64,000 bases of DNA from Seminavis robusta (lineage: Eukaryota; Bacillariophyta; Bacillariophyceae; Naviculales; Naviculaceae). Position 1 is the first letter of the stretch. Every line of letters begins with the position of its first letter. Positions 1 through 64,000 of the stretch are shown here, piece by piece. Location of the stretch: assembly GCA_903772945.1 (NCBI GenBank), contig CAICTM010000020.1, positions 62,001 through 126,000 of the forward strand, in the 5' to 3' direction. The position numbers and the translations under genes were made by a program. The notes under the pieces are model-generated. The model was not told the origin of the DNA. It saw nothing but the letters and a program-made list of their open reading frames with translations, and did no database searches.

Positions 1-898
1 TGTTCCAAAATTTAATTCACGTTTCACAAAAAAAGCTTTGTGGCTTGGGAGCTGGATTGGGATAGTTTCTGACAATTGGTTCTGGGTCCTAAACGAGGGC
101 TGTTATCCGCCTTGCATTCAAAAAAGAAGAATTGAGGCTTCAGGACATAGCTTGGGTTGAAGGGCGCTTCAACCATTAACCAACAGCTGACCAGCTCAGA
201 GCATCGCTTCGGTTTTGCTGAGTTCGTAAGTTCGTAAAGCTTTCTCCAAAACTCGCTCTGTGCTCAATCTTCAATCTTTTCAATGCTAGACTACATGGAA
301 CCACGTGGTTGTGTACATACTACCTTAGTGCCCCACGGAGAAGCCGGAGAAGGATATCCAAGATGATCCTGTGCAGAATTGGACTGTGGACTCTGGACAT
401 CTCCAGAGCACCAGCAGGTGCCAGTCTCCATGTTGTGTTGCAGTGTTGTAGTGTGGCGAAGAAGATCGCGGTTCGCTTTGCACGTGCAGCTTTTCGAAGG
501 GGAAACTCACATGTTAGGACTCCGCACTACAATCGTACACTGGAACCACCAGCTAACCACCTCACCTCATCAAAGCATTGATGGCTGACCCCCCATCCCC
601 CATCTAGTTCAGGTAACAGCTCCAACAGCTGAGTTCGCAGTCCTGTTTGTCCAGTTCATCTCCTCTAGATGATAGCTATCAGGGAGCTTGGCCAGCCGAA
701 AGGCAGGCTCTAGGTATTTAGTACTGACGGGGAGTAGGTCTCAAGCCTGAGTATCTTGTTGCCGAGCTATAATAGTACATGTATAGAAAAGTGATTTCTT
801 ATACAAAGTTTTAGTGATGTAGGGAGTAACAGTACCAGAGAAGGTATCATCGTCACAAATGGATGTAGTAGGGGTGCTCGTTGTGTTACTGCTGCTCC
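1..898. other. Intergenic, no gene recognised
   Basis: No reading frame here resembles a known family, and the longest frames (under 100 codons) have no motif or splice pattern. It contains short direct repeats such as gttcgtaa and CTCCAG-type words. The last ~60 bases are the 3' flank of the minus-strand gene that ends at 899. Confidence 0.5.
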
Positions 899-2751
899 TT
901 ACGAGAGCAATCTGGCGGGGATTCCTTTTGTGCTGTTGTTGCCCCCTTGCCTTTGCTGCAACTGTTGCTGCTGCATCGCCTTGATTTGGGCTATTTGAGC
1001 AGGAGAAAGATCCCGGACGAAGCGAATGCCGTCTTCCGTGTCGATCAACCCCAACTGCTTGGCCGTCTTGGCCCAGTAGGGACGTCCCGCCACCGAACTG
1101 GATACCTTGTTGGCCATGGCCTCACTGAACATTTGTTTGTACTCCGGAGGCATCTCCGTGCACAAACCACTCTGCATGTGGGTGGTGTTCATGTTTTGGG
1201 CAGCCTGGTAGAGCCCATGAAGGGAGGCAGGGAAGTAGGTGGATCCCTTTTGGCGACGAGCGACCGGGAGGCGGGCACAATGGCGGCACCTGATGCCAAT
1301 CTGGCCCATCTTGATAGGCTTGTTGCGGCCGCGAGTGTGTGTGGTCAAGTCGTCTTCCGTGGCCTTGAAAGCTTCGATTTGGTTGCGCAAGAGCACTTGG
1401 TGGCTGGACAATTTCTGGTTGTCTTCTGGAACAGCCAACGTCACAGGTAGGCAGACAGGGAACTTGGAACCATCTTCTCCGTCTCCCGCCCCCATGCCTT
1501 GCTGTTGTTGGAGGGCCAAGGTTGAGGCACCGCCCAGGCCTCCCATGAATTGGTTGGCAGCCTGCGCAGAAGAGGAAGGTAGCTGAGACCCAGCCAGCAA
1601 CTGTTGCTGAAGAGACCGCGCGGTCCAGTCCCTGGCACCGGGAACATTGTTGCCTCCCCCGAGGAAAGGGTTCACCAATCCAGAATTGCCCGCGTTCATT
1701 TGGAGATCATTTGTTCCGCGTGCTCCGAGTCTCTCGCGCATGATGTTGTTGTCGCGCAAGAAAGCAGCTGTCAAGGGATCAAGGCCGCCGCTCGGCATAC
1801 CCCCCGCAGCACCTGTGGCACCGGTGGGGAGACGATTCATGCCCTGCATTCCGCCCATACCACCCAATGATCCAGACTGCATACCTCCCAATGCTGCATG
1901 CTGCATGCCACCCAATGATCCGGACTGCATACCTTGCATGCCGCCCAAAGCTCCGGACTGCATCCCAGCCAAAGCTCCGGACTGCATACCCGCCAAAGCT
2001 CCAGATTGCATTCCAGCCAAGGCTCCAGATTGCATACCTCCCAACGCACCAGAGAACATGAGAGGGGAGGGATCACTGACGCCACCACTGGACTGTAGGT
2101 TAAGGTTGGAGTAAGGATTGGCACCAGAACCCGTTGACCCCATGCCCAGTCCTCCAGCCCCTCCAGTCGAAGAGGGCATCATACGGTTCAAGGCATCCGT
2201 GTAGAGGAGCTGGTTCTGGTTATCAAAGCCACCTAGACCGGCACCACCCGACTGCAAGCGAGCAGACTGAGAAAGCAGAGATCCAGGGGGGTCTTGGCGG
2301 TTTCCTTGCTGCGAGGCGTAAATGTCGGCAAGAATGGAGTTGGGAAGCCCCGATGGCTGAGTAAGGGAAGGCGGCTGGCCCTGAGGAGAGTTATTAGCAA
2401 TCTGCTGATTCATCAAGGCCAAAGTAAGCTCCCTCTCACGAAGCTCACGGAAGGCATTGTCTCCCATGGGCGCATGCTGCTGGTTCTGTTGTTGTTGTTG
2501 CTGCTGCTGCTGGTGGTTCTGGCCCATCTGCTGGCCCATTTGCTGCTGCCTTTCGCGCTGCTGGTTCTGGCTATAGTCGTCATCTGAGGATGAATAGAAA
2601 CGATAATGGAGAAGATACCGTGAGATACCATCAGATGACGGAGAACATGGGACTGAGATACCCATCACCAACACTGCCTGCCCAACACAGGGGATACCAC
2701 CACAGACATCACGATAGCAAATATCAACATACCTCCTCCACCAAAGTTCAT
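899..2751 (-). CDS. Gln/Met-rich protein with octapeptide repeats and a diatom CxxC domain
   Basis: Function unknown. I place a 19-nt first exon at 2733-2751 (MNFGGG, then donor GTATGT) joined to 899-2583 across a 149-nt intron whose acceptor reads tcctcag; the junction completes an Asp codon and gives a start of MNFGGGDDDYSQNQQ. Order of parts: a Gln-rich stretch, a Gly/Met/Ser-rich middle with about eight copies of SGALAGMQ-like octapeptides, then a conserved C-terminal domain of about 150 residues. That domain contains PIKMGQIGIRCRHCAR, a STYFPASLHGLYQA segment and a later His/Cys pair (HMQSGLC), suggesting a small metal-binding fold. From memory, many diatom proteins of unknown role carry this IRCRHCA...YFP...Y module, often with low-complexity regions. 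A nuclear or nucleic-acid-binding role is only a guess. The alternative start inside the intron is less likely because it adds an uncharacteristic N-terminus. Confidence 0.8.
1838..2062 (-). repeat. 24-bp coding minisatellite (SGALAGMQ repeats)
   Basis: About eight tandem copies of a 24-bp unit encode SGALAGMQ, SGALGGMQ, SGSLGGMQ and HAALGGMQ variants. Unit length is a multiple of three, so copy-number change keeps the reading frame. The four central copies are nearly identical, which points to recent expansion. Confidence 0.85.
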
Positions 2752-5700
2752 TTTTAGTCCGATCTTTGAAGAAGTCAAAGTTTGTTGATCAGTCATAAGC
2801 ATAGTTACTTGTTTTGCTTTTTGGTAGAAGTGCAACAAAATTTATGAGCAGACAAACTGTGGAATTCGGTTTTGACGGTGCTGGTGAACCGATAAGTTTC
2901 GAAGTCAAGCCTTTGGTTTTTGCTGTTTGAGTTGCGTCGTTCTGACTTGTCGTCGAAGAAACTATTATGAGTGGAATGAAGAAGGAGAATATTTTTCACG
3001 ATTCCAGCACCGAGATCGCTCCAAAATTCGTATTGCACCTTCACCGCCCAGTTTTGCTAGAGAACTGCTAGAGTAAGGCTGAATCCGGTAGGTTTCTCTA
3101 CGCTCTGGTATAAACTACTGAGTACACAGTACTGGATGGCACTTCAATGAAGGAAGCTTCGCATTGAACAGCTCATAATGGGACAGTTGCCTTTCATCCC
3201 AATACCAGTGAAGCTCTGGGTAAGCTGCACTAGTAGAATTAGGAAAGGTCAAACACTGGCTAACTATCACATCAAGAGGAGAAATAGATGGATAGCTGAG
3301 GGTTTAACGCTAATAAGTCGTTTTTGAATTAACCAACTCTACAAACTAGAAAGGGAGAAGATTCATAAAGTAGTCATCGAAGCTCAGCGAGTGCCAAAAA
3401 ACTGCACAGAGCACAGCAATTACTTATGTGGCGTTCGCATTATTTCAATGGATGGGGGCAACCAACTTATCAGTACTGGAAACAGCTGCATCTTAATCGA
3501 GAGAAACGTGACATAACAGGTGCAACTGCATTACTATTGGACCATTTGCCTTCTCAATAGCAGCTGTTCCATGCAAATTTCGATTCACAGTCTACACATT
3601 CACCTGAAACAAATGGGGGTTAATCGTTTCTTGAGGCTTGCTGTCATGGCGACGTGACGGTAGCATCAGTTTTCAATAGTGCTTACGGGTAGTTAAATAC
3701 TCAGAGGCAGTGCTCTTTTTGGCTGTTCATTGAAACTTTTCCGCCTCTTCCCTCTGTTCTCCGGAAGTAACCTGAACAAACCCAGCAATATTCAGTGGTT
3801 CATCAAAATAATTATTAAATCTCAGCAGCTATCTCGCTATCTCAGCTCTCAGCTCATCATCCCACCTGCACCTTAACTAAATAAAACCAGCTATAAAAGC
3901 ATACTGTATAACCTAGTATGTCAGCCAGTTTCCCAGTATGTCTTCGTTGATGACCTTGTTGAAGATCAAAGACTAGCGCAACTTTTAGACAATGAGAGAG
4001 CTTCTTTCTTTGTGACGTGTGGCCATCCTTTAAAACCTTGTTTCCCCAAACTGCCCTAAGCCGTTTTCAGAACAGTCTTCCATATCTTAGAAAAGTGGTG
4101 GTCTCGATTCGTGCATCTCAATACTGCAGAGCTTTTGGAGTTCCCTATGTCAATCCGTCAACCATTTTATTAGTGGGAAAGCTCCCCATCTGTACAGGAG
4201 CCCTGAGGACAGCACAGATCTGATATTTTAAAATAGATTGACTTCGGTTGGTGAACTGTTGGTACGGATGGGCTTTTTCTTGCTGTAGTCGTCATGTCGT
4301 CATGAGAAGCGGAACAGGCCGGTGCACGGTACCGGTACACCTAGCTAGAGCTAATCGTAGGTTAATCCGCGAAGACATGAGCAGCGAATACAGCAGTCTG
4401 GTTTTGGCACACACCCATCAAAATGTCTCTGAATAAGGGTGACAGTGACAGGGTGGTACCAGCGGAGCTCCAGCGATATCGGTAAGCTTATCGGTACAAG
4501 GTGAAGGGAACGGCAGACACACATCGTCTAAACCAGCAAGGTACATGTAGTCATAGAATGTCAGAATGTTGGTTCACTGAAGCTGAAATAGAGGAATAGC
4601 TCCGTGGAGGCCTGGAGCGGAGGTTCTCTAGGCTCTAGAGGACCAGTCTGAATGATCTAAACACCAAAGAAGACTGAATGAGGCTGAAGAGATAAGAAGC
4701 AACACCTTCTTTGTTGACGAGATGATGAAAAGAAGTGAGCGTGTGATGGCCAGTACTGCAGCACAAGTGCACAAGCACAGATCCTGCCTTCGAGCTTCCT
4801 CGAGCAGCCTTCGAGCAGCTCTTCGAGGAGTTATTATTAATAGTACATGCCAGAGGATAGAGGAGGAGGTTTTGATGGCAGGGCAGTAAGACACAGTCGA
4901 ACCAGCAGCTCCACCAGCCGTATCTGCTGAGTTATAATGGCTCTCCAGCTCTCCAGTTCTCCAGTTGATTCAAAAAGAACTGGTTGGTGACAGTTTAGTT
5001 GTGCAGCCAGCCAACCTGAAAGTGCGCTTCCCGGGCACGTCGTAGATGTTTGCTTGTTGCTCTCTTCTAGCCAATTAATTTTTTTACATTACCACTATCA
5101 TTATATTTTATTGCATTACTATATTATGACACCCAGAACCCTATCTGCTGAAATTAACTCAGCAGGTTGACATGTTGAGATAGTACTCTGATGTGTGGTG
5201 GGAGACACTCCACAACCTCCACAACGGGAGAGCTACGGGAGTAATTGATCCCAAGACTTGGGGGACCTGCAGCCCAGCAGCAAGAACTGCACCAGAGCTG
5301 TGGACTAACATGGATGGGCTGTGTATGACTGCTACCGGTACCGGTGGCTAGTTATCGAGGAGGGAGAGACCACTCTGTTGGCATTGTACTGTAGATCTGC
5401 TACTCGAATACTAGCTACGGTAGCTACTAGCTAGTAGAGAATGAATCTCACATAGATGAGCTGATAGTTTCAATGCGCCTTCCATTCGAAGCTCTCAAAG
5501 ATCCAAAGATCCTGCAGCCCAATTAATTTATTTGTTGGCGGTACATCGTACCTTTACCGGTACCGCGGCGTACCGCCAACTCGGATGCTGGCATGTTGAA
5601 TTTGAATCTCAATCGTTTCTAGTTTTCAGTGGTTGCGGCCCCTAACTCGATGTATTGAAGGGCTTATGAAATCGGTTCTGTAATGTTTTCTATAGTGTGT

Positions 5701-6218
5701 TTCTCTGCTTCAACGTCAGCTGTTCCTAGGGAAAGCTCAAGTTGCAAAAGAAAAAGAGCAAAGAGCACTCCTCTAGAATCTCAAATTCGGATTTTGGGGC
5801 CACGGAGCGTGGAGCGACGAGGTCAGTCCAGCTACCGTATACCGTACACAGTACCACTTGTGCCGTTTTTCTGGTCGATGTACGGTACCCTACTGGTACG
5901 GCCGTAGCCTCGTAAAGTACCCGCAGTAGTCTAGCTAGTACCAGTACCTACGTGTACCCTACGGTACAGGGCGGTAGGTACTGGGTACGGTACCTGTACG
6001 CTGTCGTACCGGTACCAGGTACGGTAGGGTTTATGGTTGCCCACTTTAATAAATTTGCGTCTCTAACCAATTGGCTGGCTTTTAATAAAACGTAATAGAA
6101 TGAATTAATTCAATTCACTGAAAGCTGCAAGAACACCCGTGCGAATGCATGTGGGGAAGGGGAACATCGGTTGGAAGATCCTTGTCGCCACCCGGCACCA
6201 GTCACCGGTTAGAGGGCC
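2752..6218. other. 3.5-kb gene-poor spacer rich in GTAC palindromes
   Basis: No protein family, long frame or convincing splice series was found on either strand. The right half becomes rich in CTAGCTAG, CGGTACCG and GTACCGGTAC words, densest near 5.8-6.0 kb. Frames at 2805-3044 (minus), 4017-4223 (plus) and 4628-4894 (minus) show no motif. A tRNA or ncRNA gene cannot be excluded by eye. Confidence 0.5.
5820..6030. repeat. Dense cluster of GTAC/CCGGTACC palindromic words
   Basis: About 200 bases are built largely from overlapping gtacc, ggtac, cggta and taccg words, including the self-complementary taccggta. It ends just before the promoter region of the gene at 6219. Similar clusters occur near 12.2, 53.9, 55.5 and 56.0 kb and inside introns (for example at about 32.67 kb), so this is a dispersed genome feature and not one array. 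Confidence 0.8.
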
Positions 6219-7451
6219 ATGATGAAAGCACCATCCTTCGTTTGGATCGCTGCCTCCATTGTTGTTTACAATGTACTGGTACATGCTACTAGAACAATAG
6301 CTCTGTCGCCGCAACCGTGGAGAATGGAAGAATTGCCCCCGTTGAAGGCGCAGACATTTCGCCATCTCGTTAGCGATCCTCCATCTAGAAGTGCCAAGTC
6401 AACAGCGCAGTTTTCGCTTTGCACCTACAATGTTCTCCATCAAGAGCTCATCAGTCCGGGTCGCTATCCCACCGATAAAAACACCGAGCTGGTTTTTGAT
6501 CCTTCTCGTCGACGTCGGATGCTCCAACAGGATCTCCAGCAGCTAGAACCTCACACGGATATATTTTGCTTCGAAGAAATGAGCCCTACCACCTACGAGG
6601 ATTTTGCCAAATCTTTGGGGAGGAGTGCTTTTGGTGGTCATTTGCTGAAACGACAAGCCAATCGACCTCTCTACAATGCCATGTTTTATCGCAAATCCAA
6701 GTTTCAATTGGAACAGCACCACGAGATCAATCTCCACGAAGGACTTTCATCCCTCCATCTACAAGACGACAATCTGAAAGAACATCAAGCTATGGACTTT
6801 TTTGCCATTTGCAACCACTTTATTTTTATTGAAAACGACAACAATGCGGGTGATATTCCAAAACAGAACAAGAAGAAACATTTGCTAGTCATGATGGCCC
6901 ATCTGCACCATAATCCTGTGGATGATGTCATCAAGTACGCTGAAATGAGCCAGTTGCTAAACAGCGTGGCCCGCATCCGTCAAACAATACGAACAAACAG
7001 CAATGGCGAGGACGATGTCTTTACCATTGTGGCCGGAGACTTCAATGCACAACCCACCAACCAAGTTTACCGCTTGGCGGTGATGGGGGGAACACCTACC
7101 CTTTCGAGTCTCCAGGAGGAAACCATGGTCCTCCCCACCTGGTTGGAGCAACGTCAAGCATGGCTTCCCTTGTACCAGCAAATCTACCAACAGACAACCA
7201 TGGTTGGAACATTGGATAGCGTATACAGTGCGTACAACGAAAAGGGTGGCGAATGTGGACATCCTCGTTACACCAATTTGACGGACGGTTTCAAAAACAA
7301 TATTGACTACATCTTGTACGACAAGAGCAAGCTGTGCCCTATCCGCTTGCTGGAACTGGATGTCGCAACCTATGAAAAGGAAGACTATTTGCCGAGTCAG
7401 TTCCATGCGTCGGATCATGTCCCACTTTGGGCGGAGTTTGAATGTAGGTGA
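6219..7451 (+). CDS. Endonuclease/exonuclease/phosphatase-fold protein (CCR4/nocturnin-like)
   Basis: Predicted Mg2+-dependent phosphodiesterase of the EEP (DNase I-like) superfamily, single exon, 410 residues. The expected landmarks appear in order: CTYNVL with Asn71, a Glu in FCFEEMS near 119-120, the AHLHHNP strand, GDFNAQ with Asp274 and Asn276, a NNIDYILY segment, and the C-terminal SDHVPLWAEF with Asp399-His400. The overall pattern is closest to CCR4/nocturnin/angel-type enzymes, whose members remove poly(A) or act on 2'-5' linkages, NADP(H) or similar phosphodiesters. The first ~25 residues contain a hydrophobic stretch (FVWIAASIVVYNVLV), suggesting ER entry or a membrane anchor and arguing against a cytosolic deadenylase. 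The substrate cannot be read from sequence. Two Met codons open the frame and the first was used. Confidence 0.85.
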   Translation: MMKAPSFVWIAASIVVYNVLVHATRTIALSPQPWRMEELPPLKAQTFRHLVSDPPSRSAKSTAQFSLCTYNVLHQELISPGRYPTDKNTELVFDPSRRRRMLQQDLQQLEPHTDIFCFEEMSPTTYEDFAKSLGRSAFGGHLLKRQANRPLYNAMFYRKSKFQLEQHHEINLHEGLSSLHLQDDNLKEHQAMDFFAICNHFIFIENDNNAGDIPKQNKKKHLLVMMAHLHHNPVDDVIKYAEMSQLLNSVARIRQTIRTNSNGEDDVFTIVAGDFNAQPTNQVYRLAVMGGTPTLSSLQEETMVLPTWLEQRQAWLPLYQQIYQQTTMVGTLDSVYSAYNEKGGECGHPRYTNLTDGFKNNIDYILYDKSKLCPIRLLELDVATYEKEDYLPSQFHASDHVPLWAEFECR

Positions 7452-7646
7452 CAGGAAACTACAATGTACTATAGTACGTAATCAATCAGCTAGCTAGCAG
7501 TCTGCATGCATGAAAAGTTTGCTGTGCCTCCCTCCTTTGTTTCACGTAGTTTCATCCTCATAACAAAGATTGTTATCGACAATTCAGAGGACTTGGTCCA
7601 AATTCCATAATGACTTGGTACTTCATTGGGCAACATTTTCATGATT

Positions 7647-8702
7647 CTAAATTCGATAAAACTCCTTGGCAGTGCCATAAAAGATACGATCCACGTCTTC
7701 TGATGAATAGCCTTCCAAACAAGTGGCAACGAATTGGACATATTCCAGGGGTGCCGGACCAACATCACTCAAGAAATCGGAATCAGATACGGCTCCATTC
7801 TTCCACCAATTCAATGCTGCCATGCATCGTTGTGGTGAGAAGAGCTCGACCACTTCTCGAACCAAACTCTGGAGTAATGCACGCCGTTGTGGTGTCTTGA
7901 TCCATCCCGGAATGGCATATCCCAGCATGGAGAGTTTGACATAGACATGAGGGACCTCTGCCATGGCTTTCATTCCGGCCCGCCATACTTCCAGTTCTTG
8001 TGGATTGGGTGTTGAATTGTCCTTGTGTTCCTCATCATCTGGACCCAGCAAAGTCCGTGGTTTTCCCAAATGATCAATGACAACAGGAACATTTGGATGA
8101 CGGGCACAAAGTCGAGCCGCCGCTGGCAATTGTGCTGGGGCACATTGCAGATCAAATGACAGCTTGTGCTTGGCCAAGAGAGCAAATCCATTTTCAAATG
8201 CAGGTACAGCTTCACCGTCGTATCCACCGTTGGAACCACGAAGATAGTCGACACCATCGTGACGAGTGGTAGCCACATGGGTGGCAGTGTTGGGTTCAAA
8301 TTTACCCACACAATCCACAATCCAACGAATGCCATGGACTTTCGGGCTAGTAGCGCAGAGTTTGGTCAAGTCATTGTCAATAGTAGGACTGGTCAAATCG
8401 GCCGATCCTACAATCACTGCGACCGTGCATTTGTGGTCGTTACTAGCGATGGATTCGATCCATGCCGCTTCTTGTGCCCCATCATCCGGCATGCATTCTA
8501 CATGGACCGAAGTATCTAGGATAATGCCCTCTTGCTTTAATGGTTCCACCACATCCGAGTGATATTGGTCCGCCAGGTAGACTTCATCCTTCAAGAGAGA
8601 ACCCAAAAACTTTTGAAAGGTCTGGATGTTGCCAAACTCACGGGTATCTACAAAATGGTGATGAGCATCAATCACTCGGCTGGGAAGTTTCAAGGACGAC
8701 AT
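7647..8702 (-). CDS. Amidohydrolase_2 family TIM-barrel hydrolase
   Basis: A 351-residue metal-dependent hydrolase of the amidohydrolase 2 family (relatives: 2-pyrone-4,6-dicarboxylate lactonase, L-fuconolactonase). The first barrel strand carries DAHHHFVD (residues 12-19), with the metal-binding HxH. Later strands show DTSVHVEC, GIRWIVD, FDLQC and PVVIDHLGKP, in the family's order. The frame stays open upstream to 8873 but contains no ATG there, so the ATG at 8702 (MSSLKLPSRVIDAHHHF) is taken as the start, just before the fold begins. No signal peptide, so probably cytosolic. The likely reaction is hydrolysis of a lactone or amide of a small organic acid or sugar; the substrate is unknown. 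The 3' end faces the EEP gene and the 5' end lies ~350 bp from the divergent gene at 9055. Confidence 0.85.
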   Translation of the reverse strand: MSSLKLPSRVIDAHHHFVDTREFGNIQTFQKFLGSLLKDEVYLADQYHSDVVEPLKQEGIILDTSVHVECMPDDGAQEAAWIESIASNDHKCTVAVIVGSADLTSPTIDNDLTKLCATSPKVHGIRWIVDCVGKFEPNTATHVATTRHDGVDYLRGSNGGYDGEAVPAFENGFALLAKHKLSFDLQCAPAQLPAAARLCARHPNVPVVIDHLGKPRTLLGPDDEEHKDNSTPNPQELEVWRAGMKAMAEVPHVYVKLSMLGYAIPGWIKTPQRRALLQSLVREVVELFSPQRCMAALNWWKNGAVSDSDFLSDVGPAPLEYVQFVATCLEGYSSEDVDRIFYGTAKEFYRI

Positions 8703-9054
8703 GGCTACTAGGGTATTCGTGTTCGCAGCGGTAATAATGGGGATGGCAGTGGTGTATCTTGAGGAAGAGAGGGACAATGACCACGTTGGGAGCTCTCTAG
8801 CTCTGTCGTCGTTTGGAAGGGTTGCTTGTGGACAGTCGGTTCTTCGATCTTGGATCCAATTAGCTGCACGCACATTGCCCCACTACTGGTGGTACCGTGT
8901 ACCGTTTGCAGCGTACCTGGTACCGTTCGCACGCAGACCTTGCAAGGTAATCCAATGATGATCCGACCGTTTTTCCTTCCTCCCACCACATTCCTTTTCC
9001 AACCCCAATACGGTTAGTAACCCTCTTTCATTCTCTACACAGCGGAGAGAAACC

Positions 9055-10575
9055 ATGATGGAAGCATCAGCCCTCTTTGCTGCAATTGACAATCCAGTGC
9101 CTACCAGCAACTGGAGTGTCTCCAAGCATCAGCCATTGGAAATGGTGTTGATGGCCAAGGCTGATTTGCAAACTGTCAAAACTTTCTACGAATTCTATCC
9201 TGAAGCATTGACCAGGCGTCTCTTTCACAATGTCCTCAATTGCGGTGCTAAACCGGGAGTGGTTGGTTTTCTTGTCACAAAGTGTCCTGAGTTGGTGGAT
9301 GAAGACGCTTTTGAGATTGCGGTGGCTCAAGGACCAGGACCTGATAGACCCACTGACGATGAAATCATTACCATGGCTAATATCAATCCAGAAATATTGG
9401 TGCCAGAAGGCCCACATTATTTTCTTCCGGATTGTTTGGCTTTAGTCTTGAACTGGAAATACACCCTTCAATTGACCCAAAGCCTCTTCAAAATGATCAC
9501 TGGGAAGATACCTGAACTCTCTTTGTCCAAACACACGACTGATTGTTTCGAAAATTTTTATCCGTGGATTGCCCTTGATGAAAAGTCGACCTCAAAACGG
9601 ACAGCAATGGATATGGAGGCTGTGCTGGGGTTGGCGCCAGTTCTGAATGGCAAAAGCATACACACTTTTTCTGGTCTATGTGAAACTTGGGATACTCCAG
9701 CTGCTTTCTTTGAATTTGTCCGCAAAATCCTCTCAAATCAGGGAATTGAGACTCTGGAGCTTCAATTCCCTAAACATGGAAAATCAACAGGGTTCAACTC
9801 AGGTGCATTCCAGCAGCTGCTTCCAAAATGTAAAATCCAACTTGTACGTCTGCATCTACATTCAAACCATCCGTTGTCTTTTGATTTCCTGGAGCATTGC
9901 TTGGGTGGGATGCCTTGTCTAAAGCGGTTGAGTGTAAACCTCGAAACTGATGTTGATACTGCATCACCAATTATCAGCAATTTCCTGCGCAAGAATTTCT
10001 TATTGAAGACCTTGTCAATCTGGGCTACCAGTGACACATCAGCAAAGGGGCTGGATCCAATTCTCAATTCGCTGCAGAGCAATCATACCCTCCAAGGATT
10101 CTACTACCGTCAACGTGATGTACAAGTGGACAAGTTCAAGAGATACCAGGAAATTTTAGTGACTATTCTTCAGTCCAATACAACATTAGATGTTGCAGGA
10201 TTTTATGATGGCTGCACTGATGAAAATATGAGGGGCAACCTCTGCAATGAACTTCACCCAAGCCAACACTTGCTGCCTTTCTACACAATGCTCAATTTGC
10301 TGGGTCGCAAAGAAGCACGTGTATCAGACTTCAGCACCACCAACACAGGATTTGTGGATCTGCTGGTGAGAGTGCAGGATGCTACAATTTATCTTGACAA
10401 TGTGCAAAACGAGCGAAATCACCCAGCCACAGATGACGATGTTTTCAATCTGCTTTATGGGTTTTTGCATGAAAACCCAGGCAAATGGAGTCATCCAGGC
10501 AACAACTCACAAGACAGCACCACAAAGAGTGCTGCTTGCGGAATCAAGAAACGAAAACACAGTGTCATGTCTTGA
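9055..10575 (+). CDS. Ankyrin-like/LRR-like protein of unknown function
   Basis: A 506-residue single-exon protein. Residues ~20-110 read like degenerate ankyrin-type helical pairs (LEMVLMAKADLQTVKTFYEF, then VVGFLVTKCPELV). Residues ~235-350 show leucine-rich-repeat-like spacing (VRLHLHSNHPLSFDFLEHCL, LKRLSVNLET, LKTLSIWATS) of the ribonuclease-inhibitor kind. The C-terminus is basic (KKRKHSVMS), possibly a weak nuclear signal. No catalytic motif. Such combinations are common among diatom proteins and usually imply protein binding, but no partner is visible. The start is the first of two adjacent Met codons. Confidence 0.75.
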   Translation: MMEASALFAAIDNPVPTSNWSVSKHQPLEMVLMAKADLQTVKTFYEFYPEALTRRLFHNVLNCGAKPGVVGFLVTKCPELVDEDAFEIAVAQGPGPDRPTDDEIITMANINPEILVPEGPHYFLPDCLALVLNWKYTLQLTQSLFKMITGKIPELSLSKHTTDCFENFYPWIALDEKSTSKRTAMDMEAVLGLAPVLNGKSIHTFSGLCETWDTPAAFFEFVRKILSNQGIETLELQFPKHGKSTGFNSGAFQQLLPKCKIQLVRLHLHSNHPLSFDFLEHCLGGMPCLKRLSVNLETDVDTASPIISNFLRKNFLLKTLSIWATSDTSAKGLDPILNSLQSNHTLQGFYYRQRDVQVDKFKRYQEILVTILQSNTTLDVAGFYDGCTDENMRGNLCNELHPSQHLLPFYTMLNLLGRKEARVSDFSTTNTGFVDLLVRVQDATIYLDNVQNERNHPATDDDVFNLLYGFLHENPGKWSHPGNNSQDSTTKSAACGIKKRKHSVMS

Positions 10576-10810
10576 TGACTGGTGCATTGATTGATTGGAT
10601 CTGCCATTGATTTTTGAATCTCTGTCTCCCTGGAAGCCTTCAGTACGGTACCGGTATGGCTTTTACCCACCGATACCGTATGCTGCCCAACATTTACAGA
10701 GCTCAGACACCAGCGAAAGGTAGGGTCCTCATTATTAGATGTAGAGATAATCATCCATTACTTCAATAGCCGATGAAAATAATGGATACATTGGGCATGG
10801 CTATTCTTGT

Positions 10811-12058
10811 TTATTGCCAGCCCAAGAATCGCACCGACGACCCTCCCTGTACCGAGACTGCTGGCACAAATGCCGTAGAGGCAGGTTTCTTAAAGTTGCT
10901 CCACGGCATTTCAAACAACACTGTGGCCTGTTGTTGATTTTGATTTTGGGATACTGATCCGTACAAGACAATTTTGGTGCGAGGTTGGAATTCCAAAGTG
11001 AGTGTCACAATCCATTTGCCCTCAGCAGATGATGTTGTCGTGTCTAACTTTTTTCGTTGTTTGGCATTGCACCACAGTGTGTCGTCGTTTCGATAGGCCC
11101 ATTCTCCCTTTTTGTCACCCAGCAGCCACACCGTGGTATTGTGTGGTTCCCATTTGTAGGCCGAGGAGGACAAGGCGATTCCCACGGCCCACTGTCCACC
11201 CGACACTTCGATGCTCCACGTGTATTGTCGATCTGTGGCAGCTTCTTCGTCCGAAACAACCATTTTCATGGGATAATCGATAAACGAGGTGGCATCTGTC
11301 GATGTAGTGGTGGCTGGCAGTTGACCCAGCATGGTGGTCCCATTGGAATGAAAAGTTCGCTGGGCAAACACTTTGGGTAGAATATTGGTTCGAAAGTCAT
11401 CGAATTCTTTTTTCAGGGATTGTGACTGAATAACCTCTTCATTCTTGCAATCTTGGTCGGAGGGACTTGAGTCATGCTCATTATCGTTGTCGCTTGGTGT
11501 GGAAATCTCCGATTCTGGTGAAGTTTGTTCTACAGTGACGTTTTGCTTTGGGTTCATCTTTTCGTTGTTGTTGCTGCAGCAGCATGGGCACTGACATGTA
11601 ACACCAGATTCTTTGTAGTTGCTGACTTTGATCAAGGCAGCTTCAATGTCTTCTTCCTGCTGTGCCAGTGCGTTGCCAATCATGCCCACCAATTCCCTAC
11701 GCAGCTTGGCCAAATTGGCCGGCGTCGCTTCGGTCGTAGCGGCTGCTTCTGTGGATGGTTCTTCTTCCCCGCCACTGCTGACCAGTCCCCGCTGTACCAA
11801 CCGTTTCATGAGCCGCTTTTGATCTTCTAGTTGACTCGTCAGCTCTTCAATCTGTTCCTTTTGCTCTTTTTGTTCGCGTCGGAGACCCTTGACGGTCGCC
11901 AACAACTCTTGAACGAGACCAGTCAAACTCTGTTGCGTCGCCACATAGCCCTTGGCTGTCAACGGGGCAGAAGCGGATAGTTTCTTGACGGAACCTCGCT
12001 TCTGATTGCTGTTGTTATTATTCCCACTATTGTTGTTGTTGCTGCTGTTGTCGCTCAT
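10811..12058 (-). CDS. Coiled-coil protein with C-terminal SPRY/B30.2-like domain
   Basis: 415 residues, single exon. The N-terminus is Asn/Ser-rich; residues ~40-100 are a strongly predicted coiled coil (LRREQKEQKEQIEELTSQLE). A Cys cluster (CQCPCCCS) follows near residue 155, then an acidic Ser/Asp-rich linker. The last ~140 residues resemble a SPRY/B30.2 domain: YTWSIEVSGGQWAVGIALSS matches the opening strands, VWLLGDKKGEWAY and VTLTLEFQPRTKIVLYG the core, and FVPAVSVQGGSSVRFL the closing strands. Family logic points to a protein-protein interaction adaptor that oligomerises through the coil. The short Cys cluster is not a RING finger, so a ubiquitin-ligase role is not supported. Confidence 0.75.
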   Translation of the reverse strand: MSDNSSNNNNSGNNNNSNQKRGSVKKLSASAPLTAKGYVATQQSLTGLVQELLATVKGLRREQKEQKEQIEELTSQLEDQKRLMKRLVQRGLVSSGGEEEPSTEAAATTEATPANLAKLRRELVGMIGNALAQQEEDIEAALIKVSNYKESGVTCQCPCCCSNNNEKMNPKQNVTVEQTSPESEISTPSDNDNEHDSSPSDQDCKNEEVIQSQSLKKEFDDFRTNILPKVFAQRTFHSNGTTMLGQLPATTTSTDATSFIDYPMKMVVSDEEAATDRQYTWSIEVSGGQWAVGIALSSSAYKWEPHNTTVWLLGDKKGEWAYRNDDTLWCNAKQRKKLDTTTSSAEGKWIVTLTLEFQPRTKIVLYGSVSQNQNQQQATVLFEMPWSNFKKPASTAFVPAVSVQGGSSVRFLGWQ

Positions 12059-13115
12059 GGTGGGGTTTCCAGAGATTGACTTGACTTGCTGACTACCAAA
12101 AAAAATAAAGAATGAGAAAAGGAGGGAGACTTTGTTTGAAGGCGGGAATGGGATGGCGGCAGAGTGTCAGTCAGTCAGTCACGAACATCGCCCCGAACAG
12201 ATTATTAGCTACATGTACCGGTACTAGAGTACCAGGTACATCGTACCTGGTAAGTACCGACCAATTGGTACCAGTACTGGTACTAATAGCTACTGTAGCT
12301 AATTTTGTAACTCCAAAGATCCATCATGCCTGGGAGGACACACCGTGAGGCCAGCTATATAGATGAAAACTGCTCCGTAGTAAAAGCAATTTGCAAGCAG
12401 AACGAAGGATGTCAGCATCCAACTATCTACTGGTTGGCTACAAGCTATTGCCATGGTATCAATGGGACCGTAAGGTGCCGGGCCATTTGAATTGAATCTT
12501 TCAAACCTTTCCTGGCACCCTGACACTACATGTACCTGGTACGGCTGCACCAAGAATACGCTGCGATGGAATAAGCCAGAGCCCACACATCCCTCTACTC
12601 CGGCTTGCCACATGAGTATCCATACATCCATACTAGCCAGCAGCCGATACTGTACCACACTGCCCTCCGTCGAAGCCAAACCTTGGAACATTAGCGTCAG
12701 CACCATGGCATCCACGTGTAAGTTTTGAAGCACGCCAGCGGGCAGGTTGAAGTGTTGGTGGCAAAGAACGCATTTCGGTCTGGCCTTGGTCCTTTTGGAA
12801 GAAAACCCGAACAAGAAAGAAGAAAAATCGTCATCAATTGAAGCCAAGTGGAGAGAGCAATCCAATCATCGAGAAGGAAGGAAAGTTGCAGCAGATAGAT
12901 CATCTCCAAGCCCATCACTACCAAGAGACCGCCCGCCAATCTCTCTAGCTAGCTCGTTGCACCACAATTGATTTTGAGGTTGCAAGAGTGGCTGCCTCCA
13001 TCGTTCCATTTCTTTGTTCTTTCGAAGAACAATTAGTTTTGCAACGGATTGCGGCTTGCCAAGCTAGTAGAGATAGTATTTCCTTGAATTCATTCCACGT
13101 AAAAGAAAACCAACA
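12059..13115. other. Intergenic spacer with a GTAC cluster
   Basis: It lies between the divergent SPRY-like and GluRS genes. A dense GTACC/GGTACC cluster spans about 12.21-12.30 kb. A minus-strand open frame (12299-12865) has no ATG at its head and no recognisable domain. The last ~100 bases should hold the GluRS promoter; no TATA box or known element was identified. Confidence 0.5.
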
Positions 13116-16060
<2,945 letters not shown>

Positions 16061-16910
16061 GCACTAGGTTCAGGGGGGCTGTCCTTTGCTACTAGCTAGC
16101 TGCAACCAGCCGTACGACGTTTGGGTGCGTACTACTCAACGAGCGAGGATGATTGCCCTCGGACGACTACGAGGACAACAGGTCTGCTATTACGTGTACA
16201 TTCATATAGATACAGCCGCTGCAAGATCGCGTGCTTGATGAGGCGAGCCATGTGCCGACAAGAACGAGAATCGCGTCAAATGAGAGGACAGAGTAGTTTA
16301 GCTAGCTACTGTAGTAGGTGGTAGTAGTATGTGGCTGTGGCCTCAACGTCGTCCTGCATATGCGATCTGCTGGGGGGCTGCGTTGGTGTTGCGTGCTCCG
16401 GCCCACGTGGCTCTTGGGCCAGATCTCCGTGACGCAAGGTGCAACCCTTGCCTTCAGCTGGTACGTACTTTGGAGCTGGGGATGCTCTGGATTGTTTTAC
16501 GCCCGTACTCGACTGTAGTGCGTACCGTATTAGACTGGTAGTACCACTGCTCCGAAGCGCCCAATCCTTTGTCGAAAGAAGAAAGCAGAGCTAATGCGCG
16601 TCTTAATCAATGAAACAGTCACTCGCTTGCCAAGGAGAGGATTCCGGAAGACAGCTTTTGGTTTTAGGTAGATGCGGTAACATATGATTTTGACTTGAAA
16701 CTTTATAGCAGCCAATATCCTTAACCCTTTGTTTACCGTAACTACCAGTATATCGCGATTCCTGCACGTACGTGTTCATGTGACGTTTGTGTTCGCCCCT
16801 CATTTTCATGACGTTGGGCCATGGATTTGCAATGGGTTCTTACTAAAAGTTTGCCTTGTATCTTAGTTTCTCATACTTTGTATCAGCAATTAGTTGTGAA
16901 CAAACTAACA
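16061..16910. other. Intergenic, no gene recognised
   Basis: It holds the GluRS 3' flank and the FNR promoter side. Scattered tagctagc and gtaccgta words are present. The short frames have no motif. Confidence 0.5.
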
Positions 16911-18021
16911 ATGAAGACTGCCATCCTTACCCTCTGTGTCGCCTCGGCCGCTGCTTTTGCCCCTGCTAGCAAGCCTGCCTTCTCGTGAGTTTCTGAGGCC
17001 CTTTGAATTTTGCATAGGTTCCCGCTTGGGAATATGTGATGCTCATTGACGTGAAAGAAATGTTTGCTCACCTCTTTTATGCGAATCGATCTTTTGTTCA
17101 ATACAGCACTGCCGTCAACGGCAAACAGGATTTCTTGGAGGCCGAGCCTTACTATGATCAATCTACTGTCCCCGTGAATGTGTACAAGAACAAGGCTCCT
17201 TTCACCGGAAAGGTTGTTTCCACCAAGCGCATTGTTGGACCCAAGGCCACTGGTGAGACTTGCCACATCATCATCGACCACGATGGTGACTTCCCCTACT
17301 GGGAGGGCCAATCCTGGGGTGTCATCCCCCCTGGTAACCGTGAAAAGGACGGAAAGCCCCACTCTGTTCGTCTTTACTCCATTGCTTCCAGCCGATACGG
17401 TGATGACATGACCGGGAAGACTGGATCCCTTTGCGTCCGACGTGCCACTTACTGGTGCCCTGAGTTGAAGGCCGACGATCCGGCCAAGAAGGGTATCTGC
17501 TCCAACTTCCTTTGCGACACCAAGCCTGGTGCTGAAGTTAAGATGACTGGACCCGCTGGAAAGGTTATGTTGATGCCCGAAGAGGACCCCAACACTGACT
17601 ACATCATGGTTGCCACCGGAACCGGAATTGCCCCCTACCGTGGATTCATCCGCCGTCTCTTTTTCGAAGACACACCCGCTGCTGGCGTCTACAAGGGAGA
17701 AGCCTGGTTGTTCCTCGGTGTTGCCAACTCTGATGCCCTTCTCTACGATGACGAATTCCAAGAGGCCAAGAAGAACTACCCTGATAACTTCCGTCTTGAT
17801 TATGCTCTTTCCCGTGAACAAAACAACGCGAAGGGAGGAAAGATGTACATCCAAGACAAGGTCGAGGAATACGCTGATGAGGTCTTCTCCAAGCTTGAGG
17901 GAGGTGCCCACATCTACTTCTGCGGTTTGAAGGGAATGATGCCCGGAATCCAAGACATGCTTAAGGGTGTCGCCGAGAAGAAGGGTCTTGACTACAACGA
18001 GTGGCTCAAGGGCTTGAAGGC

Positions 18022-18052
<31 letters not shown>
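16911..18052 (+). CDS. petH: Ferredoxin-NADP+ reductase, plastid
   Basis: FAD enzyme that passes electrons from photosystem I-reduced ferredoxin to NADP+. Two exons, 16911-16984 and 17107-18052, give 339 residues; the donor GTGAGT and acceptor atacag complete a Ser codon. The N-terminus is a signal peptide with the ASAFAP motif ([20 protein letters not shown]), so the protein crosses the complex plastid membranes. Family landmarks: FAD-binding RLYSIASS (113-120), GICSNFLC (154-161), NADP-binding GTGIAPYRG (196-204), and the canonical C-terminus WHVEVY that stacks on the flavin. Codon use is strongly biased (AAG, GGT/GGA, C-ending codons), as expected of a very highly expressed gene; this also leaves a long spurious frame on the opposite strand. 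No phycobilisome-linker domain is present. Confidence 0.96.
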
Positions 18053-18053
<1 letters not shown>

Positions 18054-18974
18054 CGCTCAATCACCTTTGAGCGGCTGTGTACACGCACCGTGACTTGATC
18101 TTTTGTTAGATGATGGCACACTACTCACTTGCTAATAGAAGCACACACCACTAAAGTAAGAGAACATGAAAAATACAATGGTTTTTGGTGCTAAAGGTAG
18201 GCATTAGATTGAGCATGAGCTAACAAGAAGGGAAAATTTGCGGGAGCAAAGAGCTAGCTGCCGGTGGTACGAGCGAGAGGCATTGATGAGGCTGACAGGA
18301 GGACCTGGGCGGTGTTGCGAGCACGAGCAAACGATGGTAGGGGCGAGACAACTTTTGCTTGGTCTCCGCTCCTTCAGCCAGTGGCAGAGGCTGGTACCAA
18401 ACTAGTGTCGCATACGGTAGACCTACTAATGATGCTTGTTGTTTGAAACGAAGGCACCGTCCACCTCCTTTCAGGGTACCGGTAGGTTCAATTTTGATGT
18501 ATGTCATTCCAAGGTGTTTCTGGATACTCGTAGCTATCCTCCGAGCATCATCTGTTTCGTGCGTGCTTGTCTGTCTTGCATGCAAAAGCCCCACCATGGG
18601 TGAGCAACGTATTCTGGGAGGTTTCTGCTGTGATACACCACCTGTGGTCTAGCTGGCTAGATATCCCTGGGCCCCGTTTCCTCATTGATTGAACTATTAC
18701 TCAATACTACAGAATACCGTCAGTTTCTGTACTGTACGCATACCGCAGTTGTTGATGGCGGCGGTGGGAAGAAGGTCGCTGCAAAATCTTCGCTGTCAAA
18801 AACCGCATGAGGTCGTGTAGGGTTAGAGTCTTCCGTACCGGTCTGACCCACCGTACGTCTGACAGTGACGTCCGTCTTCATTGTTTTTCTTTGTGGAAGG
18901 GACAGTTGGCATCAGCTCCGAAGAAGCAAGGAAGATTTGCCATTTGAAATTGTGATTACATTGAAAGATCGACC
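18053..18974. other. Intergenic, no gene recognised
   Basis: 3' flank of FNR and 5' flank of ClpP. A 125-codon minus-strand frame at 18220-18597 is Pro/Ser/Leu-rich without any motif. A few gtaccggt words occur. Confidence 0.5.
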
Positions 18975-19951
18975 ATGATGATGAAGTGCTTGGCAATACT
19001 ATTGGCTTCGGCCTCGTTGGCTCTGTCGTTTTCTCCCCAGAACCCAGCTTCCTTTTCGCAAAAGTCCACTGTTGTTCAAAACACACTCAACTCAAAATGG
19101 ACCATGATGCCCGAGGAACCCATGCCCGAGGTGAGTAGCTTCCAGGTGGAAGGCAGAGTGATTTTGTAGGGACTGCAACAAATAAATGTTGTATTTGTGC
19201 TGTTCTTGAATGCAATGGCTCCCCTTTGATGTCTCTAATCTGTTGCAACTTTATTACAATGTGATATATTATACCCACCACTGCTCCTCTCTGCTACTAG
19301 GTCGATCCTCGAAGGAAGAATCCTGATGACAAGCCTCCAGCCAACCCTGTTAGAATGCCTGTGATTGACGGTGATAATGGACAAATGGATGTTCTTAGTC
19401 GTCTGTTGAAGGATCGAATTCTTCTGCTCGGACAAGGAGTGGATGATGAAGTTGCCAATGTGTTGGTTGCTCAGCTTTTGTATCTCGCCAATGAGGATCC
19501 TGATAAAGATATTACTCTGTACATCAACTCTCCCGGTGGCAGTGTGAGTGCTGGAATGGCGATCTATGATACCATGCAATATGTCCCCTGTGATGTTTCC
19601 ACCGTTTGCTTTGGAATGGCTGCCAGTATGGGAGCCTTTTTGCTGGGAGCAGGAGCCAAAGGCAAGCGCCGTGCTTTGCCCAATTCACGTATCATGATTC
19701 ATCAACCTCTTGGTGGGGCTCAGGGCCAGGCCGCTGATATTGAAATTCAGGCCAAGGAAATCTTGTTTATTCGTGAAGTTTTGAACACCTACATTGCCGA
19801 ATACTGCGACCAGCCAAAGGACAAGATTGAGGCTGATTGCGACAGAGATTTCTTCATGACTCCCGAGGAAGCTGTGGAGTACGGTATCATCGACGAGGTT
19901 GTCAAGACAAAGACCAGCCACATGCCAAAGCCTGTGATGCCAGTTCTGTAG
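18975..19951 (+). CDS. clpP: ATP-dependent Clp protease proteolytic subunit, organellar
   Basis: Serine peptidase (family S14) subunit that forms the barrel degraded proteins are fed into by a Clp ATPase. Exons 18975-19130 and 19301-19951 (268 residues); donor GTGAGT and acceptor ctactag join Glu and Val in phase 0. The N-terminus is hydrophobic with [18 protein letters not shown], a signal peptide plus an ASAFAP-like Phe, so plastid import is favoured. Catalytic residues are in place: Ser161 in GMAASMGAF, His186 in MIHQPLGG, and the Asp of the DCDRDFF segment (231-237). Core motifs [21 protein letters not shown] and [11 protein letters not shown] are intact. It is active-type and not a ClpR-like inactive subunit. 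Confidence 0.95.
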
Positions 19952-20310
19952 ACTTTCACGACAACAAACTAAAGCAAATCTTAAAGCTTGCCAAATGGCG
20001 CGTGATCCTTTTTGCGTTGACTGTGTGGTACAATCAGGTCCGACTATGTCACAGGTTAGTTACTCTTTTGATGCTAAAGTTCACACAAGGACATGTACAA
20101 CTACGACGCTCTAGCTGCATTCGATGGATCGGAATCTCGCACACGTGCACCGTGGCCACAGTGGACGCGTCCATACAGCCAATGGGATACGAAGAGTCGT
20201 ATCCCTACCGGGAACTGCGATGCTCAGTTCATTGCGACGTACGGTAGCGTTGACTTCAGTAGGGGCCCTTGCCGTATCGATATGTGACTTTGCCGTTGTA
20301 TCATGTTTGT

Positions 20311-22021
20311 TCATAGTTGCGTCACTAGTTGGTCAATACCGCTCTCGATGTCATAAAAGTCAATGCTTTCCTGGTGGTCTTTTTCTCCTGTCAGCTCAAA
20401 AGTAGAAGCCAACGCTTCTGATTCTTCCAGTACGCCGCCTTGTAGGTCCAAATGACCAGGCGTCAATAGCCAAGGAAACTTGTCGAGGTAGTAATGAACG
20501 CAATGGAGGTTCTCTTTGCTCAATTGTTCAAAGGTATCAGTCCATTGGGTCATTGAGATTTTGTGAGGATCTTCTAGGAGATCCTTTCGACCATGCCGAT
20601 TCAGATGGATGTACATGTCAATATCCTCGTGCAAATGCTGTGCCCGTGAGATTACTTTCAAGGATACCGAATCGGCATCCTCTTCTAATCTCGCTCTCAG
20701 GGTAGCGACTTCAAAGCTGAGTAGCCTGCTGTTTGCCTCAACGAGCCGAACCAACGTTTTCACATCGCGAGTACCCATACCACCAAGTGGAAAATATCTC
20801 CAAGGGATCTTTGCCTTGAAATGCTGGAGCTTCGAACCTGGACTTGTCGAAAGGGTCTCTCCGAGTGCGGTCCACAAGTCGCTCAGAAGGTCGTAGTCCG
20901 AAGACAATCTGCAGTGGATGTCAAAAACGAGCTCTTCCAAGCTCGAGTTGTCCCCAAGAGCCCGGACCAGCCTTACGAGACGAAACATGGGCGGAGACGC
21001 GCTGGTGCTGTCGAGGTAGACACCAAGTTCAAGCCTTCGTAGACCCCTTGACAACTGAATGCAATCAGCCACGACATCAATAACTGGATCGAGACAATGA
21101 ATCCTGAGTTGTGGGCGAGAAAGGTCGCAAAGACGGCGGCATTGAGAGGCAAAAAAGCGGACGAACCGTTACAATACATCTTTCCTACACGTACCTGCCC
21201 AAGGACAGAGTCTCCATGTTTCCTCTCAATAGCAAGCCACGGAAAGTGTCCGTGGATACGGAAGATGGCCTAAATCCTCGCAACGACGGACGTTGCCACC
21301 ATGGGGAATGCAGCTCGAGCCAGGACAGCCTTGGTAGTTTCGAAAGAGCTCCGAGCACTTTACTCATATCGATGTCTCCATCGAGTCGAACGCGGCGTTT
21401 TAACACGCACTTTTTAAGACGCCGTAGACACCCCAATGCGAGAACAAACTCTTCCAGCATGTACGCATTGCCATTCAGCTGGACGCCTCCAATTTCAAGA
21501 GTCGTCAAGCTCTCGTGGAAGCTCATCAGCAACGATGTCAAATGCCCTACATGCACTCGTCCTGGAACCCCTCCCTGTGCTTCAATGCCTAGATATTGGA
21601 CGTTGCCCACACTGCCAATGGCGCCGAAAAAGTCGCGAGCTCTTTTGTCGTCTGAGACCCTTGAACGACTGAGATCCATCACAAGAACGACGCCGCGAAA
21701 ATTGGATGATGGGTCAAGCATTCGTATCGCCTTTGTCAACGACGGATACTTCCTCGAATCACTTCCTATGTACAAACGAAGAACTCCGTCATCAGTTTGT
21801 GCCGCTCGCTGGACATCGACTGCTCTCGAAGCTTTGAAGAACAAATGTCGTCGCTCGCGCTCGCGCTCGTCGCGTAGTCCTTTCAAAATGTCCCAGCATC
21901 TATAACAATTCATGCACATCAAGACGGTGCAACAGGACATGGCAGTACTCAAGACTAAGAACATGCCAAAGGCCATCATGTCACCATACTGTTGACGATC
22001 GTCCGCTGAAAAGTCACTCAT
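20311..22021 (-). CDS. Membrane-anchored LRR (ribonuclease-inhibitor-like) protein
   Basis: Two exons read on the minus strand: 21195-22021 and 20311-21103, 539 residues. The donor is GGCAG|GTACGT and the acceptor aactcag; the split codon is Arg, and the LRR pattern runs across the join (METLSLGR then IHCLDPVIDVVADCIQL). The N-terminus has one transmembrane segment, about residues 14-38 (MAFGMFLVLSTAMSCCTVLM), followed by a basic region rich in RERERR. The rest shows irregular leucine-rich repeats (LTTLEIGGVQL, LSWLELHS, LRRLELGVYL, LEELVFDI). No kinase or other catalytic domain. Function unknown; a membrane scaffold or receptor-like role is possible. The ~360-bp gap to the ClpP 3' end suggests convergent transcription. 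Confidence 0.8.
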
Positions 22022-22423
22022 CGTCGGTCCTTTTGGTTTCTGAGATCGAGGACGAAAACGGTTGAAGGAACGGAAAAAATGCTACAGAAGCGAGAATTAT
22101 TGTTGAGTACCGGATTGAGCTATTAAATCTCCATTCGATAGGTTTTGCCTCCACTTTAAGAATGCGTGGAGGCGTCCAAGCTGCTGCTGATCAATACGAT
22201 AGCAGTGATGCTCCCACACGGAGTCAATAGTCCTTCGCCTGCACTTCACTTTCCAGAAAATTTCTAGACTGGGCCACCCCCCACTACCGGTATGCTGAAT
22301 GCCCAGGAGACGACAGCCTAAGTATATGATTGATTGAAAATTCAATCGACCAATCAACGTGCAACTATGAACCGCCCGTGCATCAAAACGGTCGCCCAAC
22401 TCAAGGGACGCCCAAAACCATGA
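22022..22423. other. Intergenic, no gene recognised
   Basis: About 400 bases between two minus-strand genes. A 100-codon minus-strand frame (22097-22399) shows no domain and is not called. Confidence 0.5.
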
Positions 22424-23509
22424 CTATATGTTACGCATGATGAACTCCAGCCGTTTTAATGTGCTTGTCATTCGAAGCAAAGTCTGCATTTGCTGAGGTG
22501 TTTGTTCGGCTGCCAAGACCAAAAATGCGGCAAAACTGAATAGCTCTTGGAGTTCAGCGGTGGGAGCCCCGACCATTGGTTCCGGTCCCCCCCTAGTATC
22601 GTTCAGAAAAGCGCCAGAGAGAAAATCTGGAGTGCAAATGCTTCTTGAGGCAGTCTTGACTGCTACATCTCCCGAATCCGAAGTCTCCCCTTCGCTCTCA
22701 CCGTCGTCGCCTTCACTGCCCACTTCCTCGCCATTGATCGTGCCGGTACCAGGCGCCGGGATGGACTCTTCAAGCATCAGATCTATCAGGTTCTGTTGAA
22801 GATCCAGTAAACGCTTCTCCTCGTCACTGCCTGGTGGAGCAGGTACATCCTGTACCCTACTGGGTTCCACCAGAATGAATGGAAACGGTGTTTCGGCATT
22901 CACTTTGCTACCGGTACAAGCATCGCCCCCACCATAGCCATTTTGCAAAATCTTTTCAATACGAAATCTTCCAATTGCTCTGCCCAATATTCGTATCCTC
23001 CTACCCAAACTCTTGTCATTTCTTCGGTGGCCCTCGTCGGCATGCTCAACACAGAAAATGGTGCCAATGTCCCCTGGCTCGTAGAGTGGAACGATGGGCC
23101 CAGTGCCACCTGGGACAATCTGGGGCTTCTCAGATCCATATATTGCTCCAAATACTTTCTTGTGATGTTTGCCTTGTGGATCACTTCTGCTGTTGAGAAG
23201 AAAGTCGCACATGGCCAGGTATCGTTCTTCGTACAAATTTAAAGTGAGCGTCTCAGTTGGCAGCTTGACAGATTTTCGAAGTGGAAACACAGGGAGAACG
23301 GCAGGAATAGGACAGTACTCGTCATCATTCTCTTTGCTTTTACTATGAAATAAGGACCCATGTCTTGTGAATTGACGCCGATCTCTACGGGGCCCTGTGC
23401 ATGTGGAGACAATTCTACCAACAAATACTGAAAAGGCAGCTGCACCCAAACCCTGGGTCAATAGGAAAAGGCTCCAGCTATGCAATGCTAAACGACGCAA
23501 GCCATTCAT
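22424..23509 (-). CDS. Plastid-targeted LON substrate-binding-domain protein
   Basis: 361 residues, single exon. Residues ~1-30 are a signal peptide ending in GLGAAAFSVFVGR, an ASAFAP-type site, so the protein should enter the plastid. From ~66 the LON N-terminal (PUA-like) domain begins: AVLPVFPLRKSVKLPTETL, LNLYEERYLAMCDFL, FGAIYGSE, GDIGTIFCVEHADEG, and RRIRILGRAIGRFRI, all in family order. An acidic, Ser-rich linker (~250-290) contains PGTGT coded by a ggtaccagg-type word, showing the palindromic word also occurs in exons. The end (PTAELQELFSFAAFLVLAAE...LKRLEFIMRN) is a helical tail like that of stand-alone LON-domain proteins. There is no AAA ATPase or protease part, so it is not Lon itself; it probably binds substrates or acts as an adaptor in quality control. 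Confidence 0.82.
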   Translation of the reverse strand: MNGLRRLALHSWSLFLLTQGLGAAAFSVFVGRIVSTCTGPRRDRRQFTRHGSLFHSKSKENDDEYCPIPAVLPVFPLRKSVKLPTETLTLNLYEERYLAMCDFLLNSRSDPQGKHHKKVFGAIYGSEKPQIVPGGTGPIVPLYEPGDIGTIFCVEHADEGHRRNDKSLGRRIRILGRAIGRFRIEKILQNGYGGGDACTGSKVNAETPFPFILVEPSRVQDVPAPPGSDEEKRLLDLQQNLIDLMLEESIPAPGTGTINGEEVGSEGDDGESEGETSDSGDVAVKTASRSICTPDFLSGAFLNDTRGGPEPMVGAPTAELQELFSFAAFLVLAAEQTPQQMQTLLRMTSTLKRLEFIMRNI

Positions 23510-23889
23510 AGTCAGTTTGCTTGATCGAAGCTTGTCCTAGCTAGCTCTCTCCCGGTTGCCGAGAGCTCTGGTGGGATATCTGATCATCGAAAGGAGAGGA
23601 CGAGGTGGGAGGCGGCAGAGAGATGAGGAATGAGGAGTTCAGGGCCGGGGAGCACGAAGGAGCCGATTTAACGGACAAGTTTGCTTTATCTCTTTCAAAA
23701 CTGTATACTAGTAACAGTAACAGGAACCGATTTTTAAAAGGCACGCGTAAGTTGGATGGTTTGGTACGGATCCATGTTTGATTGTCTTTTGAGTCTTGCT
23801 GTCGGCCCTCTCCATCATCCATGTTTCTTTCTTTGTCTGCCATTGTGGACAACAAGTTGAATGACACAAACCTTCTCTCTCTACCCAAA

Positions 23890-25330
23890 ATGAAGCTCTT
23901 TGAAGACGACATACTCGAAGACCATAGAACCCCCCTTCTTTCTTTTGGTATTCCTGGAATCGATGGTGACTTTGGCCTATTGGCGCCTCGGTGGGAACCA
24001 TGGAGGCAATTCCTTTATGTGAGTTGTATTAATAGTCTGAATTCAAGTTCCTACAGTATTGCCAGGTTCACTAACCATTCCTCACCTTCTGTTGCTGTTT
24101 CTACCAGATTGCTATTTTAGTATTGCTCATTCAATCCATTCTCGGAGCCTTCAACTATGCATTCATCGTTTCCAAGAGAGGCTCCATCTCAGCTTACTTG
24201 GTAGGATGGGGTTTCGTCATCCCCTTTATCGCGTGGCTGCCGTTTCAGTTGGTTGAAATCTTCGAAATACACAACAAGATGGCCAAGATTATACCTGCTA
24301 ATATACTGATTGCAGTTCTCTTTCGAACCATCGAGGCAATGTATGGAACCTCGCCACCCCGGGTAGAGGACAGCCTGGCAAGGTACATTGAGTATTATGG
24401 TCAGGGAGCTCGTCCGAAACTGGACAAGAAAACAAATCAACCTCTCCAGGCTACCCTGATTCAGTTCATGGCACCATTACTTCGAATTGCCCTCTATTAT
24501 CATCTCCTGTCCTTGACGACATCCATTGGAATGCACTTTGATTGGGAGGTTTTTCCGAGTCCAGTGAAAATAGAAAGATTTCATTTCAACCTGGACTTGC
24601 TACGTCCGGCACATTTTGCAAATTCATACATCAACATTGGTAAGTGGCCAGCTGGCTGTTAGTCTTCTGTATCATTTGTTGTCGGCAGACTCCAGCGTCA
24701 AATTAGACGCCAGGCAACTCACGTAAATCCATCAATTCACCATGACTACCACGACCAGTGCACACCTACTTTTATGTCCGATTTGCTTTTGAAATCGTTG
24801 CCATACAAGAAATCTTCAAGGGCTATGTGATTGAGAAACCCTTCAAGAATCCCCTGTTGACCTCCAAATCTCCATCCGCATTTTGGGGCCGGCATTGGAA
24901 CAAGGTCATTCACGACAATCTCAAGACTGGAGCATACATGCCAACCCGAAAGTTCTTCCCCTCCTGGGTAGCTGTCATGGTAGCATTTTTTCTGTCCGGT
25001 TTCATTCATGATTATACCTGGGTACTGGCATTCTACCATCACCAATCGACCAGAGACCCCGTCACGGGAGTTTGCGAGGATTGCTACGAATCTACACCAG
25101 GGAAACTAACCCTGTTCTTTCTGTGGCAAGCAGGCGTCATGACTGTGGAACGTCTTGTTGGCAAGTATCCACCATTCAGCTGGATAGGCCAGAATCTTCC
25201 CACTCCTATAGTGTCTACTCTGGTCGTCATGACATCTCTGCCCGTCAGCCATTGGTTTTTTGGTGACTATTGCATGGGAGGTACGTATCCGAGTATTTCC
25301 CAGAGTTTGTGGATTGTTCGGAAACTATAG
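23890..25330 (+). CDS. MBOAT acyltransferase, wax-synthase-like
   Basis: Membrane-bound O-acyltransferase that probably moves an acyl chain from acyl-CoA to a fatty alcohol, sterol or similar alcohol in the ER. Exons 23890-24018, 24108-24639 and 24759-25330 (410 residues); donors GTGAGT and GTAAGT, acceptors ctaccag and cgaccag, frames kept. About seven to eight hydrophobic segments. The hallmark SAFWGRHWNKVIHDNLK of the wax-synthase MBOAT branch is followed by FFLSGFIHDY, which carries the presumed active-site His. An upstream in-frame ATG at 23821 would add 23 residues. The C-terminal end is uncertain: a second frame opens at GGTACGT near 25280 and reads YFPEFVDCSETI, so a missed intron or a slip is possible. 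The neighbour on the other strand is a fatty acid elongase. Confidence 0.82.
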
Positions 25331-25684
25331 ACGAAAACCAGATGCTCCAAGAGAGGTACCCTTTTAAACTGGAGCACATTGCTAGATGCTCCAAAGCTAC
25401 CGTACCGTGCTGGAAAAAGGAGAGTGCATACAGATGTATACGACAGAGAAAAGAGCTACCGATTTTCGGCAATCGCGAATAGCATTCTCAACTCGTTGCT
25501 TAGCATTTCATTTCATAATAATTTAACGACATATTGTTGATTGAATCCACTGTTCTGGCTGCTAGTCGTTCCTTGGTAGGAATACGACTAACACATAAAT
25601 AGGTTGTTGCGTGGTGTGTTGATATTTGGGGAATTGTCGCTTGCTTCCAGCAAACAAACAAAGCAAACACAGTTGGTTGTGTGT

Positions 25685-26791
25685 TTAATCTGACTTTTTC
25701 TGGGGTGTTTCTTCCTTCTTTGCCCGTACAGCAAATCCGTACTTGGCAAAGAAGAATTGGCAAAAGAGGAAGAAGTAACTTCCGTACATCAGCAAAGACG
25801 CCATGTTGCTCTTGGGCTTGGACCAGCAGTTATCTCCATCCCGGATCATGGTGACAAATGCCAGGACTGAAAGAATGGTTCCTGCAAACATTTGTGTAAT
25901 TTGCAAAGCCGTGATCCACTGTTGTTTTTCGCCCAAGTCAGTGGTTGGTTGGATATTTAGTTAGTGCGGGTGTGGGTAACGTGAAATTGGACCTCAAGCA
26001 TCATTTTTGGCGGAAAAACCTACCTGAGGATTGAACCACTTGGGTTTGCTCTTAATGGCCATTAAAAAGTAATAAAAATACATGATGCTGTGTAAAACAG
26101 GTGGGAACAAGAGTGGGGTAAGATAAAAGACAACCAATGACACTTCAACAACCGCAGCAAATATTTTGTCATGGACGTACCTGTGAACTCCAAAGTTCAT
26201 GGTCCCAAAGAATAATCCGGTAGGAGCCTTGGAAACGAATGAATGCCAGCAGCAAAGTAGGACTGACATGTGATGGTACCAATGCAAAAACATGAGTTTC
26301 TTCTTGTGAATGACAATAAAGAAGGTGTCTCCAAATTCTGGGATTTTGCTCAAGACAAAGAGGCAGCACCAAAGACCCGTCGTGGAGGAACCAACCATGC
26401 TCTCAGGATCCAGACAGAGCTGTCCCCACAATCCATAGTAGTACAAGTTGTGCATCAACTGGGGCAACATACGGAGAAAGCCCAATGTGGAAAAGGAGCT
26501 CAATGCCAAGTTCCAAACGGCCAAAGTCCCACGCCAGCTCCAGGCGTCGCGAGTCGCAAAGTACTTCTGTCCAACGAAAATTCCAGCGCCATAGACGAAA
26601 CACAGAAGAAAAGGACACCAAACGTAGTTGTCGCGCATCCAAATGTAAAAGTCCTTGATATCGTAGTACTCCCAGCTCATGTAAGACTTGCCCATGGTCG
26701 GGTACAGACACGAAATCTCCTCATAGGGAGTTCCAAACACCGTTTCCCGAACGCATCGTCCCGAAGGATCTGAAGGAGTCCACTCTACCAT
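25685..26791 (-). CDS. ELO-family very-long-chain fatty acid elongase (3-ketoacyl-CoA synthase)
   Basis: Condenses malonyl-CoA with an acyl-CoA in the ER, the first step of fatty acid elongation. Three exons on the minus strand: 26181-26791, 26024-26087 (64 nt) and 25685-25918, giving 302 residues. Joins: NFGVH|S|IMYFYYFL and KPKWFNPQ|WITALQITQM, both at conserved ELO positions. Signature elements: KIPEFGDTFFIVIHKK, the HxxHH box LHWYHH, MNFGVHSIMYFYYF and the NPQWIT-Q motif. The Lys-rich C-terminus (RAKKEETPQKKSD) resembles a dilysine-type ER signal but is not exact. The frame is open upstream to 27004 without ATG, so ATG 26791 (MVEWTPSDPSG) was used. About seven TM segments. Its substrate (saturated or polyunsaturated) cannot be settled here. 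Confidence 0.92.
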
Positions 26792-27252
26792 CTTGATAGT
26801 ATTATCTTCTGCTTCTTCTTCTTCTTGGTGTTGAGTGGCTTTGGTATTATTTATATTCAACTCCGACTTTGGCAAGGCTTGTCCAAGCAGACGACGCCAA
26901 AAAAAAATGGTGAAGCGGACAAGCAGGATCGTTAGCAAAGACGTGTTCCCTCCACCGTGGTTTTCTACCGGATCAGAGAGTTTTTGTCCAGCATTGGTCG
27001 ACAAAATTAGCTCACAAAGACAAGAGTACGAAAACGGCGCACCTCTATCCGTTCATCTGGCTCTCTGCAGAGCTGTTAAAAAACCTTGACGTCACTAACA
27101 GTACGTAAAAGTACAATCTTTTCCTTCCACCACGCCAAACAATGAAGAGCTGCAAAAACGGAACCTTTCGCTGCCAGCTGGAAATCGCCCAAACCCACGT
27201 TGATACTGTTGTTTTCGGTGACTATGGATATCGATATCGAGAAATCTTAACC
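26792..27252. other. Elongase upstream region
   Basis: The reading frame of the elongase stays open here on the minus strand to 27004 but lacks an ATG and encodes an unlike, Glu-rich segment. It is probably 5' UTR or promoter. A ggtaccggtac word lies near 27270, just past the right edge. Confidence 0.4.
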
Positions 27253-28917
27253 ATGAACAGCAACGCTGGTACCGGTACGAGCGACAATGCAGGCAGCAAC
27301 AGCAGTGATAGGAAGCGCTAACGTGAGGGCGTTGAGGCATTTGTCGATGTGTTCTTGAAGAAACACGGCTGCGTGCTGCCTTCAGCCCGGATTCAGGACC
27401 TTCGCTCGGGTGTTGTTGACGCTATACATATATCCAATTGCCGCTCAGAAGCAGAGATGGAGTCAATGACAGCTGGTAAGGTCAAAGAAATGTTGGAGAC
27501 GACCGAGGAAAAGCTCAAGAAGCAGATGTACGGAAGTACGTTGGATCATTGCTAGACGACGCCGTGAAGTATGTCAATTGGGCACTTTTCAATGCATTGT
27601 CGCAAACAGGGCGAGAAATTAAAGAATTGATGGTGCGACCAGAGGCGAATCTGTTCTCCAACAAACCTGATCACCTTGTGGTTTTCGCCCATGCGGCTTC
27701 CCAATACCCATTCTGGTCGTGGAGGTCAAGAAGGACCACAAGAAAGTCTTAAAATCTCCCACGGTAAAGGGTCAAGTATATGACTACGCTGTACATCATG
27801 GTTGGGAAGTTGACGAAAGGAAAACCTACTATGGGTGTAATCACCACCTTCAACGCGTCAACGGTGGTATGGCCGAACGATGAAGACTGCAATCGAGAGG
27901 TGGAAAAGGCAAAGCGTCTACAGAAGGGCAATCTTAAAAGTCTGGCTGCTGGGCTTTCAAAGCCGAATCCTGCTGGCATGGGCTCTCCAAATGCTGATAG
28001 ACAAGGAGATACCACCCCTCAACTGGTTGAAGCCACAGACAGACAAGAAAGCACAGCTCGTACCATCAAGGAGTCCACAGATACGTATACTCCAGGTCAA
28101 CTCTTTGCAGTCTTTTGCAACGCAATTCTTGCTTCCTTGGCCGCGGGACAGGGCAAGCTGAAGCTTACCGAGGACTACATTGCAGAAGGAAAATTGGGAA
28201 AAGATTCCCTAGTCTTGAAACTGCTGGGAGGCAGAAGGAAAATTGGGAAAAGATTCCTTAGTCTTGAAACTGCTGGGAGGGGACACCGCGAAGAACATGA
28301 AGCGTGGATATCAATGGGGAAAACTTGCGATGGAAGTGTGCATCAAAGGAGAATGGAAAGTCAAAGAGAAACAAGAAGAATTTTTGATTGTTCAGCTTTT
28401 GGGAGTTGGCGGGACGTCCAGAGTCTGGCAGGCCGTCGTCATGGATGGTTCCAGCAACAGACAAGCGGCGTTCTTCTGTGCAATCAAGTACTGGATCAAA
28501 GTGTACAATAAAGAGAACCACGAGACCTTGAGTTCCATGGATGCAGAGAAGGAATCGCAAGTAGCCGCAAAAAAGGAGGTTACCTTCTATCGCCAGATCT
28601 ACAGCAACCAAGATGGCGTTGATCTCTCCGAGTATGTGGGGAAAGTCAAACTTAACTATTGCTGGTGCGTGATCCTTCCCTTCTTCAAGCCAATTCAAAA
28701 ACCACAGCGCCAGGAAGCCTTGCAGAAGATTGAACAGTTGCTCCGGAAACAGTTTTACCGGTACGACGAGACGACCAAGAAGCATGTATCCTATCAGTTC
28801 GGCGAAAGCGATCGGCGCTGGCGTCATGTAGGCCTGTGGGGTGAGAAAGTTGTGCTTTTCGACCTGGCGGATCTGGATGCAAAAGACGTGAATAGCGAGA
28901 ATGATCACTTACTTTGA
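27253..28917 (+). pseudogene. Broken nuclease-like plus kinase-like gene (Crinkler-type architecture, fossil)
   Basis: Pieces of one protein are recognisable in more than one frame, so the copy is broken, with roughly four or five interruptions. The left part suggests a restriction-endonuclease-like fold (an EVK-type strand followed by a GQVYDYA segment). The right part looks like the start of a protein kinase (a glycine-rich LLGVGGTSRVWQA loop and a CAIKYW lysine strand). This order, nuclease-like then kinase-like, is known from Crinkler-related effector families and transposon-linked relatives in eukaryotes; that assignment is inference. The C-terminal lobe of a kinase is not clearly complete. 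Similarity between fragments and intact family logic suggests moderate age. Sequencing error as a cause cannot be excluded. Confidence 0.55.
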
Positions 28918-31900
28918 CTATGTGAAAAAGCACGTAGAGGAGTTGAGAAAGCGGGTTGGTATGTAACAGAACAAGGTCGCAGATGAAGCCGGATCATCTC
29001 TCTCGAAACTTTATTCGCTTCGACTCATTCAGCGAGCCAGTATTTTGGTGGGGTTCATTTTGAAAACAAACTTTACTAGGCCAGGTATATCTTGTACAAC
29101 CCAGGTGCTACCGGTAGGGTACTTTTGGTGCTGAACTATTGTAGGAATATCGTTTGCACCTCGGACGGCAACAAATCGACCTAGTTCACATAGATTCCAT
29201 TCCGGGCAATCCCGAAGTGCTCTGCTTTGTCGTGAATCTCATCTGGAATTGAAATGACGAGAGGATCCTGAATTCAGCCGACGCAATTTAGTCAGTATAG
29301 CTCGACTCGACTGGCAGTTCCCGTGGTGGCAATTCGAGTCATCAGATCTTTGGTGTCTCAAGTTTCTGTCAGGGTGGTCTCTGTAGCAAACGCAAATGCA
29401 GTAGCAGGCAACCTCAGAGCAATCCACAGATATTTGGCTCAAGTCCACAAATTCTTGCAGAGCGCAAACATCAATGAGTACTAACATCAACATAATATTT
29501 ACTATTTAGCGAACAACATGTATGATACGAGTTGTCTCCTTGGAACCAATCAAGCGTTGGCCGATTCGGTTGTAAGGTCAGGTGGATGCCTTGCCTGGCA
29601 CCCATGGTTCTACGCAAGCGCCCTGTCTGTGGGATATGGGGCCAATTTTCTCATTTCCCTTGGCGTGGCGACGCACACATTTCTGTTCAGAGCTTCCATC
29701 GTAGAGACCCTTCATAATCCCGGTCAGCGCTGGCAGTATAACATTGGATGCCTGTCGGGAATGGAAACTATCCCACCGTTGGCCATTTTCTTCATGATAA
29801 TCGTTTTTGCTTGGTCTGGGGATGGTTCCGTTGTGTTGCTTATCTCCGTGGTGCATCCTATGCCGACGTTCGGTTGCTTTGACCAAGTTCGTATTTCGAG
29901 TTTGTATACCTTCCCATTTATCGAACTCACAATAAATATTTTCCGAAAGAAAGTTGTTCATGTTCATTGTTGTCTTCGTGGTTTGTTTTTGTGGATATGA
30001 TTTGATTTTGTGAGTATCGTACCGGTACGGACAAACGAGCTTGAGAAGAAAGCGGTTCAATCGTTTGAAAGCAGCGCACGGGATCGGGATTGTGCGAGCT
30101 ACCGTACGACTGTGATTGCGATTGGTTCATGAAGCAATCGTTTGCCGGAAAAAAAGGGGGTGTAAGTAGTACAGCGTAGATGGGGTATGGGGGGTCTACG
30201 AAGCTAGCTAGCTAGTAGTCTAGCTAGCTAGAGTAGATAGGGAGGAAGATATCTAAGGAATTTTGGGGTGGAGGGTGTGGGGGTGAAGGGGGGCAAACTT
30301 ATTGCGTCCGGGCACCAGAAAGGCTGTCCTATTGTATACAGAAAACGGTACGGTACGCACAGTGCTCCTGGGATGATCACAAAGCTTTCGGTGCATTGGA
30401 AATCTTTATCTATGGGCAGGCAGCGTTCTACGCTGTACTCCTATTCTGTGTGATCAGCCGCACTACTGGTATGGTTGGAGTGGCAGCCAAGCCGCTGGAG
30501 AATCTCCGCACATCCATCCCGAACCCCGTCCTTGCTACACGTAAATGTAAACTTTTCAGCTACTTTTCTTTAGCAACCCTCTCGAAAGGTCTGGGCTAGC
30601 TATGCTACATGTACTAGCTGCTGATAGCAGGTACCGTCAAATGAATTGAGCAGTCTAGGAAACCAAATCCATGCTCCGGCAGAGACTAACTCCATTCATA
30701 GTGAAGCACCAGTAGCAGAGCAAATGAGGGTCCACAACCTTGAAGCCAGCATGACCGGCAGGTAACTGTAGGTGGTGCCTGCTCACCCAGCATTGGCATT
30801 GGATGAGCTGGCACCAACAAGATAACAAGCACCAAGTGCTTATTCTCTTGTCTTTGTACACCAACAACAGTTGATGTACAAAGCCTTCGTTTTCCTGCAT
30901 CCCAACACCCGCCCACCCGGTGGTCAGAAGAAGCTTTTCAGTCCAGGTTCAGGTTTCAATCCTGACCTTGACTTCAGATCTCCTTCTGGGTCATGCTCAG
31001 CTCAAGCGTTGTGAGGCTCTCCCCCAGACTGAGAGATAGCCAACAACCAACCACTTGACCATGGATGATGAGCAGCAGAAGGAGAAGTCGACCGAGGGCA
31101 ATCCCGAAGGGATTGAAGCAATTACCGTACCTGTACTGTATTGCGTCTTGAAAGTTACAGTGGCGGTACCTGGTAGCTCGAAAGAGCTCTAACCTTAGTG
31201 AGCCATGCCTAATCGTACGACGTACAGGTATAAAGTCGGTTTTGGTCCATCGCTTTGAGACATCAGCGATACTATAGCAAAAACAGTACAATATCGGAAA
31301 CCTTCTGTCTCACTCTCTATTTACTGAGTTAACGGGACTCAATAATGGACCAAAATATTTAACTATCTCACAAAAAGTATAACGAAAATGAAATACACGG
31401 TTAACATAGGGTATGTGATGTTAAATCATGTGGTCAGTATGGGTAACATGCTATGAGTGAATGGTACTTGAGGTCGATTTCGTATTAATCTACTTATGGG
31501 TCAATCGGACATTGAGACAGTCATTTGCTTATAGACGGTTTTGGTCCATTTTTGGGCTGTAGCGCTGGTACACTTTCTACGTGTCTCACCCACTTCCTTT
31601 ATTAAACTCGTATGCGAATGAAACAAGAGACCCCAGCCAATTTTTAAAGACCTCCCACGAGTCCGTCAGTTTTTATGGAGTTCTTTCATTATAAAAGCTT
31701 TTTCGGTTCGGGTTCATTTCCCCTGATTATTTAATCAGTCCCGTTCTCCTTATTACGCCGAAGTGTCACGGCAGGGAATATGAAGAACCATCAGTACCGG
31801 GATTGGATAGTCGAAAATTTTCATTCTGGGGAATTCACTTGCTTCTTGCCTTCCTATTGGCTATTCGGAGGACATTAATCCATGGTCTGTGTACACAAGA

Positions 31901-32460
31901 TAATCGAAAACCTCTTGTTAAATACAAGAAGTTGTTGAAAAAGAACAAGGCAACTGTTCCTCGATGTCACGGTGCACACGGAAGCATGACTTTTTGAAGT
32001 CGAAAACAACTCATTAATTATTCTACTTAACCATCATCTTCCCTATTGGCAAAATCTAGAAATATCGGAAACTCCCCTTCTCGAACAATTGTGAGAAGTT
32101 GTTCTGACTTCTGACGATCATCCACCATCTGCCACCATAAGCTTCGCAATCAACGACCTCTTTCAATTTGCTACTGGTTTCAACGATCTCTTCCGCTTTT
32201 TAGTACAAGGGTTCAACACGCTATTCCAAAGCCAAGAAACTGCATGAGCACCCTGAACTGATGAGAGCTGCAGACAGCCACGGTGATCCACCCCTGACCA
32301 CCACGAGTAAGCAACCACTGTCCTCATAGGCAAGATAATCCGCAAGGAGGGACAACTCACCTTCAACCGTAGGCAATAAGTTAGAATAGCTTCTAAAAAA
32401 GGAAGTTGTAGATCACCCACAATTAATCAAACATTCACAACCAAAGCAGCAGCTGCCAAC
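28918..32460. other. 3.5-kb gene-poor spacer
   Basis: No family recognised. A frame at 29518-30000 (plus, 160 codons) and an overlapping one on the minus strand lack motifs. Runs of tagctagc occur near 30.2 kb. A 13-base word ggttttggtccat recurs at about 31.24 and 31.54 kb, and its inverse atggaccaaaa at about 31.34 kb, hinting at a decayed repeat or mobile element without clear ends. The last ~400 bases should include the histidine kinase promoter. Confidence 0.45.
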
Positions 32461-35126
32461 ATGACGGAACCGAGGACAGCCATGCAACATGAAGCCGCCA
32501 GCGGCGACGCCCCTGTGGATCGAGCGGTGTACCTCAAGAAAGAATTGGAAAACAGAGTTCAGACGGAACCAGCTCTTTTTGAGTTTATCCAAAGTGCTGC
32601 TTTGGATGGCTTGTGGTAAGACAGACAGATGGATAGATAGACAGACAGAGAGATGCTTGCTAGCTACGGTACCGGTAGGACGTGCCCTGTTACGCGATTG
32701 CCTTTCGTTCCTAACATTCATTGCTTGCTTGTGCGGTGCTGTAATGATACCGTAGGTACTGGGACCTTGAAAACATGGAGAACGAATGGCTGAGTCCAGA
32801 ATTCAAGGCACTCTTTGGCTACAAAGATGACGAAGTGCCCAACACGAGCGCCTGGTGGCAAGACAACATCCATCCCGAAGACAAGGATTTGGCCATTAAA
32901 AACTTTCAAGACCACGTGACCAGCGGCGTTCCCTACAGCTCGATTGTCCGGTATCGTCACAAGGATGGCTCGACCGTGTGGGTCCGGTGTCGAGGACAGG
33001 TACTGCGCAACAGTCAGGGAGTCCCCATTCGCATGCTGGGGGCTCACAATGACTTGACGCAACTCATGAAGATCCAACAAGAGCTCAAGAAAAAGGAGGA
33101 TGTTCTGGACATGCTCTGCACGACAGCTCTCGATGGATTTTGGGATTGGAACATGAAGACGGGAGAAAAGATTCTCAGTGTCCGATGGAAGAATGCTCTG
33201 GGATACGAAGAAGACGAACTCGAGAATACACTCGAAACCTGGGAGTCGCTCCTGCATCCCGATGACATGCCCAAGGCTCTGGCGGCACGGGAGAAACACA
33301 TGCAGGAGGGAGCTCCGTATTCTCAAGTGCTCCGATACAAGCGCAAGGATGGAACCATTGCGCACATGCTGGCACAGGGTGTGGCGCAAAAGGACGAACG
33401 AACGGGGGAATGGATTCGCATGTTTGGTACCCACACCGATGTGTCCTACCTCGAAGAAGCCCGCGCTGCCAAGGCCGCCAATCAGGCCAAGACCACCCTT
33501 CTGCGCACCATGAGTCACGAACTTCGCACTCCACTCAATGCCATCTTGGGCATGTCCGAGGTCCTGATGGGGACCAACCTGACTCCGGAACAACAGGAGT
33601 GCATGTCCACACTGCAGAATTCGGGAAAACACTTGCTCAGTGTCATTTCCGATGTCTTGGATTATTCCCAGTTGGAGAGTGGCAACCTAACCATCAACAA
33701 GTCCGAATTCAGCGTTCAAACATGTGTTCGAGACGTCGTCGCAGCACTAGGGTTGGAAGCGTCCAAGAAGAGTGTGGACTTGACGTTTGATTCGTCCATT
33801 GATGCTGGAGCCAAGTTTGTCGGTGATCCCGAACGAACGCGCCAAATTGCCTTTAATCTCGTAAGCAACGCCGTCAAGTTTACCAGTGAGGGTTCTGTCA
33901 ATGTATCCGTTTCGATCGAGCAAGACAAGGACGATCCACGCTTGAAGGGCGTCCGGGTAAACGTCAAGGATACAGGTTGTGGCATGTCACCCGATCAGCA
34001 AGCTGTCGTCTTTGATGGCTTTACCCAAGCGAGTGAATTGATTCAGCACCAATACGGAGGTTCGGGTCTTGGTTTGAGCATTAGTCAAAAACTCACGTCT
34101 GCCATGGGTGGCTCCGTCTCTGTCGAAAGTCAGCTTGGCAGAGGAAGCTTGTTTTCCGTGTGGCTACCGGGATTTGTTCCAGAGACAATACCGAAACGTT
34201 CTCTCGCAAAAACGACCAAAGTCATCTTGTATGACAAGAACGGAGCCCCTTTTGACGTTCTACAGGACGACTATGAACAAGGCTCAGCCACCAAGGCCAT
34301 TCGAGCTGCGGGCCTAGATGTGTACAGGATTTCAACCTTCTTTGAGCTACAGCAAACCTGTCGCCAGTCGTCCGTCGAAGCTGTGGCTGTTCCTTCCAAA
34401 GATGCTTGTTCGGACGAAATTCGGCAGTTTCTGGAGAAGAACAGCACGGCGCTACTTTTGGTCATTGGCAAGTGTCTCAAATGCAATCTACAAGAGTCAA
34501 AGTACAAGGATCGCGTGCTGACTGTCCCACACTTTCCAACCAGTGATGAGATCAAAGAAGCCATGTCGCTACATCGCAAGAAGGCCGCACCTCAATTGGA
34601 TCTTTACAACCTGGGGAATCCAGGGAGAGATTTGAGGGTGCTTCTCGCGGAGGACAACCATATCAACATCAAAGTCATGCGGAGGTTTCTTTCCAAGTTC
34701 CCCTGCAAGGTAGACGTCGCGTGCAATGGATTGGTAGCGGTTGAAATGGCAGGAAGAAACACATATGACATCATTCTTATGGATATGATCATGCCAGAGA
34801 TGGGCGGTTTGGAGGCAACACAGATGATTCGCCAGATAGACGACAAGACTCCGATTGTGGCATTGACGGCAAATGCAACTACTGATGACAGGGAAAGCTG
34901 CTTTGAGGCTGGAATGCATGACTTTTTGACCAAACCCATCAATCTGCAGACTCTTCGCAAGACATTGACGCGGATTGCTGACAGTGTCATTGAAAAAGAG
35001 CAGACCTTGGAAAAAAGAATGAAACCTTCCAAGACCAAGCTTGATCTTGGTTCTCCTGACAGCACATTCTCATTGATAACATTGGCCGATGGCGCGCAGC
35101 TCACTTATTCGACTGACGCTGCCTAA
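32461..35126 (+). CDS. Hybrid histidine kinase with two PAS domains and receiver
   Basis: Two-component sensor: autophosphorylates on His and relays to its own Asp. Exons 32461-32615 and 32756-35126 (841 residues). The short first exon ends LDGLW and joins YWDLENMENEW inside the first PAS domain (donor GTAAGA, acceptor accgtag, split Trp codon). Domains: PAS 1 ~43-155 (GYKDDE, HPEDKD, RYRHKDGSTVWVRCRG), PAS 2 ~165-280, HisKA with the H-box MSHELRTPLNA (His306), HATPase_c with Asn419 in FNLVSNAVKFT plus DTGCGMSP and GGSGLGLSIS, a linker, and a receiver ~670-795 with phospho-accepting Asp728 in ILMDMIMPEMGG and the TKP lysine. No transmembrane segment or signal peptide, so a soluble sensor. No flavin-binding LOV Cys motif (NCRFLQ) is visible, so the ligand or light cue is unknown. 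Confidence 0.94.
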
Positions 35127-35736
35127 ATCCATTCGTCAGCTGGCCCCAAGCGACTTTGTTGGTGCAACGTTGATCCCCAATTTTGGGACGAGCTTCGATA
35201 AAGTTAATCCCAAAGATTTGAATGTGGCTTCTTTAAATTATCCTTTTAGTGTGAAAGGAACTCCACTGAAATGTTTAGATCAACACCCTGGTGTGCTTCG
35301 ATGCGTAGTACATTGAAGTAGATCCCTTCGGGCTGCACCCCCACCTAGCTGCTTCCTCCCGCTAGCTTCGTTCAGTCGACCGACAGATCACAGAGTTCCC
35401 CTGTGGACGGCCCAAGGAGTCGATGGAGTGAACGCACAGAACACAATCCATTTCACTGTTTTGATGTGTTATTATAAACATAGCTAGATAGCGTTTTCGT
35501 TTCAAATGCCTACTGGCTTTGAGCGTAGAACCGTTGCGGTCCAATGCGGAATCCACGAAATCGCCCCAGTGTTGCCAGTTGAAGTTGTCCCTGTTCGTTC
35601 CTGGCACGTTCGCCTTAGTCTCTCCATCCTGAAAAAAATGAACGACTGTTGACGGATTCAGACAAGAAGCGCTTGAGGACGACCCACGAGCCGAGGCCCG
35701 TGTGATTCCCGCAGTCAAGAGTGCTCACCGACCACA
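35127..35736. other. Intergenic between convergent genes
   Basis: 3' flanks of the histidine kinase and the glycosyltransferase. A minus-strand frame (35362-35718) includes a good-looking acceptor (tttttttcag near 35.63 kb) and a preceding GTGAGC, so a 3'-UTR intron or an extra small exon of the glycosyltransferase transcript is possible. Not strong enough to call. Confidence 0.4.
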
Positions 35737-37668
35737 CTAGCCCCTTGAGAGGGTGCGACGAAAGAGTCTTTGCTTCTCCCTTGCCTTTTCAATTTCATGC
35801 ATGGCTCCCAATACGTGATTTTGCCGCTCCTTCTCTTGCAACTTCAAAAGCTTCTCTTGTACTTTCAAAAGCTTCTCTTCTGCTTCATTCTTTAGTCTTT
35901 CAAGGCGATCCGTGATCTCTTTCTTCTCTTTCTTCTTCTTCAATTCCACATGCTCTGGAATAGCGTGTTGGATAAACGGCGGTTTGCTCATGGTGTATTG
36001 CCAAGCCTTGTAGTATTGATTACCCTCTGGATCGTGAATCATCTCATCGAGGCGTCCTGCATCCTGGAGTACCTGATGCCTCCAGTACTTTAAGAACATT
36101 CGTTCCCAGCCTGCATCAAATGTATTATTCAAGAACGCAGGGCTGAAGATGTAGTCACGCATAACTTTGACCAACTCTGCCTGCGAGTACTTCCAGCTCT
36201 TCAGTTGAATGATGGGTAGATCTTTGAAGAGCTCGTCATACTCCGGGTGGGCCTGGACTATAGGAATGACACCGTTGAAAAGCAGTTCATACGTCCGGAA
36301 GCAGTCCAGCCCATTCCCGGGCGGGGATAACCCAAAGAGATATTTGGATGCTGCTGTATAGGTTTGTCGTGGACCCACGCTGATCTTCTTGTTACATGAT
36401 ATGTCATCCAAAGGCTCCATGTTGCGTTGTTTGCAGGCCATATCCCAAGGGGTGCTTCGATGCAATGCGTTGACGTGGATGCCAAACTTGACAAACAGCA
36501 GTGGCGTGGTATCTTTGGCATTTAACCACAATGTGATATTCGTCCAACGGGACTTGTCACCCCCAAATGGGTTGGCATAGTTCCGTGCCTTCATGAGGAG
36601 GTCAATGTCTGGTTGTTGCCGATATTTGTTTCCCGTTAGACCGAGTGGCATCGCGCGAAACTTGGGGTGGTTGCCCCCCGTCTCATAGTTTGGATTGATC
36701 CCATACCATGCCAGAAGCAAGGGATCTGTGCTCAGTCTTTCCGTAAAGAACTTGATTGGAGTGTCACCATCTGTCTTGGTTGTTATGAAGATGTACGGTA
36801 CAGTCAACTTGGGACGCAACTCTGTAAACCATCTCGTTATCGGGCCGCGGTAGCTATCAGCATGAATGATAACCCCGGGTTGCAAACAAGGTATCATCTC
36901 CTCTGTCAGTTCGGACGCAGCAAACTTATGAATGGACGGCGGTGTATGCCCAAGGAGCAGGACATCAGCGACATCTTGTCCATCACACGCGTTTATAACC
37001 CTGGTGTCATCTTGCTTAAGAGAAATGGCCACCGATCGAGCACAGCAAGTATCATTGCATATCTTTTCCCCTTGAAACCACGGAGATTGGCTCACGACGG
37101 TGGACTCCAGGAAGGCTGTTTTCATTACTGGATCATCTTGCGGCACTTCTTGCAGATTCAAGTCGGAAAATCGAAGGTGCCGCAGGGGCTCGTCATCTGT
37201 CTTGCTATGACTGAGCACAGCATCTCTTCCAGCTTCGGAAACGTGGTTCGCCTTGAAATGCTGTTCGAGCGAAAGGCCCGGCTTAGCTTCTTCAGAAAGG
37301 TCGTTCACCTTGAAGTGATCTTGGCGAAGAACGCTCGGCTTACTATCTTCTTGGGAACGTGGATTGATTGTATTCGTGTTAGGCGATTCAATTTCCTCTG
37401 GCTGCTGATCCATTGCAAGAGCACGAAGAAGAGGCGATATTTTGCCGTGGTTCAATGACGACAGGGATCGTCCCAAGCTCTCATCGTGCTCGAAAAGGAG
37501 TCTTTCCGTAACAGGGGCATCAAACGCAATCAAGAAGGAAAGTGCTGCCGTAACCACAATCATTGATTGGATCACTCGTCCAATCGTCGGAAGCTCTCGT
37601 CGCTGTAAATGACGCCTCAAAAGGTACTGTCGCAGCGGGTGCGTCTTTCTTGTTGCCACCGTCACCAT
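35737..37668 (-). CDS. Exostosin-like (GT47-type) glycosyltransferase, type II membrane protein
   Basis: 643 residues, single exon, starting at ATG 37668; the frame is open a little further upstream without an ATG. One signal anchor at ~32-50 (MIVVTAALSFLIAF) after a basic cytoplasmic tail gives Golgi type II topology. The luminal part has an acidic stem (~60-190) and an exostosin-like catalytic region. Its clearest signature is KYLFGLSPPGNGLDCFRTYE followed by LLFNGVIPIVQ, matching the nucleotide-sugar-binding stretch of GT47 enzymes. The C-terminus is a Lys/Glu-rich coiled coil (~585-630), unusual for the family. Likely role: building a cell-surface or matrix polysaccharide or glycoprotein glycan; sugar unknown. 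It shares a ~160-bp divergent promoter region with the LRR gene at 37831. Confidence 0.8.
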   Translation of the reverse strand: MVTVATRKTHPLRQYLLRRHLQRRELPTIGRVIQSMIVVTAALSFLIAFDAPVTERLLFEHDESLGRSLSSLNHGKISPLLRALAMDQQPEEIESPNTNTINPRSQEDSKPSVLRQDHFKVNDLSEEAKPGLSLEQHFKANHVSEAGRDAVLSHSKTDDEPLRHLRFSDLNLQEVPQDDPVMKTAFLESTVVSQSPWFQGEKICNDTCCARSVAISLKQDDTRVINACDGQDVADVLLLGHTPPSIHKFAASELTEEMIPCLQPGVIIHADSYRGPITRWFTELRPKLTVPYIFITTKTDGDTPIKFFTERLSTDPLLLAWYGINPNYETGGNHPKFRAMPLGLTGNKYRQQPDIDLLMKARNYANPFGGDKSRWTNITLWLNAKDTTPLLFVKFGIHVNALHRSTPWDMACKQRNMEPLDDISCNKKISVGPRQTYTAASKYLFGLSPPGNGLDCFRTYELLFNGVIPIVQAHPEYDELFKDLPIIQLKSWKYSQAELVKVMRDYIFSPAFLNNTFDAGWERMFLKYWRHQVLQDAGRLDEMIHDPEGNQYYKAWQYTMSKPPFIQHAIPEHVELKKKKEKKEITDRLERLKNEAEEKLLKVQEKLLKLQEKERQNHVLGAMHEIEKAREKQRLFRRTLSRG

Positions 37669-37830
37669 TGCGAAATTGGCCCATTCCAAGCGAAAATGTG
37701 AAGGAAACTGAAGCAGCAAAGTTGCGAGGGTGACAGCTCTGTGAGACTAGTTAGTTTGTTTGCTTGTTTGCGTGTGACGGCGCAGCTTCTGGGCTTGCTA
37801 CCGGTATGTTACCCTCCCATCCTTTGTATT

Positions 37831-39756
37831 ATGGCAGCAACACGAAGCTCTCACAATAAACCGGAGCTCCAAGGTCGAAGGACTGGCTCGATCGCGGGAT
37901 TGCTCAGCGCACCTTTTTGTGCGCTGCAACCAACGGCAAGAGCTTCGTGGAGGAGCATTTTTCGTCCACTCACAGGATCCGAATCCAACGCACAGTTTCA
38001 TTGGGTTTGTCGGCTCACAACATCCATCCATCTTCGAGCACCAAAGGATTCAATTTCAAGGGCCCATCCTGAGCCCATCTTGTCCACAAAGGGTGCTCTC
38101 TCGTGCAATAGAAGCAATTCGCGAGACCTGAGAGAGATGAGAATGAACTGCACAACAGAGTTGGATCGAGCCAAGATGACGGACCTCAAGATAGATTTGG
38201 CAGACGGTTGTGACGCTGTTCTGGACTTATTGGGACAGCAGCTAGACAATGGAAACTGCAATCGCATTGTTCGTGTTGATATTGGATACTTTCACTCGCG
38301 TCGTCATGGCCCCGCAGCCCTCAACAACGCAAGACACGACCGCTTTTCTCGTCTCTCCAACGACGAGCTCAACCTGGTTTTTCAAGGTGTCGTCTGCTGC
38401 CTGCCAAAAATGAAGACCCTTGTTGTCATGTCCTATTTTCGTGCAGATGCCATGTCGCTGCCCGTGTCTGCCCTAGAAATGCTGTTTCGACGAGCCACTT
38501 GTCTGGAAATCCTCTTTTTGCACCAGATCAAACTCCAAGGTAGCCCCAATGACTTTCGGATTATGGCAAGAAGCTTAGACCGTCACCCTGCCCTTAAGCG
38601 AGTCAATCTCCACTGTTGTGGTGCTTCCAGAGACGATGTCGACTTCCAACAGGGACAAGACGTGGCTGCAGCTCAGCAAAACAACAGCACCAGCCTGGAT
38701 CCGCTCGTTTGCGGTCTTGCTAAGCTGCCAACGATGTACTACCTGTCATTGGACCAAGTTCCAATATCGGAACAATCAATTCGGGCCTTGTCGCAATCTC
38801 CTAGTTTGAGAGATATTTCCTTCTACAACATGCCACAAATCAAGACGGCTCTTCCGATCCTGTTCCGAACGCTGCAAGTTCACAGCCATAGTAGCAACGG
38901 TGACAATCAATGTCGAAGCTTATCTCGCTGCACTCTACGTGGTCTACGTATCCGGTCTTGTGATTTGGAACAAGAAGAAGCCATTTTGATTACCAAAATG
39001 TTGGAGAACAACTCTTCCCTGGAGAGTGTTGTATTCTATGTTGATTCGTGGGATGATTATGGGGAATCCTTGGCAGCGGCTCTGGCACATAATACGTCCC
39101 TCAAACGACTCGAAGTGGGCATTGGAAAGAATCAAGAAAGCGAAAACAGGACGCATGTTGCTACTCGAGAAGCAGCCGGCGCCAGTGGTGCCAACAACAA
39201 CAACCACAACAACAATAGAGATGCCACTCACAACCCCAACAATAGCAACCTCAATGACACTACGAACAGCACGGACGAGTCTATCAAGACAGACCTAGAG
39301 AAAGAAGTCAAGGCTGGTGTCAAACACAGGGAAGCTGCAAATAGACTTGCCAAAGCTCTCGAGAAGAACCGCAACACCGTGTTGCGTCACTTTTGTTTGA
39401 ATCTGTTCCATGCCGACTCCAACCTAATTTACGATGCTTTCATGTCCTCGTTTGGAACGATGCTGGAATCTAACTACGTTCTGGAGAACTTTTTGTTGCA
39501 AGGTTCCAACAGCTTTTCGGTGATGAGTCCCAAGGTTGGCTTTCTCCTGCGACTGAACCAACGATCTGGTCTAGACCGTCGCAAGTTGTTTCAGGATGTG
39601 GTGCGGCATGATGCCAACAAGGCCGACACTCGTCAGTTGTGGGTCGATACCTTGGAAAAGCACGTGGAGGATGTGAGTATTGTCTACTATCTGCTTCAAA
39701 GGAATCCCAACCTCGTTGGAAGTGCCGTGGCAGCATTGGGGACGGCGTACGGTTAG
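37831..39756 (+). CDS. LRR (ribonuclease-inhibitor-like) protein with Asn-rich insert
   Basis: 641 residues from ATG 37831; the frame runs further upstream without an ATG. Leucine-rich-repeat spacing spans ~190-440 (MKTLVVMSYFRADAMSLPVS, LEILFLHQIKL, LKRVNLHCCGASRDD, MYYLSLDQVPISEQSIRALS, LRDISFYNMPQ, LRGLRIRSCDLEQEEA). An Asn/His-rich low-complexity insert (~450-475: NNNNHNNN) interrupts the LRR region, and repeats resume as LRHFCLNLFHADSNLIYDAF. No signal peptide, membrane segment or catalytic motif. Probably an intracellular binding protein from the large diatom LRR expansion; function unknown. It resembles the protein at 9055 in general style but is not an obvious tandem copy. Confidence 0.8.
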   Translation: MAATRSSHNKPELQGRRTGSIAGLLSAPFCALQPTARASWRSIFRPLTGSESNAQFHWVCRLTTSIHLRAPKDSISRAHPEPILSTKGALSCNRSNSRDLREMRMNCTTELDRAKMTDLKIDLADGCDAVLDLLGQQLDNGNCNRIVRVDIGYFHSRRHGPAALNNARHDRFSRLSNDELNLVFQGVVCCLPKMKTLVVMSYFRADAMSLPVSALEMLFRRATCLEILFLHQIKLQGSPNDFRIMARSLDRHPALKRVNLHCCGASRDDVDFQQGQDVAAAQQNNSTSLDPLVCGLAKLPTMYYLSLDQVPISEQSIRALSQSPSLRDISFYNMPQIKTALPILFRTLQVHSHSSNGDNQCRSLSRCTLRGLRIRSCDLEQEEAILITKMLENNSSLESVVFYVDSWDDYGESLAAALAHNTSLKRLEVGIGKNQESENRTHVATREAAGASGANNNNHNNNRDATHNPNNSNLNDTTNSTDESIKTDLEKEVKAGVKHREAANRLAKALEKNRNTVLRHFCLNLFHADSNLIYDAFMSSFGTMLESNYVLENFLLQGSNSFSVMSPKVGFLLRLNQRSGLDRRKLFQDVVRHDANKADTRQLWVDTLEKHVEDVSIVYYLLQRNPNLVGSAVAALGTAYG

Positions 39757-40517
39757 TGGCTTGCTTGGCCTTCGTGGGCGCCTTTTTGTAACCATACACC
39801 AAAACCGCCGGTTATACTTGGCATGCCACGAGAATGTAAAGAGCCTTGGCATGATACTCTAGCTAGTCAGTGCCATATACTGCAGTTGAAATTAGCATAA
39901 TAAGAGTATGTTGTAACAATGCTGCCCATCCAAAAGTAGCTGTGCGGGCTCTGTAGTTTGAAATGGAACATGCAGCAGGGGCAAGTGCCTTGTTGGATCT
40001 AAATCCGGAGCTGCTGGTTCCGGGCGACCACGACTTGCAGCTCCGTCCGCTGCACCTATTCTAGCATGACAACCACACATACCGGTACATGTACATAGTA
40101 CGACTGGTCTGCCCAAGTCTTGCTATCCACGGCAATTCGGAGCTGCACCAAGCACAAGCTTTGGATCTGCCTCATTTTTAGTCGCAGGAGCCAGTCACAC
40201 GTACCTTATTGTGACTTTTGACACTGGGTCATCGATGATTCCTCTCAAGTGGATTTCTACGCGAAATCGGTACCAGAGGGTATCTTCCCCTACGCGGATC
40301 GCAATCTTGGTTCGGAAGACACCAAACAAGAAAGAAAGAAACATCCAATAACAAAAGCTATCATACCCGCAGCTCTCGCTGGGCACTCCATTGAGCTCAT
40401 CCTCAAGACACCAAGCAACATCGATCCCACAATATCTGTTTGCTAAGGGTTCAGAAGATCTTTCGAGTATCTCTCGTGTCGGAAGATTTCTTTTGCTCGA
40501 ATAGGTGGTAAATAATT
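39757..40517. other. Intergenic, myosin upstream region
   Basis: Contains an acataccggtacatgtacata stretch near 40.08 kb. No gene-like frame. The region before 40518 has no recognised promoter element. Confidence 0.5.
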
Positions 40518-43500
40518 ATGGGCGGCGACGACGAGACCAAGGGCAAGAACCACGCCTTTGTGTACATTGCCTCCAAGGACTACGCTTGGATTCCGGCGAC
40601 ACTGCTGGATACGGATAAAGGCAAGGCTCACGTGGAGGTTCCTCATTATAAAGACGAACAATCGATTGTGTGCGATGGCGGTGCCTCGGCTAGCAAAAAG
40701 ACCAAGGAATGGGTAGACCTCAAGAAATACCCCAACAAGGTTCTGCCACTGCAAAATGTTACCGGTGGTGGACAACTCATTGAGTATCCGGATATGGTGG
40801 ATATCCCCTTTTTGCACGAGGTAAGAGTGTCTTGAGAAATAAATGAAATGTCAAGAAGGTATATTTATTTGTTTTCTAACTAACTTGTTCCTGATCTTTG
40901 GGTATCATTATTTCATATCAGGCTGGCATTCTGTTCAATCTCAAACTCCGCCATTTGCGTGGACGTCCTTACACTCGAACTGGGGATATCATTATCGCCA
41001 TTAACCCCTTTCAATGGTTCACGGAACTCTACACGGAAAAGAAACAAATCATGTATTCCAATCGCCTCGTCTGGGAAAGTACCCATACCGAACAAGATCC
41101 TCGTCGAGGATTGGAACCACACGTCTACGAGGCATCCGCGTTGGTCTACCGAGGATTGGCATTTGATAGAGAAGATCAATCCATTCTGGTGTCGGGAGAA
41201 TCCGGAGCCGGAAAGACGGAAACTGTCAAAATTTGCATGAATCACATTGCCAGTGTCCAAAAGGGACGCGACATCAAATCCGGAGGCGAGATCGATCCCG
41301 TCGTCCGACGCGTCTTGAATTCCAATCCACTCCTGGAAGCTTTTGGAAATGCCAAGACGACCCGAAATGACAACTCGAGTCGCTTTGGAAAGTACACGCA
41401 ATTGCAATTCCATCGACCCGAAGATGAAATGGCGGGCAGTATTGATTTGGCCAACACTATTTGCAAACTAGCCGGATCGAAATGCGAGGCGTATTTGCTG
41501 GAGAAGAATCGAGTGACTGGTCACGAAGATGTCGAACGAACCTATCACATCTTTTATCAAATCTTGGCGGCACCCGATGCGGAGAAAACCAAACTGTGGG
41601 ATGGTTTGAAAGGGACCGACTTTAATTCCTACAAGTACGTTGGTGATACCGATACCAAAAAGATTGAAGGCATGACGGACGCCCAACATTTCGAGAAAAC
41701 TCGCGAAACACTGGAATTGATTCACTTGGGTGGCGACAAATACACCATGTTGATGCGGGCCATTTTAGTCGTCATGCAGACCGGAAACCTTACGTTCGGT
41801 CCCCGCGAAGGCGATTCCGACAAGTCCGACTGTACCTCCAAGAAGGAACTCAAAGGCTTGGCCGAATTAATGGGTGTCCCGGAGGATGCACTCAACAAGG
41901 CATTCACCGAACGGACCATGAAAACACGCGGGGAAACCTACAAGGTACCCCAAGATGCCAAAACGGCCAAGGAGTCTGCCGATGCCTTTGCCAAGGAAGT
42001 TTACGGAAAACTATTCTTGTGGCTTGTGAGTGGAATCAACGAAGCTACCAAGGCCGAGAAGAACTTTGAAGGAGGTGGTCTCGCCAGTTCAGACTTTGGC
42101 ATTATTGGATTGTTGGATATCTTTGGATTCGAATCCTTCTTGATCAATCGATTCGAACAACTGTGCATCAACTACGCCAACGAAAAGCTACAACAAAAGT
42201 TTACCGAGGATATCTTCCGAAGTGTGCAAGCAGAGTACATTGAAGAAGGCATTGCCCTGGCGGAAATCACCTACGACGACAACACGGATGTCCTGGATTT
42301 GATTGAAGGACGAACGGGATTGTGTGCCCTCCTGAATGAAGAATGCGTTCGTCCCAAGGGTAGCGACGAAGCCTTTGTGAACAAGGCACTGGCACAAAAC
42401 AAGAAGTCGCCCTGCATTGTGGTCAACCACATGGACCGAATGAGTTTTGGAATCCACCACTACGCAGGAAAAGTCATGTACAGTGCCGAGTTCTTCGTTG
42501 TCAGAAACCAAGACACACTCCCGACCGATGTGGAAGAATTGATGCAAATTTCGACAAACGAAATTGTCTCCCATGTAGCAGTTGACAATGAGCCTGCCAA
42601 AGCCAAGCCCGGTCGTCAAAAGAGTAATATTGTGGGAAAGACTATTTGGACAAAGTACAAAACGCAATTGGCAACCCTCATGACTGATCTGCGAAAGACC
42701 ACGAGTCGCTACATTCGTTGCATCAAACCGAACAAGCCAAAGAAGCCTTCGGTTATGGAGCATGTAGGTACCGTCGAACAGTTGCGATGTGCCGGTGTTG
42801 TGGCTGCGGTGACAATTACCAGATCAGCATTCCCCAATCGACTCGATCACGCACCAGCCTACAGACGATTCTTGCCGCTCAAACCAGCGGCTGCTGGCAA
42901 GGCCGACAAGAATGACATCAAGGCTCTGCTTGCTGAATTGATGGATTCGGCCTTGGCGAGTCTCGTACAGGGTGAAGGCGAAAACACAAAGAAAGCCTAC
43001 GTGATTGGAAAAACCAAAATCTACTTCCGCGCGGGAGCAATGGAATATCTGGAGTCCGAACGCCTTAAGGGCTGTGACAAGTGGGCCGTGATCATGCAGC
43101 GTGTCTACCGTGGTTACTGCGTACGAAAGAAGTTGGGCGGCATCAACGGATACAAGATGCAAGCCAAGGCACCGAAAGCCATCACCATCCAATGCTGGTA
43201 CCGTCAACTAGCAGCCAAATTTAAGCTTGGAAGGCTCAGGAAGAAGCACAAAGAAAAGAAAAAGAAGGCCAAGAAACGCGTGCGTGCCGCCATGAAGATC
43301 CAAGCATGTGGTCGCGGTTACTTGGTCCGACCGAAGTTCAAGAAGAAGCTCAAGTTGATGAAGGAACGGGAGCGCCTGAAGAAGCTTGCCAACGATTTGG
43401 AAGAGAAGGTGCGTGAAGCGGAAATGAAACGCCTTCAGAATGTAGAGGCTGCCCGCGAGGCTGCCGAAAATGAAATTGAAGAGTACAAGGAGGTTGTCCG

Positions 43501-44110
43501 CGAGGAACTCAAGAGCGACAAGGAGAAACAGAAGAAGTATGCTCAGCAACAAACATTGATCGATGAGAGTTCCAACATTATCGAATTCTTGCGCCGAGAG
43601 AATACGAAGCTGAAGAACCAAAGCGAGGGCATGCGCAAGGACTTCAAGGAGCTCAAAGACAACAACAAGCGTTTGCAAGAAGAGAACGAGGCGGCAACAT
43701 CGTCGTTCACCGCATTGAACGACCACGCCAAGCAGCTCAATGTAAAGAATGCCAAGCTCATCACCAACGTCCAGGAATACAAGAAGAAGCTGGAAGGTCT
43801 AAAGGACGATCTGAAGGAGAAGCAGTCGTACTACATTGCAGAAGCAGAGGCTCGTCTAGCAGCCCAGAAGAGGATGGCTGCCATTGTGGGCACCATCCAG
43901 GACAAGTGCAGAGACCCGCAGCTGATTGAAGATGCGGTGATTATGGCATTGGAGTGCGAAGCGGAGGCCAAGGCTGAACGTGCCGCTTTGGATGCCCAAG
44001 ATGGCAAGTCCGCCCCAGCAACAGGCACCACAGCGGCTGTCGCAGACGACGATTCCACTGATTACGGTGACATCTCGTCCGATGAAGACTCAGATGATGA
44101 TTCGGACTAG
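40518..44110 (+). CDS. Unconventional myosin heavy chain
   Basis: Actin-based ATPase motor. Exons 40518-40820 and 40922-44110 (1163 residues), joined in phase 0 at FLHE|AGILFNL. Motor domain to ~810: P-loop GESGAGKT (193-200), switch I NDNSSRFGKY (from Asn250), switch II DIFGFESF (from Asp500), actin-binding RYIRCIKPN, and the SH helix VEQLRCAGV (from 719). Three IQ motifs follow (IMQRVYRGYCVRKK, TIQCWYRQLAAKF, KIQACGRGYLVR), which should bind calmodulin-like light chains. Then a coiled coil (~905-1090), compatible with dimerisation, and a short acidic end (DDDSTDYGDISSDEDSDDDS). No FYVE, PX, MyTH4 or WD40 tail domain is seen, so cargo binding is unclear. Probably a stramenopile-specific class; the class number cannot be assigned without phylogeny. 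Confidence 0.95.
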
Positions 44111-45895
44111 ACTAGAGCGTACGGTACCGGTAGTAACTGTCAAACTATGCATGTTTTTGATGCACTTCCTGTAGACTAATAGTAGCTATCTAGAGTGCCG
44201 TCGGAGCCTTTCAGCAGCTGAAAACATACCTTGTACTTTGCCTATCCAAGCCCGGATAGCAGTTTCAACAGAGAAGTTGTCGACGAAGTCCCAATTATTC
44301 CAAACAGCTCTGACGTTATATAACAACAACTCTGAAGGCTTTGAAAAAGGCTTCTTTACTTACATGTACTTGTACCAAGGCTGGGGGAAAGGGTTCTGAT
44401 CGTGATCGTTTTCACCCTTTGGTTTCCCAGTCCCAGCTTGGTGTCAAAAAAGTTCCCTGTGTCCTTGGGAAGTTAGAGACACAGTGACATCAACGTTTGG
44501 TTGTGCCGCCGTCATCGACCAGTCTTTTCATGGTAGAAAGTTGCTTCCGCGATCAAACTCACCACCAGCGGTAGACTACTGTACAGCGATACTAGTACAT
44601 ACCGCGACCATCCCGCTGGTAACCACCGCACCCTTGCTAGCTGGACTACTATGCATGTGCATACCGGTAGCTACATTCATAGCGATAGCGGAGTAGCCAG
44701 AATCAACTCCGTCTCCTTCAACTCCTTCAACCTCCAACTTCCTCTTCCCTTGGTGAGAAGGTGGTTGAGTTCTTGTTTCTTGTAGAAAAGTCTAATCCGT
44801 TCAGCATCTATCTATCTAGCTAGCTACCTGGTACCGGGTAGATAATACGGAAACACCCCGTGCTGACATGTCCCATGGCATTGTGTTTCGTTATAGAGCC
44901 TGCTGAAAACGTGTCCTCTCTAGCTAGGTCTGTTTCCTCTCAGGATCTCATCTCGTCGAGTTACCGATAGAGCTACTTTAGCACTTTAGCAGTACTGCGG
45001 TAGTACCGGTAGCCGTGGACCGGGAGTTCCTATCAGGCCTCAGACAGACTGGCTGCTCCTCTTCATCAGAGCATCCAGCTCGATCAGTTAGTTAGACTAA
45101 GCATAGTTGCTTTGGCTGCGAGACTCCTTGCGGTTTATTATTGGCTGTTCACTTCCCCCTTCGACCATCAAACTCCGGCTTTCCCTTGTAGCTTCAGCCA
45201 AAGTGAGCAGAACTTTCTCGCAACGTAATAAGCTGGCCAACATACTTTCGTCTTCATCCGAAAATCGGAAGGGAGCTCCATCAAACTTCTTCCGGCACCA
45301 GCTCTCACCATGGTCTAAACCTGGAAATGTTTTTATCAATTTTGCTGTGACGTATTTCCTTTTAAGTCTTATTTCTTTTAGAGGGAATACGATTTTGCGA
45401 ACGCCGCTCTTACCTGACAAAAAACAAAACGAAGCCCTTTTTTGCATTCTCGTCTCTCCACACGACGAAGCTGATCACAATACCGGAGCGAACGGTGTCA
45501 GTCAATGGCGAGGTCATTGCGTCCCCACTATCATCCAGCTGATCTTTGAATCTCTTGCACCAATAAAACCACAAGCTGGCCACAACAGGAGCACAATCGC
45601 CTGGTTTCGTTCAATACGAAGCCCAGTGCGAACGGGTTAATCTTGAGTTGGAGTTCCGGTATCGGAAGGGGTATCACATTTTCCGTATTATCACCATTCG
45701 TCGGCCACACAACAGCAATCCCAATCGATGAAAGCGAAGAAAACGAGCTGACGCTATCCAGGAAGAGACAATACGTTTCGCCATCTGTGAAGCCAAGAGA
45801 CAGTGTACCCAGCAGGAAGACACGGCCAACAGCTCCTTATCCTACCCTCCTTGGTCACCTCCTTGGTCACCTCCTTCCAAAGCCCAACCAAGCCT
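44111..45895. other. 1.8-kb spacer upstream of the nitrate transporter fusion
   Basis: No gene recognised. GTAC and tagctagc words are dense around 44.55-45.05 kb. A 177-codon plus-strand frame at 45107-45640 and an opposite frame have no motif. A direct repeat of cctccttggtcac lies near 45.85 kb, just before the start of the next gene. Confidence 0.45.
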
Positions 45896-48800
45896 ATGAC
45901 ACCTGTACACAACCACCATGATGCCCATCATCTGGAGATGCTACAGAGCGACCATGACGGTGACTATGGGAATTCCAGCAAGCATTCCATGGGCAGTCTT
46001 CTGGGTAGCACCACCACCAATAGCACCAACACGGGCAAGCGCATGCTGCCCAACGCTGTGACCAACGCTCTGGGCCTTACGTCGAGTCCTGCTACTAGTA
46101 GTTCTCACGGGCGGAGTGCAAGCGAAGCTAGCACCACATCCAGTCACACCAGTGTGGATCACAGTAGCACTCACGAATACAATGTGGGAGAGGAAGAAGA
46201 CGGCCATGATAGTGCCATGCTTGCACGGGTTTCGAGCATTGAAGTGACGCTGTCATCATCGTCATCTTCTCCAATGGAGGAAGTAGCAGCCACAGCATCC
46301 AAGTCTAATGGCAGTGAAACAAAGGCAGACGAAGAAAATATCCAATCCACTGTTGTAGAAGCGCTAGTACCGAGGATGGAGAGCTTACCGCACCAGTCTA
46401 CTGGGGAAGCTTCAGCAGATACCTCATCGTCATCCTTCAACTCACAGATGGGAGAACTGACCGGGGCCTGCTCCCCTCTCCCTGTCCCTGAGGCCCCAGA
46501 ACACCACACCATTTCTGAGAAGAGGCTCAGATCAAGTTCCGAAGAAGAAAAAGTGGAAGAAGACACTGATGTTCCGGCTTCCAACACAGCCCCGCCATCT
46601 CCTAGCACTGCTGCTACTGCTGCTGCTGCGGCAAGACCTCTGCAACGGAGCAAGAGAATGGCGCACCAGGCGCCAATGATAAAACATCACAGTAGTGGCG
46701 ACAGTTGGGACATGCAAGAGGAGGAGGAAGCACATGATGCACTGACAGGCATGAAGGCCGCTCCTGGTGATATCAACAATCCACTGCAACGATCCAATGA
46801 ACTACCCAAAAAGCTATCACTGAACAGTCGTCGCAGCGTCGAGTTCTCTCACGTGCACATTCGAGAGTATAATGTCGCTATTGGAGACAACCCCTGCTGT
46901 TCCTATGGGCCACCAATCACCTTGGATTGGGACTACAATGACGACCAGGGTGATATCCCACTCGATGTCTACGAACAAAATCACTTGCTAGTCAAACATT
47001 CCATGAAACGACGAGCCCGACGATCACTAGTTTTGAATTATACCGAAAGACGCGCACGGCTGTGGAGAGCGGGATACTCGCTAGAGGAAATTGATGCAGC
47101 CGCCAAAGAGCTGGAACGTCTCAAATGGCGACAATCAATGTTGGGGAACTTGGAGGCATTCTACCGACTTCAGGAAGCATGGGTGCTCTACGTCAAACCG
47201 GTAGTCTTTCCCAAGGAAAGGAAACGACAGGAAATGAACCGGCGGTTGGATTTCATTGAACAAAAGGTTCGGGACGAACATTCGTCACGATCATTGGCAC
47301 TCTCCGAGACGGTCTCAATACCTCACCACAAGGAAGACGACGACCATGTAATTGAAATGGACGATGACGATCTCGAGTTTCAAGCAGGCGGTGTGCCTCA
47401 AGCCATCGTGATAGAAGGGCTCGACGGTCTAATGGACCAAGAGCAACAACGAGAAGATAAGGAACAAGCGCAACAACAACACCAACCAGGAAGCTCCAGT
47501 GATGCACAGAACAATGGAGTCCGGCGCGAACCCAGCAGCGGCAGCAGTGGGGATAATAGCGGCAATTCACACAACAATTACGGCATCCGAGTTGACAAGA
47601 AGCAGCAAGACAAAGCCACTGAAATCATTTTGTGCAGTCTCCGCCGTCCTCATATGCGGGCCTTTCATGCTTCTTGGTTCTCATTCTTCGCCGCCTTCTT
47701 TGCATGGTTTGCCATTACACCTCTGCTTGGTGAGGTTCAAGAAACCTTGAACCTGGACAAGGCAGATATCTGGATGTCTAGCCTGTTTGGTACCGCGGGG
47801 ACCATTGTCTTTCGAATCGTAATGGGTCCTGCCTGCGACGCATTCGGCGCGAGACTCTGCATGGCGTTCATCTTGGTCGCAGCTGCCATCCCAACAGCAC
47901 TGACCGGTCTTGTCCAGTCATCAGCCGGCTTGTCGCTGGTGCGACTGTTCATTGGTATTGGCGGGGCATCCTTTGTGGCCTGTCAATATTGGACTAGTGA
48001 AATGTTCTCCCGTGAAACGGCAGGGACTGCCAATGCGGTAAGTGAATGAGAGACAAACGATTACACAGAATTGTTTAGCCTGTTCGTGTGCTTTCGCTAA
48101 CGTTCTCCTTCTTTCCTTCGCTCAGTTGGTGGCAGGATGGGGCAACTTTGGCGGAGGAGTGGCCAACCTTGTCATGGGGTCCGCGCTCTTTCCGCTTCTT
48201 CGGTGGTTCTTCCGAGGCAGAGATGAAGACGAGGATGATGATGCCTTGAGCTCCGAGTTGGCATGGCGAACAGTGTTTGTGGTGCCAGCGTTGCTTTCCA
48301 TCGCTACGGCTTTGATGATTCTTTTGTATTGTGACGACTCACCAAAAGGTAGCTACAGAGATCGGATCAAAAGCGAAAGCCTCACTAAGGCCAGCCCTAT
48401 GGAGTCACTGAAGAAGTCAGCTCGCAATTGGAACGTGTGGATTCTTACTTTCCAATACGCATGCTGCTTTGGCGTGGAGGTGACAATGACAAATGCGACA
48501 GCACTGTATTTCAAGGACGAGTTTGGCCAATCTACTGTGTCCGCTGCTGGGATTGCATCAATCTTTGGCCTGATGAATTTGTGGGCTAGAGGGTTGGGAG
48601 GCTTGGGTTCCGACAAGTGTCAAAACATGAAGGGGGTCAAGGGACGACTCTTTTGGCAAATGTTTACTTTGATCTTCGAGGGTATCGGAGTGGGGTTGTT
48701 TGCCATTGCTGATTCTCTGGCAGCATCCATCATCGCACTCATCTTCCTTTCCTGCATGGTGCAAAGTGCCGAAGGTTCTACGTTTGGTATTGTCCCATAT

Positions 48801-49268
48801 GTAGATCGGCGGTTTACCGGTGCGTTTGTTGGTGCACAATGTCGTGGACGTACTCCAAGACATTCCAATCCACGTCTCACTCCTTCTATTCTTCTTGTAT
48901 TGATAGGGTCTGTTGTTGGTATTGTCGGAAGCGGTGGAAACGCCGGAGCTGCAGTGTTCTCCGTCTTCTTTGTGCTCTTCAGCTACAGAGCAGGGTTTAT
49001 GCTAATGGGTCTCGCTGCCATTGGGAGTTCCTTTCTGAGCTTTCTGATGAAGACGGACAAGCTTGCGCAAACTCACGATACGGTCGCCCTGGAAGTTGAA
49101 CAAAGGGAACAACAAGAGGAGGAAGATCGCATTTTGCAGAATGACAACAGTCGTAGTCATCACGCAGCATCTTACCATTCGGCAAATTTGACTGAGCTGC
49201 CCCTCGAATTGCAACAACCGAAAGACAGGCGAAGTTCCAATGACGAGGAGGCTGATGTATCCGCATGA
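45896..49268 (+). CDS. NRT2/NNP nitrate transporter fused to a long N-terminal region with a diatom-specific domain
   Basis: Major facilitator of the nitrate/nitrite porter family behind an unusually long cytosolic N-terminus. Exons 45896-48037, 48126-48819 and 48907-49268 (1065 residues); start ATG 45896 (MTPVHNHHDAHH). Residues 1-310 are Ser/Glu-rich and disordered. Residues ~315-470 hold a conserved-looking block beginning VEFSHVHIREYNVAIGDNP, then GPPITLDWDY and an Arg-rich helical part; I know this IREY...LGDNP...GPP pattern from many diatom proteins of unknown function. From 587 the transporter starts: RAFHASWFSFFAAFFAWFA, FVACQYWTSEMF, AGWGNFGGG, ARGLGGLGSD and AEGSTFGIVPYV are NRT2 hallmarks. 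The fusion lies inside one exon, so it is not a splicing guess. A Glu-rich tail follows. Ordinary NRT2 proteins have ~500 residues. Function as an uptake carrier or as a sensor-like transceptor is open. Confidence 0.88.
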
Positions 49269-50122
49269 TTTCTTGCATCTTGAAACAGTGATGCCCTCCT
49301 CCATCTGCTGCGCTAGGGAAAAAGCAATCCCGCATTGCTCAAACGGTGGACGGGTCTCGTAAGGGGTGGTCGTCCCCTGTTGCAGTGATCTAGAATCTCG
49401 ATGCAAAGCGGAAGATGGCAACGCACGGCGCTCTCTGCCCAACCAGCGCTTACTACAAGCCCCACTCGAGGTGCGAAAGCGGACTCCCGAGAGTTCCTCG
49501 CCTACAACTGGAGCAAAGGTCACAGTTTAGAATATCCTAACGTTGGGACTCCAAATCTGAATAGCGCGCCGAGCAGCTATTGGGAGGTGTTCTGAAAGTC
49601 GTTTCGTAAGGATACCAGTGTAACTGAATGGCACTATATATGGACCTGTTTGGAAAGGACTCCACGCATGGAACTTCTGTCCCCGGGACAATGGCGAATA
49701 GGAGGTGACACCTCCACAGTGACGAAATCGGTGAGGTCTGTTACTCGAGTGCCATGTTTGGTCTTCAGATGACAGTCAATGATTCTTGATCAGGTGTCAT
49801 GTTTCATATTTCCGCTATGACAGCCAGATAGGCTCCGGCTGGGGAGCAAAGCAGAGCCGGACCCCACCTCCCCAGCCAGTGTAGAGTAACAGCAGTCAAT
49901 AGGTACCCAGAGGCATCGCAGGAGGAGCAATCGCTGAGACTACTCTTATAGCTGGCCACAAGTGCTTTTATGTTCTGCTGCAAGCTGCTCCGGGATATCT
50001 TTCAGACGTGTTTTGAATAACAATAATAATGCAACAATGAATAACAATAAAAATGCACACCATTTGAATTTTGACGGTTTCCTTACTTTTCCTTTGATTG
50101 CCGATACCATCCAACATCCGCC
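49269..50122. other. Intergenic with a GC-rich hairpin
   Basis: No gene recognised. A 10-bp perfect inverted repeat (ggctggggag at 49837-49846, its complement at 49868-49877) with a nested ccggct/agccgg pair could form a hairpin. The stretch before 50123 is A-rich (aataacaataataat), typical of 5' UTR-like DNA. Confidence 0.5.
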
Positions 50123-51946
50123 ATGGTCATGTCAGAGCCCAAGCAGAGATTGTCCTCCACTTCTCATCAACTAGACAATCAAAGAGCAACGAGATCGTTA
50201 CTATGGAGATCTAACAGCGACGGCGATAGAAGCAAAAACCGTCGGGGTTTGCTCCATCGATTTCGCAACTGGCGGTACTACCGGACACTGGTAGTATTCT
50301 TGTCTTTATCGGTTGCTTCATGTATTCTTGTACTCTGGCGTCCATCCTATCATCCCTGGAACGAATACGTTCCTACGTCACCAACACAAGAAGAGGCAGA
50401 ACCTACCCATTCATCGAAGACACGAGGAAGACCTCTGAACATTCTGTTGCTGTATGCCGACGATTGGCGCCATGATTCCTTGGGAGTAGCTGGCAATCCC
50501 TTTGTCCAGACGCCCTTTCTCGACCAACTGGCGTCTCGAGGTATTCGATTCACACATAACTGTGTCACTACCAGCATTTGCTGGATGAGCCGGGCAACCT
50601 TGCACACTGGAATGTACGCCTCCCAGCACCACGGATGGATGCCAGATACACCGTATTGGTATCAGCATTGGTATCAGTCCTTTCCGTACTTGATGAAGAC
50701 GGCACAAGAATATGCCACGGTTCATGTAGGAAAATGGGATTGGAGCTATTTCCATGACATACGAGAAATCTTTGAGACTTATACCTTTTCTCGAATCTAT
50801 CAGGGGAAGCATTGGTATACCAAGGAAGAAGTGCTGGCAGACAATGTAGAACAGACCAAGGTCACAGGAGAACCACTCTACAACCAAGACAACTACCTTG
50901 TACACAACCACGAGACTGACCAGATCCACATTACCGACCGTACCGTCCACGATGCCATGGAATTCTTGAAACACAGACCAGACAATAAACCTTTCATGAT
51001 GACGGTTGCCTTCTTTGCACCTCACAGCGTTGACGGGACACAAGAACAGTTCTACCCTCAGCCAGAGACTGCTGCACACTATGACTTGCAGCGAGAACAG
51101 ATTATACCACCTGTTCCACCCGGGTTTGATATTGCTAGCATGAATGCTTCCTTTGACCGGTTACCGCCGAGCATCTTTCACGAAGAAGGCAACGAAGCCC
51201 GAGTCCGGTGGCATTTACGATTTGACAATACCACCAAATACAATGCCGCCATGCACAACTACTATCGCATGATTACAGGTGTGGAAAAGGCGTGTCAAAC
51301 TCTTGTGGAGGAAGTCCAACGTCAAGGCATTGAGGATGAAACCTTGATCATCTTTACCACCGATAACGGATTCTACCATGGAGAACACGGTCTTGCCGGC
51401 AAGTGGAATGCGCATGAAGAGAGTATACGGGTGCCCTTGATCATTGTGGATCCTCGTGCAGAACACTCGATGAAAGGAACTGTGCGGGATGAAGTTACAC
51501 TCAACATTGATTTGGCACCCACGTTGTTGGCTGCCGCCCAAGCCCCCATTCCGGCTCACATGCCAGGACGTGATCTATCAGAACTCTACCTAAGGAATGA
51601 TGACGACAATGCTGTGGATACCTGGAGGGACGAGTTCTACTATGAATATCCACAAATGTGGGATGCTGAGGATATCTTTTTACCGGCTTCGACAGCCTTG
51701 GTTCGCAAATCCTACAAGTACATCCAATGGGGTGCCAAGCCAGAACACCATGTGGAGCAATTGTTTGATCTTCGAAAGGATCCGAAAGAAGAGTCGGATT
51801 GCAGCGCCCTGCCGGAATATGCAAGCATACTGGAAGAGATGCGACAACGCCATGGCGAATTGAAGGAACAATACGGTGGGGATCTGTTGGGGTACCACAA
51901 AGTGAAAAGCCATGGTTCCTCCTGGCTTCCAAAAGAAAGCAGGTAA
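50123..51946 (+). CDS. Sulfatase, type II membrane/secretory
   Basis: Predicted sulfate ester hydrolase (alkaline-phosphatase-like fold), 607 residues, single exon. One hydrophobic anchor at ~55-73 (LVVFLSLSVASCILVLW) puts the enzyme in the secretory lumen or outside the cell. Calcium-binding Asp113-Asp114 lie in YADDWRHDSLG. The formylglycine motif is ICWMSRATLHTG with Cys153; the position usually filled by Pro or Ala is Met. Further motifs: HVGKWDWS, FFAPHSVDG, TDNGFYHGEHGLAGKW and RVPLIIVDP, all in sulfatase order; the C-terminal subdomain shows YKYIQWG and QLFDLRKDPKEE. Candidates for substrate are sulfated polysaccharides of the diatom cell surface; this is inference. Conversion of Cys to formylglycine would need a host FGE enzyme. 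Confidence 0.92.
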   Translation: MVMSEPKQRLSSTSHQLDNQRATRSLLWRSNSDGDRSKNRRGLLHRFRNWRYYRTLVVFLSLSVASCILVLWRPSYHPWNEYVPTSPTQEEAEPTHSSKTRGRPLNILLLYADDWRHDSLGVAGNPFVQTPFLDQLASRGIRFTHNCVTTSICWMSRATLHTGMYASQHHGWMPDTPYWYQHWYQSFPYLMKTAQEYATVHVGKWDWSYFHDIREIFETYTFSRIYQGKHWYTKEEVLADNVEQTKVTGEPLYNQDNYLVHNHETDQIHITDRTVHDAMEFLKHRPDNKPFMMTVAFFAPHSVDGTQEQFYPQPETAAHYDLQREQIIPPVPPGFDIASMNASFDRLPPSIFHEEGNEARVRWHLRFDNTTKYNAAMHNYYRMITGVEKACQTLVEEVQRQGIEDETLIIFTTDNGFYHGEHGLAGKWNAHEESIRVPLIIVDPRAEHSMKGTVRDEVTLNIDLAPTLLAAAQAPIPAHMPGRDLSELYLRNDDDNAVDTWRDEFYYEYPQMWDAEDIFLPASTALVRKSYKYIQWGAKPEHHVEQLFDLRKDPKEESDCSALPEYASILEEMRQRHGELKEQYGGDLLGYHKVKSHGSSWLPKESR

Positions 51947-52303
51947 CACTTGAGGGCGTGATGCTTTCGAGCACTAGCTACCAGGTAGCGATCCGTATAC
52001 GCAACTTTCCCTTTCCCATCGGGTCTTCTGCTAGGAGTTCACGTAACTTTGTAACAATTCGACCCTCGAATGGGTATGTCCCCTTACTCATTGGGCTGAA
52101 CAGTGCGTGGATTTGATGCTTCCTAGCTAGTCTAACCACAATCTTTTGGTCACGTATATACAACTTTCTTTGAATTAATTTTGTGCATACTTTTCGATAG
52201 TCTGAAACGAAACTTTTTGGTGATTGTCGAGTTATAGTGTGTTCACTTCCCTAATAACATTGTCGAATGTAGTTGGTTGTCGTTTTTTGTTTCGTGTGCC
52301 TTT
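51947..52303. other. Intergenic between convergent genes
   Basis: 3' flanks of the sulfatase and the superoxide-reductase-like gene. No gene or strong structure seen. Confidence 0.5.
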
Positions 52304-53551
52304 CTACAGGAACGACGCCGCCAATAGCACCATTGCGCTGGTCGTCATCATAGTCATGCCATTCACCAACAGTGCCGCTGATTCTTTCATTTCCTCATCA
52401 TCCGTATTCGTATCAATGACTTGTCCCGTGGCTGCGGAAATAGTGGGGCCTCGATACAGTCCATGCACGTTGCACCATTCATAGGCAGTCAATGTGGTGG
52501 CATTGGATGGCACCTCAAATTGGATTTGTGCAATATCGACATTGGATGGATTCAAGGATTGCATGGTCAAAATGGTGCCATTTTGGTCGACCACATAGAC
52601 ATCCGTGATCCAATGTGGTTCCTCGTTCAACAAATCTCTTGACGAACCCTTCATGACGTGATAGTTCCCCTCGACGCCCACAGTGACAGTGGCAGTTCCA
52701 TTGTCGTGCAATTGAATGTACGGAGTGTGTTTGGTTCCTACCGTATTCCATATTTCAATCAATTATGAATGTTGTGGCAAGAAACGTCAGTGAGAATGCA
52801 AAACCCCAACAATAATAACAAAAAGAAAGCAGCTCTCGCACTTACCATCTTCTTCATCGTAGGGTTCCAATGAGTTGAAGGGCGGCAGTGATTGTCGCCT
52901 GACAAAATCCGCAGCAAAAGAATCAAACGCCACCGGGACGGGAGAATCCACATGGCACATCATGGAAAACTCCATGGCTGCAGATGGATCATCGCCCGCT
53001 CGTTCCACAGCCGCCACTGTTGTTGCGTTATCCACTTGTCCCAACAATGGCGTCTCCACGGTAGGACCCATCCAGAGTCCATGTAGATTGCAGAATTCAA
53101 ATGCCGTCATTGCCGTGACATCCTCGGGGACCTCAAAGACCACCGTGGCGGGTGCCGCTTGATTGGGATCCATCGTCTCAACAGCAAAGATTTGATTGTT
53201 TTGATCTACCGCATAGATGTGTGTAATGAAATGGACCGTCGTGGGATTGTCACTGGCCACCATGGGATGATATACACCACCCACATCATCTCCATTGCCC
53301 ACAATCACCGTGGCCAGTCGAGTGGATGCATTGAAGAAGGAAAAGGGAGTGTGCTTGGTGCCGTCTTCCACGTCAAACGGTCCATTGCTGCCCCATTCGT
53401 CCGTTTGTCGACGAACCAAATCTTGATGGACCGTCAGACAATAAACGTCTTGGCTACTGCTGCTAGCGTCATCTTGCTGTTGTCCGTGTACAGAACAAAA
53501 CACGGTGCTCCATACCAGAAACAACAACAACAACCGAACCGCTGCGGACAT
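52304..53551 (-). CDS. Secreted protein with two superoxide-reductase (desulfoferrodoxin)-like domains and a GPI-type tail
   Basis: Exons 52846-53551 and 52304-52737, 379 residues; the donor GTAAGT and acceptor acggtag join EEDG|TKHTP, the same phrase that opens the first domain (VEDGTKHTP), so the join is well supported. Parts: signal peptide 1-23, domain 1 ~62-165, linker, domain 2 ~234-335, and a hydrophobic C-terminal tail after a small-residue stretch, as in GPI-anchor signals. Each domain keeps the five residues that bind the mononuclear iron of superoxide reductases: His67, His95, His107, Cys154, His157 and His239, His262, His277, Cys324, His327, in the order KHTP, YHPM/YHVM, H-F/W-I, CNLHGLW/CNVHGLY. 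The loop between the second and third His is longer than in bacterial enzymes, and the usual Glu before KH is Gly. Role at the cell surface (superoxide or iron handling) is inference. Confidence 0.8.
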
Positions 53552-54251
53552 GGCACTCTTTTATTATGCCTCACAAAGAAACTGCTAGCTAGCTGGAGCA
53601 ATGCTGGAGCTGAATTATATTATGTCGGTAGGGTTGCTACTAGATTGGCAGTCCAAGGGTTTATGTATTCCTGAACAAGCAATGGTCGATTCAAACAGTG
53701 CGGTACATGCCGTGCCGTATTCACTCGTTATGCGTTCTTCGCTGATTCGATTCTGATTCAGGGTTTCCCATGCAGGATTGCTCTGTCAATCATGGTGGCA
53801 CGGTGGCACGGTGGTGTGAAGGGTGAAGGGAGATTGTGGTCGGTGTCTCGAGGTGCCTAAGCAAGCTATTTAAAACCGGAACGAACCGAACCGAATTCTG
53901 AAAATCGATGTTACGGCTTCGAACCCTTTTAGTACGGTACCGGTACCGGTACGGTAGCAGGCAAACCTCGGAAACTTTCACGAAGAGCCACAGTTCCGGC
54001 CACAGCGACGTCGGGACGAACCCCTTCAAGCATAGAGGCGGCGAGCCGATGTTCCCATCGCAGAGCCCCTTGCCACTTGCTTTCCCGTCATCCTCTTGTG
54101 TGCCTCAGTGCATGTTTTATAAAACGTCAACACCGCCCCAATTCATCCAGTGGCTCCGCTTGCTTAGTGCATGATGGTTCAAGATAAGGATCGAATTTTT
54201 AAAATACAATGTGCTTGATGAAGATTGAATCTTTCGTCACTAGCTAGCCAG
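53552..54251. other. Intergenic, no gene recognised
   Basis: Contains a perfect run of ggtaccggtaccggtacggta near 53.94 kb and cacggtggcac direct repeats near 53.8 kb. Short frames only. Confidence 0.5.
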
Positions 54252-55298
54252 TCAACGACAGCGGCGCACTAGACCAGCTTCCAGGCACTGTTCAGGCTCA
54301 TCCAGGTAATTCTCTTCTTCTGTCATGACCAGCTCCATCCCGTCCGCGTCCAGTCCAAGTTCCATTCGTAGTTTGGCACATGTAAGGCCCTCTTTTTCCA
54401 CACGGAGGTTGAGATACAGAACGGTCGCAAGACTGTAAAAGGGAGGAGCCAGTGAGGGCACCAGCAAAACCAAACAGCGCAGGTGCACAAAGATACGGTA
54501 GACTTACATGCAGGATAGAGGCAAAGAAAGCAAGTTCCAAAACAAGTTCACCAAGGGAATCAGGCCCGCTAGGAAGTTCGTGGTGGCAAGCAAGAAAGTG
54601 GCAGAAAAGATAGTGCACGGAAAGATAGTGCAACGACGTCCTCTGGACAGCTCCCAGACACGGCCAACTACACCAGCTACAGTTGTTGAGCGTTCCAAGA
54701 CAAGAGATGGTGGGGCCATTTGAAATGGAATCATCACATAAAAGTAGGCGATAGACCACACAGGAAAGAGGGCCAGAGCTAGAACAATCCCAACACTGTG
54801 GATGGCTTTATCAGATTGCTGCATCATACCAATGACAAGCACAGCCAATGCGGAACCCAGCAGGGCCATCCCAACGAGGGGAACCAACAAAACAAAGCCA
54901 AAACAATACAGACGGCAGATGTTTCGGATACCCAACCTAACCGCAGACCCCAATCTTGGCTGTTCACCACAATAAACTTCTGCAGTGGCACGGATGATTG
55001 CGGCTTCCGCAAGAAAGACGACCGGAGCACAGAGCCCAGCTGCAAGAGCAATCACAAATAGGGAACCAGTGGAGGGCTGGTCATCATCAGGTGTTTGACC
55101 ACCAGCCTGGGATATGCTAATGATTGCGACCACGAGAGCCAAGAGTGGCAGGTAAAGTAGCCCAAGGGCGAAAAAGGTGCAGAATCTGGCAAGGCTCCCA
55201 AAGAGGATATCGAAAGCTCTCATAAGGGCTCGGTCTGCTTCCAGCACGGAGAACATGCGGTCAGCGCCAGCCCCTGTTGGGGGGGTTGGTTTCATCAT
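54252..55298 (-). CDS. Six-TM membrane protein of unknown function
   Basis: Exons 54508-55298 and 54252-54432 give 323 residues. The donor GTAAGT (tgcat|gtaagt) and acceptor ttttacag complete an Ile codon, and a hydrophobic stretch continues across the join. About six membrane segments, including LARFCTFFALGLLYLPLLAL, FVIALAAGLCAPVVFLAEAA, FGFVLLVPLVGMALLGSALA and IVLALALFPVWSIAYFYVMI, and a hydrophilic acidic C-terminus (LDADGMELVMTEEENYLDEP). The pattern of a long loop, EAAIIRATAEVYCGEQP and LVLERSTTVAGVVGRVWELS, loosely recalls bacterial and plant glycerophosphodiesterase-membrane-domain-like proteins, but I do not claim membership. No catalytic motif. Two ATGs open the frame; the first was used. 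Confidence 0.7.
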
Positions 55299-55365
55299 GG
55301 TCGCGAGAGGAAAATCGTTGCCTTGGTTTAGGTTTTGGTTCAGTCACTTAGATTTTGTTTTGTTT

Positions 55366-55645
55366 TCCCTTGGTGTTGCGAGGGAACGAAGTCACTGAGG
55401 AAAGACAGAGAGACGTGTGTTTTGGTTTCCCAGGGCCGCCCATGATCACTGGCGTCACCGGTACCAGGTACGGTAGGTACGGTAGGTATATCTGAATACG
55501 TAGCTCGCAGCACAACTCGAGCCAACTCGAGCCAGCCTCGAGACTGACCTGAGCAACTCAACCTTCCTCCAACAGATCTCCAAGCATTTTTAGTGTCACG
55601 GGTACGATACGCGGTAGTTCAGTACCCGTACCGTACATGCTTGTG
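55366..55645. repeat. Diverged direct duplication, copy A
   Basis: Shares ordered blocks with copy B: agagagacgtg, tttggtttcc, cgcccatgatca, tagctcgcagc, aactcgagc repeated, ctccaagcatt and a closing gtacatgctt. Identity is partial, so the duplication is old. Confidence 0.7.
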
Positions 55646-55723
55646 TCGAAACCTGGTCGCCGAGATGAAAATTGGTTTAGAAGGTTCAGTATTAGTAGTT
55701 TCATGTTAGTTTTTGTTGTGGGG

Positions 55724-56075
55724 GCTTTGGTGGCAGAACGAAGATTCCCCCTCGTTCCCCGAGAAGAAGAGAGACGTGACCTTTGGTTTGCCATGACCGC
55801 CCGCGATCAAAGGCATTATTGGGATACATGGCTCGCAGCGTAACTCGAGCAAACTCGAGCAAATTCGAACGACTCAAGTCTTCTCGAGCAAACTCAAGAA
55901 TCGAATCGAATCATCTGGGCGAACTCGACCTTACTACTGGTACCTGGTACCGTAGTACTCTCCAAGCATTCAAGCACCTTTGCTACCGTACTCGCAAGCC
56001 GGTTGTGTACGACTGTACCGGTAGTGTACCGGTACCAGTACAACGTACCGAACTACGGTACCGTTCTGTACATGC
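55724..56075. repeat. Diverged direct duplication, copy B
   Basis: Counterpart of copy A, same block order, but longer because ACTCGAGCAAA-type units and GTACCGG words have multiplied between the blocks. This is local evidence for how the GTAC words spread. Confidence 0.7.
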
Positions 56076-56431
56076 TTACTGTGCTGCCGGCTGCGTGGGT
56101 GAATCCTGCGCTCCTGAACGACAAGCAACGCCTGGTACCGGTAATGTACATGTACCTTGCAGGCCTGGTGTCCGTGGTGTCAAACTTATTACAATTTAGT
56201 TCAGCAGTTTGGTGCACCTTCGAGATCCTCTTACCGAAGCTATTGCGATGGATCCTCGCATGTGGCATTCATTATGTTCTTTGCCAGACCCCATTCAACG
56301 GAAGACTTCGCAGTTGGATTGATGGTACCGGTAGGCTTTTGAAACGGGGGTCTAGATAGACTGCTTCCCACACTTTGTTATGAATGCGGCCGCTTCCACA
56401 GAGCTTGGTTTGGTTCCATTGAAAGCTGAAA

Positions 56432-58272
56432 ATGTTGACCGCCGTTGCTTTCATTTTGTCATTGGCTCTCGCCCTTGCTTCTTGGACCCCTGTCAATGGA
56501 CAAGACATTGTCCGAGTCGAGGGACGTCGTTCCAACTTGATAGACGTATCGCGTTTGGGGGATGGCTACGATCTCTATGATACCAGTCATCTCGATGTAC
56601 AGCTTCTGCCGGGAGGACCTGTATGGATGATTGAAAAGTTGCGGGGTAGATCCGATGGCCTCATTCCCTTCCATGGAAAGACTTCTGACGAAAAGATCAC
56701 AGCAGACTTTTATAAGTACATTGCGCCGGATGGAGACCAAATACTCACTGGTCATGTCCATGACAACAAGAACAGTGTTGCCTACGACATTTCGAGGGAC
56801 GAAAGTGGGCAATACGTTGTCAAGACAACCAGACCCAAAGATGTTCCCCATCCCGGCAGTCCACGAATTACGAAGACAACAAGAAATAGTCGCGAACTAG
56901 AAGGCACCAGTTCAGTTGATCCTGTGCCCGAACAAGATGTATCAGCAGTGACAATAGACCTCATGGTCATTTGGACTCAAAGTATGGCCTAGCTAAGCTT
57001 TCCTTTCTTGATTGATACTCTGCTCAAGCCACTATTTCACACTTTTCTCCCTGCTCCTCACTCAGACGCTGAGTGCGAGCTCTCTAAATTGCCTTTGGGT
57101 TGTGCGGTCACAAGCACCACGGAAAACACCATGATTGCGGTGAGTTCTTGCTTCTCGGCTGCACAGTTCCATTGTTTTCAACCTTCTAATCAAAGACTGG
57201 TCGCTTTCCTTGCGTTCATTGGTGCTTATCATGCAGCGAGTCGACGCGCTTGTGGCAGAAACCAATCAAATCCATGTCAATTCAAACACGGGCGTCACGT
57301 ACAGCCTTGTTCACCGGCAACGAGATACCAGTGGCTACAATTTTCCGGAAAACGATATCAATGCTGCCCTTGACGACCTTACGTTCAACAATGGCACTGA
57401 TGATGGCACGAAGCTAACTTATGTGAAGGTACTGAGGTAAGCAATTTCATCGTTTCCTGTACGTTCGTACTCCATGGACTTGGCGCATAAAGACTAGACA
57501 GGACACTCACATGCTGTGCTTGGCAAATATCACGCACCAACAGGGAAACTCACGGGGCGGATCTAGTGCACCTCTTGATTGAATATCCAGACCAGAGTCA
57601 AGTACCTGGAATTGCCTTTATGAACAATAATACAGAGGCAAAGGATCAAGAGTTGGGCTTTGGCGTGACCCGATGGCTAGACTTGGGAAACTACGTTTTC
57701 GCTCATGAGCTGGGTACGTATAGTCCAGTCTGAAGGCAGACAAAGTAGCAGACAACAAGAACAACTCACCTTTTGCTTGGCACGGAATGTGAACAGGTCA
57801 CAATATGGGGTGTAAGTTGACGCTGTGGTGGCTTTGATAGATTGACATATCCCACACGCTTCTTGTCTAACTTTAGAACAAACATATTCCACGCAAAGGC
57901 AATCACGACCGGGGGACGAACGTAGACCAAGGAAATCCTGGTGGTTGTACCGACCCACAGACCAATACTGGGTATGTACATCCTGACGGAGATTATTTCA
58001 CCGTCATGGCATATGCATGCAGGACAGGCCTTTGTGGTTATTCTGGTACTGGTGATTGTCCTATTATCCCCTATTTCTCAGATGGTGGGACCTACGGAGG
58101 ACCCCTCAACAACAATGTTGCCGAGATCAGAAAGAATAAGAAAGTCATTGCAGCTTTCAGAAAGACACCTGGGTCAACCCCAGCTCCAACTGCAGCTCCA
58201 TCCCCAATGCCCGCCTGCAGCTCACTTGCTGCTGCTGTTGGTTATTATTTGTTTTCAGATTGGTTTTGGTAG
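56432..58272 (+). CDS. Secreted metzincin zinc metalloprotease (M12-like), six exons
   Basis: Extracellular zinc endopeptidase, 460 residues. Exons 56432-56981, 57066-57139, 57237-57436, 57544-57713, 57797-57811 and 57899-58272; every join keeps frame with GT-AG ends. Residues 1-~23 are a signal peptide (LSLALALASWTPVNG); a propeptide-like region follows to ~175. The catalytic domain begins near VTIDLMVIWTQ and includes RVDALVAETNQ, GADLVHLLIEY and GIAFM. The zinc motif HELGHNMGCNHD (329-340, HExxHxxGxxHD) is split among exons 4, 5 and 6, exon 5 being only 15 nt. Met373 in FTVMAYAC is the Met-turn. The C-terminus is a Pro/Thr linker with a hydrophobic end, perhaps a membrane or GPI signal. 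Fold relatives: reprolysin/ADAM-type M12 and bacterial M12-like peptidases. Substrate unknown. Confidence 0.85.
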
Positions 58273-59058
58273 GAAGTCTCTTCAGCCAAGGCTGGGGGGA
58301 GCCATGTGATGACCGAGGTGTACATGTCCCATCTCTTATGCAGTAAAACCAAGCAATGCCATTTGGGATACAGGTAGAATCATGATAGAAAGAAGAAGAA
58401 GGCAACCAATCACAAAGGGAGGAGGATCACCATTGCAATATCATAGTTCCAACCATCTGGACAACTTGATTAGATCTACTAGGTGAGGTACATAGATTGC
58501 CGTGTCATTCCCAAAACAAACACCACAGAAGTTCAGAAGTTTATTCTCTCCGCGAAATGAGTTTTGCCGGTGCACGGGAGCAGCTCGACGGCTCCATGGC
58601 CGCGGTGCCACGGCGGTGAAGCTTGAAAGCGCAAAAGCTGCACAGAAACCCGCCTAGTTTCACGCGAATACCAAGGGCATCTATACGTTAAATCTATGGA
58701 ATCAAAAAGAGTCTCATCCATAAGTACCGTAGACTGTCTTCTGTCTACTCACCTAAGTAAAACTAACCATCCAAAATTTGACTTTGCCTTGACTGATTGC
58801 ACCATAGTAACGTACGGTACCATTTTTTAAGAGATCAAGGGATCCAACAAGCTTACCGTAGAATCACGTAGGCGTTGGTGACGATGTAAAAGAGGCATTC
58901 TTGGATTCTGGCTTCGGTCGTCACGCAGTTTCTTGGAAGCGCTTCGTTTGCTAAGCTTGGATCCTTCCTTGACACACACATAAAATGCCAAAGGAGCTCA
59001 TTATTATTCAGTTTTCTGGGCCGCCAATTAATTAAAAAACAATCGAGACAATACCAAG
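58273..59058. other. Intergenic, no gene recognised
   Basis: 3' flank of the metzincin gene and promoter side of the four-TM gene. Only one weak GTAC word cluster (58.81 kb). No motif-bearing frame. Confidence 0.5.
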
Positions 59059-60270
59059 ATGGGCGGTGACGAAGAAGCGCAGCCAGAGCCGGCGGTGAAG
59101 GAAATGACGGAAAAGCCCCGTCGGTGGGTGATGGATCGCTGCGACGGGAAGAGCCAAATACAGAAAGAAGAATTGGGACGCCCCTTTTGCCCCTTGTGCT
59201 GGCCTCCTCCTTGCGTCAAGTTTCTGCCGGATCTCTTTGAACAGAATGCATGTTGTGAATTCTTTGGGAAAATTGGTGTCTTTCCAGAAGATGATCCCCT
59301 CACTCGCATTTGGTTAATGCGAAAATCCATGGTGATCCATCTGGCTGGTCTGATTATGAGTATTCTGGCAGCCACGGCCATCACGTCGAATCAAAGTCTC
59401 TTGCAAAAATTTCCCTTTAGCGATGGAGTCATCACTGGGTATGTGGCGGACATCAACATTCAGCAAGTCATCATGAAGGTTGGTCTGACTACTGTTTTCG
59501 TCCAGGACGATTATCTTGGAGCGCGTACCCAAGAATTTGATGAGCTTTGCACTGGGACCACTTTGGGAATCCCATTGACTTCTCAAGCAGAATGCAATAC
59601 CTGCAAAGAAGCTAGTGCCGGATTGGTGACTTCGATGATCTTGGGTGTTATCACCTACATCCCCACCATTGCTTCCAATATCAATCGATCCTACTACAAC
59701 TACGACGTCAACTGTCAAAAAGTATTTGGCACTGTGATCGCATTCTTCAACATGATCATGTCGCTCTATGGATGGCAAGTCTATAAAAATGCTTGTTTTG
59801 CTACATTTTACGAAGGAGAAGTTGCCTTGCCCGTCCTTGTCCCAGTTGGATTCAACGCCACGACCGTATTCGACCCGCAACCCTTCATTGCAGCCTTTCA
59901 AAGTCTCAATGCCACCTGGATGGAGGCAACCGTTGGGGTCGATCCCGAACTTTGGGATGTCGGCAAGATCAAGGACGCCCTCGTCGCGGCTAATAATGGA
60001 ACCTTCTTTGACAGTGACGTGGAGACGGAAGTTCGTGTCGCCCGTGTTCTGTTTGATTGGAAGCCGGGTGTTGGATTGATTCTGTGCGTCGTGGCTACCT
60101 TTCTCAAAATGATTGATATCCTCAATCACTCTGTCATTCGAACACCCAGTATTACACGGGATTTGCAAGAACAACTGGAATACGAAAAACTATATGGTGG
60201 CGATGAGGCGGAAGCGAATGCTGATGATGAGGACGAGGAAGCCAATGACAAGAGCAAGATTGATGCATAA
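59059..60270 (+). CDS. Four-TM membrane protein of unknown function
   Basis: 403 residues, single exon. A charged N-terminus carries a Cys-rich segment (RPFCPLCWPPPC) that may bind metal or be acylated. Membrane segments: ~92-112 (MVIHLAGLIMSILAATAI), ~195-215 (LVTSMILGVITYIPTIAS), ~230-250 (VFGTVIAFFNMIMSLYGWQV) and ~340-360 (GVGLILCVVATFLKMIDIL). Two large loops lie between segments 1-2 and 3-4; the latter has NAT and NGT glycosylation sites, which suggests it is luminal or outside. The C-terminus is acidic (EAEANADDEDEEANDKS). The topology is tetraspanin- or claudin-like, but neither family's signature (CCG or W-GLW-C-C) is present. Not recognised. Confidence 0.75.
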   Translation: MGGDEEAQPEPAVKEMTEKPRRWVMDRCDGKSQIQKEELGRPFCPLCWPPPCVKFLPDLFEQNACCEFFGKIGVFPEDDPLTRIWLMRKSMVIHLAGLIMSILAATAITSNQSLLQKFPFSDGVITGYVADINIQQVIMKVGLTTVFVQDDYLGARTQEFDELCTGTTLGIPLTSQAECNTCKEASAGLVTSMILGVITYIPTIASNINRSYYNYDVNCQKVFGTVIAFFNMIMSLYGWQVYKNACFATFYEGEVALPVLVPVGFNATTVFDPQPFIAAFQSLNATWMEATVGVDPELWDVGKIKDALVAANNGTFFDSDVETEVRVARVLFDWKPGVGLILCVVATFLKMIDILNHSVIRTPSITRDLQEQLEYEKLYGGDEAEANADDEDEEANDKSKIDA

Positions 60271-60555
60271 GAAATGACAACAATTGATACATCGTTTGAC
60301 ACGACAACCACGAATTGGTAGGAATTGGTTCATGTTTGTGTTGGATCCCACCTGTACAAGATACGAAATTTCCACTCTCTTTTATTCAATCCGCCCAAGA
60401 GGGCTATTGTGTGCGTAGGCAACTAACTATATTCATGGAAAACAGTAACATTCGTAATGAGATTTCATGACACTTACGGGAAGCATCATCTGTTCTATCT
60501 AGGATTTCCAAAATTAGTTTTCTATTGCTTCATGGCCCCACCTCTCATTATTGTT

Positions 60556-61100
60556 TCAATGAAAAGAGACCATTTTTGTTGTTGTGTATTGTACAAGCAC
60601 ATACATTGGAACCTCTCCTGTAAATCCAAGTTCCACTGTTTGCTCCCAATGTGGAATGAGTCGATTTGTCAAGCTGTAGCCAAGCAATGCCGGACTTCCA
60701 ATAACACGCTGGAATGTTTTGTCTTCTCCATAGCATTCTGCATAGAACTGTAGTGTATTGTCAATGTTACTGCAACTAATACAAAAGAGAGTCGGCATCT
60801 TCCCAATCATCTTCAACAGATCTTCTTCGTCCCGTTGGAACTTTGCGTGGATGTACTCAAGCCTTGGCTCAAGTGAGCCTGAGATGCTATGACTGAAAAC
60901 TTGGGCAATGCGTGAAACCACCTTTTTGGCTGCTCTGTAGCTGAGCCGATTCACAAACCAGTTGAGTTTTGGCTCCAGATTCTTCTCAATGCTCATTACC
61001 AAAATAGGATTGGGAACTTCCAAATTATCTTGGCAGCATCACTCTCAGTCAAGTCCAGGCTTGATTGTAGCCACTTGATCCACGAGCATTCAAACCCCTT
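60556..61100 (-). pseudogene. mTERF-family fragment, no own start region
   Basis: About 180 codons reading KGFECSWIKWLQSSLDL... to KMVSFH contain mTERF-type helical repeats: IILEVPNPILVMSIEKNLEPKL, VFSHSISGSLEPRLEYI, MIGKMPTLFCISCSNIDNTL and VIGSPALLGYSLTNRLIPHW. mTERF proteins bind organellar nucleic acid and act in plastid or mitochondrial expression; a full one has more repeats and a targeting peptide. Here the frame begins directly after the TGA of the ferredoxin gene (61101-61103) and is in the same frame with it; the first own ATG is at 60996 (146 residues), already inside the repeats. So it is a C-terminal fragment: a duplicate remnant, a missed spliced gene, or a read-through tail of ferredoxin. 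Confidence 0.65.
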
Positions 61101-61811
61101 TCACGTCGGTCCTGTCTTGCCGTCGGCGTTGTTATTGTCGTCTATGCATTCTTCGAGTGGCGGAGACTTTGTGTCCATCAAATATTCCAGTTCACCAAAG
61201 TATCGCTGAGGGGTAGACGGAACGGCCAGCTTGCTTTTCTGCCCCCAGAATCCGGTTCGTTTGAGCACCGTGATATTCTCCCTGATTTGTATTTGACATG
61301 CCAATCGGAGCTTGGTATTGTTGTGCAAGTTGTGTGGTGGTAGGTTCAGACGGAACTCCTCCACATCATTGCGTTCGGGTGGATCCACGATGCCCTCCAC
61401 AATTTCCACGGCACATGTGCCACACGTTCCCAGACCACGGCAATTGATCAGATTAGCTCGCCCATTGTGTGGACTGGCAATATTGCGGCGCAATGCCGCT
61501 GTCCGAAGCGTTTCGCCACCGTAGGCATCAAATGATAAAGATGATTCGGCTTGGTCGGTGGTCTGAAAAGAGACAGTGTGCCTTGCAAGTCTACCACTAT
61601 CGGCATCACACGAGGAAGTACTGCTGTTGGTATCTGATTTTCCAACAGCTTTTTGTACGCTGCTGTCAGGTGCTGATGATAACAGACGGATGCGGGAGAA
61701 ACTGGAGGTCGCCGCAGAAGATACCGCAAAGGAACGTGCTCCAGGGATCGAAATGCAGGCTTGCACTAGCAAAATTAGCATCATTACAGTCATATTGAAG
61801 CGCCGTCGCAT
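61101..61811 (-). CDS. Plant-type [2Fe-2S] ferredoxin-domain protein, plastid-targeted
   Basis: Electron carrier, 236 residues from ATG 61811. The frame stays open upstream to 62072, but the start at MRRRFNMTVMM is favoured because it gives a good signal peptide (MMLILLVQACISIPGARS) followed by ARSFAVSSA, an ASAFAP-type site for plastid entry. The cluster ligands are Cys124, Cys130 and Cys133 in NCRGLGTCGTCAVEI plus Cys172 in RLACQIQI: spacing CxxxxxCxxC instead of the CxxxxCxxC of photosynthetic ferredoxin. That, and the ~60-residue extension after the domain (FWGQKSKLAVPSTPQRYFGE), suggest a specialised ferredoxin-like protein and not the main PetF donor. Its electron partner cannot be told. 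Immediately downstream in frame lies the mTERF fragment. Confidence 0.85.
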   Translation of the reverse strand: MRRRFNMTVMMLILLVQACISIPGARSFAVSSAATSSFSRIRLLSSAPDSSVQKAVGKSDTNSSTSSCDADSGRLARHTVSFQTTDQAESSLSFDAYGGETLRTAALRRNIASPHNGRANLINCRGLGTCGTCAVEIVEGIVDPPERNDVEEFRLNLPPHNLHNNTKLRLACQIQIRENITVLKRTGFWGQKSKLAVPSTPQRYFGELEYLMDTKSPPLEECIDDNNNADGKTGPT

Positions 61812-62239
61812 AAAAGTCACTAGCTTGCTAGTAGCTCTAGGATGTCCTTGCCAACCTCTCTGCATCTGTATCGGTCCTGCCCAATCTTGAATGCATGTTG
61901 CGTGCGAGTAGCCCTCTTTCTCGTCACTGTTGTCGCTTCCAGTGTCAAATAAGCCCACAAGGCTGGAATTCGTAGCTAGGAAAGCCAAGGACGCGCGGGA
62001 ACACAAGAAAACAGGGAACACGTACCGTATGCAAAGAAACAATTTGTGAATAGATTCAATTTGGCTGACCACTTGTTTACTGTGCTGCTACCGGGTGCCC
62101 TAAACTGATAACATGGGGCAGAGAGATTTGACCCCACCAGCCAGGGAAATATAATAAAAGTCAACATATGAAGTTAAGGGACATGGGTCGCCTCGTGATT
62201 GACCCATCCTCGTTGCTGCCATCATCAGCACTGCTACTA
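61812..62239. other. Upstream flank of the ferredoxin gene
   Basis: An open frame continues to 62072 on the minus strand but has no support as coding. The rest is promoter-side DNA; base composition is ordinary until ~62.24 kb. Confidence 0.5.
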
Positions 62240-62634
62240 GCTCTGCTACAACCATTGTCTATTTTAACAGTGCCCGAATCAAAACAATGTCAGACTCAAA
62301 TGCAATTCCTATAACTAAAGTTGCTTCAGAAAACAGCTGCAAGTTATCTGTTTTTTAATAATGATCAGTAATTATTGGCAATAAAACTAATTAAACTAGT
62401 AAAAGTAACAAAATAAATAAATAATAAAATAAATAGATTATAACAATACAACTAATTTATGTATATTAAAATATTTTCTGTTATATACACAAGTTTTTCT
62501 ACAAACTAATATTATTCAGAAATATTAAAATACATCTAAAATAAAAAGATAAATACTTTAATTCTCTATTTTAAATATTCTTAATTGAGAAACCAAAAAA
62601 CAATTAATAATGATCTATTAAAATCATTCATGTC
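62240..62634. other. Extremely AT-rich tract
   Basis: Composition drops sharply: from ~62.34 to 62.62 kb almost everything is A or T (aaataaataaataataaa, taatattattcag). No frame, no gene. It marks the left edge of a low-GC region that runs to the end of the window. Confidence 0.8.
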
Positions 62635-62674
62635 GCCAGTGGGTATACCCAAAGGGGACCCCATACCCACTGGC
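62635..62674. repeat. 12-bp perfect inverted repeat
   Basis: Left arm gccagtgggtat (62635-62646), right arm atacccactggc (62663-62674), with a 16-base loop that contains ggggacccc, itself a near-palindrome. It is a GC-rich hairpin alone in AT-rich DNA. Confidence 0.85.
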
Positions 62675-62726
62675 TAAGTCTAATTAAATTGAAATACATC
62701 ATTGTGAGTATTCTATTAAATATCCA

Positions 62727-63048
62727 AAAAGTCGTGCAAAAATGTCGGTAAAAAAGTCGTTAAAATGTCGCGTAAAATCGCAAAATGAAAAATGTCGCGT
62801 AAAATTGTCGTGCAAAAATGTCGGCAAAAATGTCAAAAATGTCGTGCAAAAAGTTCGTGAAAAATGTCGTGCAAAAAGTTCGTGAAAAATGTCGTGCAAA
62901 AAGTCGTGTAAAAATGTCGTGCAAAATGTCGTGTAAAAATGTCGTAAAAATGTCGTGTCAAAATGTCGTGCAAAATTGTCCGTGCAAAATGTCCGTGCAA
63001 AATTTCGTGCAAAAATGTCGTGCAAAATTTCGTGCAAAATTTCTGCGT
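62727..63048. repeat. Irregular minisatellite of TGTCGTGCAAAA units
   Basis: About 20 imperfect tandem units of 11-17 bases (aaaatgtcgtgc, aaaaagtcgtgt, aaaattgtccgtgc, aaaatttcgtgc). Apparent open frames here on both strands are products of the repeat and are not genes. Confidence 0.85.
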
Positions 63049-63184
63049 AATTTGCTAATTACCACACAGCGTAACTTTATCGAATTAATTTTAATTCATA
63101 TGGAATTGCAAAGTTATCTTAAATTTCACGTAATATAGTTGTATCCGTATGTCATGCAGCTGATTATCGCATAATACAGGCAGC

Positions 63185-64000
63185 TACATTCTTATTATGA
63201 GAGCTAGATTCTCGCGCTAGATTCTCGCGCGTTTGAGTTAGTTTCGCGTTAGTTATATTACTTGCTTGTTGTTACAGCTCGATTCTTATGTTTTTGAAAT
63301 AATACTCGCATATTTCACTTTGTTGTTAAGCAAAATTCTATGTAGAGATTTTTTTTTGGCACACACGTAAGAGAATATATTCTCGTCGCGTTTTTTTGCT
63401 TTATTGTCTTGTGAATTACATTGGTTGTCGTATCATACTTGTGCACGAGCAAGAGCTATATTCTTCATATTTTAGATTTCTCGTATTATGTAATGCAAAC
63501 TGACTTCAATGTCGCGTGATAAATTACATTTTTCGTGTTAAGCTAGACTTTTGTGTGTTAGAGCTGAATTTTTGCTTTTTTCGCGCATTAGGGCTATGTC
63601 TTACATTTTCTTGTGTTACAGCTAATTCTTCTTGCATGTTAGAATTATATTCTTGCGCATTTTAGATTGTCTTTATGCAAATTTCAGTTCTCTTTCTAAA
63701 TGCACACACGCGTTGCAGAGCTACTTTCTCATATGTTTGTGTATTAGATGCATGAAAAATACTTTTTCTCGCGTTTTATTTGTGTCTATATCATGACAGA
63801 GCTAATTTTGGTTTTTAAGTAGCTTCCTTTTGTAGTATTAGAGTGCCGCTCTCGAATGTCAGTTTTGACTAGTAATTCTGATGAGTATTTTACTTTGTTG
63901 TTGTATTCTATTGAGTCTCTTTCTAGTACACACGTAAGAGAACTATTCTCGTGTGTTTTATTAGCTTTATTATCATGTGAAATACTTTATCTTTGTTATG
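63185..64000. repeat. Degenerate ~40-60-bp repeats in low-GC DNA
   Basis: The words gagctagattct, ttctcgcg, ttgcgcgttt and gtgttagagct return many times with substitutions. A larger block (acttgttgttg... then acacacgtaagagaa...ttctcg) occurs at about 63.31-63.43 kb and again at 63.88-63.98 kb. No coding evidence; the window ends inside it. Confidence 0.65.

Follow-up and report, generated by a model that had tools for sequence, protein, structure and literature searches.

Superoxide reductase (SOR) domains have their usual home inside anaerobic microbes, where they destroy superoxide and need an intracellular electron donor, rubredoxin and the like. The Lys before the first His ligand (His1) is important for the superoxide reactivity of these enzymes, and a Glu caps the ferric site. 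The class II or 1Fe-SORs (neelaredoxins), known from Giardia intestinalis (4d7p), Archaeoglobus fulgidus, and Nanoarchaeum equitans, consist of one domain and lack a signal peptide, and the desulfoferrodoxins (Dx-SORs, or 2Fe-SORs) of anaerobic bacteria carry an N-terminal desulforedoxin Cys4 centre I. Exported bacterial enzymes are defined as the TAT-SOR class in SORGOdb, which reported N-terminal signal sequences previously undescribed for bacterial SOR and, as of 2010, listed just three SOR genes from eukaryotes (PMC3116461). The SORs of diplomonads were acquired laterally (PMC6934886), and a 2023 survey, in its passages on these enzymes, gives SOR annotations for the diatoms Pseudo-nitzschia fraudulenta and Seminavis robusta and the haptophyte Pleurochrysis carterae and calls for enzyme assays (PMC10128935).

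The gene discussed here lies in a 64-kb window, the whole stretch of S. robusta DNA that was analyzed, and encodes a predicted secreted protein with two SOR domains. A sequence-only reading of this DNA had described SORs as mainly cytosolic and rare in eukaryotes. The second statement needs qualifying in view of the diatom and haptophyte annotations, which name the same enzyme in survey passages that give no analysis of architecture, location, or site (PMC10128935); exported TAT-SORs, for their part, are an already recognized bacterial class (PMC3116461). SOR annotation in diatoms is already known; the secreted tandem form is apparently new to the literature, where we found no report of a secreted tandem SOR in a search that covered subscription journals thinly.

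Each known class resembles the window protein in part. The 1Fe-SORs share its fold (Z of 10.6 to 11.1 to 4d7p) and its His4Cys site, and neither has a desulforedoxin domain; the window protein differs in being tandem and secreted, in having a C-terminal tail, and in carrying Thr for the Glu. The Dx-SORs are nearest by identity, up to 40% for domain 1 and 37% for domain 2, whereas the window protein lacks their centre I, and those retrieved have the EKH sequence, five residues between the second and third His ligands (His2 and His3), and no signal peptide. The TAT-SORs have export in common with it, and in those found the Glu is likewise not directly before Lys-His, but they are single-domain proteins with a twin-arginine signal and a spacing of 5, and our tree does not place them as sisters of the window domains.

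Gene architecture and family membership

The coordinates given in the sequence-only reading proved correct, with the gene on the minus strand and in two exons. The features of the gene and its spliced product of 379 aa are as follows.

52304..53551, minus strand: whole gene, start to stop codon; tandem SOR-domain protein (PF01880 E=1.8e-18)
52846..53551, minus strand: exon 1, with the signal peptide, domain 1, and the linker to the DG preceding TKHTP of domain 2 (spliced reading)
53483..53551, minus strand: signal peptide, residues 1-23 (MSAAVRLLLLFLVWSTVFCSVHG), from the sequence and a hydropathy peak at residues 1-23
53060..53362, minus strand: SOR domain 1, residues 64-164 (PF01880 36.2 bits; AF2 model; VIA Z 10.6 to 4d7p)
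52738..52845, minus strand: intron of 108 bp, GT-AG (GGTAAGTG...GGTAG), with an in-frame stop if kept
52304..52737, minus strand: exon 2, with domain 2, the hydrophobic tail, and the stop (spliced reading)
52439..52735, minus strand: SOR domain 2, residues 237-335 (PF01880 35.0 bits; AF2 model; VIA Z 11.1 to 4d7p)
52307..52384, minus strand: hydrophobic C-terminal tail from about residue 354 to the stop (hydropathy; helix predicted in the model)

Among the acceptor AGs tried, a single one leaves the frame open through both domains as far as the stop codon at 52304. Upstream of each SOR domain there is a short extension with VRRQ and one additional Cys (C38 and C199); the remaining Cys residues are C19, in the signal peptide, and the ligands C154 and C324, with no others. 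Retention of the intron (52738-52845, minus strand) would give a 254-aa secreted product that contains domain 1 but neither domain 2 nor the C-terminal anchor, and an alternative soluble one-domain form made in this way is conceivable. A six-frame search of the 64-kb window revealed no further SOR domain.

Against Pfam PF01880, whose gathering score is 22.2, the whole protein reaches 67.4 bits (E=1.8e-18), and in the profile search that the sequence-only reading had proposed as a check, each half exceeds that score alone. The two domains are homologous, as had been supposed, with 47% mutual identity over the core. The NCBIfam model for the desulfoferrodoxin ferrous iron-binding domain, TIGR00332, gives 53.0 bits, under its curated cut-off of 61.9, so the tandem SOR protein is a divergent relative.

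AlphaFold2 models of the separate domains have a mean pLDDT of 71 (domain 1) and 78 (domain 2), with a beta core that is mostly confident and a poorly determined His2-His3 loop in both (pLDDT about 50 to 60). All Foldseek matches in the PDB at E<=0.001 are SORs, 21 for domain 1 and 14 for domain 2. The best VIA-align match for both domains is the Giardia 1Fe-SOR, followed by SoxYZ chains (Z of 9 to 10) and other Ig-like folds, as expected for such a sandwich. In the domain 1 comparison, SoxYZ and SOR rows tie by Z and are told apart by sequence identity and Foldseek E-value. The SOR beta-sandwich is thus predicted for both repeats, and a different fold, named beforehand as the refuting outcome, did not appear. 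The modeling alignment held bacterial SORs, so that the models are no independent test of homology; the Pfam scores do not depend on the models.

The iron sites and their descent

The residues of the predicted iron sites were located by alignment and are encoded as follows.

53351..53356, minus strand: domain 1 Lys66-His67 (His67 is ligand 1)
53231..53269, minus strand: domain 1 His95 to His107 (ligands 2 and 3), with 11 residues between
53081..53092, minus strand: domain 1 C154-N-L-H157 (ligands 4 and 5)
52727..52732, minus strand: domain 2 Lys238-His239 (His239 is ligand 1)
52613..52660, minus strand: domain 2 His262 to His277 (ligands 2 and 3), with 14 residues between
52463..52474, minus strand: domain 2 C324-N-V-H327 (ligands 4 and 5)

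The sets are thus K66 H67 / H95 / H107 / C154 H157 in domain 1 and K238 H239 / H262 / H277 / C324 H327 in domain 2. We compared both domains with 114 prokaryotic SOR sequences from genome contigs and samples of whole genomes, collected via the conserved Cys motif and profile matches, which make up a sample and no census of all SORs. One contig scan contributed 80 bacterial SOR loci, and an earlier scan with other patterns had given no confirmed relative, probably owing to the choice of patterns. All five ligands (His1, His2, His3, Cys, and His4) are invariant in 114/114 rows and in both window domains, in agreement with the complete KH...H...H...CNxH set described in the sequence-only reading. 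The Lys directly preceding His1 is also kept in both domains, as in canonical SOR.

Two features set the window domains apart. At the position before the Lys, 109 of the 114 rows have Glu and both window domains have Thr (GTKH); the loss of the Glu had been noted correctly, but its replacement had been read as Gly, which stands one residue further upstream. The loop between the second and third His had been called longer than in bacterial enzymes, and so it is: 11 residues in domain 1 and 14 in domain 2, compared with 5 in every prokaryotic row (114/114), including the P. furiosus, P. horikoshii, and A. fulgidus sequences. Judged from the alignment, this insertion is the most unusual feature of the protein, because the loop sits between two iron ligands. 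The Glu is not needed for the SOR fold, since the E12Q and E12V mutants of A. fulgidus SOR have solved structures, which are among those matching both models. Its loss, together with a loop 6 to 9 residues longer beside the iron, could alter or abolish reactivity.

In a maximum-likelihood tree of 116 rows and 87 columns, which is poorly resolved, domains 1 and 2 are sisters with support of 100/99 on a long stem. They are each other's closest relatives, and so arose by duplication. The same tree joins the window domains with no donor group. The sequences are best accounted for by a prokaryotic-type SOR that was probably acquired once and then duplicated internally, and the longer His2-His3 loops and the loss of the Glu are probably departures from the prokaryotic type. 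We found no relatives in plasmids, phages, or viral contigs; 22 viral stretches matching DGTKHTP at the DNA level contain no SOR domain, and a planctomycete frame of 2906 aa matched by the profile was a false positive.

The exported twin-arginine bacterial SORs in the sample form a separate group, with KKH or QKH (one GSH) and a spacing of 5. A common origin of these proteins and the window protein is unsupported, as the tree does not join them. Export combined with an altered Glu position seems to have arisen more than once, because the twin-arginine SORs also show it, and an exported environment may relax the Glu position; few lineages were observed in either respect.

Several bacterial loci are of interest in their own right. 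The clade of exported twin-arginine SORs comprising L144-L155, L107, and L108 has EKKH (EQKH in L108) for EKH, which places the Glu one residue further upstream while the spacing is still 5. Locus L083 (frame from 1039, plus strand), from the planctomycete phylum, combines an RR signal and a lipobox-like LWGC with an SOR domain in which Glu and Lys are both replaced (EGSH) and His4Cys is kept, possibly an exported SOR-like protein with changed chemistry. In locus L087, from the same phylum, the SOR follows an N-terminal rubredoxin-like CxxC module in one fusion protein and has GDKKH for EKH.

Location, proposed function, and alternatives

The signal peptide and the hydrophobic C-terminal tail named in the sequence-only reading are both apparent from the sequence and from a hydropathy scan. 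The signal peptide has the h-region LLLLFLVWSTVF and is likely cut between VHG and QQQ, after residue 23. This N-terminal signal (MSAAVRLLLLFLVW...) has no twin-arginine RR motif. Its likely cut site also lacks the Phe that marks the ASAFAP signals of plastid proteins, and we therefore consider plastid targeting unlikely. The tail is short and moderately hydrophobic (15-residue mean 1.77) and runs to the C terminus with no cytosolic residues after it. It probably serves as a GPI-signal-like sequence or a membrane anchor that keeps the protein membrane-attached, and a GPI anchor is plausible. N-glycosylation sequons are not enriched (5 observed versus 2.8 expected, p=0.14).

Computation shows that the protein is an SOR homologue with the SOR fold and ligands, that its domains arose by duplication, and that it has a signal peptide and a hydrophobic tail. 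The best explanation is a secreted, surface-held tandem SOR whose Fe(His4Cys) centers react with extracellular superoxide, a reading to which we give about an even chance. Iron loading, surface location, superoxide as the substrate, and the electron donor are the parts of it that we infer. The protein, made from a nuclear eukaryotic gene, would leave the cell by the secretory route and stay attached to the surface through its C-terminal tail, and each SOR domain would build a mononuclear Fe(His4Cys) center. With the iron reduced, its sixth position open, and the Lys retained, each center would convert extracellular superoxide to hydrogen peroxide. That the five ligands and the Lys are kept in both domains despite only 47% mutual identity speaks in favor of this reading. 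The iron would then be re-reduced by a surface or external reductant, possibly a surface ferric reductase or small reductants. Re-reduction is the weak step: we know of no comparable SOR electron donor outside cells, and no electron-donor gene was seen among the window neighbors examined. The superoxide would come from the cell's own flavoenzymes, at the surface of an oxygenic alga. Extracellular superoxide production is widespread in phytoplankton (PMC12684733), and cells also break superoxide down at their surface (PMC6640029).

Surface removal of superoxide by marine phytoplankton has been measured, and the enzymes are mostly unnamed apart from SODs; a secreted SOR-type algal protein would be a concrete candidate. 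If the reading is true, the range of SORs extends from anaerobic cytosols to the oxygenated cell surface, which raises the question of where the electrons come from. We suggest, tentatively, that there could be a eukaryotic class of cell-surface SORs, with tandem Fe(His4Cys) sites, an enlarged loop, and no Glu cap, in which electrons cross the plasma membrane to reduce extracellular superoxide and an outward superoxide flux is linked to iron reduction or peroxide signaling.

The alternative that survives best is that the tandem centers bind or redox-cycle surface iron, for capture, delivery, or sensing, and destroy no superoxide. The probable exposed location, the lost Glu cap, the enlarged loop beside the site, and the presence of two sites within one chain would all suit such a role, as would the reliance of diatoms on surface iron systems. 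We nonetheless consider it unlikely, as iron is a fixed cofactor in known SORs and the Lys kept in both domains is there for superoxide chemistry, not iron binding. Rather improbable, too, is that the fold has been kept with another metal (Zn, Cu, or Mn) or another chemistry (NO, peroxide, or SOD-like dismutation). Proteins of the secretory pathway often acquire a metal other than Fe(II), and the second sphere of the site is changed, but the full His4Cys set typical of Fe SOR is invariant in both window domains as in all 114 prokaryotic rows.

It is improbable, in our estimate, that the tail is a plain transmembrane segment of the ER, vacuolar, or periplastid membrane and that the protein works inside the cell: its shortness, its moderate hydrophobicity, and the unenriched sequons would fit this, whereas its GPI-signal-like stop at the C terminus and a likely signal cleavage site lacking the plastid-type Phe speak against it. 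A gene-model or contamination artefact, suggested by the mainly prokaryotic occurrence of SORs, can practically be dismissed, because a GT-AG intron with one working acceptor among those tried lies between two domains that diverged together on a long stem, and because its surroundings are eukaryotic: the window also codes for a myosin head (584 bits), a sulfatase, and a kinase of the hybrid PAS-histidine type.

Two of these neighbors may be described further. The sulfatase (PF00884 and SGSH_C; 50123-51946, plus strand) is convergent with the SOR gene and has an N-terminal hydrophobic segment, so that it is possibly secreted or at the surface. The hybrid sensor kinase (32748-35123, plus strand) has PAS, HisKA, HATPase, and response-regulator domains in a single long frame.
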